From: a virus
Length of the DNA stretch: 64,000 nucleotides
Direction: 5' to 3' (one strand)
Virus record (IMG/VR): IMGVR_UViG_3300009636_000004
Location: 1 to 64,000 of that record
Shown: positions 1 through 64,000 of the stretch, one piece after another
How the letters are laid out: every line of letters starts with the position of its first letter
How positions within the stretch are numbered: the stretch's first letter is position 1
Made by a program: the position numbers and the translations under genes
Notes under the pieces: model-generated
What the model saw: the letters and a program-made list of their open reading frames with translations, nothing else
The model's database searches: none
What the model was told of the DNA's origin: nothing

Positions 1-233
1 ATTTCAGTCCTACCTATCCAGTTAGAAAAATATCTAGGAGAATCATCTCGTGTAATTTTTATGACATATTTTACATCATCATTACTTTCATTTAAATTCA
101 AAATAGTTTCAACTATGCCTTCGTGATAATAACTAGCATACGTGAAACCAATAGTATCGCCGACTTCAATAACTTTTGAATAATCAATAGGAGTTAAGTT
201 TCTTCTGAAAAATTTTTTAACAAATTCTAACAT
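1..233 (-). CDS. Hypothetical protein, 3' part beyond left edge
   Basis: An ATG at 233-231 opens a frame that runs off the left edge without a stop, giving at least 77 residues. It begins MLEFVKKFFRRNLTPIDYS and continues with a beta-rich looking stretch (GDTIGFTYASYYHEG). I recognise no family. It starts four bases after the stop of the preceding minus-strand gene, so the two are probably co-transcribed. Confidence 0.65.
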   Translation of the reverse strand, partial: MLEFVKKFFRRNLTPIDYSKVIEVGDTIGFTYASYYHEGIVETILNLNESNDDVKYVIKITRDDSPRYFSNWIGRTE

Positions 234-237
234 AATT

Positions 238-534
238 TTATCTATTAAACCATAACACATGAGTTGCCCACGCAGGCGGTGTTATTTTAAATTTTGTAAT
301 GTCAGAAGGGTGAATATGCAATCTACCTTTTATCCATACTCCATCAGCCCGTTTGAAAGAAAATACGCCATGGCCATCGTAATCAATAAAGCCAACACCT
401 TCAACTTGTTCTATCCAATCTTTGATAGGTATTAAATCACCATTAGTTCCATCGTGGATTTCAAGACCACTATCCCACATATCATACGCTTGTTCAAGGC
501 GTTTTCTGTAATCTTCTATGGTTAATTCTCCCAT
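238..534 (-). CDS. Hypothetical protein (98 aa)
   Basis: The start MGELTIEDYRKRLEQAYDMW at 534 is preferred over an upstream ATG at 570, because the longer version would run into the neighbouring gene ending at 540. The N-terminus looks helical, followed by an aromatic, Gly-rich beta segment (VGFIDYDGHGVFSFKRADGVWIKG). No catalytic motif or membrane segment is visible and no family is recognised. It belongs to a run of small minus-strand genes. Confidence 0.65.
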   Translation of the reverse strand: MGELTIEDYRKRLEQAYDMWDSGLEIHDGTNGDLIPIKDWIEQVEGVGFIDYDGHGVFSFKRADGVWIKGRLHIHPSDITKFKITPPAWATHVLWFNR

Positions 535-539
535 AAATC

Positions 540-728
540 TTAAGTTGATTTTTCCAATACAACCGAACAAAGATAATTAACTTCGCTTCTACTCCACGTT
601 TTATCATAATGAGAAGAAACAGAATTAATCATTGAACCGGGAACTACTTTCCATCCATCTTCAAGAAGTTGATTAACTTTTTCTTCAAAGATTCTTGGGC
701 TTGTGCTTGTAACTATTTTTTGTGCCAT
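540..728 (-). CDS. Small DUF1737-like protein (62 aa)
   Basis: The pattern of an amphipathic helix (FEEKVNQLLEDGWKVVPGS) followed by a short beta strand ending VNYLCSVVLEK resembles the small DUF1737 family of unknown function found in phages and bacteria. The match rests on the F..KVN.L...GW pattern only. There is a six-base gap to the downstream gene. Confidence 0.6.
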   Translation of the reverse strand: MAQKIVTSTSPRIFEEKVNQLLEDGWKVVPGSMINSVSSHYDKTWSRSEVNYLCSVVLEKST

Positions 729-768
729 ATTATTATTAATAATATGTAATAAGGCTTTCCTTCATACG

Positions 769-981
769 TTACTTCCTTATAACAGTGTTTGTAATCCACT
801 GAAATTCGCTATGAGGAAATTCATTATAAGGATTGTCTTTATTAATAGTGACAAAGTGAGCAACGCCAGCATTTATGGCATCATATCTCATATTGTTTTT
901 ACAAATTTCATATCCTACATAAAACCCCACCATAAATACAATTGATACAATAATGACAATTTTCCATTCACTTGTTTTCAT
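769..981 (-). CDS. Small single-pass membrane protein (70 aa)
   Basis: Residues 8-26 (IVIIVSIVFMVGFYVGYEI) form one hydrophobic helix after a short charged N-terminus. A polar C-terminal tail of about 40 residues follows, which would face the periplasm or cytoplasm. No family recognised. The plus-strand frame over the same bases has no start signal and is treated as a shadow. Confidence 0.65.
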   Translation of the reverse strand: MKTSEWKIVIIVSIVFMVGFYVGYEICKNNMRYDAINAGVAHFVTINKDNPYNEFPHSEFQWITNTVIRK

Positions 982-1012
982 AAACTAATTAATGATGAAT
1001 ATTATGGTAATT

Positions 1013-1591
1013 TTATCGGTGGTTAGTATTTTGATGACCTTGAATAGTGTCAATTACATATTCAATAATGTAAACTTTCGGTGCCACTTTGATTTTAACT
1101 ATTTCAAATGCATTTGCACCAACACCAAATGTTATAAATAAACAGGCAACAACTGCTAATATCCACTTGAAAAGTGTAGTTACTTGGTGTTCAGATGGGT
1201 CGCCATAACTTTCTGTGCTCGCTTTTGATTGATATTTTTTTAGTTTATAGGAAAAAAACAGACAAACACCTGCTATAAATGTGAAAATAGAAGCCCAAGT
1301 TACTGCGCGGAACAATCGCCACATGAGAAATTGTTTAATCACGTCAGGAGCTTGTTCGGCAATAAAATCAACAGATTTGTGGATTGCCTGTTTGGAAGCT
1401 CCATAAATTTCTCCACTGGCGTCTTTCACACCAGAAAGCATTTCAATAAGAACTTGGTTCAAGTTGGTTGATACCACGGCAGTTGCGGTATTCTTTACTT
1501 GTTCCAAAGTAGTAGGAGTATTGGTTTGAGCAAAAACCGGAACGGTCAATGCTAACAACGACATAACAACGATTGAGAATAGTGATTTCAT
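1013..1591 (-). CDS. Exported/inner-membrane protein, paralogue of 3243-3845 (192 aa)
   Basis: An N-terminal signal sequence (KSLFSIVVMSLLALTVPVFA, cleavage expected after AQ) is followed by TNTPTTLEQVKNTA, a helical domain containing GVKDASGEIYGASKQAIHKSVDF, and two membrane helices near residues 98-116 and 143-162. The C-terminus carries VAPKVYIIEYV. The same architecture and motifs recur in the gene at 3243-3845 (GVKTASGEIYDASKTAI, VAPRVYLIEYV), so the two are duplicates. A promoter sits directly upstream. The function is unknown; a host-envelope role is inferred from the topology. Confidence 0.75.
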   Translation of the reverse strand: MKSLFSIVVMSLLALTVPVFAQTNTPTTLEQVKNTATAVVSTNLNQVLIEMLSGVKDASGEIYGASKQAIHKSVDFIAEQAPDVIKQFLMWRLFRAVTWASIFTFIAGVCLFFSYKLKKYQSKASTESYGDPSEHQVTTLFKWILAVVACLFITFGVGANAFEIVKIKVAPKVYIIEYVIDTIQGHQNTNHR

Positions 1592-1600
1592 AGTTTGATA

Positions 1601-1628
1601 AGTTTAGAATAGTTTTGTAAAAAGTCAA
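1601..1628 (-). promoter_or_regulatory. Promoter for gene at 1591
   Basis: -35 TTGACT, 16-bp spacer, -10 TAAACT. The -10 ends 9 bases before the ATG. Confidence 0.7.
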
Positions 1629-1823
1629 GCGTGGAGTTCCTATACATCCACTTACCGCTTTATAGAACAAACCTTGATAATTATTTGGATTTACTGAATA
1701 ATCCAAATCCCAAAATCTCAATTTGTAGCGTGTATCTATTGGAAAGTGAAAATCAAACTAACGTCCACATCTCTACAAGAGAGGTAGTTCTTTTTGATAT
1801 TCTTCCCAACAAATCCAATAAAT

Positions 1824-2210
1824 TCATCTTGACCAACCACATTTAAGACACTTTTCAATCCACGGAGATTCCTGAATCAAATTAAGTGTTGCACAATGAG
1901 GGCACAATGTTTTTTCTTTCTTTTTTTCAATCGATTTCTTTTTCTTTCCAAAAATTTTATCAAACCGTTCTCGGTAAACATTACCCTTTACAGGTCGGGG
2001 TCTTGAACCTTTTCCACATTGTATTCTTTGTGATTTTTCATTCATAAAACGTAAAGAAATTATAGGTGTTGAAACTAAAAATGAAACAGTGAACAAATTG
2101 GGATATTCTTTGGCAATTTCCAAAGCGTTGTCAATGCCTTCTTTTTTTAATCCATCTGCAGTTCTTGGACAATTTGATAAGGCGTTTATTAGTTTTAATA
2201 AATTACGCAT
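1824..2210 (-). CDS. Zinc-ribbon protein (128 aa)
   Basis: The start MRNLLKLINALSNC at 2210 gives only a short overlap with the upstream gene's stop (2203); a longer frame from 2249 would overlap much more. The C-terminus holds two CxxC knuckles (LCPHC and KCLKCGW), forming a probable zinc ribbon. Before it is a basic stretch (FGKKKKSIEKKKEK). Nucleic-acid binding is possible but not shown. The roughly 190 bases between this gene and the next promoter downstream hold nothing I can support. Confidence 0.65.
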   Translation of the reverse strand: MRNLLKLINALSNCPRTADGLKKEGIDNALEIAKEYPNLFTVSFLVSTPIISLRFMNEKSQRIQCGKGSRPRPVKGNVYRERFDKIFGKKKKSIEKKKEKTLCPHCATLNLIQESPWIEKCLKCGWSR

Positions 2211-2562
2211 AAACGGTTTGAATTTGCCCAAATGCTTTGTATTCGGCAATTTGTTTGTTTGCCAATTTTACTCTTTCTTGTTGTTTTCTCAATTCTCGCT
2301 TTTCTTGTAAATATTGGTCGTGTAGCTTTTCCAATTCGGCCTTCTCACCTTCTTTGCGTGATTTGTAAAGAGTAATGAGTGAGGGGTCAGCGATATGAAA
2401 TCTGTTAGATTGCAATGTTCCTAACTTCACACCTTTTTCCAAAGATATTAGAACAAAAGGATACAGAGGATTATTTTTACAAGGTTCAACCTTTACCTTG
2501 ACAATTCTATTGGAAGGCCAAACGGCAATGTAACCGATTATTGGAAATTTTTGAGTTTTCAT
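2203..2562 (-). CDS. Hypothetical coiled-coil protein (119 aa)
   Basis: The N-terminal half looks beta-rich (FPIIGYIAVWPSNRIVKVKVEP). Residues about 70-110 are a charged Glu/Lys/Gln-rich helix (KAELEKLHDQYLQEKRELRKQ), likely a coiled coil. Its start overlaps the stop of the upstream 60-residue gene by four bases, indicating translational coupling. No family recognised. Confidence 0.65.
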   Translation of the reverse strand: MKTQKFPIIGYIAVWPSNRIVKVKVEPCKNNPLYPFVLISLEKGVKLGTLQSNRFHIADPSLITLYKSRKEGEKAELEKLHDQYLQEKRELRKQQERVKLANKQIAEYKAFGQIQTVYA

Positions 2563-2741
2563 TCCAATCCTTCTCTTGCTATTTTAGATATTAGAATAAA
2601 TTTAGAATCGTTGTAATATATTTCTGACATTGCTAGAATAGTTTCAAGAGCCTTAGTAGCTTTATTTTCTCTAGTTTCCGCAGGAGAATTTTTTCGGAGT
2701 GCTCTCCGATTTCTCTTTTGTTTTGATAGCGTTCTTTTCAT
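2559..2741 (-). CDS. Small basic protein (60 aa)
   Basis: The N-terminus is very basic (MKRTLSKQKRNRRALRKNS), which suggests nucleic-acid or membrane binding, followed by a helix. It is the first gene after a promoter whose -10 lies 9 bases upstream. No family recognised. Confidence 0.6.
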   Translation of the reverse strand: MKRTLSKQKRNRRALRKNSPAETRENKATKALETILAMSEIYYNDSKFILISKIAREGLE

Positions 2742-2750
2742 TAGGAAAAT

Positions 2751-2779
2751 AGTCTATCACGATTCTTTGAGAAAGTCAA
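2751..2779 (-). promoter_or_regulatory. Promoter for gene at 2741
   Basis: -35 TTGACT, 17-bp spacer, -10 TAGACT. The -10 ends 9 bases before the ATG. Confidence 0.65.
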
Positions 2780-2787
2780 GTTTTCTC

Positions 2788-3066
2788 TTACTCCAATTTT
2801 CGCCAACTTACATTAGACACGTCCCAACCAAAGCTATTCCACCGTCCAGTTGCTGGATGGTCAGCATGGTGCTTCCCATTTCCTTCGGTGAACCTAATCA
2901 TTTGTATTGAAATTTCTGGAAGAGATGAATGATTTAAGCAATGTATTTCACGGTCTGCAAAAGCAGCATCTTCTTGTGTCAATGGTGTGCATCGGTCATA
3001 TCGCATCATATCCACGGGAACAGGCCCAGTACCTGTTACCGTGAATTCGTTTGCATATTTAAGCAT
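2788..3066 (-). CDS. Hypothetical protein (92 aa)
   Basis: A soluble protein with no membrane segment. The central part holds a His-rich stretch (EGNGKHHADHPATGRW) that could bind metal, but no family is recognised. Its start overlaps the end of the upstream small membrane protein by 8 bases. Confidence 0.6.
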   Translation of the reverse strand: MLKYANEFTVTGTGPVPVDMMRYDRCTPLTQEDAAFADREIHCLNHSSLPEISIQMIRFTEGNGKHHADHPATGRWNSFGWDVSNVSWRKLE

Positions 3067-3292
3067 AAAGATAGTATAGTCGTAATACTAAAAGAATCAG
3101 AAGGAGCAATATACCCATTGGTCTAAAATATAAAGAACAGATAATAAAGCCTGTAATGACTGATATGGCTAGTAAAAATCTGTATGGCTCTCTTACTCTG
3201 TCATACCATTGATTAATTGACCGTATTATTTTCACAAAAATTTTAGTTATGGTGTTGCTGCATACCTTGTATGCTATTAACCACGTATTCAA
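3059..3292 (-). CDS. Small membrane protein (77 aa)
   Basis: Two hydrophobic segments are visible: FLLAISVITGFIICSLYF and the adjacent IGILLLLILLVLRLYYLYA-like C-terminus, with a basic N-terminal region. From this ATG it overlaps the upstream gene by 50 bases, so a later non-ATG start is possible. No family recognised. Confidence 0.5.
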   Translation of the reverse strand: MNTWLIAYKVCSNTITKIFVKIIRSINQWYDRVREPYRFLLAISVITGFIICSLYFRPMGILLLLILLVLRLYYLYA

Positions 3293-3845
3293 TCAAATAT
3301 ACGCGGGGTGCCACCAAAATTTGAGTAATAGTCATACCATTTATTGAAAGATTAATCATTAATAAAATTATTCCTACAATTCTGAAAAACCACTTCCACC
3401 CTGCCAAATCGCCTTTGTCGGTAGTGTATTTGTCATTTTCGGGAATTTTGTCTGATTTAGCAAGAAGACGAGCTTTCCGAGCAAACCAGAAGAAAGCTAA
3501 TGACGGAATAATCCAAATGATAGCATAAATAACTGCTTGTGCCATCTTCCAGTGGAGAAATTCTTTTACCACCAACGGTGCCTGCTCCGAAGCAAAGTCA
3601 ACTGACTTTATAATGGCAGTTTTGGAAGCGTCATAGATTTCACCACTGGCGGTTTTGACGCCTTGGAGCATACTGATAACAACTTCATTAAGATTGGTTG
3701 CTACAATCGTATGCGCTGTAGTTTTTGCCTGCTCCAATAATGATGGATTATTGGTAGCCGGAGTATTGGTTTCAGTGGCGAAAACAGGAATCGCCGATGC
3801 GAATAGAGATATGAATGTTGCTACGATTAGTGTTTTTATTTTCAT
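3243..3845 (-). CDS. Exported/inner-membrane protein, paralogue of 1013-1591 (200 aa)
   Basis: Signal peptide KIKTLIVATFISLFASAIPVFA, then TNTPATNNPSLLEQAKTTA, a helical region GVKTASGEIYDASKTAIIKSV, two membrane segments (about residues 103-121 and 152-170) and the C-terminal VAPRVYLIEYVVNSIQG. It shares the domain order and several motifs with the gene at 1013-1591. It lies five bases downstream of the gene ending at 3850 and is probably transcribed from the promoter near 4400. Function unknown. Confidence 0.75.
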   Translation of the reverse strand: MKIKTLIVATFISLFASAIPVFATETNTPATNNPSLLEQAKTTAHTIVATNLNEVVISMLQGVKTASGEIYDASKTAIIKSVDFASEQAPLVVKEFLHWKMAQAVIYAIIWIIPSLAFFWFARKARLLAKSDKIPENDKYTTDKGDLAGWKWFFRIVGIILLMINLSINGMTITQILVAPRVYLIEYVVNSIQGMQQHHN

Positions 3846-3849
3846 AATG

Positions 3850-4377
3850 TTAAGTTAGATCCCACATAAGTCTTACCAATCCGAATACAATGATTAAAAG
3901 CAAGGAAGATATGACAAGCGTTCCACCTACCCAGTTCCAAATAAAGAAATAATTATTCAAATCATAACATCCTTGAAATACTGATAACATTGGTCCAGCC
4001 TCACCTTGTTCTTGTGCGGTAATCTGTTGAATTGCGGTGTTATATTGAAAAGACGAAGGATCCATACTTTGAATTTCGGTCAACCGTGCGGAAAGAGTTT
4101 CCAAAGCTTTCAGATTGGCGTCAAAATTGTTATTTGGTGTTTTGAGAAAAAGAGCATCGTATTCAGCAAAATCTCCATTTGTTTTACCTTGTTTTAGAGT
4201 ATTGAGAAATTGGGAAATATATTGTTGTTTTGCTGGAATCGTTGAAGATTTTTCAGCCAATGACCACAGTTGAGAATAGTGTTTCTCATAGTTGTAACTG
4301 CTCAAAATACCCAATCGAATTTCACAGCTCAAAATTAAAATGCCGACAATGGATAGAATTAGCGATAGATTTTTCAT
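3850..4377 (-). CDS. Two-helix membrane protein with extracytoplasmic domain (175 aa)
   Basis: The start at 4377 (MKNLSLILSIVGILILSC) is chosen because a promoter lies immediately upstream; the frame's earlier ATG at 4482 would precede that promoter. The N-terminal hydrophobic helix ends in ILSC, possibly a lipobox. A polar helical domain of about 110 residues follows, then a C-terminal helix FIWNWVGGTLVISSLLLIIVFG. The topology suggests both ends anchored in the inner membrane. Function unknown. Confidence 0.7.
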   Translation of the reverse strand: MKNLSLILSIVGILILSCEIRLGILSSYNYEKHYSQLWSLAEKSSTIPAKQQYISQFLNTLKQGKTNGDFAEYDALFLKTPNNNFDANLKALETLSARLTEIQSMDPSSFQYNTAIQQITAQEQGEAGPMLSVFQGCYDLNNYFFIWNWVGGTLVISSLLLIIVFGLVRLMWDLT

Positions 4378-4387
4378 AATGTTGAAT

Positions 4388-4415
4388 AGTTTATCAGGAA
4401 TTTGTAAAAAGTCAA
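4388..4415 (-). promoter_or_regulatory. Promoter for gene at 4377
   Basis: -35 TTGACT, 16-bp spacer, -10 TAAACT, 10 bases before the ATG. It fixes the start of the gene at 4377. Confidence 0.7.
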
Positions 4416-4429
4416 GCGTTAACACGTTA

Positions 4430-4663
4430 TCACACTTCCCATTCTGTGACAACTTTTTTCGGTTTTGGTATAACAAATTCACCAGCCATAATCAGAACGG
4501 ACTTGGATGGAAAGTATTCTAAATCAATTTTCTCGGTGCCATCAAGAAAAGTATATCCTTCATATTCTCCACTTTGTAATTTTTTGTTTAATTCTGATTT
4601 TGTGACGACATCGTAACCGACTTCATCTTCACAACGACTAAGGATTAGGTATTTTTTATTCAT
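4430..4663 (-). CDS. Hypothetical protein (77 aa)
   Basis: A small acidic soluble protein beginning MNKKYLILSRCEDEVGYDVV, with alternating beta strands and a hydrophilic middle. It overlaps the preceding gene by four bases (ATGA type). No family recognised. Confidence 0.65.
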   Translation of the reverse strand: MNKKYLILSRCEDEVGYDVVTKSELNKKLQSGEYEGYTFLDGTEKIDLEYFPSKSVLIMAGEFVIPKPKKVVTEWEV

Positions 4664-4947
4664 AGATTTATTTCTTTGTAAAATTTTCTCAAATTTTTAC
4701 CACCGTTTAGAAATGTATTGGTGATTTCTCTAAAAATTGTGAACTTTCCTTTAACTTCCCATGTTTCCACTGTCTTTTTAATGGGTCCGAATGTAATCAC
4801 TTCTGCTTCGTTTTTGTGTTTATCACAAAATTTCTTTATTTCTTCCAATAATTGTTTTCGTGTAGGTGCTGAAATTGTTCCACCATATACACCACCAGAA
4901 ATGAAATAAACGCTGTGTGGCGTAGAATAAGTAATAGATTGTTTCAT
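4660..4947 (-). CDS. Hypothetical protein (95 aa)
   Basis: A soluble small protein with an N-terminal beta hairpin (YFISGGVYGGTISAPT) and a charged helix (RKQLLEEIKKFCDKHKN). Its stop overlaps the next start by four bases and it sits three bases after the preceding stop. No family recognised. Confidence 0.65.
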   Translation of the reverse strand: MKQSITYSTPHSVYFISGGVYGGTISAPTRKQLLEEIKKFCDKHKNEAEVITFGPIKKTVETWEVKGKFTIFREITNTFLNGGKNLRKFYKEINL

Positions 4948-4950
4948 AAA

Positions 4951-5268
4951 TTAACCGTTGTTAGCTAAATGTGCCGCAGAAGCATATTCTTCAAATTCAT
5001 AAACAGTATCACCGTTATCAATTGCACATTGGATTAATTCTTGCAAAGTATCAAATTTGCCTCCGCCCAAACAACTTTCAATATGAGGATTAATCCACTG
5101 AACGAAATACCATTTATCATTTCTTTGAACGGCAATATCAAAATTACTAACTGCCTGACGAGGCGAACGACTAAGATAAACATGGTCTGTATCCAGTTTT
5201 TCTACACGAACGTAGTTTTGCCCTTTTTTATTTCTACTTATTACTACTTTTCCGTAATGCTTTTCCAT
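4951..5268 (-). CDS. Hypothetical protein (105 aa)
   Basis: The start MEKHYGKVVISRNKKGQNYV at 5268 avoids a long overlap with the upstream gene that the 5385 start would produce. Beta-rich N-terminal half; a C-terminal helical segment (FDTLQELIQCAIDNGDTVYEFEEY). No family recognised. Confidence 0.65.
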   Translation of the reverse strand: MEKHYGKVVISRNKKGQNYVRVEKLDTDHVYLSRSPRQAVSNFDIAVQRNDKWYFVQWINPHIESCLGGGKFDTLQELIQCAIDNGDTVYEFEEYASAAHLANNG

Positions 5269-5272
5269 ATTA

Positions 5273-5524
5273 TTATTTGTTTTGAGAATTAAATGCGTTG
5301 TAAATAAGTTCGTATTCTTTTTCTGTTGCTTTTCGTGGTGGTATTTGGGGTGTCTTAATAAACGCTCCACAATAATTCCATGCACGAATTAAAAGGATTA
5401 CTGATGATGCTTTTTGGAATCTACGATTTGTTGGAACTTTGTTGCCGGGAATGAACATTCCTTCAAATCCTTTGTATATGTATTCCATCGGTTCATCACA
5501 GATTTCAGGGATATTTAGTTTCAT
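5273..5524 (-). CDS. Hypothetical protein (83 aa)
   Basis: A soluble small protein with a central hydrophobic stretch (SSVILLIRAWNYCGAF) and a C-terminal helix. Four bases separate it from the next gene. No family recognised. Confidence 0.6.
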   Translation of the reverse strand: MKLNIPEICDEPMEYIYKGFEGMFIPGNKVPTNRRFQKASSVILLIRAWNYCGAFIKTPQIPPRKATEKEYELIYNAFNSQNK

Positions 5525-5545
5525 ACAATTTTTACAACTTTGATG

Positions 5546-5815
5546 TCAATTTTTAAATGTAAATGTGTATTTTCCAGATAATCTATCTAAATACCACTCA
5601 AATCCTTTATAGTGGTCATTTATAAATGATGCTAAAATTAAATCTCGTGGCATTTCAGATATCCCATATTTAGATTCGACATAAGTATAACGAAATTTTA
5701 TTATTTTAATTTTCTTACTTTTTAGTGCTTTTAAGATTATACTACCAACCATTCCATCATTCGGGCGTGATTCATAGACTTTGGAAAAATCTAAGTTAAC
5801 TGTAACTTGTTTCAT
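5546..5815 (-). CDS. Hypothetical protein (89 aa)
   Basis: The pattern looks beta-alpha-beta (MKQVTVNLDFSKVYES, then ILKALKSKKIKIIKFRYTYVE). No cysteines, membrane helices or known motifs. It is spaced four bases from its upstream neighbour. Confidence 0.6.
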   Translation of the reverse strand: MKQVTVNLDFSKVYESRPNDGMVGSIILKALKSKKIKIIKFRYTYVESKYGISEMPRDLILASFINDHYKGFEWYLDRLSGKYTFTFKN

Positions 5816-5819
5816 AAAA

Positions 5820-6080
5820 TCAAATTTTCACAAACTTTTTGAAATTCCACACATACGGCCAGAAAAATTCGTTTCTATCTTCATAAAGAGGAATAATAAT
5901 AAGTCCACTTTGTTTTGTGCCCATATCGTCAGTTATTCCATTCTCAACAATAACAGCGACTTCAAATTCCGTTTTAGTTGTGATTTTCTTTGGAGTAGCA
6001 AAACCACAGGCTATATCGAAAGCATCTTTTTTGGATGCTGATTTTACTCTGTCACCAACTTTGAATTCATTATTTTTCAT
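5820..6080 (-). CDS. Hypothetical protein (86 aa)
   Basis: Begins MKNNEFKVGDRVKSASKKDA; the VGDRV phrase is typical of small SH3-like beta barrels. The remainder alternates beta strands with polar turns. The fold is a guess; no family recognised. Confidence 0.6.
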   Translation of the reverse strand: MKNNEFKVGDRVKSASKKDAFDIACGFATPKKITTKTEFEVAVIVENGITDDMGTKQSGLIIIPLYEDRNEFFWPYVWNFKKFVKI

Positions 6081-6092
6081 TACCCCAATTTG

Positions 6093-6377
6093 TTAAGCAT
6101 AGTTAAAATTGATTTCACAAATGGGAGACTGCTTAGAAGTTACAGTAATTTCATATAACAATACCCAACTGTCCACTTCTTCACAACTTCTTGGCTCTTT
6201 TTCAAAATCTTTTCGGAGAAACTTCATAAGAGTTATGTCCCATTTCATGGCGTCATGAATTTTATCTTCATGGTCTTGGATAGATTTTGCAGCTTCTTCA
6301 AACGTATTGCCCGTGGCAATAGCCATGCCGCCGCAATAACCCCAAAATTTAGATGGTAAGAATACAAATAGTTTCAT
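6093..6377 (-). CDS. Hypothetical protein (94 aa)
   Basis: A soluble protein with an opening beta strand (MKLFVFLPSKFWGYCGGMAI), a helix (TFEEAAKSIQDHEDKIHDAM) and a second strand pair. The -10 of its promoter ends 6 bases before the ATG, predicting a leaderless message. No family recognised. Confidence 0.65.
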   Translation of the reverse strand: MKLFVFLPSKFWGYCGGMAIATGNTFEEAAKSIQDHEDKIHDAMKWDITLMKFLRKDFEKEPRSCEEVDSWVLLYEITVTSKQSPICEINFNYA

Positions 6378-6383
6378 GGTAAA

Positions 6384-6411
6384 ATTTTATCACACTTTTA
6401 TAAAATGTCAA
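6384..6411 (-). promoter_or_regulatory. Promoter for gene at 6377
   Basis: -35 TTGACA, 16-bp spacer, -10 TAAAAT. Transcription should begin at or next to the ATG. Confidence 0.75.
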
Positions 6412-6414
6412 GCG

Positions 6415-6672
6415 TCACTTGGTTTTCTCCAATGTTTTAATAGGAATAAGTTTTCCGTATATTCCGTTATAATTGTAACGGTTAATAAGAAGGAATCTAA
6501 AATATCCCCAGAATCGTTTATAGTTCATGTGATATTTTCTCCATAAATTTATTGCTATTTTTGTGCGGTGAACATTAGGAAGGTCTTGTGAAAATATACG
6601 AGTAAAACCAACGAAAGCATTATATCCATCATTATGCTTCCGAATAGAGAAAGAGCGATAAGATGATTTCAT
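6415..6672 (-). CDS. Hypothetical basic protein (85 aa)
   Basis: Rich in Arg, Lys, Tyr and Trp, with no membrane segment or metal site. It overlaps the upstream gene by four bases. No family recognised; a positive charge throughout would suit nucleic-acid binding. Confidence 0.6.
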   Translation of the reverse strand: MKSSYRSFSIRKHNDGYNAFVGFTRIFSQDLPNVHRTKIAINLWRKYHMNYKRFWGYFRFLLINRYNYNGIYGKLIPIKTLEKTK

Positions 6673-6863
6673 TCTATTTTAGAAATTAAATAAGAACAAA
6701 ATGTTCCTGTTTTTAGAGAAACACTGAAATTATCAAAAATAAGACAATCATCATGAATAACAGAAAGTTTCCTCTGTTCATCCCTTGTGATTTTTCGGCC
6801 AATCAAGGAAGCCAACCTATTGTAGAGATTAGTCAATCCTAAAATTTCTTCTTGAGCGTTCAT
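6669..6863 (-). CDS. Hypothetical protein (64 aa)
   Basis: A small soluble protein, mostly helical in its first half (AQEEILGLTNLYNRLASLIGRK). It follows the tiny membrane gene at 6868-6972 and overlaps the next gene by four bases. No family recognised. Confidence 0.6.
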   Translation of the reverse strand: MNAQEEILGLTNLYNRLASLIGRKITRDEQRKLSVIHDDCLIFDNFSVSLKTGTFCSYLISKIE

Positions 6864-6867
6864 TTTG

Positions 6868-6972
6868 TTATTTTTTCTTTGAACGTTCCTTTAAAGATTT
6901 ATACATCGTAAGAATTAAAGCAGCAGGAATAAATCTTACTGCTGCCCATAACCATTGAAAGAAATTTTTCAT
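6868..6972 (-). CDS. Tiny membrane peptide (34 aa)
   Basis: The ATG overlaps the stop codon of the RNA ligase (TAATG), and the frame reads MKNFFQWLWAAVRFIPAALI, then LTMYKSLKERSKKK. It is one hydrophobic aromatic helix with a strongly basic C-terminal tail. Coupling to the ligase stop and a five-base gap to the next gene support it as real. Confidence 0.55.
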   Translation of the reverse strand: MKNFFQWLWAAVRFIPAALILTMYKSLKERSKKK

Positions 6973-7925
6973 TATTTCATTTGTGATTTAAGAAAATTCT
7001 TATACATTTCTACAGTCTTTTTAGAAATAGCTTTCTTTACCGCATCGGATTCTACAATTTCACCTTTTGCCTCACGCAATACATCTTCGGTCATTGCTGA
7101 AATAATTTCTCGCATTTTCTCCATACAATGACCGGGAATCTTGTCAATAACGTGTTGTAATCTTGTTGCTGTTACCCACTCATTTGCAATGGCGTTTGCG
7201 TCTTCCAACATTTTCAGTTTTGACGGGTCAACGACAGGTCGGGGAGTGGCGGTTTCCTTAAACTCTTCGCCTTTGTGTTTACAAATTACTCGTTCACCAT
7301 TATTCATAGTAAGTTCAATTAAAGGCCGAAGAACAACGCCTTCACGTTTCTTTCCTTTGCCTGCCATGTAATCTTCAGCAGTAGTAACACCGTTTCTAAC
7401 GGATTGAACGCTACATGCATCTCTTTGTTGGTCAACACCGCTCAATGATGTTTCAACAATTAAAATACCAAGGCCATTTATTGTAGCTTTTGCCAAAGAA
7501 ACTTTGATATAATGAACAAATTCAAGGCCCAATTTCTTAGCAACCTGTTCAGCATCGGGAACATTCAACCAACAATCGCCAATCTGAACATCAAATACAA
7601 TAAATTTGAGATTTGGACCGTAAGTATGCGACATTCCTTGACATTTACCACCATAGGCTTCACCGTAAACAGTAACGGATTTATCACAAGGAATACCAAG
7701 GTTATTAAAGGCTTTCAGTAGTTCTGCCTCGTTGAATAGTGATAAGAACTTATTGTGGCTCTCACCACCAGCGAAAAAGGTCAGTCGACCCGTTGAAGTG
7801 GGCGTAACGGGTGGATTGAAATGGATATGCGCGCTTGTTCCGTGAATCTTTTCAAGCGCATAACATTCCTTGAACAGAAGAATCCACTGATTCTTGTAAA
7901 GATTTTCAATATGTGCGTAACCCAT
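6972..7925 (-). CDS. RNA ligase, Rnl2-like nucleotidyltransferase (317 aa)
   Basis: The protein should seal RNA ends through a covalent lysyl-AMP intermediate. Motif I is EKIHGT with the nucleophile Lys26. Later come VYGEAYGGK (motif III region), KREGVVLRPL (motif IV) and RVICKHKGEEFKE (motif V). The KxHG form of motif I and the C-terminal helical extension fit the T4 Rnl2/RNA editing ligase branch, although no substrate can be read from sequence. It is one of three ligases in the window. It lies just downstream of a small gene with its own promoter, and its stop overlaps the tiny gene at 6868-6972. Confidence 0.85.
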   Translation of the reverse strand: MGYAHIENLYKNQWILLFKECYALEKIHGTSAHIHFNPPVTPTSTGRLTFFAGGESHNKFLSLFNEAELLKAFNNLGIPCDKSVTVYGEAYGGKCQGMSHTYGPNLKFIVFDVQIGDCWLNVPDAEQVAKKLGLEFVHYIKVSLAKATINGLGILIVETSLSGVDQQRDACSVQSVRNGVTTAEDYMAGKGKKREGVVLRPLIELTMNNGERVICKHKGEEFKETATPRPVVDPSKLKMLEDANAIANEWVTATRLQHVIDKIPGHCMEKMREIISAMTEDVLREAKGEIVESDAVKKAISKKTVEMYKNFLKSQMK

Positions 7926-7931
7926 AAGTCA

Positions 7932-8180
7932 TTAAGCTACAACAAGTTTTAGCGGAAATTTATCAACAATTTCTACTGATGTAGGTCCTTTGCCAAGTTT
8001 CTTGTAGATTTCGCACTGACTTTTTGAAAATAAGAAGGCAACAACATCAACTTTTGTGCCTTTCTTCAATTTTGGTGTATCCACAACTAACGTAGCATCG
8101 TAAAGTTGAATATCGCCGTATTCGCCAATATCATCCCAACCACTATGATTTATGGCTATTGAGTCTGTGATTGCGTTCAT
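7932..8180 (-). CDS. Hypothetical protein (82 aa)
   Basis: A soluble beta-rich protein (VDTPKLKKGTKVDVVAFLFS) with no known motif. It is the first gene of the operon with the RNA ligase, and the -10 ends 6 bases before its ATG, predicting a leaderless mRNA. Confidence 0.65.
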   Translation of the reverse strand: MNAITDSIAINHSGWDDIGEYGDIQLYDATLVVDTPKLKKGTKVDVVAFLFSKSQCEIYKKLGKGPTSVEIVDKFPLKLVVA

Positions 8181-8186
8181 GGTTAA

Positions 8187-8214
8187 AGTTTATCAGAAAT
8201 ATAGAAAAAGTCAA
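8187..8214 (-). promoter_or_regulatory. Promoter for 8180 gene and RNA ligase
   Basis: -35 TTGACT, 16-bp spacer, -10 TAAACT, ending 6 bases from the ATG. Confidence 0.7.
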
Positions 8215-8260
8215 GCCTCTTACTTTATTCTTTTATTTTCCAAATCCATGATGAAAATTA

Positions 8261-9751
8261 TTAATTTAATCGCAATCGGAAAAACATAGATGGACCAGAT
8301 ATAGAATTAGTTACAGTATATTGACCTTCAATAATAGCAGGAGAATTAGTAGAAACGACATTCCATACTGCAGTTGGAGCCAAACTTGGAGTAGATTCCA
8401 ATATAAAGCTGCTTGAAACATTAGCTGCTGGTCCCCATGTCAAAATCACATAATTAGAAACATTTGTAATATTGAGAGTTAGTAATACAGGTTGATATTG
8501 AATTGCCTCATATAATCTAAAAAACATTTGTTTGTTAACAGTTGGTAGAATTACAGTATAATTTCCATTAGTAATGGTTGGAGTATTGGAAACAATGTTC
8601 CAGTGTGAAAGCAATAAGTTTGTGGTGGATTCCAATATGAAATTTGAAAAATTAGTTGACCACTCCAAAATTATATAATGATTGGAAATATTTATGGTAA
8701 GAGTTGGTGAAGAGACTAAATTGAGTAAAAATCCGTCACTTTGACCCGAAGGATTAGTGCCCCAGCCGATAATTTGTCCATTATCATTGATAGCAATGGC
8801 ATAGTGTAAATACCATCCAGAATTAGTTGAAATTAATGAATTAAGATTAAATAATTCACTACCACTGTATAAAAAGGCACTTGATGTAGGTGTCACTCCG
8901 GATATGGGGATAGGATCTATATAGGAATATCCTACAATCTGATTTTTGTTATTAATACTATTTGCTATACTTACCCATCCACCTAATGTACCTATATCAA
9001 CCATTTTATTACTATTAGAATTCCACCACAAAGCATGTGAAATGCCGGGAGGAACACTACAACCAACAATTTGATTTTCATCATTGATACTATATGCTGT
9101 GCTACCGTTAAAAGGGACAGGAAAACTTAAATCTGTCATCCTATTACTATTAGATAAAAATGCATGTGAATTTCCACTTGAAGGAAAGGATTCACCAACT
9201 ATTTTACCGCTATTATTAATACTATATGCTCTACTGTCAGTATCAGTGGGATTAATAAGTCCTAAATTAATCATCCCGCTTTTACTACTCCATAAAAAAG
9301 CACGCATGAAAATGGGACCATTTGTTGTTCTTATTTGAGAATAGCCGACCACTTGGTTACTATTATTAATACCATCTGCTTGGCTATCCATATCAGAACC
9401 ACCTAAAGTTCCCAAATCAATCATTCCGGAATTGCTGCTCCATAAGAAGGCATGAGTTATAGAGCCGTTCGGTGGTATATAACTATAACCAACCACCGTT
9501 CCGTTATCATTAACACTACATGCTGTGCTACTATAAGGACTGCCGGGCAGACTCCCTAAATTAGTTATAGTGCCATCACTATATCTTAAAAAAGCACTAC
9601 CAGACATCTCACCAACAATTTGACCTTCATTATTAATAGCGTATGGTGCGCAAGGTCCTAAATCTACAATGTTATATAATTGAGCGGTGGAGAACTGAAT
9701 ACTTCCAAAAAGTGTTATTTGGAATATTATTCCGATAAACAATTTTTTCAT
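8261..9751 (-). CDS. Exported HAF-repeat protein (496 aa)
   Basis: A signal peptide (KKLFIGIIFQITLFGSIQFSTA) is followed by about seven HAF-type repeats to roughly residue 340. Each carries an INN.G.IVG.S core and an AFLWSS..GM.DLGTLGG-type segment. Two C-terminal modules follow, each built around FILESTTNL...W..V and ending FFRL. HAF repeats are known from extracellular bacterial proteins and probably form a beta-propeller-like fold. The W..V....FFRL modules are common in Verrucomicrobiota secreted proteins. In a phage this looks like cargo acquired from a host or a surface-binding protein. The function is not known. Confidence 0.8.
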   Translation of the reverse strand: MKKLFIGIIFQITLFGSIQFSTAQLYNIVDLGPCAPYAINNEGQIVGEMSGSAFLRYSDGTITNLGSLPGSPYSSTACSVNDNGTVVGYSYIPPNGSITHAFLWSSNSGMIDLGTLGGSDMDSQADGINNSNQVVGYSQIRTTNGPIFMRAFLWSSKSGMINLGLINPTDTDSRAYSINNSGKIVGESFPSSGNSHAFLSNSNRMTDLSFPVPFNGSTAYSINDENQIVGCSVPPGISHALWWNSNSNKMVDIGTLGGWVSIANSINNKNQIVGYSYIDPIPISGVTPTSSAFLYSGSELFNLNSLISTNSGWYLHYAIAINDNGQIIGWGTNPSGQSDGFLLNLVSSPTLTINISNHYIILEWSTNFSNFILESTTNLLLSHWNIVSNTPTITNGNYTVILPTVNKQMFFRLYEAIQYQPVLLTLNITNVSNYVILTWGPAANVSSSFILESTPSLAPTAVWNVVSTNSPAIIEGQYTVTNSISGPSMFFRLRLN

Positions 9752-9951
9752 AAATTTTTATTACAACTACATTTTTTATTTTCATATTCTTTTTTCATGT
9801 ATTCGACTTCACTATATCTAAAACCACCACGTTTGGCAATTTCTTCAAGTGATTGAATGTTACCAAATAAACAGTAATAAATTTTGTATATTTTTTCAGC
9901 TTCTTCCCATTCAATCGGTGGCCCGTCTATCATGGGGAATGCTTTGTTCAT
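9748..9951 (-). CDS. Hypothetical protein (67 aa)
   Basis: Mostly helical (EWEEAEKIYKIYYCLFGNIQ, then LEEIAKRGGFRYSEVEYMKK), resembling a helix-turn-helix, with a Cys/Lys-rich tail KKCSCNKNL. Four-base overlaps link it to both neighbours. No family recognised. Confidence 0.6.
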   Translation of the reverse strand: MNKAFPMIDGPPIEWEEAEKIYKIYYCLFGNIQSLEEIAKRGGFRYSEVEYMKKEYENKKCSCNKNL

Positions 9952-10106
9952 GTAATTTCCATTAATTCTTCCAATGTTATTGGTTGTCTTGCTCCTTTGT
10001 TCTCACCTGTAAGATATTCGATTTGAACCCAAGTTCCATCTTTATCTTTAATATTAAGAGGTTCGACAATCTTTACTTCTTCATTGTTGAATTTATATTT
10101 TTTCAT
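9948..10106 (-). CDS. Small hypothetical protein (52 aa)
   Basis: The frame begins MKKYKFNNEEVKIVEPLNIK and ends LEELMEIT. Its stop overlaps the next ATG (ATGA), and its start overlaps the stop of the upstream gene at 10103. The tight coupling on both sides supports it. The sequence looks like a small beta protein with one terminal helix. Confidence 0.6.
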   Translation of the reverse strand: MKKYKFNNEEVKIVEPLNIKDKDGTWVQIEYLTGENKGARQPITLEELMEIT

Positions 10107-10363
10107 AAATCATGAATCCTATTATTTTCAGAAAGCATTGAAGCCAACAATACTCTTGCTTGTGTCATAAAAACATTTGCTATCTGAGGATTGAGTTTAT
10201 CTTCGTTAACCATTTTTTCTAAAATAATACTCAACTTGGTTAAATCAACACACTGACATAATGCGTAAGTATTACGTTTATAGTCAGTATCTCCTGATTT
10301 AGTTCCATGAATTCTGTCGTTGAACTTAGCAGGTTCAATGAATGGTGAAGATAATGTAAACAT
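10103..10363 (-). CDS. Hypothetical protein (86 aa)
   Basis: The start MFTLSSPFIEPAKFNDRIHG at 10363 clears the upstream stop at 10369; the ATG at 10396 would overlap it. The body is helical (VDLTKLSIILEKMVNEDKLN). No family recognised. Confidence 0.6.
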   Translation of the reverse strand: MFTLSSPFIEPAKFNDRIHGTKSGDTDYKRNTYALCQCVDLTKLSIILEKMVNEDKLNPQIANVFMTQARVLLASMLSENNRIHDL

Positions 10364-10368
10364 ATTAT

Positions 10369-10572
10369 TTAAGTTACGCGACCAAAATTTTTCCAAGTGG
10401 TTTCGTTACTATTAAATTTGTTCCATCCATTTTCAGCCGCTTCTGCAGGAGTTTCACCATGCCCACGCAATTCCCAAGTAAGCGCTTTTGAGTCGGTTGC
10501 TACAACAAATGATTCAAAACTTGTAGAGTTTCCACGATAAATCAACATTTGCCTGAAAATTTTCTTTTTCAT
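10369..10572 (-). CDS. Hypothetical protein (67 aa)
   Basis: A short soluble protein with a beta-strand start and a helix TPAEAAENGWNKFNSNE. It overlaps its upstream gene by four bases. No family recognised. Confidence 0.6.
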   Translation of the reverse strand: MKKKIFRQMLIYRGNSTSFESFVVATDSKALTWELRGHGETPAEAAENGWNKFNSNETTWKNFGRVT

Positions 10573-11009
10573 ATTTGTCCAATGTATTCGTCCAACGGAT
10601 TATAATAGATTTTAGCTCGTTCAGCATACCGCCATTCCAATATCACCATTACATCAATAAAAGAAACTTCGCTTTGTTCTCTTGGGCTTTGTCTTGTGTG
10701 GTAATCAAGAATGGCTGCCGTTCTCAAAGCTGTATTGTCTTTATTTTCCTTTAATATTTTGGATAAATGTTCAGAAATAGCATAATTGATAACAGAACTT
10801 CCCAAGTTGTACTCTCTTTCCACCAATGAAACGGTGAGAACCCCTTTTGCAAACAAAATTGAAAAATATTCTTCTTCAACAGAACCACGCCATGAAGATA
10901 TTTTTCCAAGTAAAGGGTGAATAATATGAGATTCTGTAACATCGCATACTATTCTGTCTTGGAGCATTGCGGCAATCAACGGCTGAACTATAATTTCAAA
11001 TTTTACCAT
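10569..11009 (-). CDS. Hypothetical protein (146 aa)
   Basis: A soluble alpha/beta protein with hydrophobic strands (YFSILFAKGVLTVSLVE) and a C-terminal helix (SFIDVMVILEWRYAERAKIY). It overlaps neighbours by four and seven bases. No motif recognised. Confidence 0.65.
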   Translation of the reverse strand: MVKFEIIVQPLIAAMLQDRIVCDVTESHIIHPLLGKISSWRGSVEEEYFSILFAKGVLTVSLVEREYNLGSSVINYAISEHLSKILKENKDNTALRTAAILDYHTRQSPREQSEVSFIDVMVILEWRYAERAKIYYNPLDEYIGQI

Positions 11010-11212
11010 CTGTATATCATTTTTTCCTGACGTTTACCACATATTGAACATTCACGGCATTGAAAGGAAGAACCGGCAAAATTTTCACGCCATTTACTCC
11101 AATTGTGGCGACAACCACCGAAAAGCCAAATGAATAATTTGCGTAACACAAAATTAGTTTCTGAATTTTTCTTTGATAAATTTTGTAAATCGTTTTCTGT
11201 CAATGAAGGCAT
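11003..11212 (-). CDS. Zinc-ribbon protein (69 aa)
   Basis: The C-terminal third holds CRECSICGKRQ and an upstream GCRHNWSKW, a zinc-ribbon-like Cys/His pattern also seen in several other small proteins here (for example 30096-30284). MPSLTENDLQ at 11212 is the likelier start; MMVLTV at 11230 is possible. It overlaps the upstream gene by about 60 bases. Confidence 0.55.
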   Translation of the reverse strand: MPSLTENDLQNLSKKNSETNFVLRKLFIWLFGGCRHNWSKWRENFAGSSFQCRECSICGKRQEKMIYRW

Positions 11213-11372
11213 CACCGTCAAAACCATCAAACATTATACCTTCATCAGATTGGCAAACATTTGCCATAAACTCTGTTTCTTCGGCACCTAACTTTTCAGC
11301 TTTTCCACACCCCATTATTTCAATATATTCAAACAAAGCGTCTATGATTTGTTTCGCAGTAATGTTTTTCAT
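11154..11372 (-). CDS. Hypothetical protein (72 aa)
   Basis: A helical N-terminus (AKQIIDALFEYIEIMGCGKA), then acidic residues DGFDGDAF and a basic C-terminal helix. It is the first gene after a promoter. The DGFDGDAF stretch is reminiscent of calcium-binding loops, but I do not rely on that. Confidence 0.6.
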   Translation of the reverse strand: MKNITAKQIIDALFEYIEIMGCGKAEKLGAEETEFMANVCQSDEGIMFDGFDGDAFIDRKRFTKFIKEKFRN

Positions 11373-11385
11373 AGTGTTATCATTT

Positions 11386-11413
11386 ATAATACCACAATTT
11401 TATAAGAAGTCAA
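11386..11413 (-). promoter_or_regulatory. Promoter for gene at 11372
   Basis: -35 TTGACT, 16-bp spacer, -10 TATTAT. The -35 also contains the TGA stop of the GIY-YIG gene ending at 11410. Confidence 0.65.
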
Positions 11414-12192
11414 GCCTCAACTAAAATCCATCCTTTAAGAATTTTTAATCGGCCATTTATTAAGGCATTCACACTACATTTTTTCAAGTCATATTTTCTC
11501 CTAAAATTGCGTCTGAGTCCTACAAATTCTTCGCCTGTAAGAATGTTCTTAAATTTCCTTGTTGTGAAATCAATATTAAAACAATTATTCACATTTTCAA
11601 ATCTTAGCTTTTGAGAAATGGACATCTTTTTTCTACTTTCTTTTGATGTTATTTTTCCTTTGTGAATTGACGATATTAGTTCTTTGGTTTCTTTTGTGTG
11701 AGTTTTTCCAAAAAAAGGATTATCTTTTCCGATTTGTTTTCCTATATGTGATAAAGATTGTTTGATTTTTTCTTCCTCCGTATAATGTTTTCCAAAATTA
11801 TAATTTTTTTCTCCTTTATGAGATTCACTCATTCTTTTTCTCATATCCTTACTGAAAATTAGATGACCATCATCATATTTTAATAAATTATAACCACAAC
11901 CATTATCAATTAGTGTGTTGTATTTATTTATGTAAAACGACTCTTCAAACAACAATTCGTTTTCAGTAGTATCATACAATTCTTTTACCAATTCAATTTT
12001 AAAATTTTCTTTTCCATATTTTTTAATGGATTTATTTATGAGGAAAGAATATTTTTCATTATTTGATGTTCGGATGTGTTCTTTAAACCTTTTTTCTACG
12101 GTGCGTGTAGTTATTCCAATATACTTTTTATTGTTTATTAGATTTGTTATCAAATAAATTCTTCCTATCTTTATAATAGATGTTTCTGGCAT
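11410..12192 (-). CDS. GIY-YIG homing endonuclease with NUMOD repeats (260 aa)
   Basis: Residues 7-90 form a GIY-YIG nuclease (GRIYLITNLINNKKYIGITTRT, conserved Arg in VEKRFKEH, and an E in the FEESFYINKY helix). It is followed by NUMOD3-type DNA-binding repeats (SESHKGEKNYNFGKHYTEEE; SLSHIGKQ..NPFFGKTHTKET) and a C-terminal helix-turn-helix region ending KILKGWILVEA. The start MPETSIIKIG at 12192 is chosen over 12204. It sits between hairpins downstream of rIIB, which fits a freestanding mobile endonuclease inserted at a gene boundary. Confidence 0.85.
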   Translation of the reverse strand: MPETSIIKIGRIYLITNLINNKKYIGITTRTVEKRFKEHIRTSNNEKYSFLINKSIKKYGKENFKIELVKELYDTTENELLFEESFYINKYNTLIDNGCGYNLLKYDDGHLIFSKDMRKRMSESHKGEKNYNFGKHYTEEEKIKQSLSHIGKQIGKDNPFFGKTHTKETKELISSIHKGKITSKESRKKMSISQKLRFENVNNCFNIDFTTRKFKNILTGEEFVGLRRNFRRKYDLKKCSVNALINGRLKILKGWILVEA

Positions 12193-12209
12193 ATTGATAA
12201 ACAAAAGGG

Positions 12210-12236
12210 AGGCGTTCCACCCGAAATAGAACGCCT
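12210..12236 (-). terminator. Hairpin terminator between rIIB and GIY-YIG gene
   Basis: An 8-bp perfect stem (AGGCGTTC/GAACGCCT) with an 11-base loop. Read on the minus strand it is followed by CCCTTTTGTTT. It may end the rIIB transcript. Read on the plus strand it is followed by a run of six T nearby. Confidence 0.5.
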
Positions 12237-12250
12237 CTTGCTTTTTTCCG

Positions 12251-12283
12251 ACGACAACGTGGAACGCTAATTAGACGTGTCGT
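12251..12283. other. Imperfect hairpin after rIIB
   Basis: ACGACA pairs with TGTCGT, extended by ACGT/ACG across a one-base bulge. It lies 17 bases past the rIIB stop. On the plus strand it is followed by TTTTT, on the minus strand by CGG, so it is more likely a 3'-end stabiliser than a minus-strand terminator. Confidence 0.35.
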
Positions 12284-12299
12284 TTTTGTGAGAGGAAAT

Positions 12300-13310
12300 T
12301 TATTCTCTACCAGTTCTATATCCTGATAAGTAACCGTCTATCCATTCATTTGAGTATTTCTTGAATGTTCGCCCCTTGTCACATTCATAGAAAAGGCGTT
12401 TTTGATGGCTTCTTCCATCCTTGACACCCTTGGAATTGCCCTTTGACCAGTCACTAACTTTATATAGATTACTCCAATCCGTTTCGCCTTCGATATTAAG
12501 AGTATCGGGGTCAGTAGCACCATCCGGGCGAACATAATTGCTATCATAAGTATCGTTAAGAACGTCACCACGAAGTTCACCTACGATACGATAACGGGAA
12601 GCACGAAGTTTTTCATGCTCACAATTAGGAACCGAAACAACATATTCGGGTGAGAATTCAGCTACCATTACGTGCCCAGCACCAGCCCAACCTGTAGCAT
12701 AATTCTTTGAACCAATATGAAGACCGGGACCACACGGTTGAGAATTATCAGCACAAACATAACACCTGTCCATCCAAACAGTATCGCCAATTTGATTACG
12801 GATAGCGCCACGTTCGTTACGAATTCCTTCAATTAAAGGTTCGGAACCAGTATTAATTGAAAAATAATCAGTTCCAACGCCTTTGTATCCCAAAATGGTG
12901 CCGTTGTCAGTAAGGGGCATACCCTTGTTTTCCAAAAATGAGTATAAAGAAGCTACGGATTCGGGGTATTTGTTACGAAGTTTTGCTTCAAGAAAGAGAA
13001 TCATGCTTTCCACAGGAAAACCACCGCGGAGATAAGATAGAATACGATTCACATCTTCACCGAAAAGTTTTACTCCACGGTAAAAAATGTTGTCGTTCTT
13101 AATAGTAATATCGCCGCACCCTTTTACGCCACTGCCAAATCGGCGAATTGATTCTTTGATTGAAATGGCGCCAATAAGAGATTGTTCATCGTTAGTTTTG
13201 ATGGCAGCCTCAATTTTGGGCCAGTTTGGGTTATCTTTGGTTGCGGTAAGAACGCGGAAGTCAGAAGTGACAAGCGTTACAGACCTTTTCGGGATAAATG
13301 TAATATTCAT
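12300..13310 (-). CDS. rIIB: RIIB-like protein (336 aa)
   Basis: The protein resembles the T4-type RIIB family, which with RIIA protects phage infection from prophage-encoded exclusion and affects lysis; the molecular mechanism is unknown. Visible are the N-terminal small domain (residues about 1-90), the central NGTILGYKGVGTDYFS and GDTVWMDRCYVC segments, and GPGLHIGSKNYATGW followed by VMVAEFSPEYVVSVP. The length is close to the T4 protein. It is near rIIA but has its own consensus promoter and is separated from it by two short genes. Confidence 0.75.
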   Translation of the reverse strand: MNITFIPKRSVTLVTSDFRVLTATKDNPNWPKIEAAIKTNDEQSLIGAISIKESIRRFGSGVKGCGDITIKNDNIFYRGVKLFGEDVNRILSYLRGGFPVESMILFLEAKLRNKYPESVASLYSFLENKGMPLTDNGTILGYKGVGTDYFSINTGSEPLIEGIRNERGAIRNQIGDTVWMDRCYVCADNSQPCGPGLHIGSKNYATGWAGAGHVMVAEFSPEYVVSVPNCEHEKLRASRYRIVGELRGDVLNDTYDSNYVRPDGATDPDTLNIEGETDWSNLYKVSDWSKGNSKGVKDGRSHQKRLFYECDKGRTFKKYSNEWIDGYLSGYRTGRE

Positions 13311-13336
13311 AATCGGTTTTTTAGTTGACGGTATTT

Positions 13337-13364
13337 ATTATACACCTTTGTTATTATTTGTCAA
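13337..13364 (-). promoter_or_regulatory. Consensus promoter for rIIB
   Basis: -35 TTGACA, 16-bp spacer, -10 TATAAT, a perfect consensus pair. It leaves a leader of roughly 20 bases. Confidence 0.85.
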
Positions 13365-13506
13365 GCGACGAATGGTTCATCAACAGACTAATGATAATAC
13401 CAATAACAATGACTACGCCGATGCCAACAGAAAATACAATAGGTTTAAATTCTCTTGGACACCACCAAGAATCTTGATACAAAAGTTTTTCAATTAAATT
13501 ATCCAT
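13354..13506 (-). CDS. Small single-pass membrane protein (50 aa)
   Basis: The frame MDNLIEKLLYQDSWWCPREF is followed by one strong hydrophobic helix (IVFSVGIGVVIVIGIIISLL) and a short polar tail. The start four bases after the stop of the gene at 13511 supports it. Its last codons read through the -35 region of the rIIB promoter. Confidence 0.6.
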   Translation of the reverse strand: MDNLIEKLLYQDSWWCPREFKPIVFSVGIGVVIVIGIIISLLMNHSSLDK

Positions 13507-13510
13507 ATTT

Positions 13511-13849
13511 TTATTTGTTAAATTTGATGTAGTTTTTGACAAAAGGCAAATGGTCATATTCATGAACATCGAATTCAGGAAAACTTTCTTTAAATTCTTT
13601 AATGAGTTTTTCAACAAATTTCTTTCCATATAACACCCATCCAAGTTCAGACCACCCAACAATGATTTCATCATCGCCACGACAAGAAACGTGAACGCCG
13701 ATATTGTGGCCTGTTTCACATTCTTGTGTAATCCAAATTTCTTTTTCAAACAAATCCAATCCAATGATGGGTTTACCGAAGTAAAGACCGCCAAACGAAA
13801 CAATTTTATTTCGTTCTAAAAATTCTTGTATTTTGGATTTGCTTTTCAT
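13511..13849 (-). CDS. Hypothetical protein (112 aa)
   Basis: An alpha/beta soluble protein (IIGLDLFEKEIWITQECETG, IGVHVSCRGDDEIIVGWSEL, VEKLIKEFKESFPEFDVHEY). The -10 of its promoter ends 6 bases before the ATG. It lies between rIIA and rIIB. No family recognised. Confidence 0.65.
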   Translation of the reverse strand: MKSKSKIQEFLERNKIVSFGGLYFGKPIIGLDLFEKEIWITQECETGHNIGVHVSCRGDDEIIVGWSELGWVLYGKKFVEKLIKEFKESFPEFDVHEYDHLPFVKNYIKFNK

Positions 13850-13855
13850 AATGGA

Positions 13856-13883
13856 AGTATATCACATTTTTATAAATTGTCAA
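13856..13883 (-). promoter_or_regulatory. Promoter for gene at 13849
   Basis: -35 TTGACA, 16-bp spacer, -10 TATACT. The -35 contains the TGA stop of rIIA. The predicted start site falls on the ATG. Confidence 0.8.
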
Positions 13884-16225
13884 GCATAAACATCAACCAT
13901 GTTGATATAATTGGCCAATTCTTTTGCTAAATCAGAATTTAATGTATTACAACTATTTTGGTCACAATTGCCTATTACACACGTTTGAGCTACTCTGAAC
14001 AAAAGAGGATATTTCTTTTTCATTTCTTCATTTAGTTTCTCAAAATATTTTGTGTTGTTTTCATCATATTTCCAACCCGGAATATTAAGGAATGTAGGAA
14101 TGTTTTTAGTATTCCAATATTTACCAAAGTCGGCAATTTCCTTGAAATATTTAGCTGCAATTCCGTTACCATCAACCAGTAAGAGAGCCAAAGTTTCAGC
14201 AGGGATAGTTCCTACACGATTATATTCAATATCACAATAGGCTGAAACTTTTTTGATAATATCTTTTGGTAATTTATCAATATTTTCCTTCACCCAATCA
14301 AAGAGATTTGTCCAACAACCTTCTTCAATCGCTTCTTTGAACCAAACAGAGTTGGCAGTTTTTGGATGAATACCATAAACTTTTGGTATGTTTTCACCAA
14401 CTATTAGAGCTAAGTCATAGATAGCCTGCCAAAAATATCCACTTGAACCGTGTTCAATGTCTTTACCATCGTAGGTGAAGAAATTTTTTGCATAAACTAC
14501 ATAAAAACCACCACCTTCAACTCCACGGGCATTAACATTTTCATAATTCCAAGATGGTTCAGAAACATAATTTGCAGTTCGCCGATTTGTTATTTCCACA
14601 AATGGGCAATAAAGAGGTTGGGATTCACGGGGAGAACCAGTTCCACTTCCGCGAGGCGCTCTAATACTTTTCAAATATGATTTGATTAACGGTTCATTTT
14701 GTGACACATAAGAAACAGGCACCGTGTCAAAATTGAAATGTTTGAAGAAAGCTGTCTTAACAGCTGAATTTGACAAATTAAGAACATAAACCTGTGACAC
14801 GTCTTTGTTGGATTTGTAAAGAAACCAACGAGCCAGACCTTTGGCTAAAGAATTTTTATCAGTATCTTGAATAATTACCACAGATTTTGGTGAAGCGATT
14901 ATTTGATTATTACTATAGCTTCTCCAACGCCTTCGGCTTCTCCTACTACAAGATTTAATGCCTGTTCTGTCATCGTCTTTAACATAAGTATTTAATACAG
15001 GCATAGATTCACTACTGCTTCTGTATTGATTAGAGTCCAATTTACCATCGTTTTTATCCCACTCATGTAATTCTTCAAATAAGCCATTTTCAATAGTAAT
15101 GCCTTTCCATTGAATACGGCCTTTTAAGATTCTTTCAAGTGTGCTGAGGTTGCCGCTATACATTGATTCTTTGTCAAATCCCTCTAATTCTCTTCGAAAA
15201 ATACGATTGTAACGAATTTTCGCTTCCCAAATATTCGGAGCATCGGAAATTTTATCAGTAATGAGATTTAGAAGGCTCTCATAAATAGATACAAGTTTCT
15301 CACTTAAAGCTTTTACCGTAGGTTCATTGTATTGAAGTGATTCACGGTTGGGCGTAAACGACAAGGTGCCATTACTAAAATAAAGTGTGGTAAGATTTTC
15401 TTGGAGAAAATCAAATATACCATGAATTTTTTGGTTAATTTCAGGTGGAATACTATTCTTAACCTGTTCCCAATCAATAGAATAGGGAACAAACCCCATA
15501 ATAGCTTTTGATTCGCTATTACCATAACCAGAAGGGCGAATTGCCCAACCTTCCCCCGAAAGGAAAGGCTTGGTATCCATAATATTGAATGATTCTTTTA
15601 AAGTATCTTCTTCAATATTATGAAAAACAGGACGAATATCCCAATATTTGAAGAATTCCATCGCTTCGTGAATGAATTTTGCGATGTCCTTTTGCTGAAT
15701 AGGAATAACAATTTCTATACCATCTACTTCACTGTTATCTTTTTGACCACGGAAAATAACATCAGCATATCCATTTTTCTGACCTGTAGCAACAATCTTT
15801 TCACCATTACAAATTGAAATGACGGTGTAGGCGTCACAATAAGCCATTGCTGATTTGCTACCTATACCCAAACAACCATTCGTATCATTGGAACCGCGTT
15901 TTGTGCTTTTCCAATAGTGAAAATAAACGTCACATAATCTTTCAAATGAAAGACCTTTGCCAAAATCACGAATACGAAGTTCGGGAGACAATTGAGAAGG
16001 TAATGTAACTTCGATTGGTCTGCTATGGCAATTGGATTCAACGTGTGCATCCCGTGCATTAGTTGAATATTCTCTAATGGGAGCCAATTCCTTGTTTGAA
16101 TAAAATCCATCGCGTGATTGCTCCAACATCACACGAATGGATTCTTCATCCATTTTACCCATGTCAATGCGAGCAATAGGAGTGGTTTGATGAACTACAT
16201 CGGGACAATCTTTTACGGGTATCAT
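13880..16225 (-). CDS. rIIA: RIIA-like GHKL ATPase (781 aa)
   Basis: The N-terminal 200 residues are a GHKL (gyrase/Hsp90/histidine kinase/MutL) ATP-binding domain. The N box is REYSTNARDAH (Asn56, Asp59), the G1 box RIRDFGKGLS (Asp87-Gly91) and the G2 box LGIGSKSA (about 119-126). The C-terminal region, with NGTLSFTPNRESLQY, matches the phage RIIA architecture, and the length is close to T4 RIIA. In T4, RIIA/RIIB are membrane-associated and protect against Rex exclusion. Its stop TGA is inside the -35 box of the next promoter. Confidence 0.85.
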   Translation of the reverse strand: MIPVKDCPDVVHQTTPIARIDMGKMDEESIRVMLEQSRDGFYSNKELAPIREYSTNARDAHVESNCHSRPIEVTLPSQLSPELRIRDFGKGLSFERLCDVYFHYWKSTKRGSNDTNGCLGIGSKSAMAYCDAYTVISICNGEKIVATGQKNGYADVIFRGQKDNSEVDGIEIVIPIQQKDIAKFIHEAMEFFKYWDIRPVFHNIEEDTLKESFNIMDTKPFLSGEGWAIRPSGYGNSESKAIMGFVPYSIDWEQVKNSIPPEINQKIHGIFDFLQENLTTLYFSNGTLSFTPNRESLQYNEPTVKALSEKLVSIYESLLNLITDKISDAPNIWEAKIRYNRIFRRELEGFDKESMYSGNLSTLERILKGRIQWKGITIENGLFEELHEWDKNDGKLDSNQYRSSSESMPVLNTYVKDDDRTGIKSCSRRSRRRWRSYSNNQIIASPKSVVIIQDTDKNSLAKGLARWFLYKSNKDVSQVYVLNLSNSAVKTAFFKHFNFDTVPVSYVSQNEPLIKSYLKSIRAPRGSGTGSPRESQPLYCPFVEITNRRTANYVSEPSWNYENVNARGVEGGGFYVVYAKNFFTYDGKDIEHGSSGYFWQAIYDLALIVGENIPKVYGIHPKTANSVWFKEAIEEGCWTNLFDWVKENIDKLPKDIIKKVSAYCDIEYNRVGTIPAETLALLLVDGNGIAAKYFKEIADFGKYWNTKNIPTFLNIPGWKYDENNTKYFEKLNEEMKKKYPLLFRVAQTCVIGNCDQNSCNTLNSDLAKELANYINMVDVYA

Positions 16226-16270
16226 AATTAGCGTTCTTATTTGTTTGCGTTCTCTCTCAACAACACAAAC

Positions 16271-16298
16271 ATTCTACCATACTTTTATAGAAAGTCAA
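16271..16298 (-). promoter_or_regulatory. Promoter for rIIA
   Basis: -35 TTGACT, 16-bp spacer, -10 TAGAAT, giving an A/C-rich leader of about 39 bases. Confidence 0.7.
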
Positions 16299-16323
16299 GC
16301 GTCACCGCTCTCCATTATTTTAA

Positions 16324-16527
16324 TTAACAAAAACGATTTGCTCTTCCACTTGCTTTTCGTTCTTCTGATGTCATTTTATTCCAAGCATCTAAAGATTCGG
16401 CATCTTCTCGCTTATATTGCGCTTCTTTGCGGAAAAACCAAATAGTAAACCAAACTCCAAAGGCAATCAGTCCAAATGCGATTAATAATAGAGTGTAATA
16501 AATAATTAAAAAAATTGTGCTTAACAT
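16324..16527 (-). CDS. Small membrane protein (67 aa)
   Basis: One long N-terminal hydrophobic segment (MLSTIFLIIYYTLLLIAFGL continuing to TIWFF), then a charged cytoplasmic-looking tail (RKEAQYKREDAESLDAWNKM). No family recognised. Probably co-transcribed with the gene upstream at 16551. Confidence 0.65.
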   Translation of the reverse strand: MLSTIFLIIYYTLLLIAFGLIAFGVWFTIWFFRKEAQYKREDAESLDAWNKMTSEERKASGRANRFC

Positions 16528-16550
16528 AATTTTTATTCCAATTTTGTTGT

Positions 16551-16940
16551 TTAACTGTTCAGAATCATTTTACTTTTTTCAAGTGTTTGTTTCAAATCAT
16601 CAATAGTTTCTGTAACATCTTCATTTCTACCCAAATCAAAACGAAGCATATTTCTTAAATGGCTAAGTCTGCTCTCAAATTTCCCTGCATCGGTGGGATT
16701 ATCAAAATAAACGGTTACTTTCTTCTTATTTTCTTGCTGTGCTTTGATAAGAATTACATAACTTACCAACTGCCAGAGGATTAAGAGAGAAAAAAGAATT
16801 GAAGCAGTCTTAAAACTTAAAACAAAAAATGCTCCAATAGGCACCCCAAATTCAAAAAGCACTCGGGCAGCAAATGAATAGGCAAGAATGGAATATAAAA
16901 CAAATTTGTTGTTGGCTAATTTTGTTAGTATGTTTTTCAT
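16551..16940 (-). CDS. Membrane protein with charged C-terminal helix (129 aa)
   Basis: Two hydrophobic segments (about residues 12-33 and 36-66, including GVPIGAFFVLSFKTASILFS) precede a charged region with helix LSHLRNMLRFDLGRNEDVTE. The N-terminus is basic. It is the first gene after a consensus promoter. Function unknown. Confidence 0.65.
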   Translation of the reverse strand: MKNILTKLANNKFVLYSILAYSFAARVLFEFGVPIGAFFVLSFKTASILFSLLILWQLVSYVILIKAQQENKKKVTVYFDNPTDAGKFESRLSHLRNMLRFDLGRNEDVTETIDDLKQTLEKSKMILNS

Positions 16941-16949
16941 GATGAAGTT

Positions 16950-16977
16950 ATTATATCATCTTCATATTGATTGTCAA
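16950..16977 (-). promoter_or_regulatory. Consensus promoter for gene at 16940
   Basis: -35 TTGACA, 16-bp spacer, -10 TATAAT, 9 bases before the ATG. The -35 contains the stop codon of the radical SAM gene. Confidence 0.85.
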
Positions 16978-17996
16978 GCGATGGAAATAGATGCACCACT
17001 AAAAAAATGATATGATGATGGTATTGTTAATTCATTGATATTGTATGTCCAACCCGTGTAAACCTTGCCAGATGGAGAAATAATGGTAGCACGACTGTAG
17101 GATTTACCATTTTTTCGTTCTTCGGTTTCAACTTTTCTTAGAAATTCAAAATTGGAATAAGTAAAACGAACAGGTTTCCCTTTATATTTGTAAATCTCAT
17201 AAAAATAATGGTCGCCAATTTTTTGTTGAACAAATTCAAAAGCCGGGTCATTTGATACTTCATTTACAATAGAAAAGAAGTCAATGGCATGAGTGGTGCT
17301 AAAATCAATTTCTCTGACATATTCTTTGCTGGCGTCGAGTTTTGACATTCCACGGAAAGAAAATCCATCAGCTCTCATTGCTATGAAGAAATCCATATAT
17401 TTCTTTATTTCAGCAACGGAATCAATAAAACCTTTCATCATTACACATTGCATTGTGATATTACTGCCAATGACATAATCAGACTTCTTACCAAAAATCA
17501 TGTCAGCTTTTGTTTCACAATAATGATGACGTGAAAGATTAACCCTGATACCTTTCATTTCTTCAAGAATATCAGGGTTAACTCCGTTGGTATTTATATT
17601 GACACGCGAGAGGCCCCATCTTTTAATAGCAATTTGGTAAATCTCTCTTAATCTTTCAGGAAATAAAGTGGGCTCGCCGCCTGTAATTGATACGCTGGGT
17701 GTAATTCCTTGGCCAGTATATTGGTCAATAATAGAATCAAAAATTTTGCCTATAGGAGATTCAATTTCCTCATTGATAGTATGGTCGTTTTCTATACAAA
17801 ATGGGCAAGAATAATTACAATTTTTACTAATGACAACTTGAACATTTATGTTTTTGTAGATATTAATGATTCTATACCCGAATAACCTAATATTATACAC
17901 ATTGTAGTTGCGATAATATTCAAGCTCTTTCTTAAATGTTTCAATTTCGTTTTCTTTTGAAATTGGATAACGTCTTTCTTTATTAAACATTCTCAT
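16974..17996 (-). CDS. Radical SAM enzyme (340 aa)
   Basis: The CxxxCxxC iron-sulfur motif is CNYSCPFC (Cys60, Cys64, Cys67) and the SAM-binding GGEP is at about 106-109 (SITGGEPTLF). Further core strands are VNINTNGV and VNLSRHHY. The C-terminal region lacks an obvious extra cysteine cluster (no SPASM domain is visible). The overall layout is MoaA-like, but the substrate cannot be read. No typical precursor peptide or partner enzyme is adjacent; the next gene upstream is GGCT-like. Confidence 0.85.
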   Translation of the reverse strand: MRMFNKERRYPISKENEIETFKKELEYYRNYNVYNIRLFGYRIINIYKNINVQVVISKNCNYSCPFCIENDHTINEEIESPIGKIFDSIIDQYTGQGITPSVSITGGEPTLFPERLREIYQIAIKRWGLSRVNINTNGVNPDILEEMKGIRVNLSRHHYCETKADMIFGKKSDYVIGSNITMQCVMMKGFIDSVAEIKKYMDFFIAMRADGFSFRGMSKLDASKEYVREIDFSTTHAIDFFSIVNEVSNDPAFEFVQQKIGDHYFYEIYKYKGKPVRFTYSNFEFLRKVETEERKNGKSYSRATIISPSGKVYTGWTYNINELTIPSSYHFFSGASISIA

Positions 17997-18019
17997 GCGT
18001 GTTAGGCTTTAATGTAAAG

Positions 18020-18658
18020 TTATAATGGCCTAAAATGAAAAGAAAAGGGGGGTGGTACTTCATCCCTTATGGGAGTAGGGGTAACAGAAAGAGAATCATC
18101 TACAACTCTGCGAAGTGGAGTTATAACTTCTGCAGGTGTATTACGAATATATTCAAACGCTCGGGATGTTATTGGTTCTCTCAAGTGACTAAGATATTGA
18201 ACAGCAGTTTCTACACTAAATGGTATGCCTGTCTTTTCTTCAAAATTTGATAGAAGACCCGTCCAAATAACTGCATCAAAACAATTAGTTTGTGCCCATG
18301 CTTTAATAGTATTGCAAGCAATTGGATGCTTTCTTCGTGCAAACTCACGTTCGGTATTATTGGTAATATTAACATATCCTATGCTATATATTAGTGTAAT
18401 TCTTTCTACTGTTCTAAGATTAAAAATAGCATTGTTTAGATTAGTATAAGAACTAAGGGCGTAGTGTGTTGGAACATTTACACCGTTTTGCTCATCAATG
18501 ACAAGTGTTAGACAACCGGCTCTTTCGCCTGACTGACTGATACGGGAAAATTCAAGGGGAAGTATTGGGCCACCTATATGCCAATCCCCGTCAATTAACA
18601 AACCTCTTTGGACACCCGTTTGTATTAACGAACCCCAACTTAAAATAGCAATTCTCAT
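18020..18658 (-). CDS. Gamma-glutamylcyclotransferase-like protein (212 aa)
   Basis: The opening AILSWGSLI, with a later GPILPLEFSRIS and CLTLVIDEQNG, resembles GGCT-fold proteins, whose YGS-type loop binds gamma-glutamyl substrates. The middle is helical and the C-terminus is Pro-rich (TPTPIRDEVPPPF). If the assignment holds, it may cleave gamma-glutamyl bonds. That would be notable next to a genome rich in amidoligases, but the evidence is only these motifs. It overlaps the upstream small gene by four bases. Confidence 0.5.
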   Translation of the reverse strand: MRIAILSWGSLIQTGVQRGLLIDGDWHIGGPILPLEFSRISQSGERAGCLTLVIDEQNGVNVPTHYALSSYTNLNNAIFNLRTVERITLIYSIGYVNITNNTEREFARRKHPIACNTIKAWAQTNCFDAVIWTGLLSNFEEKTGIPFSVETAVQYLSHLREPITSRAFEYIRNTPAEVITPLRRVVDDSLSVTPTPIRDEVPPPFSFHFRPL

Positions 18659-18867
18659 GGAGATAAATGTTGTTGTTCAACTAATGTTCTTATGGCAACG
18701 TGTAATTCATTCACTCGTTTTGTTACTGATTGATATTCATTAAATAATCTTATTGGAAGTTTTAATTTTGCAGAAGGTTTTTCGCCTCTTTTTATCTTTT
18801 CCAAATTGTAAACAGGATATGATTCATCTGCTGTTATGGCGACTGATATGTTGGTTCTTTTCTTCAT
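18655..18867 (-). CDS. Hypothetical protein (70 aa)
   Basis: Starts MKKRTNISVAITADESYPVY and continues as a basic, mostly helical protein. First gene of the operon with the GGCT-like and radical SAM genes. No family recognised. Confidence 0.6.
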   Translation of the reverse strand: MKKRTNISVAITADESYPVYNLEKIKRGEKPSAKLKLPIRLFNEYQSVTKRVNELHVAIRTLVEQQHLSP

Positions 18868-18886
18868 AATGGCTAAAGTTTACTAG

Positions 18887-18914
18887 AGTTTACTAGAGTT
18901 TTATAAAAAGTCAA
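18887..18914 (-). promoter_or_regulatory. Promoter for 18867 gene, GGCT-like and radical SAM genes
   Basis: -35 TTGACT, 16-bp spacer, -10 TAAACT. The -10 hexamer lies in a direct repeat (tttactagag twice), so a second TAAACT occurs 10 bases closer to the gene. Confidence 0.7.
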
Positions 18915-18918
18915 GCGT

Positions 18919-19134
18919 TCAAAGTTTTTCTTTTTGTTTAATACAACGAACCAATTCAGTGTATATACTGGATGGAATTTTATTTAGGAGAATATTAAAT
19001 AGCTTTCTTCCATAATTTCTCAAATATTTGGAAGTATAATTAGGTAATTTTGGACTACCGGATTTGTCAACAGGATAAGCATTTATATCTGCCGGCAACT
19101 TTATTGATACATATTTGATTTTCGGTCTTTTCAT
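18919..19134 (-). CDS. Hypothetical basic protein (71 aa)
   Basis: Lys/Arg/Tyr-rich, with no cysteine cluster or membrane helix; the C-terminal half looks helical (LFNILLNKIPSSIYTELVRC). Nine bases separate it from the upstream gene. No family recognised. Confidence 0.6.
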   Translation of the reverse strand: MKRPKIKYVSIKLPADINAYPVDKSGSPKLPNYTSKYLRNYGRKLFNILLNKIPSSIYTELVRCIKQKEKL

Positions 19135-19143
19135 GACATATCA

Positions 19144-19464
19144 TTAAGAAAGACTAGCAAATTTTTTCCCGGCTTCCGTGACACCATAAACTGGTTGAAA
19201 TTCTTCATCATATTCAGTAATTTCAAGAAGCCCCTTTTCAACTAAACCTTGAGCAATTTTGTGATATTCTTCAAGTTGGATTTTTGTAACAATTTTCTCC
19301 GCTTTTTCACGGGGAATTTTTAAATCATCCATCGTCATTTCAATGGCTTCTTCTCTGCTTACACGTTTATTTCCATTGCCTACTTTGTCAATCTCCGACT
19401 TTGGAGCAGTAGCAACGTGATTTAAAAGCTCATCCACACTGCCTTTGAAAAATGTATTGAACAT
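19144..19464 (-). CDS. Winged-helix-like protein (106 aa)
   Basis: The C-terminal half (EEYHKIAQGLVEKGLLEITE, then VYGVTEAGKKFASLS) looks like the recognition helix and wing of a winged helix-turn-helix; the VTEAGKKF ending is typical of MarR/PadR-like folds. The N-terminal half is a separate helical segment. A regulatory role is possible but the match is by eye. It follows a consensus-like promoter. Confidence 0.6.
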   Translation of the reverse strand: MFNTFFKGSVDELLNHVATAPKSEIDKVGNGNKRVSREEAIEMTMDDLKIPREKAEKIVTKIQLEEYHKIAQGLVEKGLLEITEYDEEFQPVYGVTEAGKKFASLS

Positions 19465-19473
19465 ATTACTGTT

Positions 19474-19501
19474 ATTATAACCGAAGTATGGTAAAAGTCA
19501 A
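19474..19501 (-). promoter_or_regulatory. Promoter for gene at 19464
   Basis: -35 TTGACT, 16-bp spacer, -10 TATAAT, 9 bases before the ATG. Confidence 0.8.
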
Positions 19502-19522
19502 GCCTTACTTTGTTTGACAAAT

Positions 19523-19888
19523 TTACCAATAAATTAGCAAACTATTGTCAGACTCTCTTTCACTCTGAAATCCTCGTTTTTTAAGAGCTATTCTGATTTG
19601 TTTATCAGTTTTACAGGAATCAATGAAAGTAATTCTAACGGAGGTATGTTCTTCTGATGCTCTTTCTTTAATAGTTTTTAGAATTTCTTCCAACCTATCT
19701 TTGAAAACCCTAGATTTGATGATTGATTGTTTTTCTACTTTTTCTGCATTTTTAGCAATATATGCAGCTTTGTTAGAGGTAAATAAGAGACATTCTTTTA
19801 TTTCTTCAACAATCAGAGGAAGCAAATAGAAACCAAAAGTAAGTCCTAAAGCAAATGTAAATAAATATTTAAAAATTATTACCATCAT
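19523..19888 (-). CDS. Membrane-anchored hypothetical protein (121 aa)
   Basis: One N-terminal hydrophobic helix (VIIFKYLFTFALGLTFGFYL) precedes a charged helical and alpha/beta domain (KSRVFKDRLEEILKTIKERA; VRITFIDSCKTDKQIRIALK). The start at 19888 or 19885 avoids a longer overlap with the upstream gene. No family recognised. Confidence 0.6.
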   Translation of the reverse strand: MMVIIFKYLFTFALGLTFGFYLLPLIVEEIKECLLFTSNKAAYIAKNAEKVEKQSIIKSRVFKDRLEEILKTIKERASEEHTSVRITFIDSCKTDKQIRIALKKRGFQSERESDNSLLIYW

Positions 19889-20114
19889 ATTTTTTATAAA
19901 AATTGGTAACAAAAGGTTTGACTATTTTAAAAACATCTTCTATTGTCATAAGAATAAGGAAAAAGAGAAAGGCAAAAATCACTTCACCCGATGTAACATA
20001 GACTATGCCTTCATTTGCCCAATGGAAGCCGTACCATCCAAGGGTAGTAATACACCCTAATACTATAGAGGGAATAACCGTAAGTTCGTAATATTTTTTT
20101 AGTAGATTTTTCAT
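19869..20114 (-). CDS. Two-helix membrane protein (81 aa)
   Basis: Hydrophobic segments at about residues 13-32 and 43-58 (VIFAFLFFLILMTI), with charged ends. It is flanked by two other small membrane proteins, suggesting a membrane-targeted group. No family recognised. Confidence 0.65.
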   Translation of the reverse strand: MKNLLKKYYELTVIPSIVLGCITTLGWYGFHWANEGIVYVTSGEVIFAFLFFLILMTIEDVFKIVKPFVTNFYKKYDGNNF

Positions 20115-20117
20115 ATT

Positions 20118-20255
20118 TTATAATCCCCATATAATAATTAAGGCAATAATGAACCAACCAATTCCTGATTGTCCTTGTGTCTGCCATAACATAACACTAC
20201 ACATCGCCGCTGCAGCAATTGTGGCTAATCCTCTACCAATATGGTTATTTTTCAT
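20118..20255 (-). CDS. Tiny membrane protein (45 aa)
   Basis: The frame reads MKNNHIGRGLATIAAAAMCS, a short polar turn (WQTQGQSGIG) and a second hydrophobic helix WFIIALIIIWGL. Three bases separate it from the next gene. Position and the two-helix hairpin topology support it. Confidence 0.55.
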   Translation of the reverse strand: MKNNHIGRGLATIAAAAMCSVMLWQTQGQSGIGWFIIALIIIWGL

Positions 20256-20265
20256 AGTTTAATTC

Positions 20266-20451
20266 TCATTGATTCTTTTTAACAAATTCATTCCACTGAT
20301 ACCCACATATACCACATTCTAAATGCAAATGATTAGGATTACAAATAGTGCAAATATGTAATATCTTATTATCCTTCTGATTATCACATCTAAATGGCTC
20401 AGTCCGCTGACACTTATACTTAGAAGTTGTGATTGGTAATTCTTGTGGCAT
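20266..20451 (-). CDS. Zinc-ribbon protein (61 aa)
   Basis: Cysteine pairs at KCQR..RCDN, ICTICN and LECGICGYQW suggest one or two zinc-binding sites. The length and pattern resemble small phage zinc-ribbon proteins. Its promoter is 9 bases upstream of the ATG. Confidence 0.6.
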   Translation of the reverse strand: MPQELPITTSKYKCQRTEPFRCDNQKDNKILHICTICNPNHLHLECGICGYQWNEFVKKNQ

Positions 20452-20460
20452 ATTTAGTGA

Positions 20461-20488
20461 ATTCTACCACAACTATAAAAAAAGTCAA
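20461..20488 (-). promoter_or_regulatory. Promoter for gene at 20451
   Basis: -35 TTGACT, 16-bp spacer, -10 TAGAAT. The -35 contains the stop codon of the AAA/M41 gene. Confidence 0.7.
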
Positions 20489-22419
20489 GCGTTGTGTTTT
20501 TTGCGTGGTTTGGAAAGTCTTTTTGAGTTAAGAAATTTCTTTGAAAGCTCTTCATAATCAAGCATTAGTTTTTCTCCACTTTTAACTTCTTTCACAGAAA
20601 TACCAAAATTCATTGCAATTTCTTCAAATTCTTTCGGAGAAATTTTACCTTTTTCCATAAGTGTTCCAAGAGCAGTTTGATAAAATTTGAGATTTGTATG
20701 AAGAAGGCTTTTTGCTTGTTCTTTTGCTTCTTTTAACAATGATTCAGTAATTTGACCAATTTTTTCACGGTCAAAAATTTCAAATTCATTGTCATTACTT
20801 TTAGATGTGATGGCGCCACAAAAATCGCCAAATCCATAACGACCAACATAACTCCAAGCTGCGCTAGTTGCATTTTCAATATCTTTTGCAGCACCTGCAC
20901 TAGCAAATGTTTCACCAAATACTATTTCTTCTGCTGCTCTTCCAGCCATTCCTACCGTTAATTTTTTTAAAAGAGTTTCTTTGTTTTCCATCATTGCATG
21001 ACGAAGGATAAATCCATTAGAATACGATGTGATTGAATCCGTGCAAATCTGTGCAGGAACAGTATTAAATAATAAAGTGTAAACAACTGCGTGTCCCAAT
21101 TCGTGAACTGCCACAACATGGCGTGAATCTTCATCAATTTTTTCACGGAGAGATTCCAGCACGGTAGGAATTTCTATAACGATTTTTTTCCTCTTAAATA
21201 TACCAGTCATTTTATTACCGTGGCAAGTTACTCTCAATAAAGTAGCATCATCCAATAGGCAATTATAAATGTAATTAGGTAATACAGATGAAAGAATATT
21301 GGTAATTGTTGAAAGCAATGGTCTAACGCCTTGTGTTGGGAATACACCATTCTTATAAATTGTCTCAAATACAGAATCATGAAATTGAATTTTAATACCT
21401 TTGGTTGAAGTAACTAAATCACCAATTTGGTTGCATTTCATCTTAATAATTTGATAATAATTCTTTTTACTTAACGAAGGATACAAAATGTGAGTATTAC
21501 CAAAACGAGCAATTTGTTCGGGACGAAATCTCTTGGTTAGTGCGTTTTTAATATCCAAAACGGTAATTCTTTTACTATATTCATGATACCAATCAGCATC
21601 TAAATCAACTTCGTCAACATCCTTTGCAATTTTATAAGCTTCATCCAAATTACCTGAAACTATAATAAGCAGTTTTTTGTATATTTCACCCTCAAAAATT
21701 GTAGGGTTTTTAGAAAATCTTTCGTATAGGTCACAAATTTGGTCCTCACTATATTTCATGATTTCTTCAACAGAATCTTCCAATTTAAAAAGACGTTTTA
21801 CGCGACGAGCCAAAGAAACGCCAGTTTTGTATATTCTTTTACTTTCTTTAGCTTCTTTCTTTTTATCTTCTTTTTCATCATGGTAAACACGCTCATAATC
21901 AGCATAATATTTACTGTAAAGAAGTTCACTAAGGAGTTCAGTTTTCTTGCTTAAATCAGCATGAAACCTGCCATCACTTAATAATGTCCATACATCTGAA
22001 TAAGCTCTGTTTTCTGGAATTTGTTCACCTTGTTCTGTAATGGTTCTAAATTTTTGAAATTCATCCAAGAAAAGAATACATGGTTCTTCTGGGGAAAGTG
22101 AAGATTCTTCCATTTTTCCTTGAATAGTAATTGATGTAGAATCATTGCCATTCATTTCAATTTCAAGAAATCTATCCTGCATCCGAATGTAGGATACCAT
22201 TTTACGAACCAAATCAGTTTTACCTACGCCAGTAAGCCCCCATAGGCATAGGATGGTGGGTCTAATTTGTAGTTCTGGAAAAATATACCAAACTTTTATA
22301 CTTTCAATAACTTGGTCAACAACATCATCAAGACCAATGAAATCCTTTTTTAACTGTATTCTTAAATTATCTAACTCTTCTTGTTTCTTTTTGATTAAAG
22401 ATAACGTTGCAGTGTCCAT
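20485..22419 (-). CDS. AAA+ ATPase fused to M41 (FtsH-type) metalloprotease (644 aa)
   Basis: Residues about 25-400 form a Clp/HslU-like AAA+ ATPase, with Walker A GLTGVGKT (61-68), Walker B CILFLDEF (114-121), the C-terminal small domain RFRPEQIARFGNTHILYPSL and GVFPTQGVRPLLSTI. Residues about 430-600 form an M41 peptidase: zinc-binding HELGH (439-443), GMAGRAAEE, and the third ligand Asp513 in GAAKDIENAT. Cellular FtsH has N-terminal membrane helices and an FtsH-type AAA module; here there is no membrane segment and the ATPase is Clp-like, with a charged insertion (EKEDKKKEAKESKR). It probably unfolds and degrades specific proteins in the cytoplasm. Substrates are unknown. Confidence 0.85.
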   Translation of the reverse strand: MDTATLSLIKKKQEELDNLRIQLKKDFIGLDDVVDQVIESIKVWYIFPELQIRPTILCLWGLTGVGKTDLVRKMVSYIRMQDRFLEIEMNGNDSTSITIQGKMEESSLSPEEPCILFLDEFQKFRTITEQGEQIPENRAYSDVWTLLSDGRFHADLSKKTELLSELLYSKYYADYERVYHDEKEDKKKEAKESKRIYKTGVSLARRVKRLFKLEDSVEEIMKYSEDQICDLYERFSKNPTIFEGEIYKKLLIIVSGNLDEAYKIAKDVDEVDLDADWYHEYSKRITVLDIKNALTKRFRPEQIARFGNTHILYPSLSKKNYYQIIKMKCNQIGDLVTSTKGIKIQFHDSVFETIYKNGVFPTQGVRPLLSTITNILSSVLPNYIYNCLLDDATLLRVTCHGNKMTGIFKRKKIVIEIPTVLESLREKIDEDSRHVVAVHELGHAVVYTLLFNTVPAQICTDSITSYSNGFILRHAMMENKETLLKKLTVGMAGRAAEEIVFGETFASAGAAKDIENATSAAWSYVGRYGFGDFCGAITSKSNDNEFEIFDREKIGQITESLLKEAKEQAKSLLHTNLKFYQTALGTLMEKGKISPKEFEEIAMNFGISVKEVKSGEKLMLDYEELSKKFLNSKRLSKPRKKHNA

Positions 22420-22436
22420 ACTTTTAATATTGTCTG

Positions 22437-22622
22437 TTAGACCACTGACTTTTTCTTCTGAACTGTGAATAAACTTCCAGAATTAGTAATTTGGTAGTCA
22501 TTGGTATCTATTATAATTTCAGTATTGAATTGATAATCAAGTTTAGGACTTACTGATATTGAATTTTCTTCATTTAGAAATTTTATAATATTTTTACTAT
22601 TTGCGTAAAGTTTTAGTGTCAT
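22437..22622 (-). CDS. Hypothetical protein (61 aa)
   Basis: A small beta-rich protein (SISVSPKLDYQFNTEIIIDT). It is the first gene of the transcript that continues into the AAA/M41 protease, 17 bases away; it may be an adaptor, but nothing in its sequence proves that. Confidence 0.6.
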   Translation of the reverse strand: MTLKLYANSKNIIKFLNEENSISVSPKLDYQFNTEIIIDTNDYQITNSGSLFTVQKKKSVV

Positions 22623-22628
22623 AATAAT

Positions 22629-22657
22629 ATCCTATCATATAAAAATCCAAATGTCAA
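22629..22657 (-). promoter_or_regulatory. Promoter for 22622 gene and AAA/M41 protease
   Basis: -35 TTGACA, 17-bp spacer, -10 TAGGAT, 6 bases before the ATG. The -35 contains the TGA stop of the gene ending at 22654. Confidence 0.65.
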
Positions 22658-22980
22658 GAAGTATGGATATTTGATAAACGTGATAAAGGGCGTGGTAGAT
22701 AGAGGGAGTGGCTAATATTCGATGACCAAGGCGGTAAATGAACAGTCATTTTAACTTCCGGTTTTGGATTGACTGATTGAAGGTGTATAACTAATGTATT
22801 CCCAAAATGACCAAAATTCCAATGTGTTGCATCAACTAAATAATCTTTTAAATCTCCATGTTCACACATTTCTACTTCTACAATATCACCAGCTTTTAAT
22901 TTTTCATACGGTGAACCATCGTTAAATACTCTGATACTTTCTCCATGCTCATCTTTTATTATAATTTGCGCCTGAATCAT
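22654..22980 (-). CDS. Hypothetical protein (108 aa)
   Basis: A beta-rich protein (IQAQIIIKDEHGESIRVFND, LKAGDIVEVEMCEHGD) ending in a Pro/Ser-rich tail. It is divergent from the plus-strand island at 23.1 kb. I see no clear promoter in the intergenic bases 22981-23092. No family recognised. Confidence 0.6.
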   Translation of the reverse strand: MIQAQIIIKDEHGESIRVFNDGSPYEKLKAGDIVEVEMCEHGDLKDYLVDATHWNFGHFGNTLVIHLQSVNPKPEVKMTVHLPPWSSNISHSLYLPRPLSRLSNIHTS

Positions 22981-23092
22981 GATTTTATTCTATTGTAAAA
23001 ATGGTCATTTGTCCATTTTTTATATACATGTGTCAACCGTTTAGATTATAAAAAGTTGTGTAATTTTTGATTGTATGATAAAGTGTTATCCA

Positions 23093-23407
23093 ATGAAAAA
23101 AGAAAATTTGGAAAAAGAACTACAGACAGTTTTAAAAGAAGCTCAAGAATTTCAAGAAAAACTAGAACTCGATTTGGCAACGGTATATTTCTTAGGAAAA
23201 GAGTCAGATAAACTCATGTCAAAATGGAATGACGCTACTTTACTTTATGACCAGAAAGAAGAAGTGAGCAAACAAATAATTGCCTTGCAAAAACGAATAG
23301 AATATGAGATAAAGATGCGTGAACACGATACTTCTAAAATACTGGCTTTGGATAACAAATTCAACCAGTTAAAAATGATTGCGGCAACAAATCAAACAGA
23401 AAATTAA
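23093..23407 (+). CDS. Coiled-coil protein (104 aa)
   Basis: The start MKKENLEKELQTVLKEAQEF at 23093 is preferred over the ATG at 23075, which overlaps a possible -10 (TATGAT). Almost the entire protein is a Glu/Lys/Gln-rich helix, a likely coiled coil. First gene of a nine-gene plus-strand cluster. Confidence 0.6.
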   Translation: MKKENLEKELQTVLKEAQEFQEKLELDLATVYFLGKESDKLMSKWNDATLLYDQKEEVSKQIIALQKRIEYEIKMREHDTSKILALDNKFNQLKMIAATNQTEN

Positions 23408-23414
23408 TTATTAT

Positions 23415-23633
23415 ATGGAAGAATATGATGACAATATTGGAGATGATGAAGCTTTATATGTGCAAAATGGTGAATGGGCACTTAAAGAAGCTACTCAACT
23501 AATCAATAAATATAATTTGTGTAAAACTGCTCATGCAAAGAATAGACTTAGACTGCAACTTGAATATATTTTACAAAGAATAGCATTTGAAAAAAAAGAA
23601 ATTGGAAAATTATTGGGATATGATGAAGTTTAA
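23415..23633 (+). CDS. Acidic helical protein (72 aa)
   Basis: The start MEEYDDNIGDDEALYVQNGE at 23415 follows the upstream stop by seven bases. It is acidic at the N-terminus and helical after that (KNRLRLQLEYILQRIAFEKK). It overlaps the MazG-like gene's start. No family recognised. Confidence 0.6.
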   Translation: MEEYDDNIGDDEALYVQNGEWALKEATQLINKYNLCKTAHAKNRLRLQLEYILQRIAFEKKEIGKLLGYDEV

Positions 23634-23871
23634 TAATTTAGTTAGAGAAGAATTAAAAAGGGCTAGGCGGAAGCATGGTCCTATACTCTCTATCCATGAA
23701 GGGTATGCTGTAATTCTCGAAGAATTGGATGAAGCTTGGAATGAAGTTAAAAAACAAACAGAAGAACGTAATCTAAATAATCTTCTTAAAGAACTAATCC
23801 AAGTGTCTGCTATGGCACAAAAAATGGCCGAAGATGTTGTTATACCAAATCTAAAAAGAAGTGAAAAATAA
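23620..23871 (+). CDS. MazG-like helical protein (83 aa)
   Basis: The helix EGYAVILEELDEAWNEVKKQ followed by LLKELIQVSAMAQKMAEDVV matches the ExxE...ExxD-type four-helix pattern of all-alpha NTP pyrophosphohydrolases (MazG-like). Such phage enzymes may hydrolyse (d)NTPs or ppGpp-type signals. The small size means it would act as a dimer or tetramer. The start is at 23620 or 23623. Assignment is by motif only. Confidence 0.6.
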   Translation: MMKFNNLVREELKRARRKHGPILSIHEGYAVILEELDEAWNEVKKQTEERNLNNLLKELIQVSAMAQKMAEDVVIPNLKRSEK

Positions 23872-24067
23872 AACAACAAATGTAAAATGTAGTAAGTGTG
23901 GTGCTAATAATACAATACCTACAGATATAACAGATAACGGTCTTTTTCAAAGATTCTATTATACTTGTTGGTATTGTGAATGGAACTACGCATATATAAA
24001 ATGTTTAGAAAAAGATGAACAAATCCCAAATATTTGTAGTAACTCCAACCCCAAAAGGATTGGATAA
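23861..24067 (+). CDS. Zinc-ribbon protein, GTG start (68 aa)
   Basis: The frame opens with GTG overlapping the MazG-like stop. It has CSKCGANN near the N-terminus and CWYCEWN about 25 residues later, forming a two-knuckle zinc ribbon. Its 3' end overlaps the phosphatase gene by 53 bases, so its C-terminus or start could be misjudged. Confidence 0.5.
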   Translation: MKNKTTNVKCSKCGANNTIPTDITDNGLFQRFYYTCWYCEWNYAYIKCLEKDEQIPNICSNSNPKRIG

Positions 24068-24542
24068 CATTCTATCAGTTAAGCCAGAACTTATTAATCA
24101 ATATTATTGTGCTGTTGTTAATGTATCAGACAGTGTAGGCGCTACTTTTAATTATCAAAAAGTAGGTATTCCTTCCTTTTGGTTTCCTATCAAAGAGATA
24201 GGTAGGTGGGATTATTCTCCTTTCTTTGGAACTTTGAGAGTTGTTAATGAATATTACAAGGGGGACAAACCTGTTCTAATTCATTGCTATGCTGGACGTA
24301 ACCGTTCTCCATCCATAGCTTATGCAATTCTTTTGGCTAAAGGATATACATCCGAAGAAGCAGAAGAATCTATTCAATATAAAGGAATATCCAAGCGTTT
24401 TCATGATAATATAGAAAAAAAATGTATTCCGCAAAATATTATCGATTTTCTGCGAAAAGCGGATGAAAAACGATTTAATACCATATCTTTAAAGGGGGTT
24501 TTGGAAAATATGGATTATTTATATAAAGAGTCATTACAATAA
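24015..24542 (+). CDS. Dual-specificity/tyrosine-type protein phosphatase (175 aa)
   Basis: The CX5R active-site loop is HCYAGRNRSPS, with nucleophile Cys91 and Arg97. The general-acid region is probably the Trp/Asp segment GRWDYSPF (Asp66). A helical C-terminal part follows (YTSEEAEESIQYKG). This is the fold of dual-specificity phosphatases, which remove phosphate from Tyr/Ser/Thr or from RNA 5' ends. The partner is unknown; the window also encodes a protein kinase and a PP2C phosphatase around 51-54 kb. Confidence 0.8.
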   Translation: MNKSQIFVVTPTPKGLDNILSVKPELINQYYCAVVNVSDSVGATFNYQKVGIPSFWFPIKEIGRWDYSPFFGTLRVVNEYYKGDKPVLIHCYAGRNRSPSIAYAILLAKGYTSEEAEESIQYKGISKRFHDNIEKKCIPQNIIDFLRKADEKRFNTISLKGVLENMDYLYKESLQ

Positions 24543-24552
24543 TTAAAAGATT

Positions 24553-24858
24553 ATGGGAGAAAGTAGAGAAAAAAGACCAAGTGAAAAAATACTAGACAGT
24601 CTTTTTAGTATTTTCCGCTCATTGGATATTGAATTGTGGACTGGTGAAAAATATCGTGTTCAAGATGTTGAAGAAAATGTCAATATTGCTAAACAATATC
24701 TTGATGATTTATTAAGACAATTTAAATCAGAAGTCGGGTATGTGGATTCACAACTCACTACAAATCCCAATACAACACCTTGGGTTGACCCAACATTTAA
24801 GAAAAAAGAATGGTATGTTACTCCAATAGTTACAGAATCAGAAAAACTAACAAAGTAA
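24553..24858 (+). CDS. Hypothetical protein (101 aa)
   Basis: Helical N-terminal two-thirds (SEKILDSLFSIFRSLDIELW; VNIAKQYLDDLLRQFKSEVG) and a Pro/Thr-rich C-terminal third. Ten bases after the phosphatase. No family recognised. Confidence 0.6.
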   Translation: MGESREKRPSEKILDSLFSIFRSLDIELWTGEKYRVQDVEENVNIAKQYLDDLLRQFKSEVGYVDSQLTTNPNTTPWVDPTFKKKEWYVTPIVTESEKLTK

Positions 24859-24885
24859 TTTGTTCTATAAAAGGAGATAACAAAT

Positions 24886-25149
24886 ATGGAAAATTATAAA
24901 TTTAATTCTGAATGGACTTCTATTCAGGAAAGTCCTCCTGCATCAGGAGCTAGATATTTGGTTACTGATGGCGATGTTGTAGTTATTGCTACATATCTTT
25001 TAGAACCTGATGGGAACAATGTTTGGATATTTAGCGGAATGGCATCAGAATCCGATGCTAAAAACTTCAAAGTTCAGGCATGGATGGAATTACCTAAACC
25101 TATTAAACCACCGGTAGTAGTGATAGAAGAGAATAAAATAAATAATTAA
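24886..25149 (+). CDS. DUF551-like protein (87 aa)
   Basis: The pattern W.SIQESPPASGARYLVTDG ... V..ATYL ... W..... VQAWMELPKP matches the DUF551 layout, a small phage/bacterial family of unknown function. A strong Shine-Dalgarno sequence (AAGGAGAT) lies upstream of the ATG, unlike most minus-strand genes here. Confidence 0.65.
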   Translation: MENYKFNSEWTSIQESPPASGARYLVTDGDVVVIATYLLEPDGNNVWIFSGMASESDAKNFKVQAWMELPKPIKPPVVVIEENKINN

Positions 25150-25159
25150 AAGGATATTT

Positions 25160-25561
25160 ATGAGTTATGAACAAAGAATTACGATTGCAAAGTTTTGTGG
25201 ATGGAAAGACATTGAAGAATATCATTATCACGATGCAGATGGTATTGATGGTTTTCCTCCAAACTTTGTTGATGTTGAAGGATTTGGTAAGAAATTTTTT
25301 AGAAAAGAAATCCCCGATTATTTTTATGACCTCAATGCAATAAATGAGGCAATACTAAAGTTACCAGAAGGCAATATGGCATCAAGTAATCCTGCACATT
25401 ATCCACATTGGATGTTTTGGACACATCTTTGTAAAATATTAGGAATACGCTTATTTAATAATGGAACATTTGTTGGTTCTCCAGATGATTTATTTAAACT
25501 TACCACCGCTACTGCTACTCAAAGAGCCGAAGCTCTTCTACAAACTATTAAAACGATATGA
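25160..25561 (+). CDS. Phage ABA-sandwich-like protein (133 aa)
   Basis: IPDYFYDLNAINEAILKL in the middle and a C-terminal TATATQRAEALLQTI match the phage alpha-beta-alpha sandwich domain found in many small phage proteins of unknown role. The N-terminal part is His/Asp-rich (EYHYHDADGIDG). An AAAGGA Shine-Dalgarno sequence precedes the ATG. Confidence 0.65.
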   Translation: MSYEQRITIAKFCGWKDIEEYHYHDADGIDGFPPNFVDVEGFGKKFFRKEIPDYFYDLNAINEAILKLPEGNMASSNPAHYPHWMFWTHLCKILGIRLFNNGTFVGSPDDLFKLTTATATQRAEALLQTIKTI

Positions 25562-25752
25562 AAAGAGAAACGATAATTGATGATAAAGTTGCTTTAAGGG
25601 CATTTGTTATGCCTGATATGTTTCCTTTCTTACTTGAAGTTTATACAAAGGAAGGTAAAACCGAAGCTACTTTATTGGAAGATATTAAAAAGGCCAGAGA
25701 ATGTTACAAACAATTGGTTGGTATTGAAAAACAAAAAATTACCAAAGCTTAG
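25558..25752 (+). CDS. Hypothetical protein (64 aa)
   Basis: A small alpha/beta protein whose ATG overlaps the upstream stop by four bases. The C-terminal half is a Lys/Glu-rich helix (EDIKKARECYKQLVGIEKQK). It ends convergently against the gene at 25749. No family recognised. Confidence 0.6.
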   Translation: MKRETIIDDKVALRAFVMPDMFPFLLEVYTKEGKTEATLLEDIKKARECYKQLVGIEKQKITKA

Positions 25753-26036
25753 TATTGTCTTTTCCATATTAATCGCCTTTGTAAGAAATTCAACAAATCG
25801 CCCACATGTTTGAATTCAGAAGATGAATAGCCGGGAGCCATAGGAACATCAAAAATACAATAACCTTTTTTACACTTCCATCTTACACGATGGACTTTCC
25901 TTACTTTGTCAAATTGAATCATACCTTCCAAAACAAAGTTTGAGAATTCTACAATCTCAAAACATTCGTATTCAATTACATCATATCCTTGCTTGCGAAG
26001 CATTCCTGCAAACATTGATGTGAGGGTATGTTGCAC
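25749..26036 (-). CDS. Hypothetical protein (95 aa)
   Basis: A soluble protein with a helical start (MFAGMLRKQGYDVIEYECFE) and a basic beta region (KVRKVHRVRWKCKKGYCIFD). Its stop overlaps the end of the convergent plus-strand gene by four bases. No family recognised. Confidence 0.6.
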   Translation of the reverse strand: MQHTLTSMFAGMLRKQGYDVIEYECFEIVEFSNFVLEGMIQFDKVRKVHRVRWKCKKGYCIFDVPMAPGYSSSEFKHVGDLLNFLQRRLIWKRQY

Positions 26037-26045
26037 AATATTAGA

Positions 26046-26246
26046 TTAATCTTCAATTTTCCATTTTTTGGAAAAATTAATAGCACCAGCGTCTATCATA
26101 TTTTGAATTTCTTTCAGCTTTCTATGATATTCCTTGTGAAAATATTCAGCATTTTGTCGTTCAAAATCAAAGGCACTTTTCAGGCAATAAATAACAACAA
26201 GTAGTGCCAAAATTATTAGGGATAATATGATGATTAGAATTATCAT
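26046..26246 (-). CDS. Small membrane-anchored coiled-coil protein (66 aa)
   Basis: An N-terminal hydrophobic helix (IILIIILSLIILALLVVIYC) is followed by a charged amphipathic helix (YFHKEYHRKLKEIQNMIDAG). The topology resembles spanin-like or holin-accessory proteins, but no lipobox or partner is seen, so no function is assigned. Confidence 0.6.
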   Translation of the reverse strand: MIILIIILSLIILALLVVIYCLKSAFDFERQNAEYFHKEYHRKLKEIQNMIDAGAINFSKKWKIED

Positions 26247-26259
26247 AATTTTGTATGTT

Positions 26260-27354
26260 CTAATTTTTTGTTACTTGATAAAGTAATTTTTTATAATCTT
26301 CATCACTTAATGTTTTACCATCCAATAACTTAAAAACATAAGACGAACGATTTGTTCCTTTTCCATACGATTGAAATGTAACCACTGCTTGTAATTTACG
26401 AGTAGGATATTTGCTAAGTTCGTTTTTAACGAAATTAACCATACCTTCCTCAATTTTCAAAACTTCTTTCCAACCATCACAAATACGGGATATATCACCA
26501 CGGATTTGAGTTGCCAATTCATGGTCAAATTGAGTGGACACTTTATCATAAAATTCAGTGTAAGTGGGTTTTCCAAAGTTGAACCATACATCAATAACTT
26601 TATCAAATGAAGCCAATTCTGATTTCATGTGATGAAGGGTAAGATACCATGTAGATTTAATTTTATGAATTGATTGCCCACCATCGGAATAAACACAAAC
26701 GCCTTCTTTGTCTTTCCATTGGTCAACATTCAACAAAAGGTCTTCAATGGTGGTAAAGGTATAGGTGGTAGGACGCTTCATAAAATTGTAAGAAGCGTAT
26801 TCATCCAATTCTGATTGAGGAACTAATGAATAATCATTATGTTTTACAACACCTACTAAATACCAATCAGGTTGGTCGCCGTAATTAAGAATAATTTTTT
26901 GAGTAGGTGATACCCATTCAAACAAATAAGAGACATTCCAAGTATTATCATTGTTTATAATATTCGGAAGAATAGTTTGCTTAAAAATTTCAAGCTCATG
27001 ACCATTTTCAAGTTGAGTAGCGTCAACGGTGCCACGAGTTCTTAAAATATATTTACCTTTCCATTTTGAAACAATGAGTAATGAACCATCAATTTTTTCA
27101 ACGATGGTGGAATTTTTTAAAGAATTGGGTAAAGGAAAAACGTCAGGCGATTCACCCCAATTCGTAAATTTGTAAAAGCCTGCTGAAATAAGCTCACCAT
27201 TGGAATCCCAAAGAGAGGAACGGAAAATTTTGTTGTCATGGTCCCATTTTGCGCCAATATGTTGAGGTTGAACCAAATAGACCATTTCACCATTCAAAAT
27301 ACGCTCATGTACCATGAATTGCGTCAAGTCAATATATTGTAGGTCAACTTTCAT
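26260..27354 (-). CDS. RNA ligase, T4 Rnl1-like (364 aa)
   Basis: Motif I is VEKIDGSLL, with nucleophile Lys88 counted from the upstream GTG (Lys87 from this ATG). Other elements are RTRGTVDA, SYLFEWVSPTQKIILNYGD (motif III region), KEGVCVYSDGG (motif IV region) and HKIKSTWYL (motif V), in the order seen in T4 RNA ligase 1. The C-terminal helical domain is also present. T4 Rnl1 works with polynucleotide kinase-phosphatase to repair tRNA anticodon loops cut by host nucleases. The ATG lies 6 bases from the -10, so the mRNA is predicted to be leaderless. Confidence 0.85.
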   Translation of the reverse strand: MKVDLQYIDLTQFMVHERILNGEMVYLVQPQHIGAKWDHDNKIFRSSLWDSNGELISAGFYKFTNWGESPDVFPLPNSLKNSTIVEKIDGSLLIVSKWKGKYILRTRGTVDATQLENGHELEIFKQTILPNIINNDNTWNVSYLFEWVSPTQKIILNYGDQPDWYLVGVVKHNDYSLVPQSELDEYASYNFMKRPTTYTFTTIEDLLLNVDQWKDKEGVCVYSDGGQSIHKIKSTWYLTLHHMKSELASFDKVIDVWFNFGKPTYTEFYDKVSTQFDHELATQIRGDISRICDGWKEVLKIEEGMVNFVKNELSKYPTRKLQAVVTFQSYGKGTNRSSYVFKLLDGKTLSDEDYKKLLYQVTKN

Positions 27355-27360
27355 CACAAA

Positions 27361-27388
27361 AGTCTATCATAATTCTATAATAAGTCAA
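27361..27388 (-). promoter_or_regulatory. Promoter for Rnl1-like ligase
   Basis: -35 TTGACT, 16-bp spacer, -10 TAGACT. It favours the ATG at 27354 over the GTG at 27357. Confidence 0.7.
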
Positions 27389-27405
27389 GCCTCGTTTATT
27401 AACTA

Positions 27406-27732
27406 TTAGGCTTCGGGTTCTTCGCTTCCTTCAACACAATCATCTTCAACACAATCATCTTCTTCAACTAAATTTTTCAATAATTCTAAATCTTCGTATT
27501 CTGATGGGTAAATTTTAACCATACATTCATTTAAATAAAGAACCATCGCTTTACAAGTATCCGATTCATTATTTTTTATCCACTCTTTAATCCACCTTTC
27601 AGCATCCACATATCTAAAACGAGTAGGAGATGTGCCAATATTATAGGTATAAGCATAACGTGCTACTTCTTCATACCTTTTGTCTGTCTTTACTTTTTGG
27701 AAGAAGTCAAATAATGAAGTAATTTTTTTCAT
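27406..27732 (-). CDS. Hypothetical protein, paralogue of 27735-28175 (108 aa)
   Basis: The N-terminus ITSLFDFFQKVKTDKRYEEV aligns by eye with VTSLADLAFKAKTNKYYKKL of the next gene, so the two arose by duplication. The C-terminus is highly acidic (EEDDCVEDDCVEGSEEPEA), where a 15-base tandem repeat encodes the duplicated DDCVE. Function unknown. Confidence 0.65.
   Translation of the reverse strand: MKKITSLFDFFQKVKTDKRYEEVARYAYTYNIGTSPTRFRYVDAERWIKEWIKNNESDTCKAMVLYLNECMVKIYPSEYEDLELLKNLVEEDDCVEDDCVEGSEEPEA
27431..27460. repeat. 15-bp perfect tandem repeat (two copies)
   Basis: The unit tcaacacaatcatct occurs twice head to tail, inside the acidic C-terminal coding region of the gene at 27406-27732. 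It keeps the frame and duplicates five residues. Confidence 0.85.
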
Positions 27733-27734
27733 AT

Positions 27735-28175
27735 TTACGTATGGTCGTCATAGTAGGGAATCCAATCGTAAGACCTCCATCGCCTATGTTGTTCTTCATA
27801 TTCTCTTTCCATCATTTGTTCCCATTGTCGCCTTTGGCGGCGTTCACATTCTTCGTTTATCCGTTCATTAAATGATATGTTGTCTTTGTAAGGCATATCT
27901 TCTTTTTTTATATTTTTGAGTCGTTCAACTACAGGGTCAGGGTTTTCTTCTACTCTATTTCTAAGATTATTTATTGCATTGACTACTGATAGACATGAAT
28001 TTGGGTCATTGAAACGAGCTACTCTATATAAAGTATTTATAGCATATTCGTATGTCTTCTGTTCAAAATAACCGCCGAGATATTCAGCTGCAATAATAGC
28101 TAACTTTTTATAATACTTATTAGTTTTAGCTTTGAATGCTAGGTCAGCTAATGATGTTACTTTATCTATAGTCAT
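27735..28175 (-). CDS. Hypothetical protein, paralogue of 27406-27732 (146 aa)
   Basis: A helical N-terminal domain shared with the downstream neighbour and a C-terminal Arg/Glu/Trp-rich helix (ERRQRRQWEQMMEREYEEQH). No catalytic motif. It overlaps the P-loop kinase gene by 14 bases. Confidence 0.65.
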   Translation of the reverse strand: MTIDKVTSLADLAFKAKTNKYYKKLAIIAAEYLGGYFEQKTYEYAINTLYRVARFNDPNSCLSVVNAINNLRNRVEENPDPVVERLKNIKKEDMPYKDNISFNERINEECERRQRRQWEQMMEREYEEQHRRWRSYDWIPYYDDHT

Positions 28176-28647
28176 GATATTTCTTCATAAGTTCAAGTAT
28201 GCCCAATGAAATATCTTTTTGAACGATTTCTTCTACTGATTCTTCGGGAGTGTGACCCGTGGTATTTATATCAATAAAGTTTTCTAAAGGAGGCTCATAA
28301 TCAGAAACAGCAAAATTTTCTCTTTCTCTTACATCAGTTTTGTGAATATAAATTTCCCTCATATCCATTCTTGAATTTTTGAATTCTTCTCTTACATTTC
28401 TATAAGGATTAACTGTAGCAATTATTATGTTAAATCCTTGGTCAACAAGATAAGTAATCAATCGTTGTAAAGCTCGTGTTTGTTCTTCTCTCCATTCTCT
28501 TGTAAAATGTTTAGGAGAGTATGAGTTACCAAAGATTTTACGCAAGTCATCCCCATCAAAATACAGACATTTTTCAATTTTTGCTTGTAGAAGCTTTGCC
28601 AAAGTACTCTTTCCGCAACCGGGTTGACCTATGAGCCAGTAAATCAT
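28162..28647 (-). CDS. APS-kinase-like P-loop kinase (161 aa)
   Basis: Walker A GQPGCGKST begins at residue 7 of the frame starting MIYWLIGQPG (28647). Then come YFDGDDLR and a lid region REEQTRALQRLITYLVDQG, with IIATVNPYRNVREE. These features resemble adenylylsulfate kinase and other small phosphotransferases, which can phosphorylate nucleotides, sugars or RNA ends. It sits between an RNA ligase operon and a small gene, so an RNA or nucleotide substrate is plausible but unproven. Confidence 0.75.
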   Translation of the reverse strand: MIYWLIGQPGCGKSTLAKLLQAKIEKCLYFDGDDLRKIFGNSYSPKHFTREWREEQTRALQRLITYLVDQGFNIIIATVNPYRNVREEFKNSRMDMREIYIHKTDVRERENFAVSDYEPPLENFIDINTTGHTPEESVEEIVQKDISLGILELMKKYHDYR

Positions 28648-28648
28648 G

Positions 28649-28993
28649 TTATTTCTTTTTTCTTTTAAATACAGAATCATCAAGAAGATATTTTTTCCAA
28701 TAATAATAACTTCCTTTTGGGTAAAATCCTTTAGTAGTTTTTATAATTTCAGCAATTTTATCAACATTTACAATTTTATGTTGACATATAAAATTAACAT
28801 CATCTAACCATTTTACAATTTCTTTGGTTTCTTTGTATGAGTCAAAAGTGAGTAAATTTTTTGTGATAAGATGACCTGCATAAATGCCTTTTGGATTCTT
28901 TTTGGTTTTCTTGCCGGTTATGAATGTCTCCCAAATGGGAACACGCCACATAACGAAATTGGAACGCCTACTAACGATGGTATATTTTTTCAT
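28649..28993 (-). CDS. Hypothetical protein (114 aa)
   Basis: A basic soluble protein rich in Lys/Tyr/Trp, beginning MKKYTIVSRRSNFVMWRVPI and ending KRKKK. First gene of the transcript with the P-loop kinase. No family recognised. Confidence 0.6.
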   Translation of the reverse strand: MKKYTIVSRRSNFVMWRVPIWETFITGKKTKKNPKGIYAGHLITKNLLTFDSYKETKEIVKWLDDVNFICQHKIVNVDKIAEIIKTTKGFYPKGSYYYWKKYLLDDSVFKRKKK

Positions 28994-29001
28994 TATAGGG
29001 C

Positions 29002-29030
29002 ACTATATCACTTTTTCTATATACTGTCAA
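29002..29030 (-). promoter_or_regulatory. Promoter for gene at 28993
   Basis: -35 TTGACA, 17-bp spacer, -10 TATAGT, 8 bases before the ATG. Confidence 0.7.
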
Positions 29031-29047
29031 GCCTTATAAAATAAGGC
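29031..29047. other. Perfect 7-bp hairpin in divergent intergenic region
   Basis: GCCTTAT, AAA loop, ATAAGGC, followed by GTTTT on the plus strand. It abuts the -35 of the minus-strand promoter and precedes the plus-strand gene at 29082. It could be an operator or an RNA structure in the plus-strand leader. Confidence 0.4.
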
Positions 29048-29081
29048 GTTTTCCGAAATATCTATGTATATATGATTAATT

Positions 29082-29774
29082 ATGGAAAACTATTCATTGG
29101 TAAGAATTCTTCAAAATGACCCAGATTTTGCTAGAGCATTGGCTAAAAAGAAAGAGGCGGTCAAGAAGGATAAACAAAACCTTTTAGATGCAGCAAAATT
29201 ATACACAAAAAAATATCAAACAGAAATTCTTGAAGGAACTAAGCAACGTCAAAAATTACTTACAGATGGGAAAAAGAGGGGATTAACCGAAGAAGAAGTT
29301 TTCCAAGGTAATACTACTTTTTATCCTACAATTTACACACCTATTCTTAATTTCTTGTATTTTATGTTAAGAGAGGAAGAGATAAAGCAGACTACTAAAA
29401 CCGCTGAAGAAGTGCTTAAAGACTATCTTGAAGAATTCGGATTTGAGATTAGCGATGAAACCAAATTGTATATCAAAGGAATACTACATTCATTAGCAAT
29501 AGAACAAAAACTTGATGAATTGGGTGATAGTGTATCTTTTGAGGATGTTATTACTGATGATGTTACTATTGAACCAGAAGAAATCGGTAAATTTATTTAT
29601 GGTTCTTTGACTACCGATGAATTTAAAAAGATTAAAAAATTGAAAGCCCTATCACGAAGCGGTAACGAAAAAGAAGCTTTTCTTGCATATCGTAAAGCTT
29701 TAGCATTGTGTAAAAAATATAATCTGGAATTTGACAAGATACCTTGTGATGTTAAACAAAATCTGGAACAATAA
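29082..29774 (+). CDS. Hypothetical protein with DUF2786-like C-terminus (230 aa)
   Basis: The N-terminal 75 residues are Lys/Glu-rich helix (KKKEAVKKDKQNLLDAAKLY). A middle domain follows, and the last 50 residues (KIKKLKALSRSGNEKEAFLA, then KALALCKKYNLEF) resemble DUF2786, a helical module found in phage proteins. A lone plus-strand gene among minus-strand ones. Function unknown. Confidence 0.65.
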   Translation: MENYSLVRILQNDPDFARALAKKKEAVKKDKQNLLDAAKLYTKKYQTEILEGTKQRQKLLTDGKKRGLTEEEVFQGNTTFYPTIYTPILNFLYFMLREEEIKQTTKTAEEVLKDYLEEFGFEISDETKLYIKGILHSLAIEQKLDELGDSVSFEDVITDDVTIEPEEIGKFIYGSLTTDEFKKIKKLKALSRSGNEKEAFLAYRKALALCKKYNLEFDKIPCDVKQNLEQ

Positions 29775-30099
29775 TTACAGGTTTGTTCATCGTGTAAGCG
29801 TGTTCAATGCTGTTTTTAGTTCCATGCGAGACGCAGTCCCAAAATGCAATAACCATATCTGAAGCAGCAATTATATCTTTGTTTCTAACAAAACCAGCAG
29901 CTTTTCCATACTTTTTCCAATTAGGTTTAAAAATTTGGGTGGGAATCCCTTCATCCTTAGCATATTTTTCAGCAAGAGAATCCGCACCCTTAGCACCACC
30001 AGAAATAATTAGACTTATGTTTGGATACAAGTTGTCCAATGATTTCTTTAATAAATCATAATCATTAAATGTTCGTGAACCAACTACAGCAATTTTCAT
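29752..30099 (-). CDS. SLOG-family (DUF2493-type) nucleotide-binding protein (115 aa)
   Basis: A Rossmann-like fold starting KIAVVGSRTFNDYDLLKKSL, then LIISGGAKGADSLAEKYAKD and RNKDIIAASDMVIAFWD, the hallmark GSRxF...SGGAxGAD pattern of the SLOG/DprA-like DUF2493 family. SLOG proteins bind or process nucleotides, and some sense NAD-derived or cyclic nucleotide signals. Its substrate here is unknown. It is convergent with, and overlaps, the plus-strand gene ending at 29774. Confidence 0.8.
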   Translation of the reverse strand: MKIAVVGSRTFNDYDLLKKSLDNLYPNISLIISGGAKGADSLAEKYAKDEGIPTQIFKPNWKKYGKAAGFVRNKDIIAASDMVIAFWDCVSHGTKNSIEHAYTMNKPVIIVPDFV

Positions 30100-30284
30100 G
30101 CTCTGTTTTTTCTTGTTTCACCCGTCATTCCACATACTTCACATATTTGCTGTTGGTAATGTTTTTTAGGTGTAGTTTTCCATTGGAATTTATGTCCAAT
30201 GATAGCACATAAAAGTTTGTAGTATCCTTCTGTTATAATTTCAGTTGGAGGAGCTTCAACATTTTTGTCAGGTTTAATTTTCAT
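30096..30284 (-). CDS. Small zinc-knuckle protein (62 aa)
   Basis: Ends ICEVCGMTGETRKNRA, with an upstream CAIIGHKFQWK; the Cys/His spacing resembles the small phage zinc proteins at 11003 and 20266. It overlaps the SLOG gene by four bases. Confidence 0.6.
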   Translation of the reverse strand: MKIKPDKNVEAPPTEIITEGYYKLLCAIIGHKFQWKTTPKKHYQQQICEVCGMTGETRKNRA

Positions 30285-30432
30285 AGTAATTTTTAATTTC
30301 TTTAAAGATAGTCAACATATACTGAATGTATTTTAATCGTTCATAGTAATCCAAACAAAAAAGTCTTTCAGCATAAAATCTTTTTTGAGGAAATTTTAAC
30401 TTTCTAAATTTTTCTGTTATAAGCGAATTCAT
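30274..30432 (-). CDS. Small hypothetical protein (52 aa)
   Basis: The frame begins MNSLITEKFRKLKFPQKRFY and ends IKNYYEN. It is a basic, Tyr-rich helix. It overlaps neighbours at both ends by 4-11 bases, which supports a real coupled gene. Confidence 0.55.
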   Translation of the reverse strand: MNSLITEKFRKLKFPQKRFYAERLFCLDYYERLKYIQYMLTIFKEIKNYYEN

Positions 30433-30992
30433 CTTATTATTATTTCTTTAAATTTTTCTGCTTCTGCATCTGTTAGGTCTGCACGTCCATCACACCATTT
30501 TCCACAACCGCCCTTCTCTTTACTACAAAATGAGCCAATATGACAACCATCCATTTCAACACCACAGATAGGGCAGTGTATTCCATCGTCTTTTACCCAG
30601 TAGGATTTAGTTGGTTCTTTGGGGAATATTACTTCGTAGTTCACATTTAGTTCTGATTTTGTCAATACATCTGCCCATAGTTTATGGTGAACATAAATCT
30701 CATAATCGGTAGATTTTTTATTCCCTTTACTCTTTGCTAACCAATAACTTGCATCTTCAAGATGTTCGCAAAGAGCATAGTTAACTAAATTCTCAAAGAC
30801 TGTTTTATAAACTTCATCATTTTCATTAAATGGAAATTCAAATTCCAATGTTACATTGACTTTTATATTTTTCATATGAATTATTGTGGGGTCTTTTAAT
30901 GTTTGAAAAAATGGTCGGTTTCCTTTTTTAAGTTCTTCTCTTAATTGTTCAGGAGAAGAATTATCCAAAAAATCTTTAAGCATTTTTCGCAT
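30429..30992 (-). CDS. Zinc-binding hypothetical protein (187 aa)
   Basis: The start MRKMLKDFLDNSSPEQLREE at 30992 directly follows the ligase stop. A beta-rich middle (IKVNVTLEFEFPFNENDEVY) precedes a C-terminal zinc ribbon (HCPICGVEMDGCHIGSFCS, GGCGKWCDG). No family recognised. It belongs to the operon of the third RNA ligase. Confidence 0.65.
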   Translation of the reverse strand: MRKMLKDFLDNSSPEQLREELKKGNRPFFQTLKDPTIIHMKNIKVNVTLEFEFPFNENDEVYKTVFENLVNYALCEHLEDASYWLAKSKGNKKSTDYEIYVHHKLWADVLTKSELNVNYEVIFPKEPTKSYWVKDDGIHCPICGVEMDGCHIGSFCSKEKGGCGKWCDGRADLTDAEAEKFKEIIIR

Positions 30993-30993
30993 G

Positions 30994-31647
30994 TTATTCA
31001 CCATACTTTTTTGCTTCTTCTTCACCAAATTTACCTTTAAGTAAATCTAAATACTTCCGTGTTTTGATTTTTGCCATCCAAATATTACCGCGATGAGCAC
31101 CGGTTCGTTCTGTTCCTTTACAAACGACGCCCTCAAATATTTTACGTTTACTAAATGTATCATATTTACCGTCACGAATATCGTAAATAAGTTGGTCGCT
31201 TAAATTGCCTTCATACATTATCGTTGGAATTTCAACTTTGACTTTGGCTGTAAGTCTGACAAATTCTTGAGGTAATAGAAATTTTCGGTTTTTATGACCA
31301 ATCATTAAATCAAAGAGTATCAAATCTTTCGGGTCATCTTTTTCGTGATAACCAGCAAATGAATTATCCCCAAAGAATTCAAGGAAAGCAATTACTTCAC
31401 GTTCATGAGGCCACATTTCTTCAATAAGGTCAATCAACTTGTCTTGATATTTGTTGTAAAAAATATCTACAGCTTCTCCTAAAAATGGATGGCCTTTATC
31501 GAATAATTGGGTGCGACTACCGAAAAGACAGAACCCTTTTTTATTAGTATATTTTACTCTGATATTAGAACCGTCATATTTCTCAAAAGCAACACACGGA
31601 GCGTGCGGTGCTCTTGCTGATGGTAAGATGGTTGGATATTCTATCAC
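30994..31647 (-). CDS. RNA ligase family protein, compact (217 aa)
   Basis: Motif I is FEKYDGSNIR with Lys23. Then come LFGSRTQLF (motif Ia region), VIAFLEFFGDNSFAGYH (motif III), KRKIFEGVVCKG (motif IV) and WMAKIKTRKYLDLL (motif V). It is only the core nucleotidyltransferase, without an added C-terminal domain, similar to short phage RNA ligases. It is the third such enzyme in the window, after the Rnl2-like and Rnl1-like proteins. RNA substrate specificity is unknown. Confidence 0.8.
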   Translation of the reverse strand: MIEYPTILPSARAPHAPCVAFEKYDGSNIRVKYTNKKGFCLFGSRTQLFDKGHPFLGEAVDIFYNKYQDKLIDLIEEMWPHEREVIAFLEFFGDNSFAGYHEKDDPKDLILFDLMIGHKNRKFLLPQEFVRLTAKVKVEIPTIMYEGNLSDQLIYDIRDGKYDTFSKRKIFEGVVCKGTERTGAHRGNIWMAKIKTRKYLDLLKGKFGEEEAKKYGE

Positions 31648-31649
31648 AA

Positions 31650-31889
31650 TTATTTAATTTTTGTACATCTAGCTGATGGAAAAAGTTTCTTAGGATTGGT
31701 TTTTGTGCTTTTAGCTGCCCATCCACAATTATGATTTAATAAATTATTACAGCAACAATCGTTGGTTTCTCCTTTTAAATGAGGAACAGCATCAGAACAG
31801 AATGTGCGGGAATTGGGACCAGCAAATAAAATTTGAAAAATACAATATCCATTTTTTGCTGCGTTACAAATGTATTTTGTATTATTCAT
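31650..31889 (-). CDS. Cysteine-rich small protein (79 aa)
   Basis: Nine cysteines, including DCCCNNLLNHNCGW, suggest a metal-binding or disulfide-rich domain. No signal peptide is visible, so metal binding is more likely. It is followed two bases later by the third RNA ligase. Confidence 0.6.
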   Translation of the reverse strand: MNNTKYICNAAKNGYCIFQILFAGPNSRTFCSDAVPHLKGETNDCCCNNLLNHNCGWAAKSTKTNPKKLFPSARCTKIK

Positions 31890-31913
31890 GTTTTATTAAA
31901 TCCATTTTATAGT

Positions 31914-32207
31914 CTATAGTCCAAAATGTTTTGTTACCAACCTTTTTCTCTTTTTCAATCCATATCTGGCTATTATCACCGTTAGTTTTGCTATATGAAA
32001 TGTTGATGGATATTGAGACAGTCTAAAATTAGTGTAAGGAGAATAGAACCAATTTTGGCTATACCAACTATTCCACGAAGTATTGTTGTCTTCAAGAATG
32101 GATTGATATTCAAAAAAATCTTGCACGCCATTCAAAAACCATATAGCTGTTATTGAAACAATTAAAATGACGATACAGTATAATGATATGATTTTTATAT
32201 TTTCCAT
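31914..32207 (-). CDS. Single-pass membrane protein (97 aa)
   Basis: An N-terminal helix (IISLYCIVILIVSITAIWFL) is followed by a soluble aromatic-rich domain that would lie outside the cytoplasm. No family recognised. Adjacent to another tiny membrane gene at 32217. Confidence 0.6.
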   Translation of the reverse strand: MENIKIISLYCIVILIVSITAIWFLNGVQDFFEYQSILEDNNTSWNSWYSQNWFYSPYTNFRLSQYPSTFHIAKLTVIIARYGLKKRKRLVTKHFGL

Positions 32208-32216
32208 ATTCGTGAA

Positions 32217-32354
32217 TTAATCAATAGAAAAAAAGAAACGTTTGATTTTATATCCCATATACCAAATCAATGCTGCTACAATACCTATAAACCAATGACC
32301 TGTTATCATTAGTAATAGGAAAACAATAAGATAACCTATATTCCATAATTTCAT
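32217..32354 (-). CDS. Tiny two-helix membrane protein (45 aa)
   Basis: The frame reads MKLWNIGYLIVFLLLMITGH, then WFIGIVAALIWYMGYKIKRF. Its ATG overlaps the methyltransferase stop (ATGA), supporting translational coupling. Confidence 0.55.
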   Translation of the reverse strand: MKLWNIGYLIVFLLLMITGHWFIGIVAALIWYMGYKIKRFFFSID

Positions 32355-32962
32355 ATAAATGCTACTCCATTTCTATAACCAGCTTCTCTCCAAACGTCTT
32401 GGTTTGATTGTTCATCATCGCCAATGAATCCACGTTGTTCATTAAGTTCAGGTTTTTCGCCTGTTTGCATCCAGTGTTTAAACATTCTGTCATAGAGAAC
32501 TAAATAAACTGCTGCTGCCAGATTTGTGCAATGTTTTGTTGGTATGCTTACAAATCTATGACAAAATCTTCGAGTTACTTGGTCTATTGAGCCATCTTCT
32601 GGCCCAAAGACATAAATCGCTTTAGGAGGATGAATAAAGTCACATAGACATTCAGACCCCGGCAATAGTTCAATCGCAATTGGCGTAACTCCTTCACCCT
32701 TAAAATGTTCAAATGGATAATCAAACTGGCGAAGTTCAACATCCTTATAACCTTTCAACCGTTCTTCACGGGGGAGACGTTGCCCATCATCCAACCTAAC
32801 ACGGTTTCCTGTCCACCAAAGTTGTTTTGCTCCGAAGCACGAAGCTGCTCTAAGTACCGCACCAACGTTAGCAGAATACTTGGGATTAACCAAAACAACC
32901 GCTGGGTACTGACCCAGCGGTTTTGCGTTTTTCCCGTAGATTTCAGGTTTTATTTGGGTCAC
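32351..32962 (-). CDS. SPOUT-family RNA 2'-O-methyltransferase (203 aa)
   Basis: The three SpoU motifs are present: NVGAVLRAASCFGA (motif 1), IYVFGPEDGSI (motif 2) and VSIPT...NLAAAVYLVLYDR (motif 3), which form the trefoil knot that binds SAM. Family members methylate ribose 2'-OH in tRNA or rRNA. An N-terminal substrate-binding domain such as TrmH has is absent, so it resembles the compact TrmL type. The C-terminal tail (about 35 residues) is variable. A strong hairpin lies within its first codons. It is unusual cargo for a phage. Confidence 0.85.
   Translation of the reverse strand: MTQIKPEIYGKNAKPLGQYPAVVLVNPKYSANVGAVLRAASCFGAKQLWWTGNRVRLDDGQRLPREERLKGYKDVELRQFDYPFEHFKGEGVTPIAIELLPGSECLCDFIHPPKAIYVFGPEDGSIDQVTRRFCHRFVSIPTKHCTNLAAAVYLVLYDRMFKHWMQTGEKPELNEQRGFIGDDEQSNQDVWREAGYRNGVAFI
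32897..32922 (-). other. Strong hairpin within the 5' coding region of the SPOUT gene
   Basis: A 10-bp perfect stem (AACCGCTGGG/CCCAGCGGTT) with a 6-base loop. On the minus strand it is followed by GTTTTGG, on the plus strand by TTTTGCGTTTTT. It lies about 40-65 bases after the ATG and may attenuate transcription between the beta-barrel gene and the methyltransferase. Confidence 0.5.
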
Positions 32963-32979
32963 GGTTGAATTACTTTTGT

Positions 32980-33543
32980 TTAGAACGTTATACCGATACC
33001 AAATCTATATGGGATTTGAGAATTATCAACTCCCCGACTCAGCACATCATAACTTGCTCCAATATAGATAAAGGCATTGGCACCGACATAATATTCAAAG
33101 GAAGCTTCCGGACCTGTATGCCAAGCCGAAGTATCCGAATCATACGATAATCCAGCATACCATCCAGTGTTGAGCCACAAATCCTTGTAAATATCCCATG
33201 CATATTCAGGATAAATATCTGTTTCACCAGCAACAGAAGGTTGCCAAGACAAAACTTGCTCCACTCCAAACCAGACATTGGGATACTTCTTAATAGGGTC
33301 TGTAGAAAAGGTAGTATCCAAGCCAAATTGAGTTTGACTTGTCGTAGGATTAACGAATCCACCACCACCAATAGTAAGTTCGTAAGACTCTTTCGGAGTA
33401 GCATCATCCTTCATGCTCAAAGAGTTGGTGTTGAGTTTTGGAGTAGTAGTGGCGTCATTGGTGCTCACAGGATTTGTTTGAGCAGCGTTGAGGCCAATAA
33501 TAGCCAATGTAAGAACTGCGAATGTAACAATTGTTTGTTTCAT
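32980..33543 (-). CDS. Outer-membrane beta-barrel-like exported protein (187 aa)
   Basis: Signal peptide KQTIVTFAVLTLAIIGLNAA, a Thr/Asn linker, then repeated amphipathic beta strands with Gly and aromatic residues (ELTIGGGGFVNPT, WYAGLSYDSD, FIYIGASYDVLS), ending in FGIGITF with a C-terminal Phe, as required for Bam-mediated outer-membrane insertion. It implies a Gram-negative host. The role in infection is unknown; receptor masking or superinfection exclusion is a guess. Confidence 0.7.
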   Translation of the reverse strand: MKQTIVTFAVLTLAIIGLNAAQTNPVSTNDATTTPKLNTNSLSMKDDATPKESYELTIGGGGFVNPTTSQTQFGLDTTFSTDPIKKYPNVWFGVEQVLSWQPSVAGETDIYPEYAWDIYKDLWLNTGWYAGLSYDSDTSAWHTGPEASFEYYVGANAFIYIGASYDVLSRGVDNSQIPYRFGIGITF

Positions 33544-33605
33544 ATATTTAGTTTGTTGTATTAACTATTTGTTGTATTGTTTGTTGTTTTGATTGATTAT
33601 TGTTA

Positions 33606-34688
33606 TTAGTCAGAATTCATAGGAATTACCGAGGCGAAGATAATCACTTTACCGAGAACCATGACTTCCTGTTTGGTAATGTTATTACCATTCAAGTCAA
33701 TCGTCACAGCCGATGCCAACGTATCACCATTTGCATTCATTGTGTCTTTATATTTCATCGTGCCACTCAAGCCGGGCACCGTAGCATCACTTGAGAAGAA
33801 CGCTGATTCGTCAGTTGGAGCGGCAAAGGCGCTTGAAGCGTCAGGTGCCGGTTCATTAACACGAACATCGAATTCATATTGGCCAAGACCGTTGCTCTTG
33901 CGGTTTGGGTCTTCAACCCAACGAATTGTGCCGGTAACACGGTCAACTTTCACGATACCACCTTCGGCATACTGAACGGTGAAGTTGTTGAAGAACCAAC
34001 AATTTTTGTCATAATCATAATACATTTGACCATTGACAGTTACGGGTTGATAAATTTGAACTGGTCCTTCGGCGATGACCACTTGGCGGAAGTCCATCTT
34101 GTCATAACGCTTTAATGCGACGGTCATAGGTTTACCATTCACAAGACGACTGATGTTGACTGTTTCACGAATGGTATCAGTCCAATTTGAGGGACGAACA
34201 AGCGGCTTACCCGCGGCTTGCCCACTGAATTTACTTGTAAAACCACCAGCGTTACCCATCGGCAGAATGTCAACCACAAGAGAACTTTTGTCGTAGTTAT
34301 ACACACCATCGGATGAAATCGGCACCATACCATACATGCGGCCAATATTTTTCGTCTGTGCTGGATTCTTTGGATTCACAACGTCACAAGCAACGTCATA
34401 CTTCAACGAACGGGGTTGAGTGATGGCCTTGCTGAACATACCCTCAATAATCTGCGGGCGGTCAGTCATTTTGCCGTGGAATACGGCGCTGTTTGCGACG
34501 TTGATATTAATATCATAAACGTCTTGGATGCCCTTCGTTCCCGGCGGATTCTGATGGGTGTTGAAGGTAATATTCATCGTTCCTTTGATGAACGAGGCGG
34601 CTGCTGCGGGTGTGTTGGTTTGAGCGGAGGCGCCTACACCAATGAACGTCAGGGCCATTACTGCGAGTGCTATTAGGTTCTTTTTCAT
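33606..34688 (-). CDS. Exported protein of unknown function (360 aa)
   Basis: The true start is MKKNLIALAVMALTFIGVGA at 34688; an upstream in-frame ATG (34799) would read through the A/C-rich leader and the neighbouring lipoprotein gene. The signal peptide ends near ASAQ. The mature part is polar and beta-rich (SFIKGTMNITFNTHQN; YDININVANSAVFHGKMTDR), with no catalytic motif recognised. Base composition is less AT-rich than in neighbours. It may be a strongly expressed envelope or periplasmic factor. Confidence 0.75.
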   Translation of the reverse strand: MKKNLIALAVMALTFIGVGASAQTNTPAAAASFIKGTMNITFNTHQNPPGTKGIQDVYDININVANSAVFHGKMTDRPQIIEGMFSKAITQPRSLKYDVACDVVNPKNPAQTKNIGRMYGMVPISSDGVYNYDKSSLVVDILPMGNAGGFTSKFSGQAAGKPLVRPSNWTDTIRETVNISRLVNGKPMTVALKRYDKMDFRQVVIAEGPVQIYQPVTVNGQMYYDYDKNCWFFNNFTVQYAEGGIVKVDRVTGTIRWVEDPNRKSNGLGQYEFDVRVNEPAPDASSAFAAPTDESAFFSSDATVPGLSGTMKYKDTMNANGDTLASAVTIDLNGNNITKQEVMVLGKVIIFASVIPMNSD

Positions 34689-34735
34689 TTGTTTTTGTTT
34701 GTTTGTTTGTTTGTTATTTGTTTTGTTAATTGTTT
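34689..34735 (-). promoter_or_regulatory. AACA-repeat leader upstream of 34688
   Basis: On the minus strand the bases before the ATG are a run of AAC/AAAC units (five near-perfect AAAC tetramers). There is no purine-rich Shine-Dalgarno sequence. Similar A/C-rich leaders precede the genes at 33543, 34893, 35779, 55124 and 55970. Confidence 0.5.
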
Positions 34736-34743
34736 GTTGATGA

Positions 34744-34893
34744 TTATTGCTGTTGAGTAGTATCAGTGGTAGTAGTGTCAACAGGATTACCATTTTCATC
34801 TGTCGCCGGTTGGGCGGTTGAACATCCCTTGAGGGCGAGTGCTACGATGATAATCAGTAACACGATGACTGATGCGATAATTTTGAATTTCAT
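34744..34893 (-). CDS. Small lipoprotein (49 aa)
   Basis: MKFKIIASVIVLLIIIVALA, then LKGCSTAQP: a hydrophobic signal followed by a lipobox-like LKGC, with Cys24 as the lipidated residue. A Thr/Asp/Gln-rich tail follows. It lies upstream of the 360-residue exported protein. No family recognised. Confidence 0.6.
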   Translation of the reverse strand: MKFKIIASVIVLLIIIVALALKGCSTAQPATDENGNPVDTTTTDTTQQQ

Positions 34894-34936
34894 AGTTTTG
34901 TTTGGTTTTAGTTGTTAATTGTTTTGTTAATTATTA

Positions 34937-35779
34937 TTAGTAACTTCTGCGACTGCGAGCAGATGATTTCACTGGCACAGGCACAGGTTCCGCCTCGATG
35001 ACATTATCGGAGTCAAATCCCAAATCAAGGGCCGGTAGGCTAGGTGCTTTTAGTTGAGCCGGTTGACGAGCTGGAGCAACTTCAACGGTTGCCGGAGACT
35101 TGTCAGATGCTGAACCATCACCTTGCTCATCCAACAAACTCGTTTCAAGTTCAGCGAAAGCCGTATTCAAACCATCTTGAACGGTATTGAGAGCGGTATC
35201 CTGTAGTAACTTGGATTGAAAATCCTGACCAACATTGGCCAATTTGTTTGCCGCCGCCATGGTTTGGGCAATCTTCCAATCCGAACGTTTTTCTTCAATC
35301 ACTTCGGCGAAGTCAGCAAGATTTTTTTGGGCTTGTTTGTATTTGTTACCCCGTAGGGAAATTAACGCACTCAATTTTTGATATTTATCAAGATATTGAG
35401 ACGGTTTATCCGGATACTTTTCATCATGTTCTTGAATTTGAGCGTGAAGGTCTTGTAAAACGGCATAAGAAGCAGTGATGTTTTCACGAATCTTAGCCAA
35501 AGCATCCATACGGTCTTTATATTGATTTTCCAACATTTCGATTGGATTGGCCGCTGCCGCAGCTTTGAGGGCCTTCAATCGCCAGTTCGCAAGTGAAATG
35601 GCAAACCAAGGGACAATGACATTGACTGTAAATAGAGCAATTATGCCCACAACAATCAAACTGACAAGACCTTGGATGGTCGCAATAGCGATAGGCGCGA
35701 AGAGGAATCCTGCGATACACAAGCCAACGACTTTGGCGATGTTTTCAATACGTTTATGTTTTTGTTCAATTTCGTTCAT
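34937..35779 (-). CDS. Membrane protein with long coiled coil (280 aa)
   Basis: Two closely spaced hydrophobic segments (about residues 15-34 and 37-62, GLVSLIVVGIIALFTVNVIV) are followed by a long charged helix (about residues 70-220) like a PspA/coiled-coil scaffold. A Pro/Ala-rich tail ends in basic SSARSRRSY. It is the first gene of the exported-protein group and has a leader of about 29 bases. A membrane-organising role is inferred only from architecture. Confidence 0.7.
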   Translation of the reverse strand: MNEIEQKHKRIENIAKVVGLCIAGFLFAPIAIATIQGLVSLIVVGIIALFTVNVIVPWFAISLANWRLKALKAAAAANPIEMLENQYKDRMDALAKIRENITASYAVLQDLHAQIQEHDEKYPDKPSQYLDKYQKLSALISLRGNKYKQAQKNLADFAEVIEEKRSDWKIAQTMAAANKLANVGQDFQSKLLQDTALNTVQDGLNTAFAELETSLLDEQGDGSASDKSPATVEVAPARQPAQLKAPSLPALDLGFDSDNVIEAEPVPVPVKSSARSRRSY

Positions 35780-35814
35780 AATTTTGTTTTTTGTTTTTGT
35801 TTAATTGTCTCAAT

Positions 35815-35842
35815 AGTATATCACGTTTTTATAAAGTGTCAA
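35815..35842 (-). promoter_or_regulatory. Promoter for gene at 35779
   Basis: -35 TTGACA, 16-bp spacer, -10 TATACT. The A-rich leader contains AACAAAAACAAAAAACAA-type sequence. Confidence 0.8.
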
Positions 35843-35854
35843 GCGTTCTCTCTG

Positions 35855-36070
35855 CTAATCATCATAACCAGACCAATGACCTGTATAAGTGTAAGTGTAT
35901 TTTATAGCTTCCGGTTTGCATGAAAATACCAATTTTTTACAATGGGGGCAATAAAAATCCTCAAGAACTTCAGCAGCTAAAATAAATTCTTTGGTTAGTC
36001 CCGTTTCTTTTTTACATTCAGGACAAACTAAACTTGCTGGGCTGTTATCAGTAGTAGTTTCAGGGGGCAT
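35855..36070 (-). CDS. Zinc-ribbon protein (71 aa)
   Basis: CPECKKETG and FYCPHCKKLVFSC form a two-knuckle zinc ribbon, with a Thr/Tyr-rich tail. It is the last gene of the operon containing the ATP-grasp enzyme. Confidence 0.65.
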   Translation of the reverse strand: MPPETTTDNSPASLVCPECKKETGLTKEFILAAEVLEDFYCPHCKKLVFSCKPEAIKYTYTYTGHWSGYDD

Positions 36071-36096
36071 GATTATTTTAAGTTATTGTTTCAGTC

Positions 36097-36987
36097 CTAT
36101 ACCACAATTGTAACAAGTGACTCAGTGGAGTTATTTTTTTCCACCATTTCGCTTTTTTTTTTAACTTCGTCACTTTTTTCCGGCGTTTTTTCTTTGCCAT
36201 CGTTCTTTTTTGGCTCCGGTGTCTTTATTTCGGCGATGGCTACCGGAGCCTCTTCTTTTTTTGGTGGAAACTTTTCTCTGATAAGTTCTTCAAGAGCTTG
36301 TTGATAAAATTCACGAACAACACGATGGTCAACGGAAGCCGCTGAATTTAATTCAAGAAAATGCCACTTCTTTTTGAAAAATAAAACATCGGCAGCTCCA
36401 CAGTCCAAACCAATTTTCTTAGCTGCCATCAAAGTTTGATGATGAAGGTCGCGAGAAATACTTTCACAAAAATTATATCCCCAATTACTGCGACAAGGGT
36501 GTTCTTGTTCTTCATTACATTCCATTTTCACTCTGCGCCCACACAAAGTTTTTTTACCACAAAACCAAATTCTGTATTCCGCGTCAGTTTTAAGAAAACG
36601 AGTTCCATAAGTACCATAATCAATCTTAAATGGTCCTTTCATTACAGAAAATCCATTTCCAGCGGCATGTTCAATAGGCCTAACAACTGCTAGAACATTT
36701 TTTGGAACACTTTTTTCATAAATGGTAGGAACATTGACTACCTGAGCCAATAATCTGATAGATTCATTCTTTTTACAATTCAATTTAATACTGTCTGCTG
36801 GATTGAGAACTTGTTTAAAATCGGTTCTTTTACCATCTTTGGTATAAAGGTGAGAACTATTGCCCCAACGAATTATAACATCATCATCATAACGGTAGGC
36901 ATACTCCCCCATACGGGTAGTAGTGGGATAACCCAAACGACAAGCAGATTGATATTCACTATCTATAGTAAAAACTTTAACAGCCAT
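36097..36987 (-). CDS. ATP-grasp ligase-like protein (296 aa)
   Basis: The core resembles phage/RimK-like ATP-grasp enzymes: VLAVVRPIEHAAGNGFSVM (nucleotide-binding lysine loop region), TRFLKTDAEYRIWFCGKK, and a C-terminal ADVLFFKKKWHFLELNSAAS carrying the Glu/Asn metal ligands. ATP-grasp enzymes join a carboxylate to an amine via an acyl phosphate. The C-terminal 55 residues are a charged Lys/Glu/Pro tail (KTPEPKKNDGKEKTPEKSD). It follows a glutamine amidotransferase and is near three amidoligases, so a shared pathway is likely. The substrate is unknown. Confidence 0.75.
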   Translation of the reverse strand: MAVKVFTIDSEYQSACRLGYPTTTRMGEYAYRYDDDVIIRWGNSSHLYTKDGKRTDFKQVLNPADSIKLNCKKNESIRLLAQVVNVPTIYEKSVPKNVLAVVRPIEHAAGNGFSVMKGPFKIDYGTYGTRFLKTDAEYRIWFCGKKTLCGRRVKMECNEEQEHPCRSNWGYNFCESISRDLHHQTLMAAKKIGLDCGAADVLFFKKKWHFLELNSAASVDHRVVREFYQQALEELIREKFPPKKEEAPVAIAEIKTPEPKKNDGKEKTPEKSDEVKKKSEMVEKNNSTESLVTIVV

Positions 36988-37034
36988 AAAATTTTCGGGT
37001 TAGTTTTTAATAATATTCTGTTTAGTTTTTATTT

Positions 37035-37814
37035 TTAATCACGACGAAGATGATGATTTGAAAAATATCTATCACTGCGCCAATCTTCTCCAAGAACTCC
37101 ATCCGTTGCTCTACTTCTGTTAGCTGAACTTAAATTTCCACCATAAGCAGAACAACTATTATTCCAACTATCTTCATTTGCCTTATGTTTCAAATATTTG
37201 CCGTCCTTGTCAAAATGATACCATCCGTGAAGAGCTTCAATAGAACCACCATATTTTTGATAATCAAATTCAGATGCTAATAAAACTCTTTCTTTGTCTA
37301 GAGCTTGGATTTCCAAATCTCCACTTGTTTTAACAACCCAAAGTTCTCCATTACGATGAAGGCCAATAAACACACCTGCAAAATCAACCACTTCGGAGAA
37401 TTTCTTTGGGCCAATAATATTCCAAAAATGTGCAGCAACTTCACTATCAGTATCACCTACCATTTTGACTTGTTTACTTAAAGCAAGTCGAACAAGGTTA
37501 TATTCACTCCAAATTCCATTATGAATAAATGCCCACGGACCCACTATGAATGGATGGGTATTTTGTTTCACATTTTCACCATGAGAAGCTGACCGAAGGT
37601 GGGCGATAGTCCAACTATCACAAGGCATGTGAGATAAAAACGGTTTGGTTTTAATTATAGAACTGAATGATTTTGCCCATTTTTCCACAACGAACTGGCC
37701 ATCATTAACATACGCAGACCCTGTGCCATCAATGTTTTTGTTTTCAAAATTAGCTAGAATTTCCAAAGCTTCTTTTCTTGGAAATCCCGGCGGAAATGCA
37801 GCAACTCTACACAT
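37035..37814 (-). CDS. Class II glutamine amidotransferase (259 aa)
   Basis: The N-terminus MCRVAAF exposes nucleophile Cys2 after Met removal, as in the Ntn-hydrolase GATase II family. Other motifs are TIAHLRSASHG (glutamine-binding Arg), THPFIVGPWAFIHNGIW (Asn/Gly oxyanion pair) and DTDSEVAAHFW. It would hydrolyse glutamine to release ammonia. No synthase domain is fused, so an external acceptor, presumably the adjacent ATP-grasp protein, is expected. The leader is about 44 bases. Confidence 0.85.
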   Translation of the reverse strand: MCRVAAFPPGFPRKEALEILANFENKNIDGTGSAYVNDGQFVVEKWAKSFSSIIKTKPFLSHMPCDSWTIAHLRSASHGENVKQNTHPFIVGPWAFIHNGIWSEYNLVRLALSKQVKMVGDTDSEVAAHFWNIIGPKKFSEVVDFAGVFIGLHRNGELWVVKTSGDLEIQALDKERVLLASEFDYQKYGGSIEALHGWYHFDKDGKYLKHKANEDSWNNSCSAYGGNLSSANRSRATDGVLGEDWRSDRYFSNHHLRRD

Positions 37815-37864
37815 TTGTATTTTCCTTTGTGTTAGTGTTTATAGATGCATCATTCATGATTCAA

Positions 37865-37892
37865 AGTATATCATGTGTTTATAAAAAGTCAA
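37865..37892 (-). promoter_or_regulatory. Promoter for GATase II / ATP-grasp operon
   Basis: -35 TTGACT, 16-bp spacer, -10 TATACT. Confidence 0.8.
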
Positions 37893-37902
37893 GCGTTCTA
37901 TA

Positions 37903-38358
37903 TTATGCATTTCCGTTTGGTGAATTTTCTTGTGCGATAATTTTTTCGAGTTTTGGAATGTTTGAGAGTTTATATTTTTTCAATTGCTCAATATCAAGTC
38001 GGTTTTCTAAACCATAAATAATAGTTGAAAGAACAGAAGAAGCTAATAACGGTTTGCCATTTCTGTTGACAACTGCTCTCAAATCTTTTCTCAAACCAAT
38101 ACTAATCTTGCTTTTATCCTCAGAATTGGAATAAGTTTTGACCTCAACACCGTTAGATTTAAAAAACTCTACAAGAGCACTTAATTTTTCTTCAAAGTTT
38201 TCATCAATGCCATCATAATAATATTCAATTATTATAGGTGGATTATCCGCTTGACGAAGACCATAAACAAAATATTTGTATTCAGTAACCAAATTGAATA
38301 ATTTGGATTCCCTTCTAATCTTTGTCAGATTAAAATCTTTTTCTTTAAATTCAATCAT
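37903..38358 (-). CDS. Hypothetical protein in amidoligase cluster (151 aa)
   Basis: An alpha/beta protein (YKYFVYGLRQADNPPIIIEY; EKLSALVEFFKSNGVEVKTY) with no recognised motif. Its ATG overlaps the stop of the amidoligase gene (TAATG), so the two are translationally coupled and may act together. Confidence 0.65.
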   Translation of the reverse strand: MIEFKEKDFNLTKIRRESKLFNLVTEYKYFVYGLRQADNPPIIIEYYYDGIDENFEEKLSALVEFFKSNGVEVKTYSNSEDKSKISIGLRKDLRAVVNRNGKPLLASSVLSTIIYGLENRLDIEQLKKYKLSNIPKLEKIIAQENSPNGNA

Positions 38359-39212
38359 TATACCCTCTCATTGTTATATCGGTGCCAGATAATATCTATA
38401 CCGATTTTGTTAGAAATACATGGTTTCATATCTACTATACCCCAAGATTCTTTCATATTTGTTTTTGGAAGCCAAGTTAGTTTGTTTTTTACAAGAAAAT
38501 AAATTAAATCAATATAAGGTTTGTAAACTTGATACAAATACATTTTGGTAATATCTGCCCAAATTGCAGGAAATTGTTCAAGAACTCGTTTTTGATTCAT
38601 CTTAAAAAAATCATCCTTTACAGCAAATTTGTGCCACTCAAATTTTGGATTGTTCAAAACTTCATACATCACAGTTTTGCTCAAACACAACATAGCAGCA
38701 GATACATAAGGTTCAGCAACCCAACTGCTCATCACACGATATTCAAATCCCCAATCTTGTTTTCTAAAATTACCCATATAACCATATTCATCTGCTCTTC
38801 GTCTTAATCCATGCTCTCTCTTTTCCATAAGAATAGAAACAATGCCAACATAGTGGTCTAAAAAATTAACAGCTTGCTCATGAGTAATAAGACGTTTTGG
38901 AATACCAAAATGCACATGCCCACCAAAAGGATAGCCACCATACCATGTTCCAGCAACCCATCTAAATTTTAGGAATTGAGGTTCTTTAATAATTTGTCTT
39001 ACAAGAATATCGTAAATATTGTTGACAACTTGAATAGGGTCTTTGGAAGGTGCAGGTCGTATTTCAAATGTTATTCCATTTCCATCGGAACCAAATTCAA
39101 TACCTTCTTCATTACTTACATAATCAGTTGACGTAATCATTTGCCCGTTACTTGTAGTGCAAGCAAATTCAGGGTCAGCCCCTATAGTAAAATCTATTAC
39201 TTTTTCATTCAT
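38358..39212 (-). CDS. Phage-type amidoligase (COOH-NH2 ligase, 284 aa)
   Basis: The glutamine-synthetase-like active-site residues are visible in IGADPEFACT, FGSDGNGITFEIRPAPSKDP, FGGHVHFGIPKR and GFEYRVMSSWVAEP, the set characteristic of the phage phiEco32-like amidoligase family. These enzymes are predicted to ligate carboxyl and amino groups of peptides or proteins. Its neighbours are an AbrB-like protein and a coupled hypothetical protein. The predicted substrate remains unknown for the family as a whole. Confidence 0.85.
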   Translation of the reverse strand: MNEKVIDFTIGADPEFACTTSNGQMITSTDYVSNEEGIEFGSDGNGITFEIRPAPSKDPIQVVNNIYDILVRQIIKEPQFLKFRWVAGTWYGGYPFGGHVHFGIPKRLITHEQAVNFLDHYVGIVSILMEKREHGLRRRADEYGYMGNFRKQDWGFEYRVMSSWVAEPYVSAAMLCLSKTVMYEVLNNPKFEWHKFAVKDDFFKMNQKRVLEQFPAIWADITKMYLYQVYKPYIDLIYFLVKNKLTWLPKTNMKESWGIVDMKPCISNKIGIDIIWHRYNNERV

Positions 39213-39217
39213 TGGAA

Positions 39218-39478
39218 TTATTGAGCAACAAATCTATCGGGAGTAACGCTCATCATAGGTATAACAATGTGAGGCTGAGAACCGCTAAGTTGAATAACAC
39301 CATTAACAGGTGACCAAAAAATTTCATTTTTATCAAGTTCAAAGTATTCAGCTACTTTTTTTGGAAGTCTAATAGTAATAAATTTCTTACCAATAGTTAC
39401 AGGAGTGGAATGAAATTTACCAGCCACAAAAATTTTAGGTTTACAAACTTTTTTAGTTTTTTTCTTGGAAGTAGGCAT
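39218..39478 (-). CDS. AbrB/SpoVT-like small protein (86 aa)
   Basis: A basic N-terminus (MPTSKKKTKKVCKPKIFVAG) is followed by FITIRLPKKVAEYFELDKNE and WSPVNGVIQLSG, which fits the swapped-hairpin AbrB fold used in DNA-binding regulators. It may regulate the amidoligase operon it heads. Assignment is tentative. Confidence 0.5.
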   Translation of the reverse strand: MPTSKKKTKKVCKPKIFVAGKFHSTPVTIGKKFITIRLPKKVAEYFELDKNEIFWSPVNGVIQLSGSQPHIVIPMMSVTPDRFVAQ

Positions 39479-39500
39479 AATATTTTTTAATTATAGAATA

Positions 39501-39528
39501 ATTGTATCATGGATTTATAAAAAGTCAA
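39501..39528 (-). promoter_or_regulatory. Promoter for AbrB-like / amidoligase operon
   Basis: -35 TTGACT, 16-bp spacer, -10 TACAAT. Confidence 0.65.
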
Positions 39529-39531
39529 TTG

Positions 39532-40524
39532 TTATTTTTCGTTGAAAATGCGAATCAATGCTTCTTCTCTGCTTATACCCAAGGTTGTCTGGAAATTTTT
39601 AATATCTGCTTCAACAGCAGCATTAAACCATCCGTATTCACATGTATCGCCTTCTGAAAATGTTTTTTCTTCATCTTCTTTCACTTCTTCAATATCAATT
39701 ACATTACCTGCATCATCAACTGTTTGCCGGCCATCTGTGAGTAATAATTGTTTTCTGTTTTGGGGAGTTGAAGCATCTACTCCGCAACCTTGAGAGCCAT
39801 TTGTGTCAATAGTAACGATAGGTGGAACATTTTGTCTCCAAAATTCCAAATAACTATCATCACCACTATCATCAGTAGTATCCCAATGTTTTCTGAAATT
39901 AAAACTATGAGAATAATTTCTTTCTGTATTATTTCTGTTGGGGGAATATGAATGAGAGTTGTAATTAGTAGTAGGTTTATAAACACCATATCTAAAAGTA
40001 GTGTTGGAGTACCACACCCCCTCATCCCAAGTGCCCCCACTTTCATTAAAAATATAAGTGGCACCATTTCCATCCATTATAGCAAGTTTATCTGTGCCTA
40101 TGGATACAGTAATGAGATAATTCAATGCTCCATTGTTAATAGGAACTCCATAATTTTTAACCAATGGTTCTAACACTAATTTGACAAAATGACCGGTATC
40201 GGAAAGCCCATCGATAGAACATTTGATAGGAAGAATACCGTTATGAACGAGAGCTAGCTTGTTGTCATTAAACAGAAATGGATGACAATTTGTTGCATCA
40301 ACTTTACCATGTGTTGCTTTTCGGAAATGAATTAAACAATGATATTGTTTAACTGCTTCATATTGTTTAATAACTTCATCAATATTGAATATTCCTTTTC
40401 TTAAATGAAGAACACCATTATTTGCCCATGCCAAACCAGCTCCGTCAGGATGATTTTCAAAACCATTCCTCAAATGCTTTTGTGGAACTTCAACATTAGC
40501 TGGTTTGTAAATTGCTAAACACAT
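39532..40524 (-). CDS. Class II glutamine amidotransferase, second copy (330 aa)
   Basis: The start MCLAIYKPANV at 40524 puts Cys2 at the processed N-terminus; an upstream ATG at 40572 would bury it. Further GATase II elements are HPDGAGLAWANNG, HCLIHFRKATHG, THPFLF-like NCHPFLFNDNKLALVHNGI, and GTDKLAIMDGNG. The C-terminal about 130 residues (Ser/Asn/Tyr-rich, then acidic DIEEVKEDEEK) are not found in the first copy. It lies four bases after the zinc-ribbon amidoligase, suggesting a functional pair. Confidence 0.8.
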   Translation of the reverse strand: MCLAIYKPANVEVPQKHLRNGFENHPDGAGLAWANNGVLHLRKGIFNIDEVIKQYEAVKQYHCLIHFRKATHGKVDATNCHPFLFNDNKLALVHNGILPIKCSIDGLSDTGHFVKLVLEPLVKNYGVPINNGALNYLITVSIGTDKLAIMDGNGATYIFNESGGTWDEGVWYSNTTFRYGVYKPTTNYNSHSYSPNRNNTERNYSHSFNFRKHWDTTDDSGDDSYLEFWRQNVPPIVTIDTNGSQGCGVDASTPQNRKQLLLTDGRQTVDDAGNVIDIEEVKEDEEKTFSEGDTCEYGWFNAAVEADIKNFQTTLGISREEALIRIFNEK

Positions 40525-40528
40525 AATT

Positions 40529-41962
40529 TCATCTTTGTGTTGGTTCTGCTCCAGCTTCAACATCGAAGCCAAATTTTTTGATTAATTTCATTTCTTGTTC
40601 TGTGAATTTTGTTTCTTTCCCCGAAAATCTAGCACATATAAATGCGTAAAGATGAGGATAATCTTTATTTCTAAGTTTGACATAATTCACAAAATTATCC
40701 CAATTACGACAATAGGTAATACCATAATTACCTACCATACAAAATTGAATAAGAGCATCACAAAATTCTATTGCCTTAAAAAATGATTCTCGTTTGAGTG
40801 TTCCTTTGAAAATTCTAAATTCAATAGTATCATGATTGACAAGATTAACAGCTTCATATCTGTCACTGCGAGACAGTGTTCCGATGCGTTTAACTGTTCC
40901 GTATTTCTTTTTGCAAATACAGGAATAGTTACATGACCTTCTGCCAGCAATTGTTTCAATATGTGGTTGATTATTTTCATCATTCACGAATACCACAATT
41001 TTTGCTATAGTGAGAAGTGATAGAGGTTTCTTTGAACAGTGGATATGAAGACCACAATTACCTCTTTCACTGTTAAACGAAACCAAGTTATCAGGTAAAT
41101 TGTCAAAAAATTTATTCCAGCGAACAAGGTGTTCTTCCTTGGATGCTGGCTGTGTGCAAATTTCAAAGCCGCAACTTAAACTGCCATCTTCTTTCACAAT
41201 AGCAAAATCGCCAAATAAATCAATAACTTTTTGAGCTTTCACACCACGTTCCTCTTTGCTTTTATTTTGAACTTCAACTTCTAGTTCTATACCGTAATAA
41301 TGAGGCGGCTTACCTTGAAACTCAATTTTAGGTTTTTCTTCGTATGTGGTTATTGGGCCATAATAATTGAAACATTTATCGCATACTGAATATTTCCCCC
41401 TGATTTTGTGAGTTATTTTGTCTTTTTGGAAAGTGTTATTACACATAGGGCAAATCTTAAAAGATTTGTCAAAACATATCTTGCAGTAAATATTTTCCTT
41501 GTAAGTAAGAAAGTCTTGCCTGTTAAAGAATTTATGACAACAAGAACATTCTCTATAATTTACAGTAAAACAACGAAGACAAACGTTAGTTATGTTTAGG
41601 TCATTCTTTTCAGATATGCGATTTACTTCTTTTGATTCATTTTTATTATAAAGTTTATTACAACAAACACAAGTAATATAATGTTCTTTTGCACATTTGT
41701 CACATACCAAAGATTTATCTCCCATTATTTGAAATGAAGAATGAGCATCTAACTTTGTATGACAGCAGTTGCATTCTCCCGTCAATGTTCCGTTAAGGAT
41801 ATTATCTCTTCTACAAGCTGGGCAATCACAAGGCATTATATTCTCTTCTTTGATAAAAGTTTTTTCAGACGTATTTTCAGCCCGAATATAGTTGTCAGAA
41901 CTTTCTGGCATTGGTATTGGTTCGGTGAAAATTGATGTTGAATTTGGGTCTATGGTCGGCAT
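40529..41962 (-). CDS. Amidoligase with N-terminal zinc-ribbon array (477 aa)
   Basis: Residues about 45-215 carry at least five treble-clef/zinc-ribbon CxxC pairs (CPACRRD, CNCCHTK, CDKCAKE, CVCCNKL, CSCCHKF, CKICFDK, CPMCNNT, CDKCFNY). The catalytic amidoligase domain follows: YYGIELEVEV, VKEDGSLSCGFEICTQP, GNCGLHIHCSKK and DTIEFRIFKGTL. This is the glutamine-synthetase-like COOH-NH2 ligase fold. The zinc array probably binds the substrate protein or a nucleic acid. First gene of the operon with the second GATase II. Confidence 0.85.
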   Translation of the reverse strand: MPTIDPNSTSIFTEPIPMPESSDNYIRAENTSEKTFIKEENIMPCDCPACRRDNILNGTLTGECNCCHTKLDAHSSFQIMGDKSLVCDKCAKEHYITCVCCNKLYNKNESKEVNRISEKNDLNITNVCLRCFTVNYRECSCCHKFFNRQDFLTYKENIYCKICFDKSFKICPMCNNTFQKDKITHKIRGKYSVCDKCFNYYGPITTYEEKPKIEFQGKPPHYYGIELEVEVQNKSKEERGVKAQKVIDLFGDFAIVKEDGSLSCGFEICTQPASKEEHLVRWNKFFDNLPDNLVSFNSERGNCGLHIHCSKKPLSLLTIAKIVVFVNDENNQPHIETIAGRRSCNYSCICKKKYGTVKRIGTLSRSDRYEAVNLVNHDTIEFRIFKGTLKRESFFKAIEFCDALIQFCMVGNYGITYCRNWDNFVNYVKLRNKDYPHLYAFICARFSGKETKFTEQEMKLIKKFGFDVEAGAEPTQR

Positions 41963-41990
41963 TTTAATTGCTTTTCATTATTGAGCTTAT

Positions 41991-42018
41991 ATTATAACAC
42001 GTAGATATAAAATGTCAA
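41991..42018 (-). promoter_or_regulatory. Consensus promoter for amidoligase / GATase II operon
   Basis: -35 TTGACA, 16-bp spacer, -10 TATAAT. The bases 42019-42090 upstream hold nothing else I can support. Confidence 0.85.
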
Positions 42019-42090
42019 GAACTGTAATAATCTCATTTAGAATCCTTATTCATTGTTAAAATTATACACACAGAAATAATCTATCTTTTA

Positions 42091-42780
42091 TTAGATGTTG
42101 AACGTTCTAATAAATGGTGAATTTCTATTACAAGATAAATTAAAAAGTTTTTCAATTCTCTTTACAAATGTAGAAATGGTAACAAATCTTTTTGTGTAAT
42201 TTTTATTACCAAAACCACGAATTTCAATACGGGATGATTTATTTGTTCCATTACCGAAATGACACAAAGTTACACACCAATATTTGTCATTTACAATATC
42301 AACCATAGATTCAACCATAGACTTGAATAGACGAACTTTGGAAGGCGATTTTTTTTGAGTTGCTTTTAACACAGTTTGGCAATAACGATTATTTTCTCTA
42401 TTAAATTTTTTCAAAATTTGGTTCCATAATTTTGAAGAAATAAATGGAAGGGGATTAAAATTTTTCATTTTAGTTTTATCTGCTGAAGAAATATTGACAT
42501 GAAGGCCACAGGATGTATTAGTATTACCGTATTTATTGACAATATTAAACACTGTTTTTAGTACTTCCATTGATTCTTTGGGAGGTAGTGGTGCTGTTCT
42601 GATTTCCGTGGAATGATAACTATAGCCACAACCTGTAATACTACCATCCTCACCAATAATAATTTTTTTCTTCAATCCATAGATTTCTTTACAAAATTGA
42701 GTGAACTTGCTACTTCGGATACGACATTCTACTTCAAATCCTAACCGAATGTCAGTATCGTTAGTGAAAATAGCTTTCAT
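42091..42780 (-). CDS. Amidoligase, third family member (229 aa)
   Basis: Active-site elements RLGFEVECRI, EDGSITGCGYSYHSTEIRTA, TSCGLHVNIS and SSRIEIRGFGNKNY match the amidoligase fold, in a compact form lacking the zinc-ribbon extension. It differs strongly from the 40529 enzyme in sequence, so it is not a recent copy. It is six bases after a small helical gene. Confidence 0.8.
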   Translation of the reverse strand: MKAIFTNDTDIRLGFEVECRIRSSKFTQFCKEIYGLKKKIIIGEDGSITGCGYSYHSTEIRTAPLPPKESMEVLKTVFNIVNKYGNTNTSCGLHVNISSADKTKMKNFNPLPFISSKLWNQILKKFNRENNRYCQTVLKATQKKSPSKVRLFKSMVESMVDIVNDKYWCVTLCHFGNGTNKSSRIEIRGFGNKNYTKRFVTISTFVKRIEKLFNLSCNRNSPFIRTFNI

Positions 42781-42786
42781 AAAAAG

Positions 42787-43065
42787 TTAAGTAGTTTTTT
42801 GCCCTAGCCACCAATTAAGTTTACTACCAAATCCCTTTGCTTTGTCATAACATTTGCCGCGGAAAATATCTTTGTAATGATTATAAATTGTGAGCTTCAC
42901 ATTTTCAGGAAGAATCTTTAATTTATCAAGAAAATTAGACAATTGCTTATCTGTTAATCCTTTTTGGTGAGCATATTCAGCAATTCTCCATTCAGGTGAA
43001 CCTTTGAGAAATAAATCAGATGCTACAATAGCAATTTCTTTCTCTCTTTGATTCAATTTTTTCAT
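42787..43065 (-). CDS. Hypothetical helical protein (92 aa)
   Basis: A basic, all-helical protein (KLNQREKEIAIVASDLFLKG; RIAEYAHQKGLTDKQLSNFL) that resembles a helix-turn-helix but has no clear family. Its start lies within the T-run of the upstream terminator hairpin. Confidence 0.6.
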   Translation of the reverse strand: MKKLNQREKEIAIVASDLFLKGSPEWRIAEYAHQKGLTDKQLSNFLDKLKILPENVKLTIYNHYKDIFRGKCYDKAKGFGSKLNWWLGQKTT

Positions 43066-43094
43066 AAAAAACAGGGGCGATTTTACTCGCCCCT
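43065..43094 (-). terminator. Rho-independent terminator after 43137 gene
   Basis: An 8-bp GC-rich stem (AGGGGCGA/TCGCCCCT, 43073-43080 and 43087-43094) with a 6-base loop, followed on the minus strand by GTTTTTT (43072-43066). It would separate the 43137 gene from the amidoligase gene pair, or attenuate transcription into it. Confidence 0.75.
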
Positions 43095-43136
43095 ATTTTG
43101 TTGTTTGTTTTGTTGTTGTTGACCTAAATTGTGAAA

Positions 43137-43736
43137 TTATTGCTGGTCAACCGTGTAAGTGGAATAGCAGTCAGTCGTTCCGGGAGTTACCACATAGCCG
43201 CTGATACCAGCCACGATACCTTCCAAATCCTTGCAAGTCACGCCGTTGATTTTGAGAGCACTCTGAATTTGTTTAAGAGTCACTGGTGTTCCTTTTGACA
43301 AATATGCTTCAATTCGTTGAACTAAAGGGCTTTGCGTAGGATTGGGAGCATTAACGGATGGCGGAGTGGAGGCTGGAACACCTGCTGAGGGAGTAGTGGG
43401 TGTTGAAAATTCAAATACACGGAAAGGACCACTCATGTCCACATTTGTCAATCCGAGATTGGCAAGTGTGCCGTCATTTTCAAGACTTTCAATAATTGCC
43501 TTCACATCTTCATTTTTCACCCAATACTTGATACCAGACTGACTGTTAGGATTGGGATTCTCCAAACCGGGTAGAGTAAATTCACCGGCATTAACTGCTT
43601 CCCGAATTTCAGTGGTTACATCGTGAATGGAAAAACCACCCTTAACTTTGAGTTCCTTCACCGCATTAATCACTGCTTCCTTGAGTGTAAGTGAAGGCGT
43701 TGTTGCTACTGCTGTGCTATCTGCGCTTGTTTTCAT
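43137..43736 (-). CDS. Protein with two winged-helix-like modules (199 aa)
   Basis: The N-terminal half (LKEAVINAVKELKVKGGFSI, HDVTTEIREAV) and C-terminal half (TLKQIQSALKINGVTCKDLE) each look like a small DNA-binding helix-turn-helix module, joined by a Pro/Thr/Ser linker. A leader of about 50 bases and higher GC content suggest strong expression. Function unknown; a nucleoid-associated or regulatory protein is possible. Confidence 0.65.
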   Translation of the reverse strand: MKTSADSTAVATTPSLTLKEAVINAVKELKVKGGFSIHDVTTEIREAVNAGEFTLPGLENPNPNSQSGIKYWVKNEDVKAIIESLENDGTLANLGLTNVDMSGPFRVFEFSTPTTPSAGVPASTPPSVNAPNPTQSPLVQRIEAYLSKGTPVTLKQIQSALKINGVTCKDLEGIVAGISGYVVTPGTTDCYSTYTVDQQ

Positions 43737-43792
43737 ACTATTTTTTTGTTTTTCTTATTGATTTGTTTGGACTGTTATTTAAGTCTGGAGAA

Positions 43793-43820
43793 ATTATATC
43801 AGTGTTTTTTTAATTGTCAA
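43793..43820 (-). promoter_or_regulatory. Consensus promoter for gene at 43736
   Basis: -35 TTGACA, 16-bp spacer, -10 TATAAT. The -35 contains the TGA stop of the 59-residue gene. Confidence 0.85.
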
Positions 43821-43996
43821 GCATCTAACAAATGAGGATGAATAATTTTTATGGCTTTACAAAGAGAACGTCTTGCTAAATAAATTTTTTTCTTAGTTAA
43901 TGCTGGCCAATTACATTGAACCATTGCTAAAATGCGATTAGCATCAAATAAAGCATCATTTATTTTTTCAATTTGTATTTTACTTAGTGATTTCAT
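43817..43996 (-). CDS. Small helical protein downstream of PARP (59 aa)
   Basis: The frame opens MKSLSKIQIEKINDALFDAN and ends IIHPHLLDA, a basic all-helical sequence. It starts three bases after the PARP stop and ends inside the next promoter, so it is co-transcribed with the PARP and may be its partner. No family recognised. Confidence 0.6.
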   Translation of the reverse strand: MKSLSKIQIEKINDALFDANRILAMVQCNWPALTKKKIYLARRSLCKAIKIIHPHLLDA

Positions 43997-43999
43997 AAT

Positions 44000-45277
44000 T
44001 TATTTACATTCAAGAAGATGTGTAATGTTTACACGATTGTTAGCGTAAACAATCAATTCGTCATGATTAAGGCCGGTATTTGCCACAGTTGCCCAAATAC
44101 TATCATAACCTAATGGTGGGCGCGAACAATTTCCGTAACCTCTAGGATAATGAATTTTACCCATAGCAAATTTACAAATAAACAACCAACCAGCTTCACC
44201 TGTTGATTGTCCCCATCTTCCATAAGTGTATCCCAACGATTTACTTGAGTTAATAGCTCCGTAAACACCATTACCCCACATTTTACCGGCAATAGCTGCG
44301 GTTGAAGGCGGACTGGTTCTAAGGCCACTTTTTAGAATACTTAAACAATTTGCTTCAGATGTTCCATGAAAAACTTCCTTTGGATTATCAGAAATAAATG
44401 CGTTGTCCATTTCGTGAACTTTGATTTTGAATATATTACGAACTTTGATGCGATCATATCCGTGCATCCTGTTCTTGGAAGTTTCAAACCAACGTTCAAG
44501 GCGATTTGCATCGGGACCATTTTCAACATCAAGGTCAACTTTGAAAACTTGTTCAATAGTTGTTTTGTTGTCAGTTTTCTTTGAAGTATCAGCTTTTGGT
44601 TTAGTAATGGCTGCGTAAGATGCTTCAAGAGCATCAAGAATATCGTTTTGTTTCTGAATAGCAGTAACGTCAGGAAGAATTCTTCTAACATCAAATTTCA
44701 TACCTATACTTTGAGGAACTAAGCGAAGATAATCACTGACAAGCTTATCAAGTTGGTCATTATATCTGCTATTTTTGACAAATGGAACTGTATCTGCTAA
44801 TAAACTTCTTGCCTCAATAATTGCATCAGGAGTTACGATTCCCAAGGGAGTTTGGAATAATCCTGTAGTATCATTTAAAGTAATATTTGTGGTTGATGTA
44901 ATTTTATGAACATTTGATTTGACAAGACGTTCAATTAATTTATCAAGAATAGGACTACCTGAACTTCTGATAATTTGAGATTTGGCAATTTCATGAAGAT
45001 TACTAACTGCAACGGTAGGTGGTCTGGCAGATGCGACGGGTGTTGATGCATCAATGACTTTAGCTTCTGTATAACCTTTTGCTAATTTTTCCCCGATTTT
45101 CTTTTCCATGAAAGACTTGCCTACACCAGAAAAAGTCTTTGATTGAGGGTCATTGCCCACTCTTGCCCATTTTGTAACCACATCGTCATTATCATAAAGA
45201 ATAACTTCCCACCATTTATTATGATTGGCTTGAGCTTCTGCCCAAATGAATTTCTTTGATTCAATAATGTTTGCCAT
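44000..45277 (-). CDS. WGR-domain poly(ADP-ribose) polymerase-like protein (425 aa)
   Basis: Residues about 1-75 are a WGR domain (WWEVILYDNDDVVTKWARVG, with WAR at 37-39 in place of WGR). Residues about 90-225 resemble the helical PARP regulatory domain. From about 255 the ART catalytic domain has the full H-Y-E triad: His304 (VFHGTSEAN), Tyr350 (SSKSLGYTYG) and Glu407 (LNHDELIVYA), plus GKMWGNGVYGA. It should transfer ADP-ribose from NAD, releasing nicotinamide. PARP-1-type proteins are rare in bacteria and phages. The zinc fingers and BRCT domain are absent. Its own promoter puts the ATG about three bases from the start site. Confidence 0.9.
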   Translation of the reverse strand: MANIIESKKFIWAEAQANHNKWWEVILYDNDDVVTKWARVGNDPQSKTFSGVGKSFMEKKIGEKLAKGYTEAKVIDASTPVASARPPTVAVSNLHEIAKSQIIRSSGSPILDKLIERLVKSNVHKITSTTNITLNDTTGLFQTPLGIVTPDAIIEARSLLADTVPFVKNSRYNDQLDKLVSDYLRLVPQSIGMKFDVRRILPDVTAIQKQNDILDALEASYAAITKPKADTSKKTDNKTTIEQVFKVDLDVENGPDANRLERWFETSKNRMHGYDRIKVRNIFKIKVHEMDNAFISDNPKEVFHGTSEANCLSILKSGLRTSPPSTAAIAGKMWGNGVYGAINSSKSLGYTYGRWGQSTGEAGWLFICKFAMGKIHYPRGYGNCSRPPLGYDSIWATVANTGLNHDELIVYANNRVNITHLLECK

Positions 45278-45286
45278 ATTTTTTTT

Positions 45287-45314
45287 ATTATATCACGATT
45301 TTAGAAAAAGTCAA
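45287..45314 (-). promoter_or_regulatory. Promoter for the PARP gene
   Basis: -35 TTGACT, 16-bp spacer, -10 TATAAT, 9 bases before the ATG. The -35 contains the TGA stop of the cysteine-rich gene upstream. Confidence 0.8.
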
Positions 45315-45583
45315 GCTTTCTTCAATGGGCACCACTTGGGAATAGTCGTCTCTTTTTTTATCATATAAGGACGACAAGCACACGTAATTGGTTTGAACGG
45401 TTGTGTATCTACTTTGTAAATTGAATTGGGTTTTACCTTTTGTTTTGCCAATTTACAAACCGCTGCTACATCATCGTCACAAAACCAATCATGAGGGTCT
45501 GGGTCTGGAATAATAAGACAATTCGGACAGTTTATATTGACACAAGTTTTAAGAGTAGTAGTAGTTTCAGTTTTAGTTTTCAT
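45311..45583 (-). CDS. Cysteine-rich small protein (90 aa)
   Basis: Cysteines at CVNINCPNC, FCDDD..AVCKL, CACRP and WCPLKKA suggest metal binding. The N-terminus is Thr-rich. Last gene of the pncB-Pnkp-prs operon. No family recognised. Confidence 0.6.
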   Translation of the reverse strand: MKTKTETTTTLKTCVNINCPNCLIIPDPDPHDWFCDDDVAAVCKLAKQKVKPNSIYKVDTQPFKPITCACRPYMIKKETTIPKWCPLKKA

Positions 45584-45591
45584 AATAAATT

Positions 45592-46140
45592 TTATACATA
45601 GTTAAAATCTTCATAGTTGAATTCTTTAGTGTGTGGTGGAAGTTTTAAGTGAATATTAAGTTTATATCCTTTTTCCAAAAATTCTTTGTTATTGGCATTT
45701 TTCCAATAATAAAAAGTTTCTTCACTTATAATATCGTGGTAATCACTGTAAATATCATCTAATGTTTTCTGAAAACAAACATAATCATGTTTCATCCCAG
45801 CTAACCAAAGACACCTAAGAATTCTTGTGATTCTCAAAAAATTGTGATTTTTCATCGTAATCCAATAATCATTTTTCTCATAAAACCAAATCATTCGGGC
45901 AAGAGACGTTTGAATGGCACTTTGAATGATAGGGTCTTTTTTTATTATTTCTATATCTTCTTCGGTTAAAACGGGTGTATTTGGATGGCGTTTACTAGGA
46001 ATATCCGTAGGAAACATCCATTGAATTATATCGTTACTTTGACTAAGTTTATAATCTGGCAAACTTTGCATTTCAAATAATGTTCTGCCTCTATTATCCT
46101 TTGATTCATCGCGGAGAAATTTTATGATATGTGAGGGCAT
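45592..46140 (-). CDS. OGFr_N domain protein (182 aa)
   Basis: The pattern FLRDESKDNRGRTLFEMQSL, then IQWMFPTDIPSKRHPNTPVL, and IQSAIQTSLARMIWFYE..NHNFLRITRILRCLWLAG matches the opioid growth factor receptor conserved N-terminal region, a domain also seen in bacteria. In those proteins it is of unknown function. It overlaps the YopX-like gene by 19 bases. Confidence 0.75.
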   Translation of the reverse strand: MPSHIIKFLRDESKDNRGRTLFEMQSLPDYKLSQSNDIIQWMFPTDIPSKRHPNTPVLTEEDIEIIKKDPIIQSAIQTSLARMIWFYEKNDYWITMKNHNFLRITRILRCLWLAGMKHDYVCFQKTLDDIYSDYHDIISEETFYYWKNANNKEFLEKGYKLNIHLKLPPHTKEFNYEDFNYV

Positions 46141-46520
46141 ATTATATCAGGATTTTCAAAAATATTACCAATAATTTTGTAAAGATAATCTTTACAAAGA
46201 TGATTATTATGAAAGTCGTATAATCTTTTTCTTACTTTTACACGAAATCCAAATCCACAAAAAATAATATTTCCTTTACATATTCTAGTAGAATAAGGAG
46301 GCCCATCTTCTTGTTCAATCCATTCTACTATATCCCCTTCAAAAATTTCTTTATCACATCTATCTTTTAATCCCGTGAATAATTGAACTACTGAATTTTG
46401 GGGATTAAGTGAGTTTTCACAAATCAATTCTCCCCTAACTGAAATACCCAAAAAATCACGGGGATTACCCCATTTATTTAAAAGTTTATCCCATACTCTG
46501 AATTTTATAGTTCTGTTCAT
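46122..46520 (-). CDS. YopX-like protein (132 aa)
   Basis: IKFRVWDK at the start, LFTGLKDRCDKEIFEGDIVEW in the middle and LYKIIGNIFENP at the end are diagnostic of the YopX family, a common phage protein of unknown function with a beta-sandwich-like fold. It overlaps the prs gene by four bases. Confidence 0.85.
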   Translation of the reverse strand: MNRTIKFRVWDKLLNKWGNPRDFLGISVRGELICENSLNPQNSVVQLFTGLKDRCDKEIFEGDIVEWIEQEDGPPYSTRICKGNIIFCGFGFRVKVRKRLYDFHNNHLCKDYLYKIIGNIFENPDIICPHIS

Positions 46521-47512
46521 GTGAATAATTCGCTGACACTTTCATTATTGTGAATGTTTTTGATGGCTGTAGCAAATAAAGGTGAAACATCCACTATAAT
46601 TATTTTATTCTCACAACTATAAATTACAGCATTTTTACCATAACCAGAATCATCACCGTATAATTCCCATTTTTTATCAAAATTAACAGAGTTAGATACA
46701 AAAAGTTTCTCAATCAAACCGTTTTTGAATGCATCAATGAGTCGCTGATAACCTGTATCGGTAAAACATCCGTGTGAAATAGCACAATAAATTTTTACTG
46801 CGCCTTCTTCTTTACAAGCAGTTGCCGCTTCAACCAATGTTCCGGCTGATTCGGTAAGGTCATCAACAATAAGAACTTTCTTACCTTTAACATCACCAAT
46901 GAAATGTTTTACTTCAACCGAAGTTTCGTTGGTTCGTTTTTTTGAAATAATTACCAAATCAGTTTTTAGAGCAGTAGCATATTCTTCTGCACGTTTTACT
47001 GCTCCAACATCAGGACTTACCACAGCTTTTATTCCAATGTCTTTTATAACATTTATAAGAGCTGGTCTGAAAGATAATTGGTCGACAGGCAAATTAGTAA
47101 AACCAACTATTTGAGGGGAATGAAGGTCCATCGTAAGAATACGATTAACACCAGATGCCTTTAATAAATCCATTACTAATCTAGCAGAAATAGGAACACG
47201 GCTTTTATCTTTCCTATCCTGTCTAGCATAACCGAAATAGGGAATAACAGCAGTAATGCGCCCAGCCGAAGCCCGGCGTGCGGCATCACACATCACCAAA
47301 AGTTCCATAAGGTTGTCATTGACTGGTAATGAAGTGGATTGAATCAAAAAGACATCATTACCACGAATATTTTCCTTAAATTGACAATATCTTTCACCAC
47401 TTGGAAACGTTTTTAAATCAATCCTTCCTACAGGAATTGACAAACAACTGTTTCTCGAAAGGCAGATTTTTTCAACTAACGGTTTATTGGAACTACCTGA
47501 AAATATTTTCAT
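46517..47512 (-). CDS. prs: Ribose-phosphate pyrophosphokinase (PRPP synthetase, 331 aa)
   Basis: It makes PRPP from ribose-5-phosphate and ATP. The PRPP-binding loop is VLIVDDLTESAGTL, the flexible-loop/ATP site region is YFGYARQDRKDKSR, and the metal-binding region is TMDLHSPQIVGF. The length matches bacterial Prs. PRPP is the phosphoribosyl donor for PncB, encoded in the same operon. The Pnkp gene lies between them. Phage Prs enzymes are known in other NAD-salvage phages. Confidence 0.9.
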   Translation of the reverse strand: MKIFSGSSNKPLVEKICLSRNSCLSIPVGRIDLKTFPSGERYCQFKENIRGNDVFLIQSTSLPVNDNLMELLVMCDAARRASAGRITAVIPYFGYARQDRKDKSRVPISARLVMDLLKASGVNRILTMDLHSPQIVGFTNLPVDQLSFRPALINVIKDIGIKAVVSPDVGAVKRAEEYATALKTDLVIISKKRTNETSVEVKHFIGDVKGKKVLIVDDLTESAGTLVEAATACKEEGAVKIYCAISHGCFTDTGYQRLIDAFKNGLIEKLFVSNSVNFDKKWELYGDDSGYGKNAVIYSCENKIIIVDVSPLFATAIKNIHNNESVSELFT

Positions 47513-47515
47513 AAT

Positions 47516-47791
47516 TTATTCTTTTTCATCATCATCATCATCTATACCCAAATCTGCTTCTTCACCACCAAATTCTTCAAGAGCTTGTTGAATGGTAAAT
47601 GAAGTTCCATATTCAAAATTAATATTATCGAGAGATGAAATAAAATCATTATATGCTTCAGCAAACATCGAATAAGCTTCTTTATATTTTTTTTCTAATC
47701 GAAGTCGTTGTTGGATAATCTTTAGCATCCAAGGTGGATATACTTCTTTACCAATCTTTCCAATTTTCGATTGTTTAGATTTTGCTTTCAT
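47516..47791 (-). CDS. Hypothetical acidic-tail protein (91 aa)
   Basis: A basic helical N-terminal half (MLKIIQQRLRLEKKYKEAYS) and a strongly acidic C-terminus (GGEEADLGIDDDDDEKE). It lies one base after Pnkp and three bases before prs. No family recognised. Confidence 0.65.
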   Translation of the reverse strand: MKAKSKQSKIGKIGKEVYPPWMLKIIQQRLRLEKKYKEAYSMFAEAYNDFISSLDNINFEYGTSFTIQQALEEFGGEEADLGIDDDDDEKE

Positions 47792-47792
47792 G

Positions 47793-48731
47793 TTATTTAC
47801 AAAATTCGCTTATATGAGCAAATTTAAATCCACATCGTTCTGCAAATGTTCTGTCAGTTGTTTGGTCGCCCACCATAATACAATCAGAGGGGCACAGTTT
47901 GTATTTTTCAATAAAAATTGCTCCCATACCGACATGCGGTTTTCTACAATAGCAAGATACAGGAGGAATACTGTGTTGGCAATATAAAAAGTCAACTTTG
48001 ATACCAAGTTGCCGGTTCGTTTCCTCAAAACATTGAACTGCCATATCCTCTGAAATAATTCCTTTGGCAATGCCTGATTGATTTGATGCTCCAAGAATAA
48101 TAAATCCATTATCTTCTGCTTCTTTCACAATATTGGTCATTTTAGGATTTACTTTAATTTCTGAAAGTTTCGTTGGATAATCATATTCTCCAAGACTTTC
48201 ACGAAGAACACCATCATAATCCAAAATAATAGCTTTATGCTTGTATTGAGCCGGCCAAATTCTTTTGAAAGGAACTTCAATTATTTCATCAAACCCTTCT
48301 TCGGTTGTAGGTGGTTGAAATATTTTTCTGTAATGAAAAAGAGCTGCTGGTGGAAAAGCATTTGGGTCTTTCAATTTCTTAAAATCGTCTGGGCCGGGAA
48401 GTATTCCATATTTCCTAATCATCCGAAGGCAAACATTTAATTGTGCTTCTTCAAGAGAAGTAGTCAACCAATGACAGGTGATTTTGGCTCGTAATTGTTT
48501 TGCCAATTTAATGATAGAAGAACGGCTTTCTCTTGTTGGATAGGTATTATCAAGAACAACCTTTTCAACGCCATTAACAAGAGCATCTTCTACTATTTCT
48601 GTTTGGCCTTTAATACTACCACCTGTCATATCACGGTTAATTCTTTGATAATCGTCTTTGACAAATTGTTCAACCAATGTGCTTTTACCAGCAGCATTGA
48701 TACCCATTACTATGATAATGTGTTTACTCAC
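47793..48731 (-). CDS. Polynucleotide kinase-phosphatase (312 aa)
   Basis: The N-terminal kinase has Walker A GINAAGKST (10-18) and a lid region (CLRMIRKYGILPGPDDF). The C-terminal HAD phosphatase has DYDGVL (Asp171, Asp173, with Val replacing the usual Thr), SNQSGIAKG and GDQTTDRTFAERCG. This is the T4 Pnkp order (5'-kinase then 3'-phosphatase). It prepares RNA ends for the RNA ligases encoded at 7, 26 and 31 kb. Its start overlaps the pncB stop by four bases, so it is translationally coupled to NAD salvage. Confidence 0.9.
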   Translation of the reverse strand: MSKHIIIVMGINAAGKSTLVEQFVKDDYQRINRDMTGGSIKGQTEIVEDALVNGVEKVVLDNTYPTRESRSSIIKLAKQLRAKITCHWLTTSLEEAQLNVCLRMIRKYGILPGPDDFKKLKDPNAFPPAALFHYRKIFQPPTTEEGFDEIIEVPFKRIWPAQYKHKAIILDYDGVLRESLGEYDYPTKLSEIKVNPKMTNIVKEAEDNGFIILGASNQSGIAKGIISEDMAVQCFEETNRQLGIKVDFLYCQHSIPPVSCYCRKPHVGMGAIFIEKYKLCPSDCIMVGDQTTDRTFAERCGFKFAHISEFCK

Positions 48732-49891
48732 AGAATTCCCAACTGTTTTTTAACTGATTGAATTGATTCTGACTTTCCTGTATGTTTTCCTTCATCATCA
48801 GAAAGTTTTACTACATCAACCCATCCTTTACCAAAATTAGCCCGTGTCATTTTAATAACCATATTAAGAGGCTTGACACCAACATCGTTGGTAAGATTTG
48901 TTCCAATACCACCAACAGGTTGAGCTACACTTTGAAAAGTTTTTGCTAATTCAATGTATTTTTCAACATTAAGATTATCTGAAAATACAAATCGTTTATT
49001 GGTTGTCAAAATTCCCAAATTTTGATAATGTTTTAACATTCTATATCCCCATTCTTTGGGATTTCCACTGTCTTGACGAACTCCATCAAATAGTTTTGCT
49101 TCAAACATTTCAAAATCATTTAAAAACATTTCGGTAGTAAATGTATCAGTTAATGCTACACCAAGAGCACCACCAAAATGTTCACTCCAGAGTTTTACCC
49201 ACATTTTATTAGCCATTCTGACTCCATATAAAGCTGACATAGCCATTATACATTCATGAGCATAAGTTCCTTGTGGAGTGACACCATGCTTCATTGCTAA
49301 ATGAGGATTACTTGTTCCAAGAAATCCCTTGTAGTTTTTCATTATTTCTACAACTCTGTCTTGGACTTCATACGAATAACGTCTGCGTGTTCCAAAATCA
49401 ATCCAATAACATCCGTTATTTGAAAGTTTTTTGGCTTTCTCAATTATTCTAAGATACCAGAGATTTATTTTTTCTTGGTTAGTTATTAGAAAATATAATT
49501 CAGAAATAATAGCCATGAGTTTGACTTCCCAAAAAATGGTGCGATACCAAGGCCCACGGATTTTAACTTTGAGATCGCCACCTTCTTGGCTAATTTGAAC
49601 TTCATCAGGATACATCGTGTAACCTAATAACCATTCAGCGTAAGTAGGACGAATATAAGGAATGGTTTTGAGCCATCTTTCTTCTTTTTTGGTCAAACGG
49701 AGCCAAGTTAATTCATGGATTTGGTGATTTAATTCTTCGGCAAATCCTTCGGGAAAAGGCGTTTTTCCACGGTTGATAAATTCGTATTCAACTTCAGCAT
49801 TTGGGAAGTTGTGAAATACCACACTGCCCATAGTGAGCTTATACCAATCGTCATCCAACATCGAAATAATTATAGGTCTGTCAACAATCAT
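48728..49891 (-). CDS. pncB: Nicotinate phosphoribosyltransferase (387 aa)
   Basis: It converts nicotinate and PRPP to nicotinate mononucleotide (Preiss-Handler pathway). The sequence follows bacterial PncB closely: SMLDDDWYKLTM, LKVKIRGPWYRTIFWEVKLM, YWIDFGTRRRYSYEVQDR, FLGTSNPHLAMK..VTPQGTYAHE, GVALTDTFTTEMFLNDFE, DGVRQDSGNPKEWG, FVFSDNLNVEKY and GIGTNLTNDVGVKPLNMVIK. The YKLTM, DFGTRRR and LTD...F motifs argue for PncB rather than nicotinamide phosphoribosyltransferase (Nampt). First gene of a pncB-Pnkp-x-prs operon; the -10 ends 6 bases before the ATG. Confidence 0.9.
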   Translation of the reverse strand: MIVDRPIIISMLDDDWYKLTMGSVVFHNFPNAEVEYEFINRGKTPFPEGFAEELNHQIHELTWLRLTKKEERWLKTIPYIRPTYAEWLLGYTMYPDEVQISQEGGDLKVKIRGPWYRTIFWEVKLMAIISELYFLITNQEKINLWYLRIIEKAKKLSNNGCYWIDFGTRRRYSYEVQDRVVEIMKNYKGFLGTSNPHLAMKHGVTPQGTYAHECIMAMSALYGVRMANKMWVKLWSEHFGGALGVALTDTFTTEMFLNDFEMFEAKLFDGVRQDSGNPKEWGYRMLKHYQNLGILTTNKRFVFSDNLNVEKYIELAKTFQSVAQPVGGIGTNLTNDVGVKPLNMVIKMTRANFGKGWVDVVKLSDDEGKHTGKSESIQSVKKQLGIL

Positions 49892-49897
49892 AGTGAC

Positions 49898-49925
49898 AGT
49901 ATATCAGAGGATTATAAAAAGTCAA
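49898..49925 (-). promoter_or_regulatory. Promoter for pncB-Pnkp-prs operon
   Basis: -35 TTGACT, 16-bp spacer, -10 TATACT, 6 bases before the ATG, so the transcript should start on or next to it. Confidence 0.8.
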
Positions 49926-49949
49926 GCGTAACGGAATAAGTAGAAGAAA

Positions 49950-50417
49950 TTAATCCCCATCTCCGCCGCCACCTGCATCACCGCCATCGGCATCAACATC
50001 GCCACCAACTTCTGCGGGTTCAGTTCCGATTTCAATGCCTTCCATTTCATCCAAGTTGTCTATTTCTGATTCACCAAGGTCTGTAGTATCAACTTCTTCA
50101 TCTCCAAGGTCTTCCAGAGCTTCTTTGGTAGCTTTAAGCAATTCTTTCGGTAAAGTTGTAGATTTCAACCATTTTAGTGAAGAAAAGGAACGGGTTGCTA
50201 TGGGTGAAGATGCGTATGAATATGCATTGGTATTTATCACTATTACATACCAATACATTAAATTGGTTGAAGTATCAGTATGAAGGAGTTTGTAACAATG
50301 AATCGTCTCTTTTGCTGGCAATTTGTGGCGATTTATATCACAACCACTGAAAATGACCGTCATAAGAGCAAGAAATGCTAGGAACAATAGGATTAGTATA
50401 GTACGTTTTGTTTTCAT
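49950..50417 (-). CDS. Lipoprotein with acidic Gly-rich tail (155 aa)
   Basis: Signal KRTILILLFLAFLALMTVIF, lipobox FSGC with Cys26 as the lipid site, a beta-rich central region (YKLLHTDTSTNLMYWYVIVI) and a C-terminal acidic tail ending in GDAGGGGDGD. It is exported to the host envelope. Function unknown. It is one base downstream of the methyltransferase gene. Confidence 0.7.
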   Translation of the reverse strand: MKTKRTILILLFLAFLALMTVIFSGCDINRHKLPAKETIHCYKLLHTDTSTNLMYWYVIVINTNAYSYASSPIATRSFSSLKWLKSTTLPKELLKATKEALEDLGDEEVDTTDLGESEIDNLDEMEGIEIGTEPAEVGGDVDADGGDAGGGGDGD

Positions 50418-50418
50418 A

Positions 50419-51198
50419 TTAATTTCGTTTTAGAATTAGTTTTATGTGTGTCGGGTCTTTGATTTCAATACCTGTGTCATCTTTGACGGTTTGTAAAATG
50501 TAAGGAAGAATATAATGTTCGTGAAATATTACATCATATTCTTTTGGTATCTTTGCTAATAAATTTTCTCTTGATACTGGCAGGTAGTTCTCTCTTACCT
50601 CTCTATCCCAGTTTGGTTCAAGGTATTTGTATTTTAGCAAAAAATGGATTAACTGGCGGTTACTTTCAATACTACCCCAAATACTTTCAAAATCATTTAG
50701 AACTTTTTTGTCAAGGAATTTATGATAGATTTTCTTTACGTCATTAACATTTGAAGGCCTATCAATAGAACGGCTTGGAACCATATCCCGAATGACAACG
50801 TATTCAAAGCCAGTGTCAAACACTTTCTTCCAAAAATCATCAATTTCTGCCTTGCTGAAATAATGACAAATTTCATGGATAACCGAACTTAAAATAAGAG
50901 CAGCTTTTGCCCAATGTGGAATTTGCTGTTCGACAAACTTCCAGTCGTTTGTAATTCTAATAGCTGCAGTAGAATTTTTTCTTATTTCAGTTATCATTTT
51001 AACATTACTATCATATCCAATACCACAAATGTTTCCTTTTAACGATTGAATATGATTAAGGAGAGAACCATCACCACAACCGAAATCAACGAAAATATCG
51101 GGATTTATTTTGTCAATGAAGAATAGCTTATCAATTATTGAAAGTTCCATACGGCCATTGTAGGTCGCATAATCTTTGATTGGTTGTAATTCATTCAT
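50419..51198 (-). CDS. Class I SAM-dependent methyltransferase-like protein (259 aa)
   Basis: Motif I is FVDFGCGDGSLLNHI (glycine-rich SAM loop), followed by CGIGYDSNVKMITEI (motif II acidic region) and the strand AALILSSVIHEI. The rest is helical and variable, and no target-recognition domain is evident. Similar stand-alone methyltransferases act on small molecules, tRNA or proteins; the substrate is unknown. The -10 is 9 bases before the ATG. Confidence 0.75.
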   Translation of the reverse strand: MNELQPIKDYATYNGRMELSIIDKLFFIDKINPDIFVDFGCGDGSLLNHIQSLKGNICGIGYDSNVKMITEIRKNSTAAIRITNDWKFVEQQIPHWAKAALILSSVIHEICHYFSKAEIDDFWKKVFDTGFEYVVIRDMVPSRSIDRPSNVNDVKKIYHKFLDKKVLNDFESIWGSIESNRQLIHFLLKYKYLEPNWDREVRENYLPVSRENLLAKIPKEYDVIFHEHYILPYILQTVKDDTGIEIKDPTHIKLILKRN

Positions 51199-51207
51199 CG
51201 TAACAAT

Positions 51208-51235
51208 ATTTTACCACAAGGATATAAAAAGTCAA
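51208..51235 (-). promoter_or_regulatory. Promoter for methyltransferase gene
   Basis: -35 TTGACT, 16-bp spacer, -10 TAAAAT. Confidence 0.7.
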
Positions 51236-51240
51236 GCGTA

Positions 51241-52968
51241 TTACTTTCTTTTAATTTGATGAATAGTGTTACCATTGATAAAGAAAACTCCATCGGGTGT
51301 AGAAAACAGTTTCATTGAATTATCAAAAGGAGCATCCTTCAATACTTCTACATGCTGATTATTGACAAACATTTCCAAATCGCCATCTTCATTAAGTAAT
51401 AGACATACTCCGTTTTCCATGACCGCGAAATTTATAGTATTCACGGTTACATCTTCTACTTTGCGAACGTCAAAATCACTATAATCTTTTTTGAATACAA
51501 TTATGAATTTGTCATATTTACCATTCTTTTCTGCTATAATTACAGTAACGGTTTTTTCAGATTTAGCATCTACCACTCTATATCCATCTAATTGAGGAAT
51601 ATGTTTGCTAAAACAACCATCTTCTTTGTATGGTAATGTTAATAGATAATTACCTAATAAATTTTGAATAGCACATCCTTCATAAACGGTAGTAGCATAG
51701 ACCGAAACGTTTTCTATTTCATTTACACGATGAATAATTCTATCACCCATTGCGGTAAATTTGTTTTTTACCAACTTACCATTACCACTCATGGTATAGA
51801 CACAGTTATTTCTTACAAAAATATCTTTGCTGGCAATAGTTCCAACTTCTCTTTGCCTGTTTAATTCAGTAAAAGTGACTTTAGTGCCAGATAAACTAGC
51901 AACAATGATAGTCCCATCTGAAGCCGGACAAAGGAGAGTTTTTCTTACTTTTTCACAACCACTCATGAGTTCTTTATCATCACAATAAATCTTCTTGGTT
52001 GTAACAACGTGATTCAAGCCCATTGATTGAATAACACTTACAATGTTTTCACTATAAGCAGCTACTTGGATAACATCAATTTGATTGTTACCTTTAATAG
52101 TAACAATAGCAGCCGGAACTGTAAGAGGCGCTAGACTATCTGGTAAGGGTGGAACACTTCGTTCATTTCTAAGAAATATTGCCTCATACCAATCATAGTG
52201 TCTTTTAGGTATTACGTTGAAACTATTGACACTCGGGGGAACTTTTACACCACGATGGAAAACACTGATACCATCATCCATTTGTTTCTGTTTGTCTTTA
52301 GGTTTATAATGTGGATGTCCGCCCCTAAACGGATGAATATTAGTATATAACCAAAAACTTAATATGCCCCACGAAAACCAATCTGAAAGAATGTCAGGAT
52401 TATATATAAGTTTTCCATTGACGTGTGTTGACACTCTCCTATCTCTTACACTATCCATAATGGCGGTGGCCTTAAAGCTTGGAGTTGCATAACTGTCAAC
52501 ATCAATAAAATACGGTGTCAAGACTGTTGGGGTGAGATTCACCAACACATTAAGCTCATTAAAATCAACAATCAAACAATGAGCGCCGTGAATGTCATTG
52601 GTAGTCAACTGCAATTGTTTAACCAATTCTGCAATCATTTGCGGGTCAATATTGTTGTCTTGTTTAAAGGTGCGGGTAAATAATTTTAATAAAGGTTCAA
52701 CATTATCAATATAATTGGCTATATAACCTAATGGGTCACCAGAACTTGCATCAAAAATCAAATCTTGTGGAACTACCACGTGCGGGTCAGTAATGAGTGA
52801 TAATTCTTGTATCTTTCTTAAAGGTAGTGTTTTGTGAGAATCATGATAAATCTTGAAAACTTTTCCACCGTTGACATAAATGGATGCTTCACCACCAGCC
52901 GCTTTATAATATTTGTCAGTAAGAGTAAATATTCCGCCCCTACTTCCTATTTTGACTTTTTTATTCAT
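51241..52968 (-). CDS. Protein kinase-like with C-terminal propeller-like domain (575 aa)
   Basis: The N-terminal domain is a protein-kinase-like fold: Gly-rich loop region AAGGEASIYVNGG, Lys39 (KVFKIYH), a catalytic loop CLIVDFNELNVLV (Asp135, Asn140) and FIDVDSY in place of DFG (Asp156). GILSFWLYTNIHPFRGGHPH continues the fold. Residues about 290-575 are rows of beta strands (TTKKIYCDDKELMSG; SDGTIIVASLSGTKVTFTEL) suggestive of a beta-propeller sensor. It is the third member of a vWA / PP2C / kinase set (TerY-P triad) and lies on the same transcript as both. It would phosphorylate a partner, which the PP2C would dephosphorylate. Confidence 0.75.
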   Translation of the reverse strand: MNKKVKIGSRGGIFTLTDKYYKAAGGEASIYVNGGKVFKIYHDSHKTLPLRKIQELSLITDPHVVVPQDLIFDASSGDPLGYIANYIDNVEPLLKLFTRTFKQDNNIDPQMIAELVKQLQLTTNDIHGAHCLIVDFNELNVLVNLTPTVLTPYFIDVDSYATPSFKATAIMDSVRDRRVSTHVNGKLIYNPDILSDWFSWGILSFWLYTNIHPFRGGHPHYKPKDKQKQMDDGISVFHRGVKVPPSVNSFNVIPKRHYDWYEAIFLRNERSVPPLPDSLAPLTVPAAIVTIKGNNQIDVIQVAAYSENIVSVIQSMGLNHVVTTKKIYCDDKELMSGCEKVRKTLLCPASDGTIIVASLSGTKVTFTELNRQREVGTIASKDIFVRNNCVYTMSGNGKLVKNKFTAMGDRIIHRVNEIENVSVYATTVYEGCAIQNLLGNYLLTLPYKEDGCFSKHIPQLDGYRVVDAKSEKTVTVIIAEKNGKYDKFIIVFKKDYSDFDVRKVEDVTVNTINFAVMENGVCLLLNEDGDLEMFVNNQHVEVLKDAPFDNSMKLFSTPDGVFFINGNTIHQIKRK

Positions 52969-52971
52969 CCG

Positions 52972-53193
52972 TTATAGTCCCTGTAATTTATCTTTGTATC
53001 TTTCATGGGCGTTATCAATCATTGAACCCCAGCAATCGGCCAACGCATCACTGTAAATTTTTAGTATTTCATCTTGTGTGAATTTATATCCACATTCATC
53101 ACATTCTTCACTCCAGTCAACCATGTGTTCACCCACATCAACTTCAGCAGTGATTTGTTCATCACATTTTGGACAATGAAAGGAGTAATACAT
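52972..53193 (-). CDS. Zinc-ribbon protein (73 aa)
   Basis: CPKCDEQ and CDECGYKF form two zinc knuckles, followed by a helical C-terminus (DEILKIYSDALADCWGSMID). Three bases upstream of the kinase gene, so it may be an accessory or target of the kinase. Confidence 0.65.
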   Translation of the reverse strand: MYYSFHCPKCDEQITAEVDVGEHMVDWSEECDECGYKFTQDEILKIYSDALADCWGSMIDNAHERYKDKLQGL

Positions 53194-53194
53194 A

Positions 53195-53491
53195 TTATTT
53201 CATTTTCTTTCTAGATTTATGAGGTTCATATTTTTTATTTGTTACGTTGATATAATCTTCTTTACTTCGTTGCCAAATATCATCACGTCCTTTTACAGCA
53301 AAAGACAATGAACCACAACCTGAATTGACAGATTCTATAGTGTCAAATGCAATATATTTTAATTTTCTTGGTAAATAAATTAAAGCATCATCGTTATCAC
53401 CAAGACAAATTATTTTAGCATTTAAAATGATTGTTCCATAGGAAAGACAATCAATATCTTCGTTTTTACTTATTCTATATTTAATTTTCAT
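53195..53491 (-). CDS. Hypothetical protein in vWA/PP2C/kinase operon (98 aa)
   Basis: A beta-rich core (DCLSYGTIILNAKIICLGDN; ALIYLPRKLKYIAFDTIESV) and a basic tail (YEPHKSRKKMK). It overlaps the PP2C gene by four bases and is one base before the zinc-ribbon gene. No family recognised. Confidence 0.65.
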   Translation of the reverse strand: MKIKYRISKNEDIDCLSYGTIILNAKIICLGDNDDALIYLPRKLKYIAFDTIESVNSGCGSLSFAVKGRDDIWQRSKEDYINVTNKKYEPHKSRKKMK

Positions 53492-54306
53492 ACAACAATT
53501 GCTGCCATTGAAATGTCATCATAATGACTGATTTGGGTTTTAATCCATTGTCTTTTCAAAAATGAAAGTCTTCTCTGAACAAAAACACCGGGTGTGGTTT
53601 TAAAGTCAATAAAGTAGCGGGCGATAGCTTCCCAAGGAATTGTAGAACCATCAGCAGTGGTAAAACTGTTGACACCATCTGAACAAATAGCTATAATATC
53701 ATTTTCTTCAACCAACCCTTTAAATGTAACAGGTTCAAATGGTTTAACATAAGTTTCATTTTCAATTACGTCACCTGATTGGCTGTCTGAGGTTTCACCT
53801 GTATATATGGAAATATCCAATATTTTTTTGGAACCTAAAACTGTTTTTTCGTATTCCCATAAGCGAAGTTTATCAAGATAGTAGGAAAGATATGCTGGAC
53901 AATTACCTTCAAAATTTACGTGGACGAGACGAATATTTGTGGCGGTTTTATGAAAGAAAACTCCATCACCATACATGTGAACTGTAAATTTCTTATCTTT
54001 CACCCATGCAACTAACAAAGTAGAATCCAAAGAATGAGGATGAAGCGGAATTGTGTCACCAATATGTTCAAGATTTCTAATAGTAACTTTACCAAACAAA
54101 TCATAATTCATATCACTGCCACCAATTGATAACGTTCGCTTTGCTGACAAAGCTAATGCTCTTGCTCCAAAATCCACGTCAGGACTTGAGGAACAACCAT
54201 CACAGACAATAGCATAAGAACTGTTACTGTCAATCGCATTACTTAAAGCATAATCTTCACAAATTGTATGTCCATGTCCGATGGAAAAATAGTGGTCGGC
54301 GTTCAT
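53488..54306 (-). CDS. PP2C-family protein phosphatase (272 aa)
   Basis: The start MNADHYFSIGHGHTICEDYA at 54306 follows an intergenic hairpin. Metal-binding residues are at CEDYA (Glu17, Asp18) and IVCDGCSSSPDVDFGARALA (Asp36, Asp45). DIIAICSDGVNSF and DDISMAAIVV supply the later acidic ligands. PP2C phosphatases remove phosphate from Ser/Thr of kinase targets. The adjacent vWA and kinase genes define a TerY-P-like set. It overlaps the next gene by four bases. Confidence 0.85.
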   Translation of the reverse strand: MNADHYFSIGHGHTICEDYALSNAIDSNSSYAIVCDGCSSSPDVDFGARALALSAKRTLSIGGSDMNYDLFGKVTIRNLEHIGDTIPLHPHSLDSTLLVAWVKDKKFTVHMYGDGVFFHKTATNIRLVHVNFEGNCPAYLSYYLDKLRLWEYEKTVLGSKKILDISIYTGETSDSQSGDVIENETYVKPFEPVTFKGLVEENDIIAICSDGVNSFTTADGSTIPWEAIARYFIDFKTTPGVFVQRRLSFLKRQWIKTQISHYDDISMAAIVV

Positions 54307-54322
54307 ATGATTATTAGAAGTG

Positions 54323-54347
54323 GGGAAGGGAATTACATTCCCTTCCC
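54323..54347 (-). other. Hairpin between vWA and PP2C genes
   Basis: An 11-bp perfect stem (GGGAAGGGAAT/ATTCCCTTCCC) with a 3-base loop, 16 bases before the PP2C start. No T-run follows on the minus strand, so it is likelier to stabilise or process the mRNA and set the ratio of vWA protein to PP2C and kinase than to terminate it. Confidence 0.55.
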
Positions 54348-54374
54348 TCACAGTGATTATGCACTTGATATTTA

Positions 54375-55124
54375 TTAAAACTTAAAGGAACTAATCGGTT
54401 GGCTTGGAGCACCGCTACCCAATGCTGAACTTGTCGAACTGATTGATTGACTGACGAAGGCTGCCAATTTGGCAATTTTTCCGGGGGTAGCTTTGCCTAT
54501 CGAAACATATTGTGTTATTCCAGCCTTCGTAACCATATCCTGCAAATAAGCATCAAGGTTGGTATCATCCGTGGTGACACCAACAAGGATAAGGGTAATA
54601 CTTTCAAGATTTTCACTCTTGCGGGCTTCTTCAAGGGATTTCTTAATTTGTGCCGCATCGTAAATGTTACCGCTGTTGTTTTGACTATCTGTAACCACCA
54701 CTATAATGGCGTTGACAAGAAAGTTTTGACTGGTCAATTGTTTTCCATAAGTCGAAGTAGCTTGAATACTTTCATCAACTGCGTCGAATAGAGCTGTCAT
54801 ACCGCCAATACTCAAAATATTGTCGTAATCATGCTCTTGAATAGAACCCAACAACTTAAAACCGTGAAGTTCTTTCAGGTTGTCGTTGAATTGGGTAAGT
54901 CGAAGCATAAGGTTATCCTTACGCGGGGACTTCTCCATTGCTTTTAAAATTGTCTTGATAGCTTGCTCCAAATTAGCAGCAAAGCCAGACACGGAACCAC
55001 TGGCATCTTCAACAATCGTTGCCAAGGTGTATTCAGCCGCCCCAAGTTTGTTAATCTTGGTAGCGCTGAATTTGTAATTAGAACCCGCGTTTAGCATTTC
55101 TAGGTCTTTATCCATTAAGCTCAT
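54375..55124 (-). CDS. vWA-domain protein, TerY-like (249 aa)
   Basis: The MIDAS metal site is EDASGSVSG (Asp40, Ser42, Ser44), Thr110 (GGMTALFDAV) and Asp146 (VVVTDSQNN). The protein is a single vWA domain with a Ser/Ala-rich C-terminus (SSTSSALGSGAPSQPISSF), about the length of TerY proteins. In tellurium/stress-response (ter) islands a vWA protein, a PP2C and a kinase form a proposed phosphorylation switch. The vWA probably binds and recruits a target in a metal-dependent manner. It lies 33 bases downstream of pncA. Confidence 0.85.
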   Translation of the reverse strand: MSLMDKDLEMLNAGSNYKFSATKINKLGAAEYTLATIVEDASGSVSGFAANLEQAIKTILKAMEKSPRKDNLMLRLTQFNDNLKELHGFKLLGSIQEHDYDNILSIGGMTALFDAVDESIQATSTYGKQLTSQNFLVNAIIVVVTDSQNNSGNIYDAAQIKKSLEEARKSENLESITLILVGVTTDDTNLDAYLQDMVTKAGITQYVSIGKATPGKIAKLAAFVSQSISSTSSALGSGAPSQPISSFKF

Positions 55125-55157
55125 AGTTTTATTTTTCTATTTGTTAATTGTTATAGT

Positions 55158-55970
55158 TTACCAATCTTTCGAGGTAGTGAGCTTCATGCCCTTGTTAGCC
55201 ATTTCAAGAACGAAGTCTCGTCCAAGTTTTTCAAATCCACCCACATTAGAAGATGTATCTTTCAATAGGGTGAATTTTTTAACATTATCCACACCGAATT
55301 GTTTGGCTACATCGTAAATTGTGTTAGCAACACAATGACTTAATGCTTCGCCGGTGATAAGAATTTCATCAGCCTCAGTTAAAGCATCAATCAAATTGGT
55401 GTTCAACTTGGTGCTAGGGTCATTATCATCCGGCACGTCAGCTTGAACACCGCTATAGTGTTCTGTGAAAAAGTTGGAACCTTTGGCAACAAAGTTCACT
55501 CTGTCAAAACCATTTTCCCATTCATAGAGAGCCTTTGCAACCGAAGGAACAATACTATGCCCCCAAGTTCCAATTAAACAGTGGGGTGGCCAAATACACA
55601 AAACATATCGTTTGTTTTTGGCAAGTGTTTCAACATAAGTCTGTGCTCTTGCCTGCCACCGTGGATTAAATGTTCTCCATACACCGTTTTTTACATCGTC
55701 AACAGTAATAACAGTAAACGGATTTGGATGTTCACCTTTGGAATTAACCCAAAAAATAGGGTGAGCAATATGAACCAATTGGTGAGAATCAAGGGTACAG
55801 TGAATTTGCTCAATTCTTTTCCCGTTTTTTGTAATAAATGTGGCTAACCGTTCCATATCGGTATCAGCGCCACCGACAACCAATGCCCCCTTTTCCCCAC
55901 CGGGGCCATTTGGGATGCAGAAATCATTCTGCGGGTCAATCATCAATAGATGGATTTTTCTTGCACTCAT
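55158..55970 (-). CDS. pncA: Nicotinamidase (270 aa)
   Basis: It deamidates nicotinamide to nicotinate. The catalytic triad is Asp12 (MIDPQNDFC), Lys163 (VAKGSNFFTEHYSG) and Cys213 (ITGEALSHCVANT). Metal ligands Asp61, His63 and His67 lie in CTLDSHQLVHIAHPIFW, and IWPPHCLIGTWGH is the family signature. The C-terminal part is slightly longer than in Mycobacterium PncA. It is the first gene of the operon with vWA, PP2C and kinase; the leader is about 39 bases and A/C-rich. Confidence 0.9.
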   Translation of the reverse strand: MSARKIHLLMIDPQNDFCIPNGPGGEKGALVVGGADTDMERLATFITKNGKRIEQIHCTLDSHQLVHIAHPIFWVNSKGEHPNPFTVITVDDVKNGVWRTFNPRWQARAQTYVETLAKNKRYVLCIWPPHCLIGTWGHSIVPSVAKALYEWENGFDRVNFVAKGSNFFTEHYSGVQADVPDDNDPSTKLNTNLIDALTEADEILITGEALSHCVANTIYDVAKQFGVDNVKKFTLLKDTSSNVGGFEKLGRDFVLEMANKGMKLTTSKDW

Positions 55971-56015
55971 AGTTTTATTTTTTCCTTTTTGTCTGTTTGT
56001 TGTTAACTGTGACAG

Positions 56016-56044
56016 ATCATATCAGACTTTTTCTAATCTGTCAA
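56016..56044 (-). promoter_or_regulatory. Promoter for pncA-vWA-PP2C-kinase operon
   Basis: -35 TTGACA, 17-bp spacer, -10 TATGAT. Confidence 0.75.
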
Positions 56045-56456
56045 ATCGCATCTTTAACTGTCCGATAATTTCTTTTAGACCGGGCATTAAATCCAATTTC
56101 AACGCTTCATCACAAGTCATCAATATCCAATCGCCTGTTTTTTCATTTTCAATTCTCAAGGGAATTTCTGTTTCATTTAATTCAATTAAATAAACAAAAC
56201 AAACGTCTGTAGTTGGGTCATCAAAAATAGCGTCCACGTATTCCAATCTTTTTGTGTCAATTTCAAGACCCGTTTCTTCGGTAACTTCTCTGATACCACT
56301 CTCTACTGGATTTTCTCCAATCTCCAATTTACCACCTGCAAATTGCCATCTACCAGAAAAATTTATAGTATTTTTTCTTTGTGACATATAGATGCAGTTT
56401 CTAAAGAGTAAGCCGACTGTCACTGTATGTCTTACTGTATGCCTTGTGTATTTCAT
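56022..56456 (-). CDS. Nudix hydrolase (144 aa)
   Basis: A complete Nudix box GKLEIGENPVESGIREVTEE with TGLEI follows the strand FSGRWQFAGG. Together with DWILMTCDEALKLDLMPGLK it matches the MutT-like small Nudix hydrolases that cleave nucleoside diphosphates linked to X. Its C-terminus LDLMPGLKEIIGQL resembles the degenerate Nudix at 57533, so the two are likely paralogues. It is one base downstream of nadM. Confidence 0.85.
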   Translation of the reverse strand: MKYTRHTVRHTVTVGLLFRNCIYMSQRKNTINFSGRWQFAGGKLEIGENPVESGIREVTEETGLEIDTKRLEYVDAIFDDPTTDVCFVYLIELNETEIPLRIENEKTGDWILMTCDEALKLDLMPGLKEIIGQLKMRFDRLEKV

Positions 56457-56457
56457 A

Positions 56458-57384
56458 TTAAATTCTATTCAATATTTTATCAACGACAAGTCCTTTTAAC
56501 ATTCTAAAAAGGACACGGTGTTCTTCAATGAACATATCTTCTCTTAAAGCTTGTAAAGTCACCCATTCCACTTCAGCAATATCATCATCTGCTGTGGGAG
56601 TTCCTGAAACATAATCACAAATAAAGAAGATTGTTTTGATTTTATTTCTTTCATTCTCAAAGCGCCAATCTCTTATTCGAGAGCTTCCAATATATTGAAA
56701 GTTATCACATTCCAAATGAGTTTCCTCATTTGTTTCCCTTTTAGCATCATCTTCATAAGATTCTGAATCAGGATGAGCAAAACCACCAACAAATCTAAGC
56801 AATTTCTGGTTAGATTTACGGCAAAGAAGAACACGAGTATTATCTCTATCAAGAATTGCTATGTCAACCGTAGGGAGAGCACTAGGCCATTGATTCTCAA
56901 CAGCCCAAATAACGCCCTCCCGAAATTGTGGAGTAGCCTTTGATTTGATTCCTACATTCTTTCTGATTTCTTTGCCTGAAATATATTTGTTAGGAACCAA
57001 CTCTTCTGTAGGGTATTTTCCATGATAATGTGGAATAAAACTATCACGGCTTCCATAGAGAACTACTTTTTGATTGGGGCCAATTTGTGAGGTAATTATT
57101 CTATCTAATTCCTTACTCCAAAGTTCATCGTTTCCAACGTCTTTGATATAAAGAACTTCAACGGTAGGAAACTCCTTTTCTACCATTGCTTTACGTGTGG
57201 GAAAATCAAGAGGATTATTGTAGGTGCATTTACATGCATCAGCAGCTAGACCAAGAATAACAAACACTCTAGGATGAATGCTTAAAACTCTTTGAATAAG
57301 AGCTTTATGTTCTTCATGAAGTTCTGGAACCTGAAAGCGAGCGACGATTGCGCCTACTTCTGCTGTTTCATTTACTGTTTTCAT
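56458..57384 (-). CDS. nadM: Bifunctional NMN/NaMN adenylyltransferase - Nudix hydrolase (308 aa)
   Basis: The N-terminal domain is the nucleotidyltransferase fold, with AIVARFQVPELHEEHKAL (His23 and His26 of HxxH) and KYISGKEIRKN (ISxxxxR-type motif). Residues about 195-224 carry the Nudix box GGFAHPDSESYEDDAKRETN with EETHL. This order is that of the NadM-Nudix fusion known from cyanobacteria, whose Nudix part cleaves ADP-ribose to AMP and ribose-5-phosphate. It would make NaAD or NAD from NaMN or NMN. The 69-base leader contains an imperfect hairpin. Confidence 0.9.
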   Translation of the reverse strand: MKTVNETAEVGAIVARFQVPELHEEHKALIQRVLSIHPRVFVILGLAADACKCTYNNPLDFPTRKAMVEKEFPTVEVLYIKDVGNDELWSKELDRIITSQIGPNQKVVLYGSRDSFIPHYHGKYPTEELVPNKYISGKEIRKNVGIKSKATPQFREGVIWAVENQWPSALPTVDIAILDRDNTRVLLCRKSNQKLLRFVGGFAHPDSESYEDDAKRETNEETHLECDNFQYIGSSRIRDWRFENERNKIKTIFFICDYVSGTPTADDDIAEVEWVTLQALREDMFIEEHRVLFRMLKGLVVDKILNRI

Positions 57385-57390
57385 AAAACG

Positions 57391-57450
57391 TTATCTAAAT
57401 CACGTATTTATTTTAATCGGACACCGTATTATATCTTGGTGTTTCATCCG
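57391..57450 (-). promoter_or_regulatory. Structured leader of nadM
   Basis: On the minus strand CGGA pairs with TCCG and ACACC with GGTGT, separated by a four-base internal bulge and an A/T-rich loop. The hairpin lies between the promoter and the ATG and is followed by ATTAAAATAAAT. It may be a regulatory leader; no riboswitch class is recognised. Confidence 0.4.
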
Positions 57451-57459
57451 ACATTATTA

Positions 57460-57487
57460 ACTATATCACAATCTTTGAAAATGGCAA
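57460..57487 (-). promoter_or_regulatory. Promoter for nadM
   Basis: -35 TTGCCA, 16-bp spacer, -10 TATAGT. Confidence 0.65.
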
Positions 57488-57532
57488 TTTTATTTCACGG
57501 TGAATAAATATATAAAGCTTTTCATAACTTAA

Positions 57533-58003
57533 TTAAATGTAATCATATTCATCATCATGTTCAGTTTTCTTTAAACTTATCTCCAAATCTACTTTAAGTA
57601 AAGCTTTGTTTAATTTAAAAAGAATATGTCTAAGACCGGGAACTAAATCTAAAACAACTGCAGCATTCATTTTAAATAATTTCCAATCCGAACGGTCTGT
57701 TACACCATTATTATTGGTAGGAACTTCGTGTTCTTTAAGATGAACAAGATAAACGAAGTAAAATTCATCGGCTGCATCTATGGTAATTGAACCAATGTAA
57801 TGAAGCTTACTCCCTGCGATTATTAGCCCTGTTTGGTCTTGTGCAATTCTAATAGAAGCTGTATGCCCATTTTCGCCTTGTTTCATTGCACCATTGACAA
57901 ATTGCCACTTTTTAGGAAAGAGAGGGGTGTCAATTCGTCTGGATAGATAAATGCCTCTGTCTTTGACAAGACCAACTGCTACGCCGTATGTTGTGGTGCC
58001 CAT
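57533..58003 (-). CDS. Degenerate Nudix-fold protein (156 aa)
   Basis: The start MGTTTYGVAVGLVKDRGIYL at 58003 is forced by the promoter, whose -10 covers the earlier ATG at 58027. The Nudix-box region reads NGAMKQGENGHTASIRIAQD with QTGL, in which the REUXEE core is RIAQDQ: the catalytic glutamates are lost. The C-terminus VLDLVPGLRHILFKL parallels the active Nudix at 56022. It may be a non-catalytic nucleotide-binding partner or regulator. Confidence 0.75.
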   Translation of the reverse strand: MGTTTYGVAVGLVKDRGIYLSRRIDTPLFPKKWQFVNGAMKQGENGHTASIRIAQDQTGLIIAGSKLHYIGSITIDAADEFYFVYLVHLKEHEVPTNNNGVTDRSDWKLFKMNAAVVLDLVPGLRHILFKLNKALLKVDLEISLKKTEHDDEYDYI

Positions 58004-58022
58004 AATTTTTAATCGCTTAAAA

Positions 58023-58050
58023 AGCATATCACCATTTTATATTTTGTCAA
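58023..58050 (-). promoter_or_regulatory. Promoter for degenerate Nudix gene
   Basis: -35 TTGACA, 16-bp spacer, -10 TATGCT. It decides the start at 58003. Confidence 0.75.
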
Positions 58051-58068
58051 GCGATGAATTAAAATATG

Positions 58069-58096
58069 TTGTCAAGTAACAATTTTATGAGATAAT
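58069..58096 (+). promoter_or_regulatory. Promoter for dCMP deaminase
   Basis: -35 TTGTCA, 16-bp spacer, -10 GATAAT, 9 bases before the ATG at 58106. It lies back to back with the minus-strand promoter at 58023-58050. Confidence 0.65.
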
Positions 58097-58105
58097 ATGT
58101 TAAAT

Positions 58106-58666
58106 ATGGAATTATCACAAAAATATCTTGATTCAATTGGCCCTGAATTTAAAGATTACATACCGCCATCTTGGGATGTATTATTCATGAAAATGGTTTA
58201 TCTTGCTTCAACAAAAAGCAAAGATACTAAAACAAAAATAGGAGCGGTTATTGTTGGTCCAGACCACGAACCAATTAGTTTCGGATTTAATGGATTACCA
58301 AGAAAAGTAAATGACCATGTACCTGAAAGATATGAACGACCAAAAAAATATTTGTTTTTTGAACACGCAGAGAGAAATGCAATCATTTCTGTAGCTAGAA
58401 TGGGTGGTTCAAGTTTAAAAGGCTGCATAATGTTCACTCATGGTTTGCCTTGTGCTGATTGTGGAAGAGCAGTAATTCAATCAGGTATAACAACGGTTGT
58501 AACTCACGAACCTTGGGAGTTGATTTTTGCCCATCTTTATGACACATGGAAAGATTCGTGTTATGCAACTTATGAAATGTTTAAAGAAGCTGGAATAGAA
58601 ACTAGAACTGTTAAAGAATTTCTTGGTGTTCAAGGATTTATAAATGGAAAAATCATCAATGTATAA
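58106..58666 (+). CDS. Deoxycytidylate deaminase (186 aa)
   Basis: It converts dCMP to dUMP for dTMP synthesis. Zinc ligands are at EHAERNAI (HAE) and LPCADCGRAV (PCxxC). KDTKTKIGAVIVGPDHEPIS is the N-terminal strand of the cytidine-deaminase fold. The start MELSQKYLD at 58106 is preferred, since an ATG at 58097 overlaps the -10. No T4-type allosteric insertion is obvious. Confidence 0.85.
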   Translation: MELSQKYLDSIGPEFKDYIPPSWDVLFMKMVYLASTKSKDTKTKIGAVIVGPDHEPISFGFNGLPRKVNDHVPERYERPKKYLFFEHAERNAIISVARMGGSSLKGCIMFTHGLPCADCGRAVIQSGITTVVTHEPWELIFAHLYDTWKDSCYATYEMFKEAGIETRTVKEFLGVQGFINGKIINV

Positions 58667-58670
58667 AAAA

Positions 58671-58700
58671 TTGACAATTTTTAGATTTTGGTCAATATAT
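58671..58700 (+). promoter_or_regulatory. Promoter for Hsp20 gene
   Basis: -35 TTGACA at 58671 and a TATATA-type -10 about 18-19 bases later. The leader of more than 70 bases contains two hairpins. Confidence 0.55.
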
Positions 58701-58713
58701 ATGACTGAAAATA

Positions 58714-58765
58714 GCCTAAGTCTCTTGTGAGAATAGGCACCAAATAATAGATACACAGTATTATT
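58714..58765 (+). promoter_or_regulatory. Two-hairpin leader of the Hsp20 gene
   Basis: The first hairpin pairs GCCTA with TAGGC and TCTC with GAGA around a TTGT loop (58714-58738). The second pairs AATAATA with TATTATT (58743-58765). The Shine-Dalgarno AAAGGA (58771-58775) follows directly. The layout resembles an RNA thermometer, as often found on hsp20 genes, but the Shine-Dalgarno itself is not clearly paired. Confidence 0.4.
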
Positions 58766-58783
58766 AAATGAAAGGATATAAAT

Positions 58784-59263
58784 ATGAGTTCATTAGTTCA
58801 CTACAATCGAAGAAATCCAGCCCTTTACAACATGGATGAATTTCTAACACCATTCTCATCACTCTTCAATGATATTTATAATAGTCTATCAGACGGCTCT
58901 GAATGGCTAAATCTTAAATTATTGGATAAGACTTCTTATCCAAGAGTTGATATTGTTGAGGAAGATGATAAGATTATCATCACTGCAGAAATACCGGGTC
59001 TGACAAAGGACCAAATTTCTGTTGAATTGGTTGATGGTATTCTTCGTATCAAAGGAGAAAAGAGGGAAGAATCGGAAGATAAGTCAAAGAAATATATCTA
59101 CCGAGAGTTAAAGCATTCTTCATTCTGTCGTTCTTTTGTTGTCGGGGACCATATTGATAAGGAAACCATAGGTGCATCATTTGAAAATGGTGTCTTGAAG
59201 GTTACTTTGAAGAAGACCGTTCCAACGCCGAAGGTAGAACCAAAGAAAATTGAAGTCAAGTAA
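58784..59263 (+). CDS. Hsp20-family small heat-shock protein (159 aa)
   Basis: An alpha-crystallin domain (about residues 50-145): YPRVDIVEEDDKIIITAEIP, then QISVELVDGILRIKGEKREE, FCRSFVVGDHIDKETIGASF and the signature ENGVLKVTLKK. It prevents protein aggregation as an oligomer. Phage Hsp20 homologues are known in large myoviruses. The N-terminal extension holds a PF motif (TPFSSLFNDI). Confidence 0.9.
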   Translation: MSSLVHYNRRNPALYNMDEFLTPFSSLFNDIYNSLSDGSEWLNLKLLDKTSYPRVDIVEEDDKIIITAEIPGLTKDQISVELVDGILRIKGEKREESEDKSKKYIYRELKHSSFCRSFVVGDHIDKETIGASFENGVLKVTLKKTVPTPKVEPKKIEVK

Positions 59264-59278
59264 GCGTTTGGAAGAAAT

Positions 59279-59315
59279 AAAAGAGAGCCAGTTAGAAATG
59301 ATTGACTCTCTTTTT
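59279..59315. terminator. Bidirectional terminator between Hsp20 and 59314 genes
   Basis: AAAAGAGAG pairs with CTCTCTTTTT across an 18-base loop; A-run on one side and T-run on the other make it usable from both strands. It sits between two convergent genes. Confidence 0.7.
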
Positions 59316-60783
59316 ATGCGAGTTGTTTGTTTTCAATATATAGTTCCAATTCTCTAGCACTATTCTCTAAAAATAATAATTCTTCACCCAAAATGTGTTC
59401 AAATGTAAATCCGTGAGCACTTACATCTTTTCCATTTATTGAAATTATTTCCGGAACACCCCACTCTTTGAATCTTCTAGCTGCGTCAGAGGAAAATTTA
59501 TAATTTTTCAACATAAATTGAATATCCGCTGCAGAAAGGTCTTTCTGTTCGAATGGCACAAATTCATTTTCTTTACTATAAAAAGATGTAAATACGAAAG
59601 GCCTTTTACCGGGGGTAATATTTTTGGATATTAAAGCATTATATAAACGACCAGAATATCTGACTTTCATCCTTATTCCAAACAATCCTTCGGTTAAAAG
59701 ATTTTCTGGCAATCTATTATGTGGAGAACTTAACATTATTACTTTAAAATTTTCTCCATGTTTCATTTGTATTTCTAAAGGTAATATTTCATCTTTTACG
59801 AGTGCGGTTGCTTCTTCTTTTGTTAAGTTGAAAGACCCTCTTTTTATTATTTTTTCACCTTCTCTTGAGAAAAAGACAAGTGTGTACGGTTTTACTTTAA
59901 AACCTTTCCTTTTTATTAGTGCAGCAGGTAGTATTTCACCATAATATTCAACTGCTAACTTTAGACCACCAAACAAAGCTTCATTCAGCGAAAATTCTTC
60001 CATAATTTTTTGGGGATGGTGATTTCTCCAATATTCATTTGCCTTTCCTGATATAGCTATTTTAACACCACCTTCTTTCCACCATTTATCATATTCAGCT
60101 TCACGATAAAATCTAGCATACAAATCAAAATATTCCTTTCTTATCCATTTTGCTAATTGAAGTTTAGCCTCTACAGATGCTTTTACTTCTTTGGAGAGGT
60201 TGTCCCATATATTTTTTGTAACTCCAAATTTTTCATGGTCTTCTTCCCACCATTCCATAAAATATACTGCTGGTACGGGATGATTCGGGTCATTATTTTT
60301 TATGTAAATCATCCTATTATTCTGTAAAATCATTACGGTGTATTCTTTATCTGTTTCTGAAGCAATAGGTTTCAGTGAACCATTTAGATAATTTTTAATG
60401 TCTTTTATTCTGTCCATTCTTGATATTGAGTCAGCTTCATTTAATATTTCATTATTCTTTTTTGTGTAAAAAGCTTCACGGATAGAATCTTTAACAATAT
60501 GCTTAAAATCTGACGATTTAAATGAGAAGTAATTTTCCTTATATACATTTTTGTGACCTTCTACTTTTATTCCTTTTTCATTTAACCAATTTTCAACTGC
60601 AATTTTTTCTTCGGGAGAGGGTTTAGTTGACCAAAATACTAATTTGGTTTCACTAACGTAACGCCAACGATTGTAATTCCCTGTAGGTTTGTGGTAAAAT
60701 GCTAAAAATGGAGAATTTGGTCTTGATGCTTGAACTATACCATTGCTAACTATACCAACGTAATTTTTCATCTGACTTTTCAT
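59314..60783 (-). CDS. Large hypothetical protein with internal duplication (489 aa)
   Basis: Two related segments of about 100 residues are visible in the C-terminal half. One contains LNEALFGGLKLAVEYYGEIL, followed by ALIKRKGFKVKPYTLVFFSR. The other contains LLTEGLFGIRMKVRYSGRLY, followed by ALISKNITPGKRPFVFTSFY. Each ends in an AA/ADI-type helix before FKEWG-like sequence. The N-terminal part holds a helical Trp/Glu-rich region. Internal repeats suggest a structural or packaged protein. No family is recognised. Confidence 0.65.
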   Translation of the reverse strand: MKSQMKNYVGIVSNGIVQASRPNSPFLAFYHKPTGNYNRWRYVSETKLVFWSTKPSPEEKIAVENWLNEKGIKVEGHKNVYKENYFSFKSSDFKHIVKDSIREAFYTKKNNEILNEADSISRMDRIKDIKNYLNGSLKPIASETDKEYTVMILQNNRMIYIKNNDPNHPVPAVYFMEWWEEDHEKFGVTKNIWDNLSKEVKASVEAKLQLAKWIRKEYFDLYARFYREAEYDKWWKEGGVKIAISGKANEYWRNHHPQKIMEEFSLNEALFGGLKLAVEYYGEILPAALIKRKGFKVKPYTLVFFSREGEKIIKRGSFNLTKEEATALVKDEILPLEIQMKHGENFKVIMLSSPHNRLPENLLTEGLFGIRMKVRYSGRLYNALISKNITPGKRPFVFTSFYSKENEFVPFEQKDLSAADIQFMLKNYKFSSDAARRFKEWGVPEIISINGKDVSAHGFTFEHILGEELLFLENSARELELYIENKQLA

Positions 60784-60798
60784 TGGTAATAAGTATTA

Positions 60799-61305
60799 TC
60801 AATAGAGTTGAATGACTCTTTTGATTTTGTTTTTTGTTGTTTTACTTCTACAATTTGTTGGTAATTGTGAATTACAGTTGGGACAAACAAATCTTAAATT
60901 CTCTATTCTATGGTCATTATGAACGCCATTTTTATGGTCTAAAACTAACACTAATTTTTTACTTTTCCAAAAGGGTTCTTGACCACAAACAGAACAAACA
61001 TATTTAATTAAACTATATCTTAGAATATATTTCTTGATACTTTGTCTATCCATTATGGAATTTTCACAGAAATATTTAATAGTAGCTTCTTTTGATACTA
61101 AAAATTTTCCTTTACTCCAAAGACATCCTTGACCATCCCTTATGTGAGAATAATCTATATTATCTTTTAGCATTCTTTCTTTTAAATTAACGGTGGTGGT
61201 ACCGGGTTTTAGTCCAAGTTGTCTTAAGATTTCGGTATAGGAATGAGAAGATTTAACAATTTCTTCCAATGATTCTTTAGAAATTTTCCAAATAATACTT
61301 TTCAT
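60799..61305 (-). CDS. HNH homing endonuclease (168 aa)
   Basis: The HNH core is VLVLDHKNGVHNDHRIENLR with CSVCG and CPNCNSQ zinc knuckles. The N-terminal half looks like a helix-turn-helix (SLEEIVKSSHSYTEILRQLG). The start MKSIIWKIS at 61305 is chosen over 61332. It is next to the two tRNA genes, a common location for freestanding phage endonucleases. Confidence 0.85.
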   Translation of the reverse strand: MKSIIWKISKESLEEIVKSSHSYTEILRQLGLKPGTTTVNLKERMLKDNIDYSHIRDGQGCLWSKGKFLVSKEATIKYFCENSIMDRQSIKKYILRYSLIKYVCSVCGQEPFWKSKKLVLVLDHKNGVHNDHRIENLRFVCPNCNSQLPTNCRSKTTKNKIKRVIQLY

Positions 61306-61358
61306 AAGGATAAATATCATTTGTATTGGCAAAAAAGTATGAAAACTTTGCGTAAATA

Positions 61359-61436
61359 TGGTGATGCTGGTCGGGCTTGAACCGACATAAATCCAATTAC
61401 AGTTACTTGTTTAGGAAACAAGGCTGATACAGCATC
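61359..61436 (-). tRNA. Anomalous tRNA, candidate tRNA-Arg(CCT)
   Basis: The acceptor stem GATGCTG/CAGCATC is perfect, the T arm GTCGG-TTCAAGC-CCGAC is good, and the 3' end is A followed by encoded CCA. The best anticodon stem is CTTGT/ACAAG with loop TTCCTAA, giving CCT (Arg AGG). However, only 7 bases lie between the acceptor and this arm, with no D arm, and 19 bases lie before the T arm. An alternative reading with loop CTGTAAT (GTA, Tyr) has poor stems. It may be a decayed tRNA, a tRNA-like structure or an unusual permuted layout. Confidence 0.55.
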
Positions 61437-61441
61437 GAAAG

Positions 61442-61519
61442 TGGTACTGCTGGCGGGATTCGAACCCACTAAATCCAGTTTAGAAGACTGGTGCCTAATC
61501 CGATTCGTGCCTCAGCAGC
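61442..61519 (-). tRNA. tRNA-Arg(TCT)
   Basis: Acceptor GCTGCTG/CAGCAGT, anticodon stem CCAGT/ACTGG with loop CTTCTAA (anticodon TCT, reads AGA), T arm GTGGG-TTCGAAT-CCCGC, encoded CCA. The D arm is weak (only two clear base pairs). It is 5 bases upstream of the second tRNA. AGA is frequent in AT-rich phage genes. Confidence 0.8.
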
Positions 61520-61536
61520 GTTAATATCAGTATATA

Positions 61537-61564
61537 AGTATATACGAGGTTGAGAAAAAGTCAA
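61537..61564 (-). promoter_or_regulatory. Promoter for the tRNA pair
   Basis: -35 TTGACT, 16-bp spacer, -10 TATACT, about 17 bases before the first tRNA. Confidence 0.75.
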
Positions 61565-61567
61565 GCC

Positions 61568-62059
61568 TTATCTTGGCCCATCCATATCCATGCTTCCCCA
61601 AACTTTTATATGTTCCTTAAATACATATTTGGAATATTCTGCTTCTGATATTTTCTTTAAAGCTCTCAGAGAAGTTGAACTTATATGCTCAAATTTCTTG
61701 TCACAAATGAAAAATACTGTTTTAAGAGGGGGATACATTCCTTTAATAAATTCAAGTTGATTCTGCTCATATTGAAGGTCATCACCATTTCTAAGACCAC
61801 GAATAAGGAAAATTTCATCTCCGTAAGATGTTAATTCAGTCAAATAATCTGAAAGTAATCCTTCAAAAACAACCACCTTTGCACCTTTCAAAATTGGATT
61901 ACCGGTAGGAAATTCTTCTTTTGTATCATTTTTTATTGGATTTTGACCGATAGCTATAATTACTTCATCAAACACTTCTTGAGCTTGGTGTAGAATGTTT
62001 GCATGTCCACAATGAAAAGGATTAAAACTTCCAGCATATACACCAATTTTTTTACTCAT
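61568..62059 (-). CDS. coaD: CoaD-type nucleotidyltransferase (163 aa)
   Basis: The N-terminus GVYAGSFNPFHCGHANIL contains the HxGH motif (His16, His19), followed by VIIAIGQNP and FLIRGLRNGDDLQYEQNQLE, typical of phosphopantetheine adenylyltransferase (CoaD). The ISSTSLRAL motif supplies the C-terminal adenylyl-binding site. It would make dephospho-CoA in CoA synthesis. A nicotinate-nucleotide role cannot be excluded, but the RGLRN..D..YE signature favours CoaD. Confidence 0.8.
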   Translation of the reverse strand: MSKKIGVYAGSFNPFHCGHANILHQAQEVFDEVIIAIGQNPIKNDTKEEFPTGNPILKGAKVVVFEGLLSDYLTELTSYGDEIFLIRGLRNGDDLQYEQNQLEFIKGMYPPLKTVFFICDKKFEHISSTSLRALKKISEAEYSKYVFKEHIKVWGSMDMDGPR

Positions 62060-62231
62060 ATTTTTTTAATTTTTGGTTAGCTAAATGTAACTCTCCATCT
62101 AAAGCATCATTTTTAGATTCCAAAACTTTTACTTCACGTTGAAGTATTTTGTTCTCTTTCTCAAGAACTTGATTCTCCCTCTTGAGTCGTCTGATTTCCT
62201 TCAATAATTGGTCTTCCGTTTTTGTTTTCAT
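62052..62231 (-). CDS. Small coiled-coil protein (59 aa)
   Basis: Almost the entire frame MKTKTEDQLLKEIRRLKREN, with further heptads to ENKILQREVKVLESKNDALD, is a heptad-like Leu/Glu/Lys pattern, a clear coiled coil. Its stop overlaps the coaD start. It overlaps the zinc-knuckle gene at 62161 by about 70 bases in another frame, so one of the two may be shorter than stated. Confidence 0.5.
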   Translation of the reverse strand: MKTKTEDQLLKEIRRLKRENQVLEKENKILQREVKVLESKNDALDGELHLANQKLKKYE

Positions 62232-62379
62232 TTACTTTTATTCTTCTACCATCAATAATATTCCATCCACGCTTTTTAGCATGTATTGGGCAATACCATA
62301 CAGATTCATGATCTTCATCAAGAATCAATGCGCCACAATCATGACAGTAATGCAATCCCGGCGCTTCTGTAATTCTCAT
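62161..62379 (-). CDS. Zinc-knuckle protein (72 aa)
   Basis: CHDCGALI and VWYCPIHAKKRG form a probable zinc site, with a basic stretch (RRIKVNENKNGR) and a polar tail. First gene after a promoter. No family recognised. Confidence 0.65.
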   Translation of the reverse strand: MRITEAPGLHYCHDCGALILDEDHESVWYCPIHAKKRGWNIIDGRRIKVNENKNGRPIIEGNQTTQEGESSS

Positions 62380-62388
62380 AACTATATT

Positions 62389-62416
62389 ATTTTATCACCA
62401 AGTTATAAATTGTCAA
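62389..62416 (-). promoter_or_regulatory. Promoter for 62379 gene and coaD
   Basis: -35 TTGACA, 16-bp spacer, -10 TAAAAT, 9 bases before the ATG. Confidence 0.75.
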
Positions 62417-62419
62417 GTA

Positions 62420-63172
62420 TTATGTTTTGAGAGTACATTTGAGATTTCCACAAACAGGACAAGATTTACCAATGGGTTTTATATCATTGGCAATACCATA
62501 TTTTTTCAATTCTTTATGAGAAAGTTGACGTTTTAAGACAATTTTAACATGGGGAAAATCTTTCCAAATATAATAATACCTTGGTTTGTCAAAAGAACCA
62601 ATCAAACGTTCTCTTGGTCCTCTTTGTTCATAAAGATTATCGTAGAAAGAATTTTCTATAATTTTGCCTTTCACTTCATACCAAATACCATCAAATTTAA
62701 GTAATTGGTGATAGTCACCTAATATACGAAAAGTTTTGGCTTCTTCTTCCTCTTGTATTTTTCTATAATTTACTTTCTTTGGTTTGTAATGACAAAGAAT
62801 TTTGGTTTTGGGATGAACATAAAACATTTCTGAATAAGAATAATAACTTTCATTACATCTTTCAATTGGTCGTTCATTGCCACCAAAACCTTTGGCAAAA
62901 TACCAAACTTTACCATCTTTTATAAAAGTATTGAGAATAACAGAACAACTAATTTGTTCTTGAGTTCTATATTGACGGGGAATCCATTCCAAGTGAACAA
63001 ATTCAGAAAACACCCTGTCCCAAGGTTTGCCAATTCTTGAGGTTAAGAAGCGATAAACCTTTTTCCAAGGATAATCTTTTCCATGTTCATACCAATTGCT
63101 ACGGGAGCGAAATTTGGCATGATTAGGAAGGTCGTCAACAACTTCTGGATGTTCGTAAATGAGATTTTTCAT
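62420..63172 (-). CDS. Hypothetical protein with C-terminal zinc knuckle (250 aa)
   Basis: A basic, aromatic-rich protein (FRSRSNWYEHGKDYPWKKVY; SRIGKPWDRVFSEFVHLEWI) with C-terminal SCPVCGNLKC. The stretch KPWDRVFSE recurs in bacterial hypothetical proteins I cannot name. A nucleic-acid-related role is possible. Own promoter 11 bases upstream. Confidence 0.65.
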   Translation of the reverse strand: MKNLIYEHPEVVDDLPNHAKFRSRSNWYEHGKDYPWKKVYRFLTSRIGKPWDRVFSEFVHLEWIPRQYRTQEQISCSVILNTFIKDGKVWYFAKGFGGNERPIERCNESYYSYSEMFYVHPKTKILCHYKPKKVNYRKIQEEEEAKTFRILGDYHQLLKFDGIWYEVKGKIIENSFYDNLYEQRGPRERLIGSFDKPRYYYIWKDFPHVKIVLKRQLSHKELKKYGIANDIKPIGKSCPVCGNLKCTLKT

Positions 63173-63183
63173 TACGAATAAAT

Positions 63184-63211
63184 ATTATATCAGAATTGTA
63201 TAAGAAGTCAA
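63184..63211 (-). promoter_or_regulatory. Promoter for gene at 63172
   Basis: -35 TTGACT, 16-bp spacer, -10 TATAAT. The -35 contains the TGA stop of nadE. Confidence 0.8.
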
Positions 63212-64000
63212 GCGTTACTTCCACCAAGAACAATCGGTTTTTTGACAAATACTATGAGTTCTTCTAGTTCTTCCTCATATCCACCTGTAAGAATTGGTGT
63301 TCTACACCATGTTCGGGGGTCAAGATTATGGTCGTCCATGTGGAAACTCAAAGCATATCGTTCACGTTTCCATTGGTTCCTTGAAAACAACTTAAAGAAT
63401 TTGGTAATATCTTTGATTAATTGATTGTTATCATAATCAATCGAAATCCTCAATGATTGATAGATTTCAAGAGGCGTGTAACGGTTTTTTACAACCATCG
63501 TTTCAATCTTGTGTAATAACCAATAAGGCATTAAGTCATCTTCATCGGTCTGTTTGTAGCTTGCTGGACGAAGTTCAGCCGTAGGCTGTTGTTCAACAAT
63601 AGCATACATCTCCGTTGTTGGGCCAATGTTTCTTGGACCGGTATAGGCAACCCAAGCTAAAAATTCACGGATATAAACCTTTGGTAATCCAGCGATAGGT
63701 GCTACACTTCCTGCGGTGTCACCATCCATTGTTGCGTAACCAACTGCCGCTTCTGACATATTGCTTGTCGTCAATAATAGAGTTCCCTTCATATTGGCAA
63801 TCATCCAAATGCCGGGAGCGCGAACACGAGCTTGAAGATTCTGTAAAACAATATCATTTTCTTCAAAGGTCAATTCACTTCCCTTGACAATTTTACCTAG
63901 ATTCTTATAATTCTTTACCATCGGTTCAACGTCAAATTCATAATGAGGAATATTTAGAGCTTTCGCCAATCCCTTAGCGGCGTTTCTTGTAATTTCTCCA
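63208..64000 (-). CDS. nadE: NAD synthetase, 5' part beyond right edge (264 aa seen)
   Basis: The frame stays open to the right edge (reading ITRNAAKGLAKALN), so the apparent start at 63969 is internal and the N-terminus is missing. The visible C-terminal synthetase part has LQARVRAPGIWMIANMKGTL, TTSNMSEAAVGYATMDGDTA, SVAPIAGLPKVYIREF and PTAELRPASYKQTDEDDLMP, all diagnostic of NadE. It amidates nicotinate adenine dinucleotide to NAD. Whether an N-terminal glutaminase domain is fused cannot be seen. Confidence 0.9.
   Translation of the reverse strand, partial: GEITRNAAKGLAKALNIPHYEFDVEPMVKNYKNLGKIVKGSELTFEENDIVLQNLQARVRAPGIWMIANMKGTLLLTTSNMSEAAVGYATMDGDTAGSVAPIAGLPKVYIREFLAWVAYTGPRNIGPTTEMYAIVEQQPTAELRPASYKQTDEDDLMPYWLLHKIETMVVKNRYTPLEIYQSLRISIDYDNNQLIKDITKFFKLFSRNQWKRERYALSFHMDDHNLDPRTWCRTPILTGGYEEELEELIVFVKKPIVLGGSNA

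Follow-up and report, generated by a model that had tools for sequence, protein, structure and literature searches.

A Clp-type AAA+ module with its own M41 peptidase in jumbo phages and Burkholderiales: a probable soluble protease family

The window, that is, the whole stretch of 64,000 nucleotides analysed, is part of a virus record of 101,789 bases (IMGVR_UViG_3300009636_000004) and is contained whole, at 100% identity, in a 365-kb contig (G001). Given that this contig also carries a terminase, the source of the window is taken to be a jumbo phage. On the minus strand lies an open reading frame without an internal stop, which codes for an AAA+ module followed by a peptidase of the M41 family and is here called Clp-M41 (Table 1). 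No terminator-like sites were found near this gene, and promoter-like sites are not in excess there. Other genes of the window are listed in the same table; among them, the gene for nicotinate phosphoribosyltransferase (NAPRTase) lies about 3.5 kb from a PARP-like gene, and the two possibly form a pair for the supply and the use of NAD+.

Table 1. Features of the Clp-M41 gene, of its window and of related contigs. Positions refer to the window unless a contig is named.
Feature	Position	Strand	Residues	Remarks
Clp-M41 gene	20485..22419	(-)		644 aa; ATG start; stop codon at 20485-20487
N-terminal AAA+ part	21940..22419	(-)	1-160	helix 3-26, P-loop core, WxLLSDG segment
Pfam AAA			57-136	26.0 bits, cut-off 21.2
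Walker A GLTGVGKT	22216..22239	(-)	61-68	G61, G64, G66, K67 invariant, 34 members
Presumed pore-loop-1 region	22120..22158	(-)	88-100	short; putative functional role
Walker B ILFLDE	22060..22077	(-)	115-120	D119, E120 invariant
Family-specific insert	21679..21954	(-)	about 156-247	mainly helical in model
Sensor-1 Asn257	21649..21651	(-)	257	invariant
Arg305, Clp arginine-finger equivalent	21505..21507	(-)	305	invariant; FRPEQIARFGN vs FRPEFLNRIDE (ClpB reference)
ClpB_D2-small (PF10431)	21265..21474	(-)	316-385	37.8 bits, cut-off 21.9
Sensor-2 Arg366 in TQGVRP	inside ClpB_D2-small domain	(-)	366	invariant
Peptidase M41 domain	20617..21138	(-)	428-601	Pfam 78.2 bits, cut-off 29.9
HELGH zinc-binding/catalytic motif	21091..21105	(-)	439-443	H439, E440, H443 invariant
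Asp513, third-zinc-ligand equivalent of FtsH	20881..20883	(-)	513	invariant; role by analogy with FtsH
DUF3466 match	8261-9751	(-)		62 bits
Dual-specificity phosphatase-like protein	24015-24542	(+)		in short plus-strand gene block
Putative amidoligase (Amidoligase_2)	40529-41962	(-)
Phage PARP catalytic domain	44000-45277	(-)		WGR and PARP regulatory-domain similarity
NAPRTase	48728-49891	(-)
tmRNA gene, window's phage	L116:388-791 = G001 260,388-260,791	(+)		Rfam 103.6 bits; tag ANLNRLVNADFAFEVNTFEEVAVAA
Bacterial class A RNase P RNA	L400:11343-11641	(+)		G971, 379-kb phage contig with terminase; among tRNA genes; Rfam 142.3 bits, cut-off 100
Possible bacterial small SRP RNA	L323:4795-4890	(-)		G965 phage contig; marginal, 40.9 bits, cut-off 40
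Clp-M41 region of Aquabacterium	L149:3152-13791			read from sequence

The earlier note described this protein as a Clp-type AAA+ module fused to an M41 peptidase, a reading that the Pfam domains and the trees described below bear out. The motifs on which it had relied are all present, namely GLTGVGKT and RFRPEQIARFG (residues 297-307) for the Clp-like part, and HELGH and GAAKDIENAT (from G509) for the peptidase. The NCBIfam models of ClpB and ClpA match over the small AAA domain, while the FtsH equivalog model matches the M41 part only, with 67.8 bits, and does not reach its cut-off of 600. Walker A and B, sensor 1, the arginine finger, the sensor-2 GxR and the ClpB_D2-small domain are found on the AAA+ side, although two members of the family (L253 and L124) fall below PF10431, and HExxH with a distal zinc-binding aspartate is found on the M41 side. 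When conservation was judged across 34 diverse phage and bacterial members, K67, D119, E120, N257, R305, R366, H439, E440, H443 and D513 were the same in all 34. The two AAA rings and the M-domain of an Hsp100/ClpB disaggregase are absent from this chain of 644 residues with one AAA module. The highest 19-residue hydropathy is 1.18, versus 2.09 and 2.18 in the host FtsH proteins used as positive controls, indicating that there is no transmembrane segment and that the N-terminal anchor of the FtsH type is absent, as the earlier note had proposed.

Two further IMG/VR contigs code for an identical protein and a third contig, from a second phage, carries an ortholog that is 72-73% identical, which argues firmly that the gene is not a product of chance or of faulty assembly. 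A frameshift or an assembly chimera is rejected because the same fusion is found in many independent contigs and in named isolate genomes. Between the orthologs the dN/dS is 0.085, a rough value with the synonymous sites near saturation. The insert, with a dN/dS of 0.138 versus 0.05-0.08 for the AAA core, is less conserved, and the M41 domain retains 74% identity.

The AAA+ part departs from its Clp relatives mainly around the central pore. Compared with the ClpB, ClpA and ClpX references, pore loop 1 lacks the GYVG, is of short length and differs from member to member, with no conserved aromatic residues. In the 39 members compared, an insert of 82-181 residues separates the DG(R) segment from sensor 1, where ClpB D2 has about 13; it takes the position of the pre-sensor-1 hairpin of ClpB, or pore loop 2. 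In the AlphaFold model (mean pLDDT 82.9, pTM 0.75) the AAA part resembles ClpB NBD2, with a TM-score of 0.67 by target length and an rmsd of 5.4-5.6. The whole chain aligns to FtsH across both domains with a high rmsd, which suggests that the two domains of Clp-M41 may be placed differently relative to each other. Motor complexes with FtsHi are also among the structure matches, and a full-length match with a high TM-score was not found in the viral structure library.

The separate phylogeny of each domain, which the earlier note had suggested, was obtained with quick trees for which the support values are SH-aLRT only. In the AAA tree (84 rows), 51 Clp-M41 sequences form one clade (100) that groups with the D2 domains of ClpV, ClpA and ClpB, while FtsH forms a separate clade (100), so that the AAA part stands outside FtsH. 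Because long branches meet here, the exact sister group is unsure, and it is the separation from FtsH that is relied on. The M41 tree, being unrooted, gives no direction of descent between FtsH and the peptidase; in it, a branch (97) separates FtsH from every Clp-M41 sequence. A diverged FtsH is rejected by the AAA tree and by the motifs, RPGRFD being absent. Two groups of phage FtsH-like proteins (L034, L035, L037 and L071; L096, L097, L101 and L102) were also seen to be without RPGRFD; their Walker A reads GESGNGKT or GPSGTGKS, and their representatives fall with FtsH in both trees.

Set against the known systems, Clp-M41 shares with FtsH, i-AAA and m-AAA proteases (MEROPS M41) a single chain in which the peptidase follows the AAA+ module, the HExxH and the aspartate that provides the third ligand, but its AAA module is not of the FtsH type, it has a large insert before sensor 1 and it lacks the membrane anchor. 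The nearest group in the AAA tree is the D2 domain of ClpA, ClpB, ClpC and ClpV, with which it shares the HCLR type, the arginine finger, the sensor-2 GxRP and the ClpB_D2-small domain. Unlike these, it has a single ring with no D1 or N-domain, and it carries its own peptidase rather than docking ClpP. Lon is likewise a soluble, single-chain HCLR protease, but with a serine/lysine peptidase domain and an AAA module from a different clade. Jumbo phages are also known to encode FtsH itself (PHROG 30773; Pseudomonas phage PA5oct and Microcystis phage MaAM05), but those proteins have an ordinary FtsH AAA domain (TIGR01241, 550.9 and 839.6 bits). No description of the Clp-M41 fusion was found by term among 5.39 million open-access papers, and the main texts of PMC7824862, PMC13282480 and PMC13037316 make no mention of FtsH or M41.

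Earlier scans of viral sequences with narrow patterns had returned close copies only, and it was a scan led by the M41 motifs that then exposed the wider family, with other phage contigs of the same domain order amid ordinary phage FtsH genes. With the Clp-M41 alignment, 79 viral loci were obtained, of which 67 are relatives over the full length or nearly so, while the other 12 match in the M41 part only; after removal of near-copies about 53 phage contigs carry the gene, many of them from jumbo phages, with contigs of up to 548 kb. When the whole protein was compared by tblastn with 50,697 phage records, the matches were to the M41 part of FtsH-like proteins and none covered 80% of the query, and the AAA part gave five weak matches.

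The gene is not unique to phages, an idea rejected by a scan of GTDB genomes in which 220 stretches encode a relative. Among the 80 matches listed, 79 are named as, or compatible with, Burkholderiales, including Variovorax, Acidovorax, Polaromonas, Comamonas, Roseateles, Ramlibacter, Cupriavidus and others; the exception is a 1-Mb genome bin (L122) whose sequence clusters with viral ones and which may be a misbinned phage. One copy (L189) is part of a finished chromosome, that of Comamonas sp. B21-038, and a search for plasmid carriage of the Cupriavidus gene gave no match. For one Variovorax, the motif EQ[IV][AS]R[LF]GN was sought in 201 genomes of its family, where 19 have it and the reversed control pattern gave no match, and in 399 genomes of its order, where 3 have it. 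One of these three (G254) was rejected as a carrier, as it reads EQMASFGN, a chance match due to the degeneracy of the pattern. HMM searches of 300 and 398 genomes gave one and two matches; as only three or four first-look candidates per genome were scored, paralogs of the FtsH and Clp kinds may have displaced the gene, and these low counts are not taken as evidence of its absence. Separate, ordinary FtsH genes are also present in the carrier bacterial genomes that were checked. The earlier note's view of the cellular M41 proteases, each with an FtsH AAA domain of its own, is contradicted by these Burkholderiales genomes, which carry the Clp-M41 architecture. In an Aquabacterium (Table 1) the gene sits between rtcB-rtcA-like genes and a run of NAD-metabolism genes, and its neighbours differ in the other Burkholderiales.

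The two domains appear to have travelled together. Their pairwise distances are correlated (r=0.855), a value reached in none of 2000 permutations (best 0.262), which is as expected for one ancient fusion inherited as a unit. The independent domain shuffle of the earlier note thus holds in that the combination is separate from FtsH, but it gives way to one ancient, shared fusion that is not special to the phage of the window. In the AAA tree, the Burkholderiales sequences with two viral sequences as their sister (100) lie within a 17-row clade that is otherwise viral (99). The M41 tree alone does not recover its ten bacterial rows as a clade, but when these rows are kept as one group the fit is better than in the free search (p-AU 0.904). 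Because the bacterial genes nest within the viral clade, Clp-M41 probably passed from phages to the chromosomes of Burkholderiales.

Some indication of the role of the protein comes from its neighbours. In four related phage contigs (L245, L253, L254 and L256), dnaK and then dnaJ lie directly downstream on the same strand, the DnaK matching HSP70 with about 640 bits, and in L264 the pair lies a few genes downstream. DnaK is encoded in 7 of 37 carrier contigs and is absent from the phage of the window. This adjacency is moderate evidence, in one clade, for a role in protein quality control.

Translation genes are frequent in jumbo phages, and the phage of the window encodes 53 tRNAs, one of them called as tRNA-Pyl (cta). 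Among the eight large genomes examined, all of them Clp-M41 carriers, seven have a tmRNA by Rfam, including that of the window. The tmRNA has the standard form in G001, G003, G963, G965 and G966 and is permuted in G969 and G975, while in G971 none was called by ARAGORN, the Rfam scan there covering 80 kb. SmpB is encoded in three of these genomes. Most of the tags end in A-hydrophobic-A(-A), the ends read being VAVAA, VAVA, AVAA, AIAA, AIA, AFA and AQAA; those of G963 and G965 were read by hand rather than called by ARAGORN. RNase P RNA and a possible SRP RNA were also seen in such contigs (Table 1). Chaperones are already known in large phages (PMC12619734), and tmRNA with SmpB in huge phages (PMC7162821). 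The link between tmRNA and Clp-M41 is thus a lead, since tmRNA may simply accompany genome size. Taken with the chaperone genes, this context favours protein quality control over an anti-defence role. Against such a role of Clp-M41 stands that in G969 and G975 the degraders could be proteins like ClpA and ClpX, which these two carriers encode as well.

We consider that Clp-M41 is most likely a new family of AAA+ proteases, with members that would act as cytosolic unfoldase-metalloproteases. The reading as a whole, to which we give a probability of roughly 0.6, is that of a soluble, cytosolic and probably hexameric AAA+ zinc protease, derived from one ancient fusion that went from jumbo phages to Burkholderiales, whose job in the phage is most likely protein quality control. 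The architecture, the invariance of the catalytic residues, the missing membrane helix, the phylogeny, the co-inheritance of the domains and the gene neighbourhoods are computed results, while the hexamer, ATP-driven threading, proteolysis and the substrates are inferred. By what is established for HCLR motors and FtsH, Clp-M41 chains would form a homo-hexamer, its ring, of the HCLR type and kin to that of ClpA and ClpB D2, unfolding the substrate and threading it into a chamber lined by the M41 active sites of the same chains; motor and peptidase would thus share one chain as in FtsH and Lon, without a membrane anchor. Ring assembly and ATP hydrolysis are expected because the arginine finger and the sensors are invariant, proteolysis because the zinc ligands are, and a cytosolic location because there is no membrane anchor. 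The large insert at the site of pore loop 2 may gate or select substrates. Since GYVG is missing and the aromatic residues of the pore loop are not conserved, threading could be weak or different, and the missing GYVG is the strongest reason for caution on this model. Translation in such a phage is a very large load, and Clp-M41 would clear those of its products that misfold or stall, in some cases beside the DnaK/DnaJ, tmRNA and SmpB of the phage.

The earlier note had assigned the protein to the degradation of host or defence proteins, for which no direct support was obtained. Such a protease, destroying chosen host or immune proteins during infection, would agree with a jumbo-phage survey that treats phage ClpP and ClpS in that light (PMC7824862), and the less conserved insert could be an adaptor or substrate site. 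It is nonetheless unlikely, given that no defence or takeover gene was seen recurring beside Clp-M41, where the recurrent neighbours of clear function, in one clade, are dnaK and dnaJ, and that the conserved Burkholderiales copy fits a housekeeping use better. Less probable still is a machine of virion assembly, with the motor remodelling virion proteins and M41 cleaving them. Jumbo phages are known to process their heads extensively by proteolysis (PMC13282480), and a 651-aa open reading frame less than 5 kb from Clp-M41 in L253 has the same length and position as the Terminase_6N match in G985, but the bacterial copies have no virion to build and the terminase of G001 lies far from the gene (335 kb vs 200 kb). 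It is very improbable that the M41 part is vestigial or structural in a non-proteolytic remodeller, as the match to FtsHi, whose subunits are inactive, and the degenerate pore loops might suggest, given that HExxH and Asp513 are invariant in the 34 diverse members and M41 is 74% identical between orthologs.

Quality control thus being the preferred role, a wider form of it can be put forward, although it is rather improbable in its full extent. In it, Clp-M41 would be a self-contained AAA+ protease of bacteria, of a class so far unrecognised, that arose in jumbo phages and was later domesticated by Burkholderiales. For the phage it would be the destroying arm of a virus-encoded quality control with tmRNA and DnaK/DnaJ. 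The tmRNA of the phage, with SmpB in some, would mark stalled products with a phage-specific tag, the DnaK/DnaJ of some phages would hold misfolded proteins, and Clp-M41 would degrade both classes.

The ATP-dependent proteases of cells are of few well-known kinds, namely ClpXP, ClpAP and ClpCP, HslUV, Lon, FtsH and the proteasomes. The fusion of a soluble HCLR motor with M41 would be another natural solution for ATP-dependent proteolysis, suggesting that M41 can pair with a different AAA+ motor and work without a membrane. As a soluble M41 enzyme, Clp-M41 may also be easier to study. It would be an AAA+ protease common to giant phages and bacterial chromosomes, and with it, whether giant phages have protein quality control of their own becomes a testable question.
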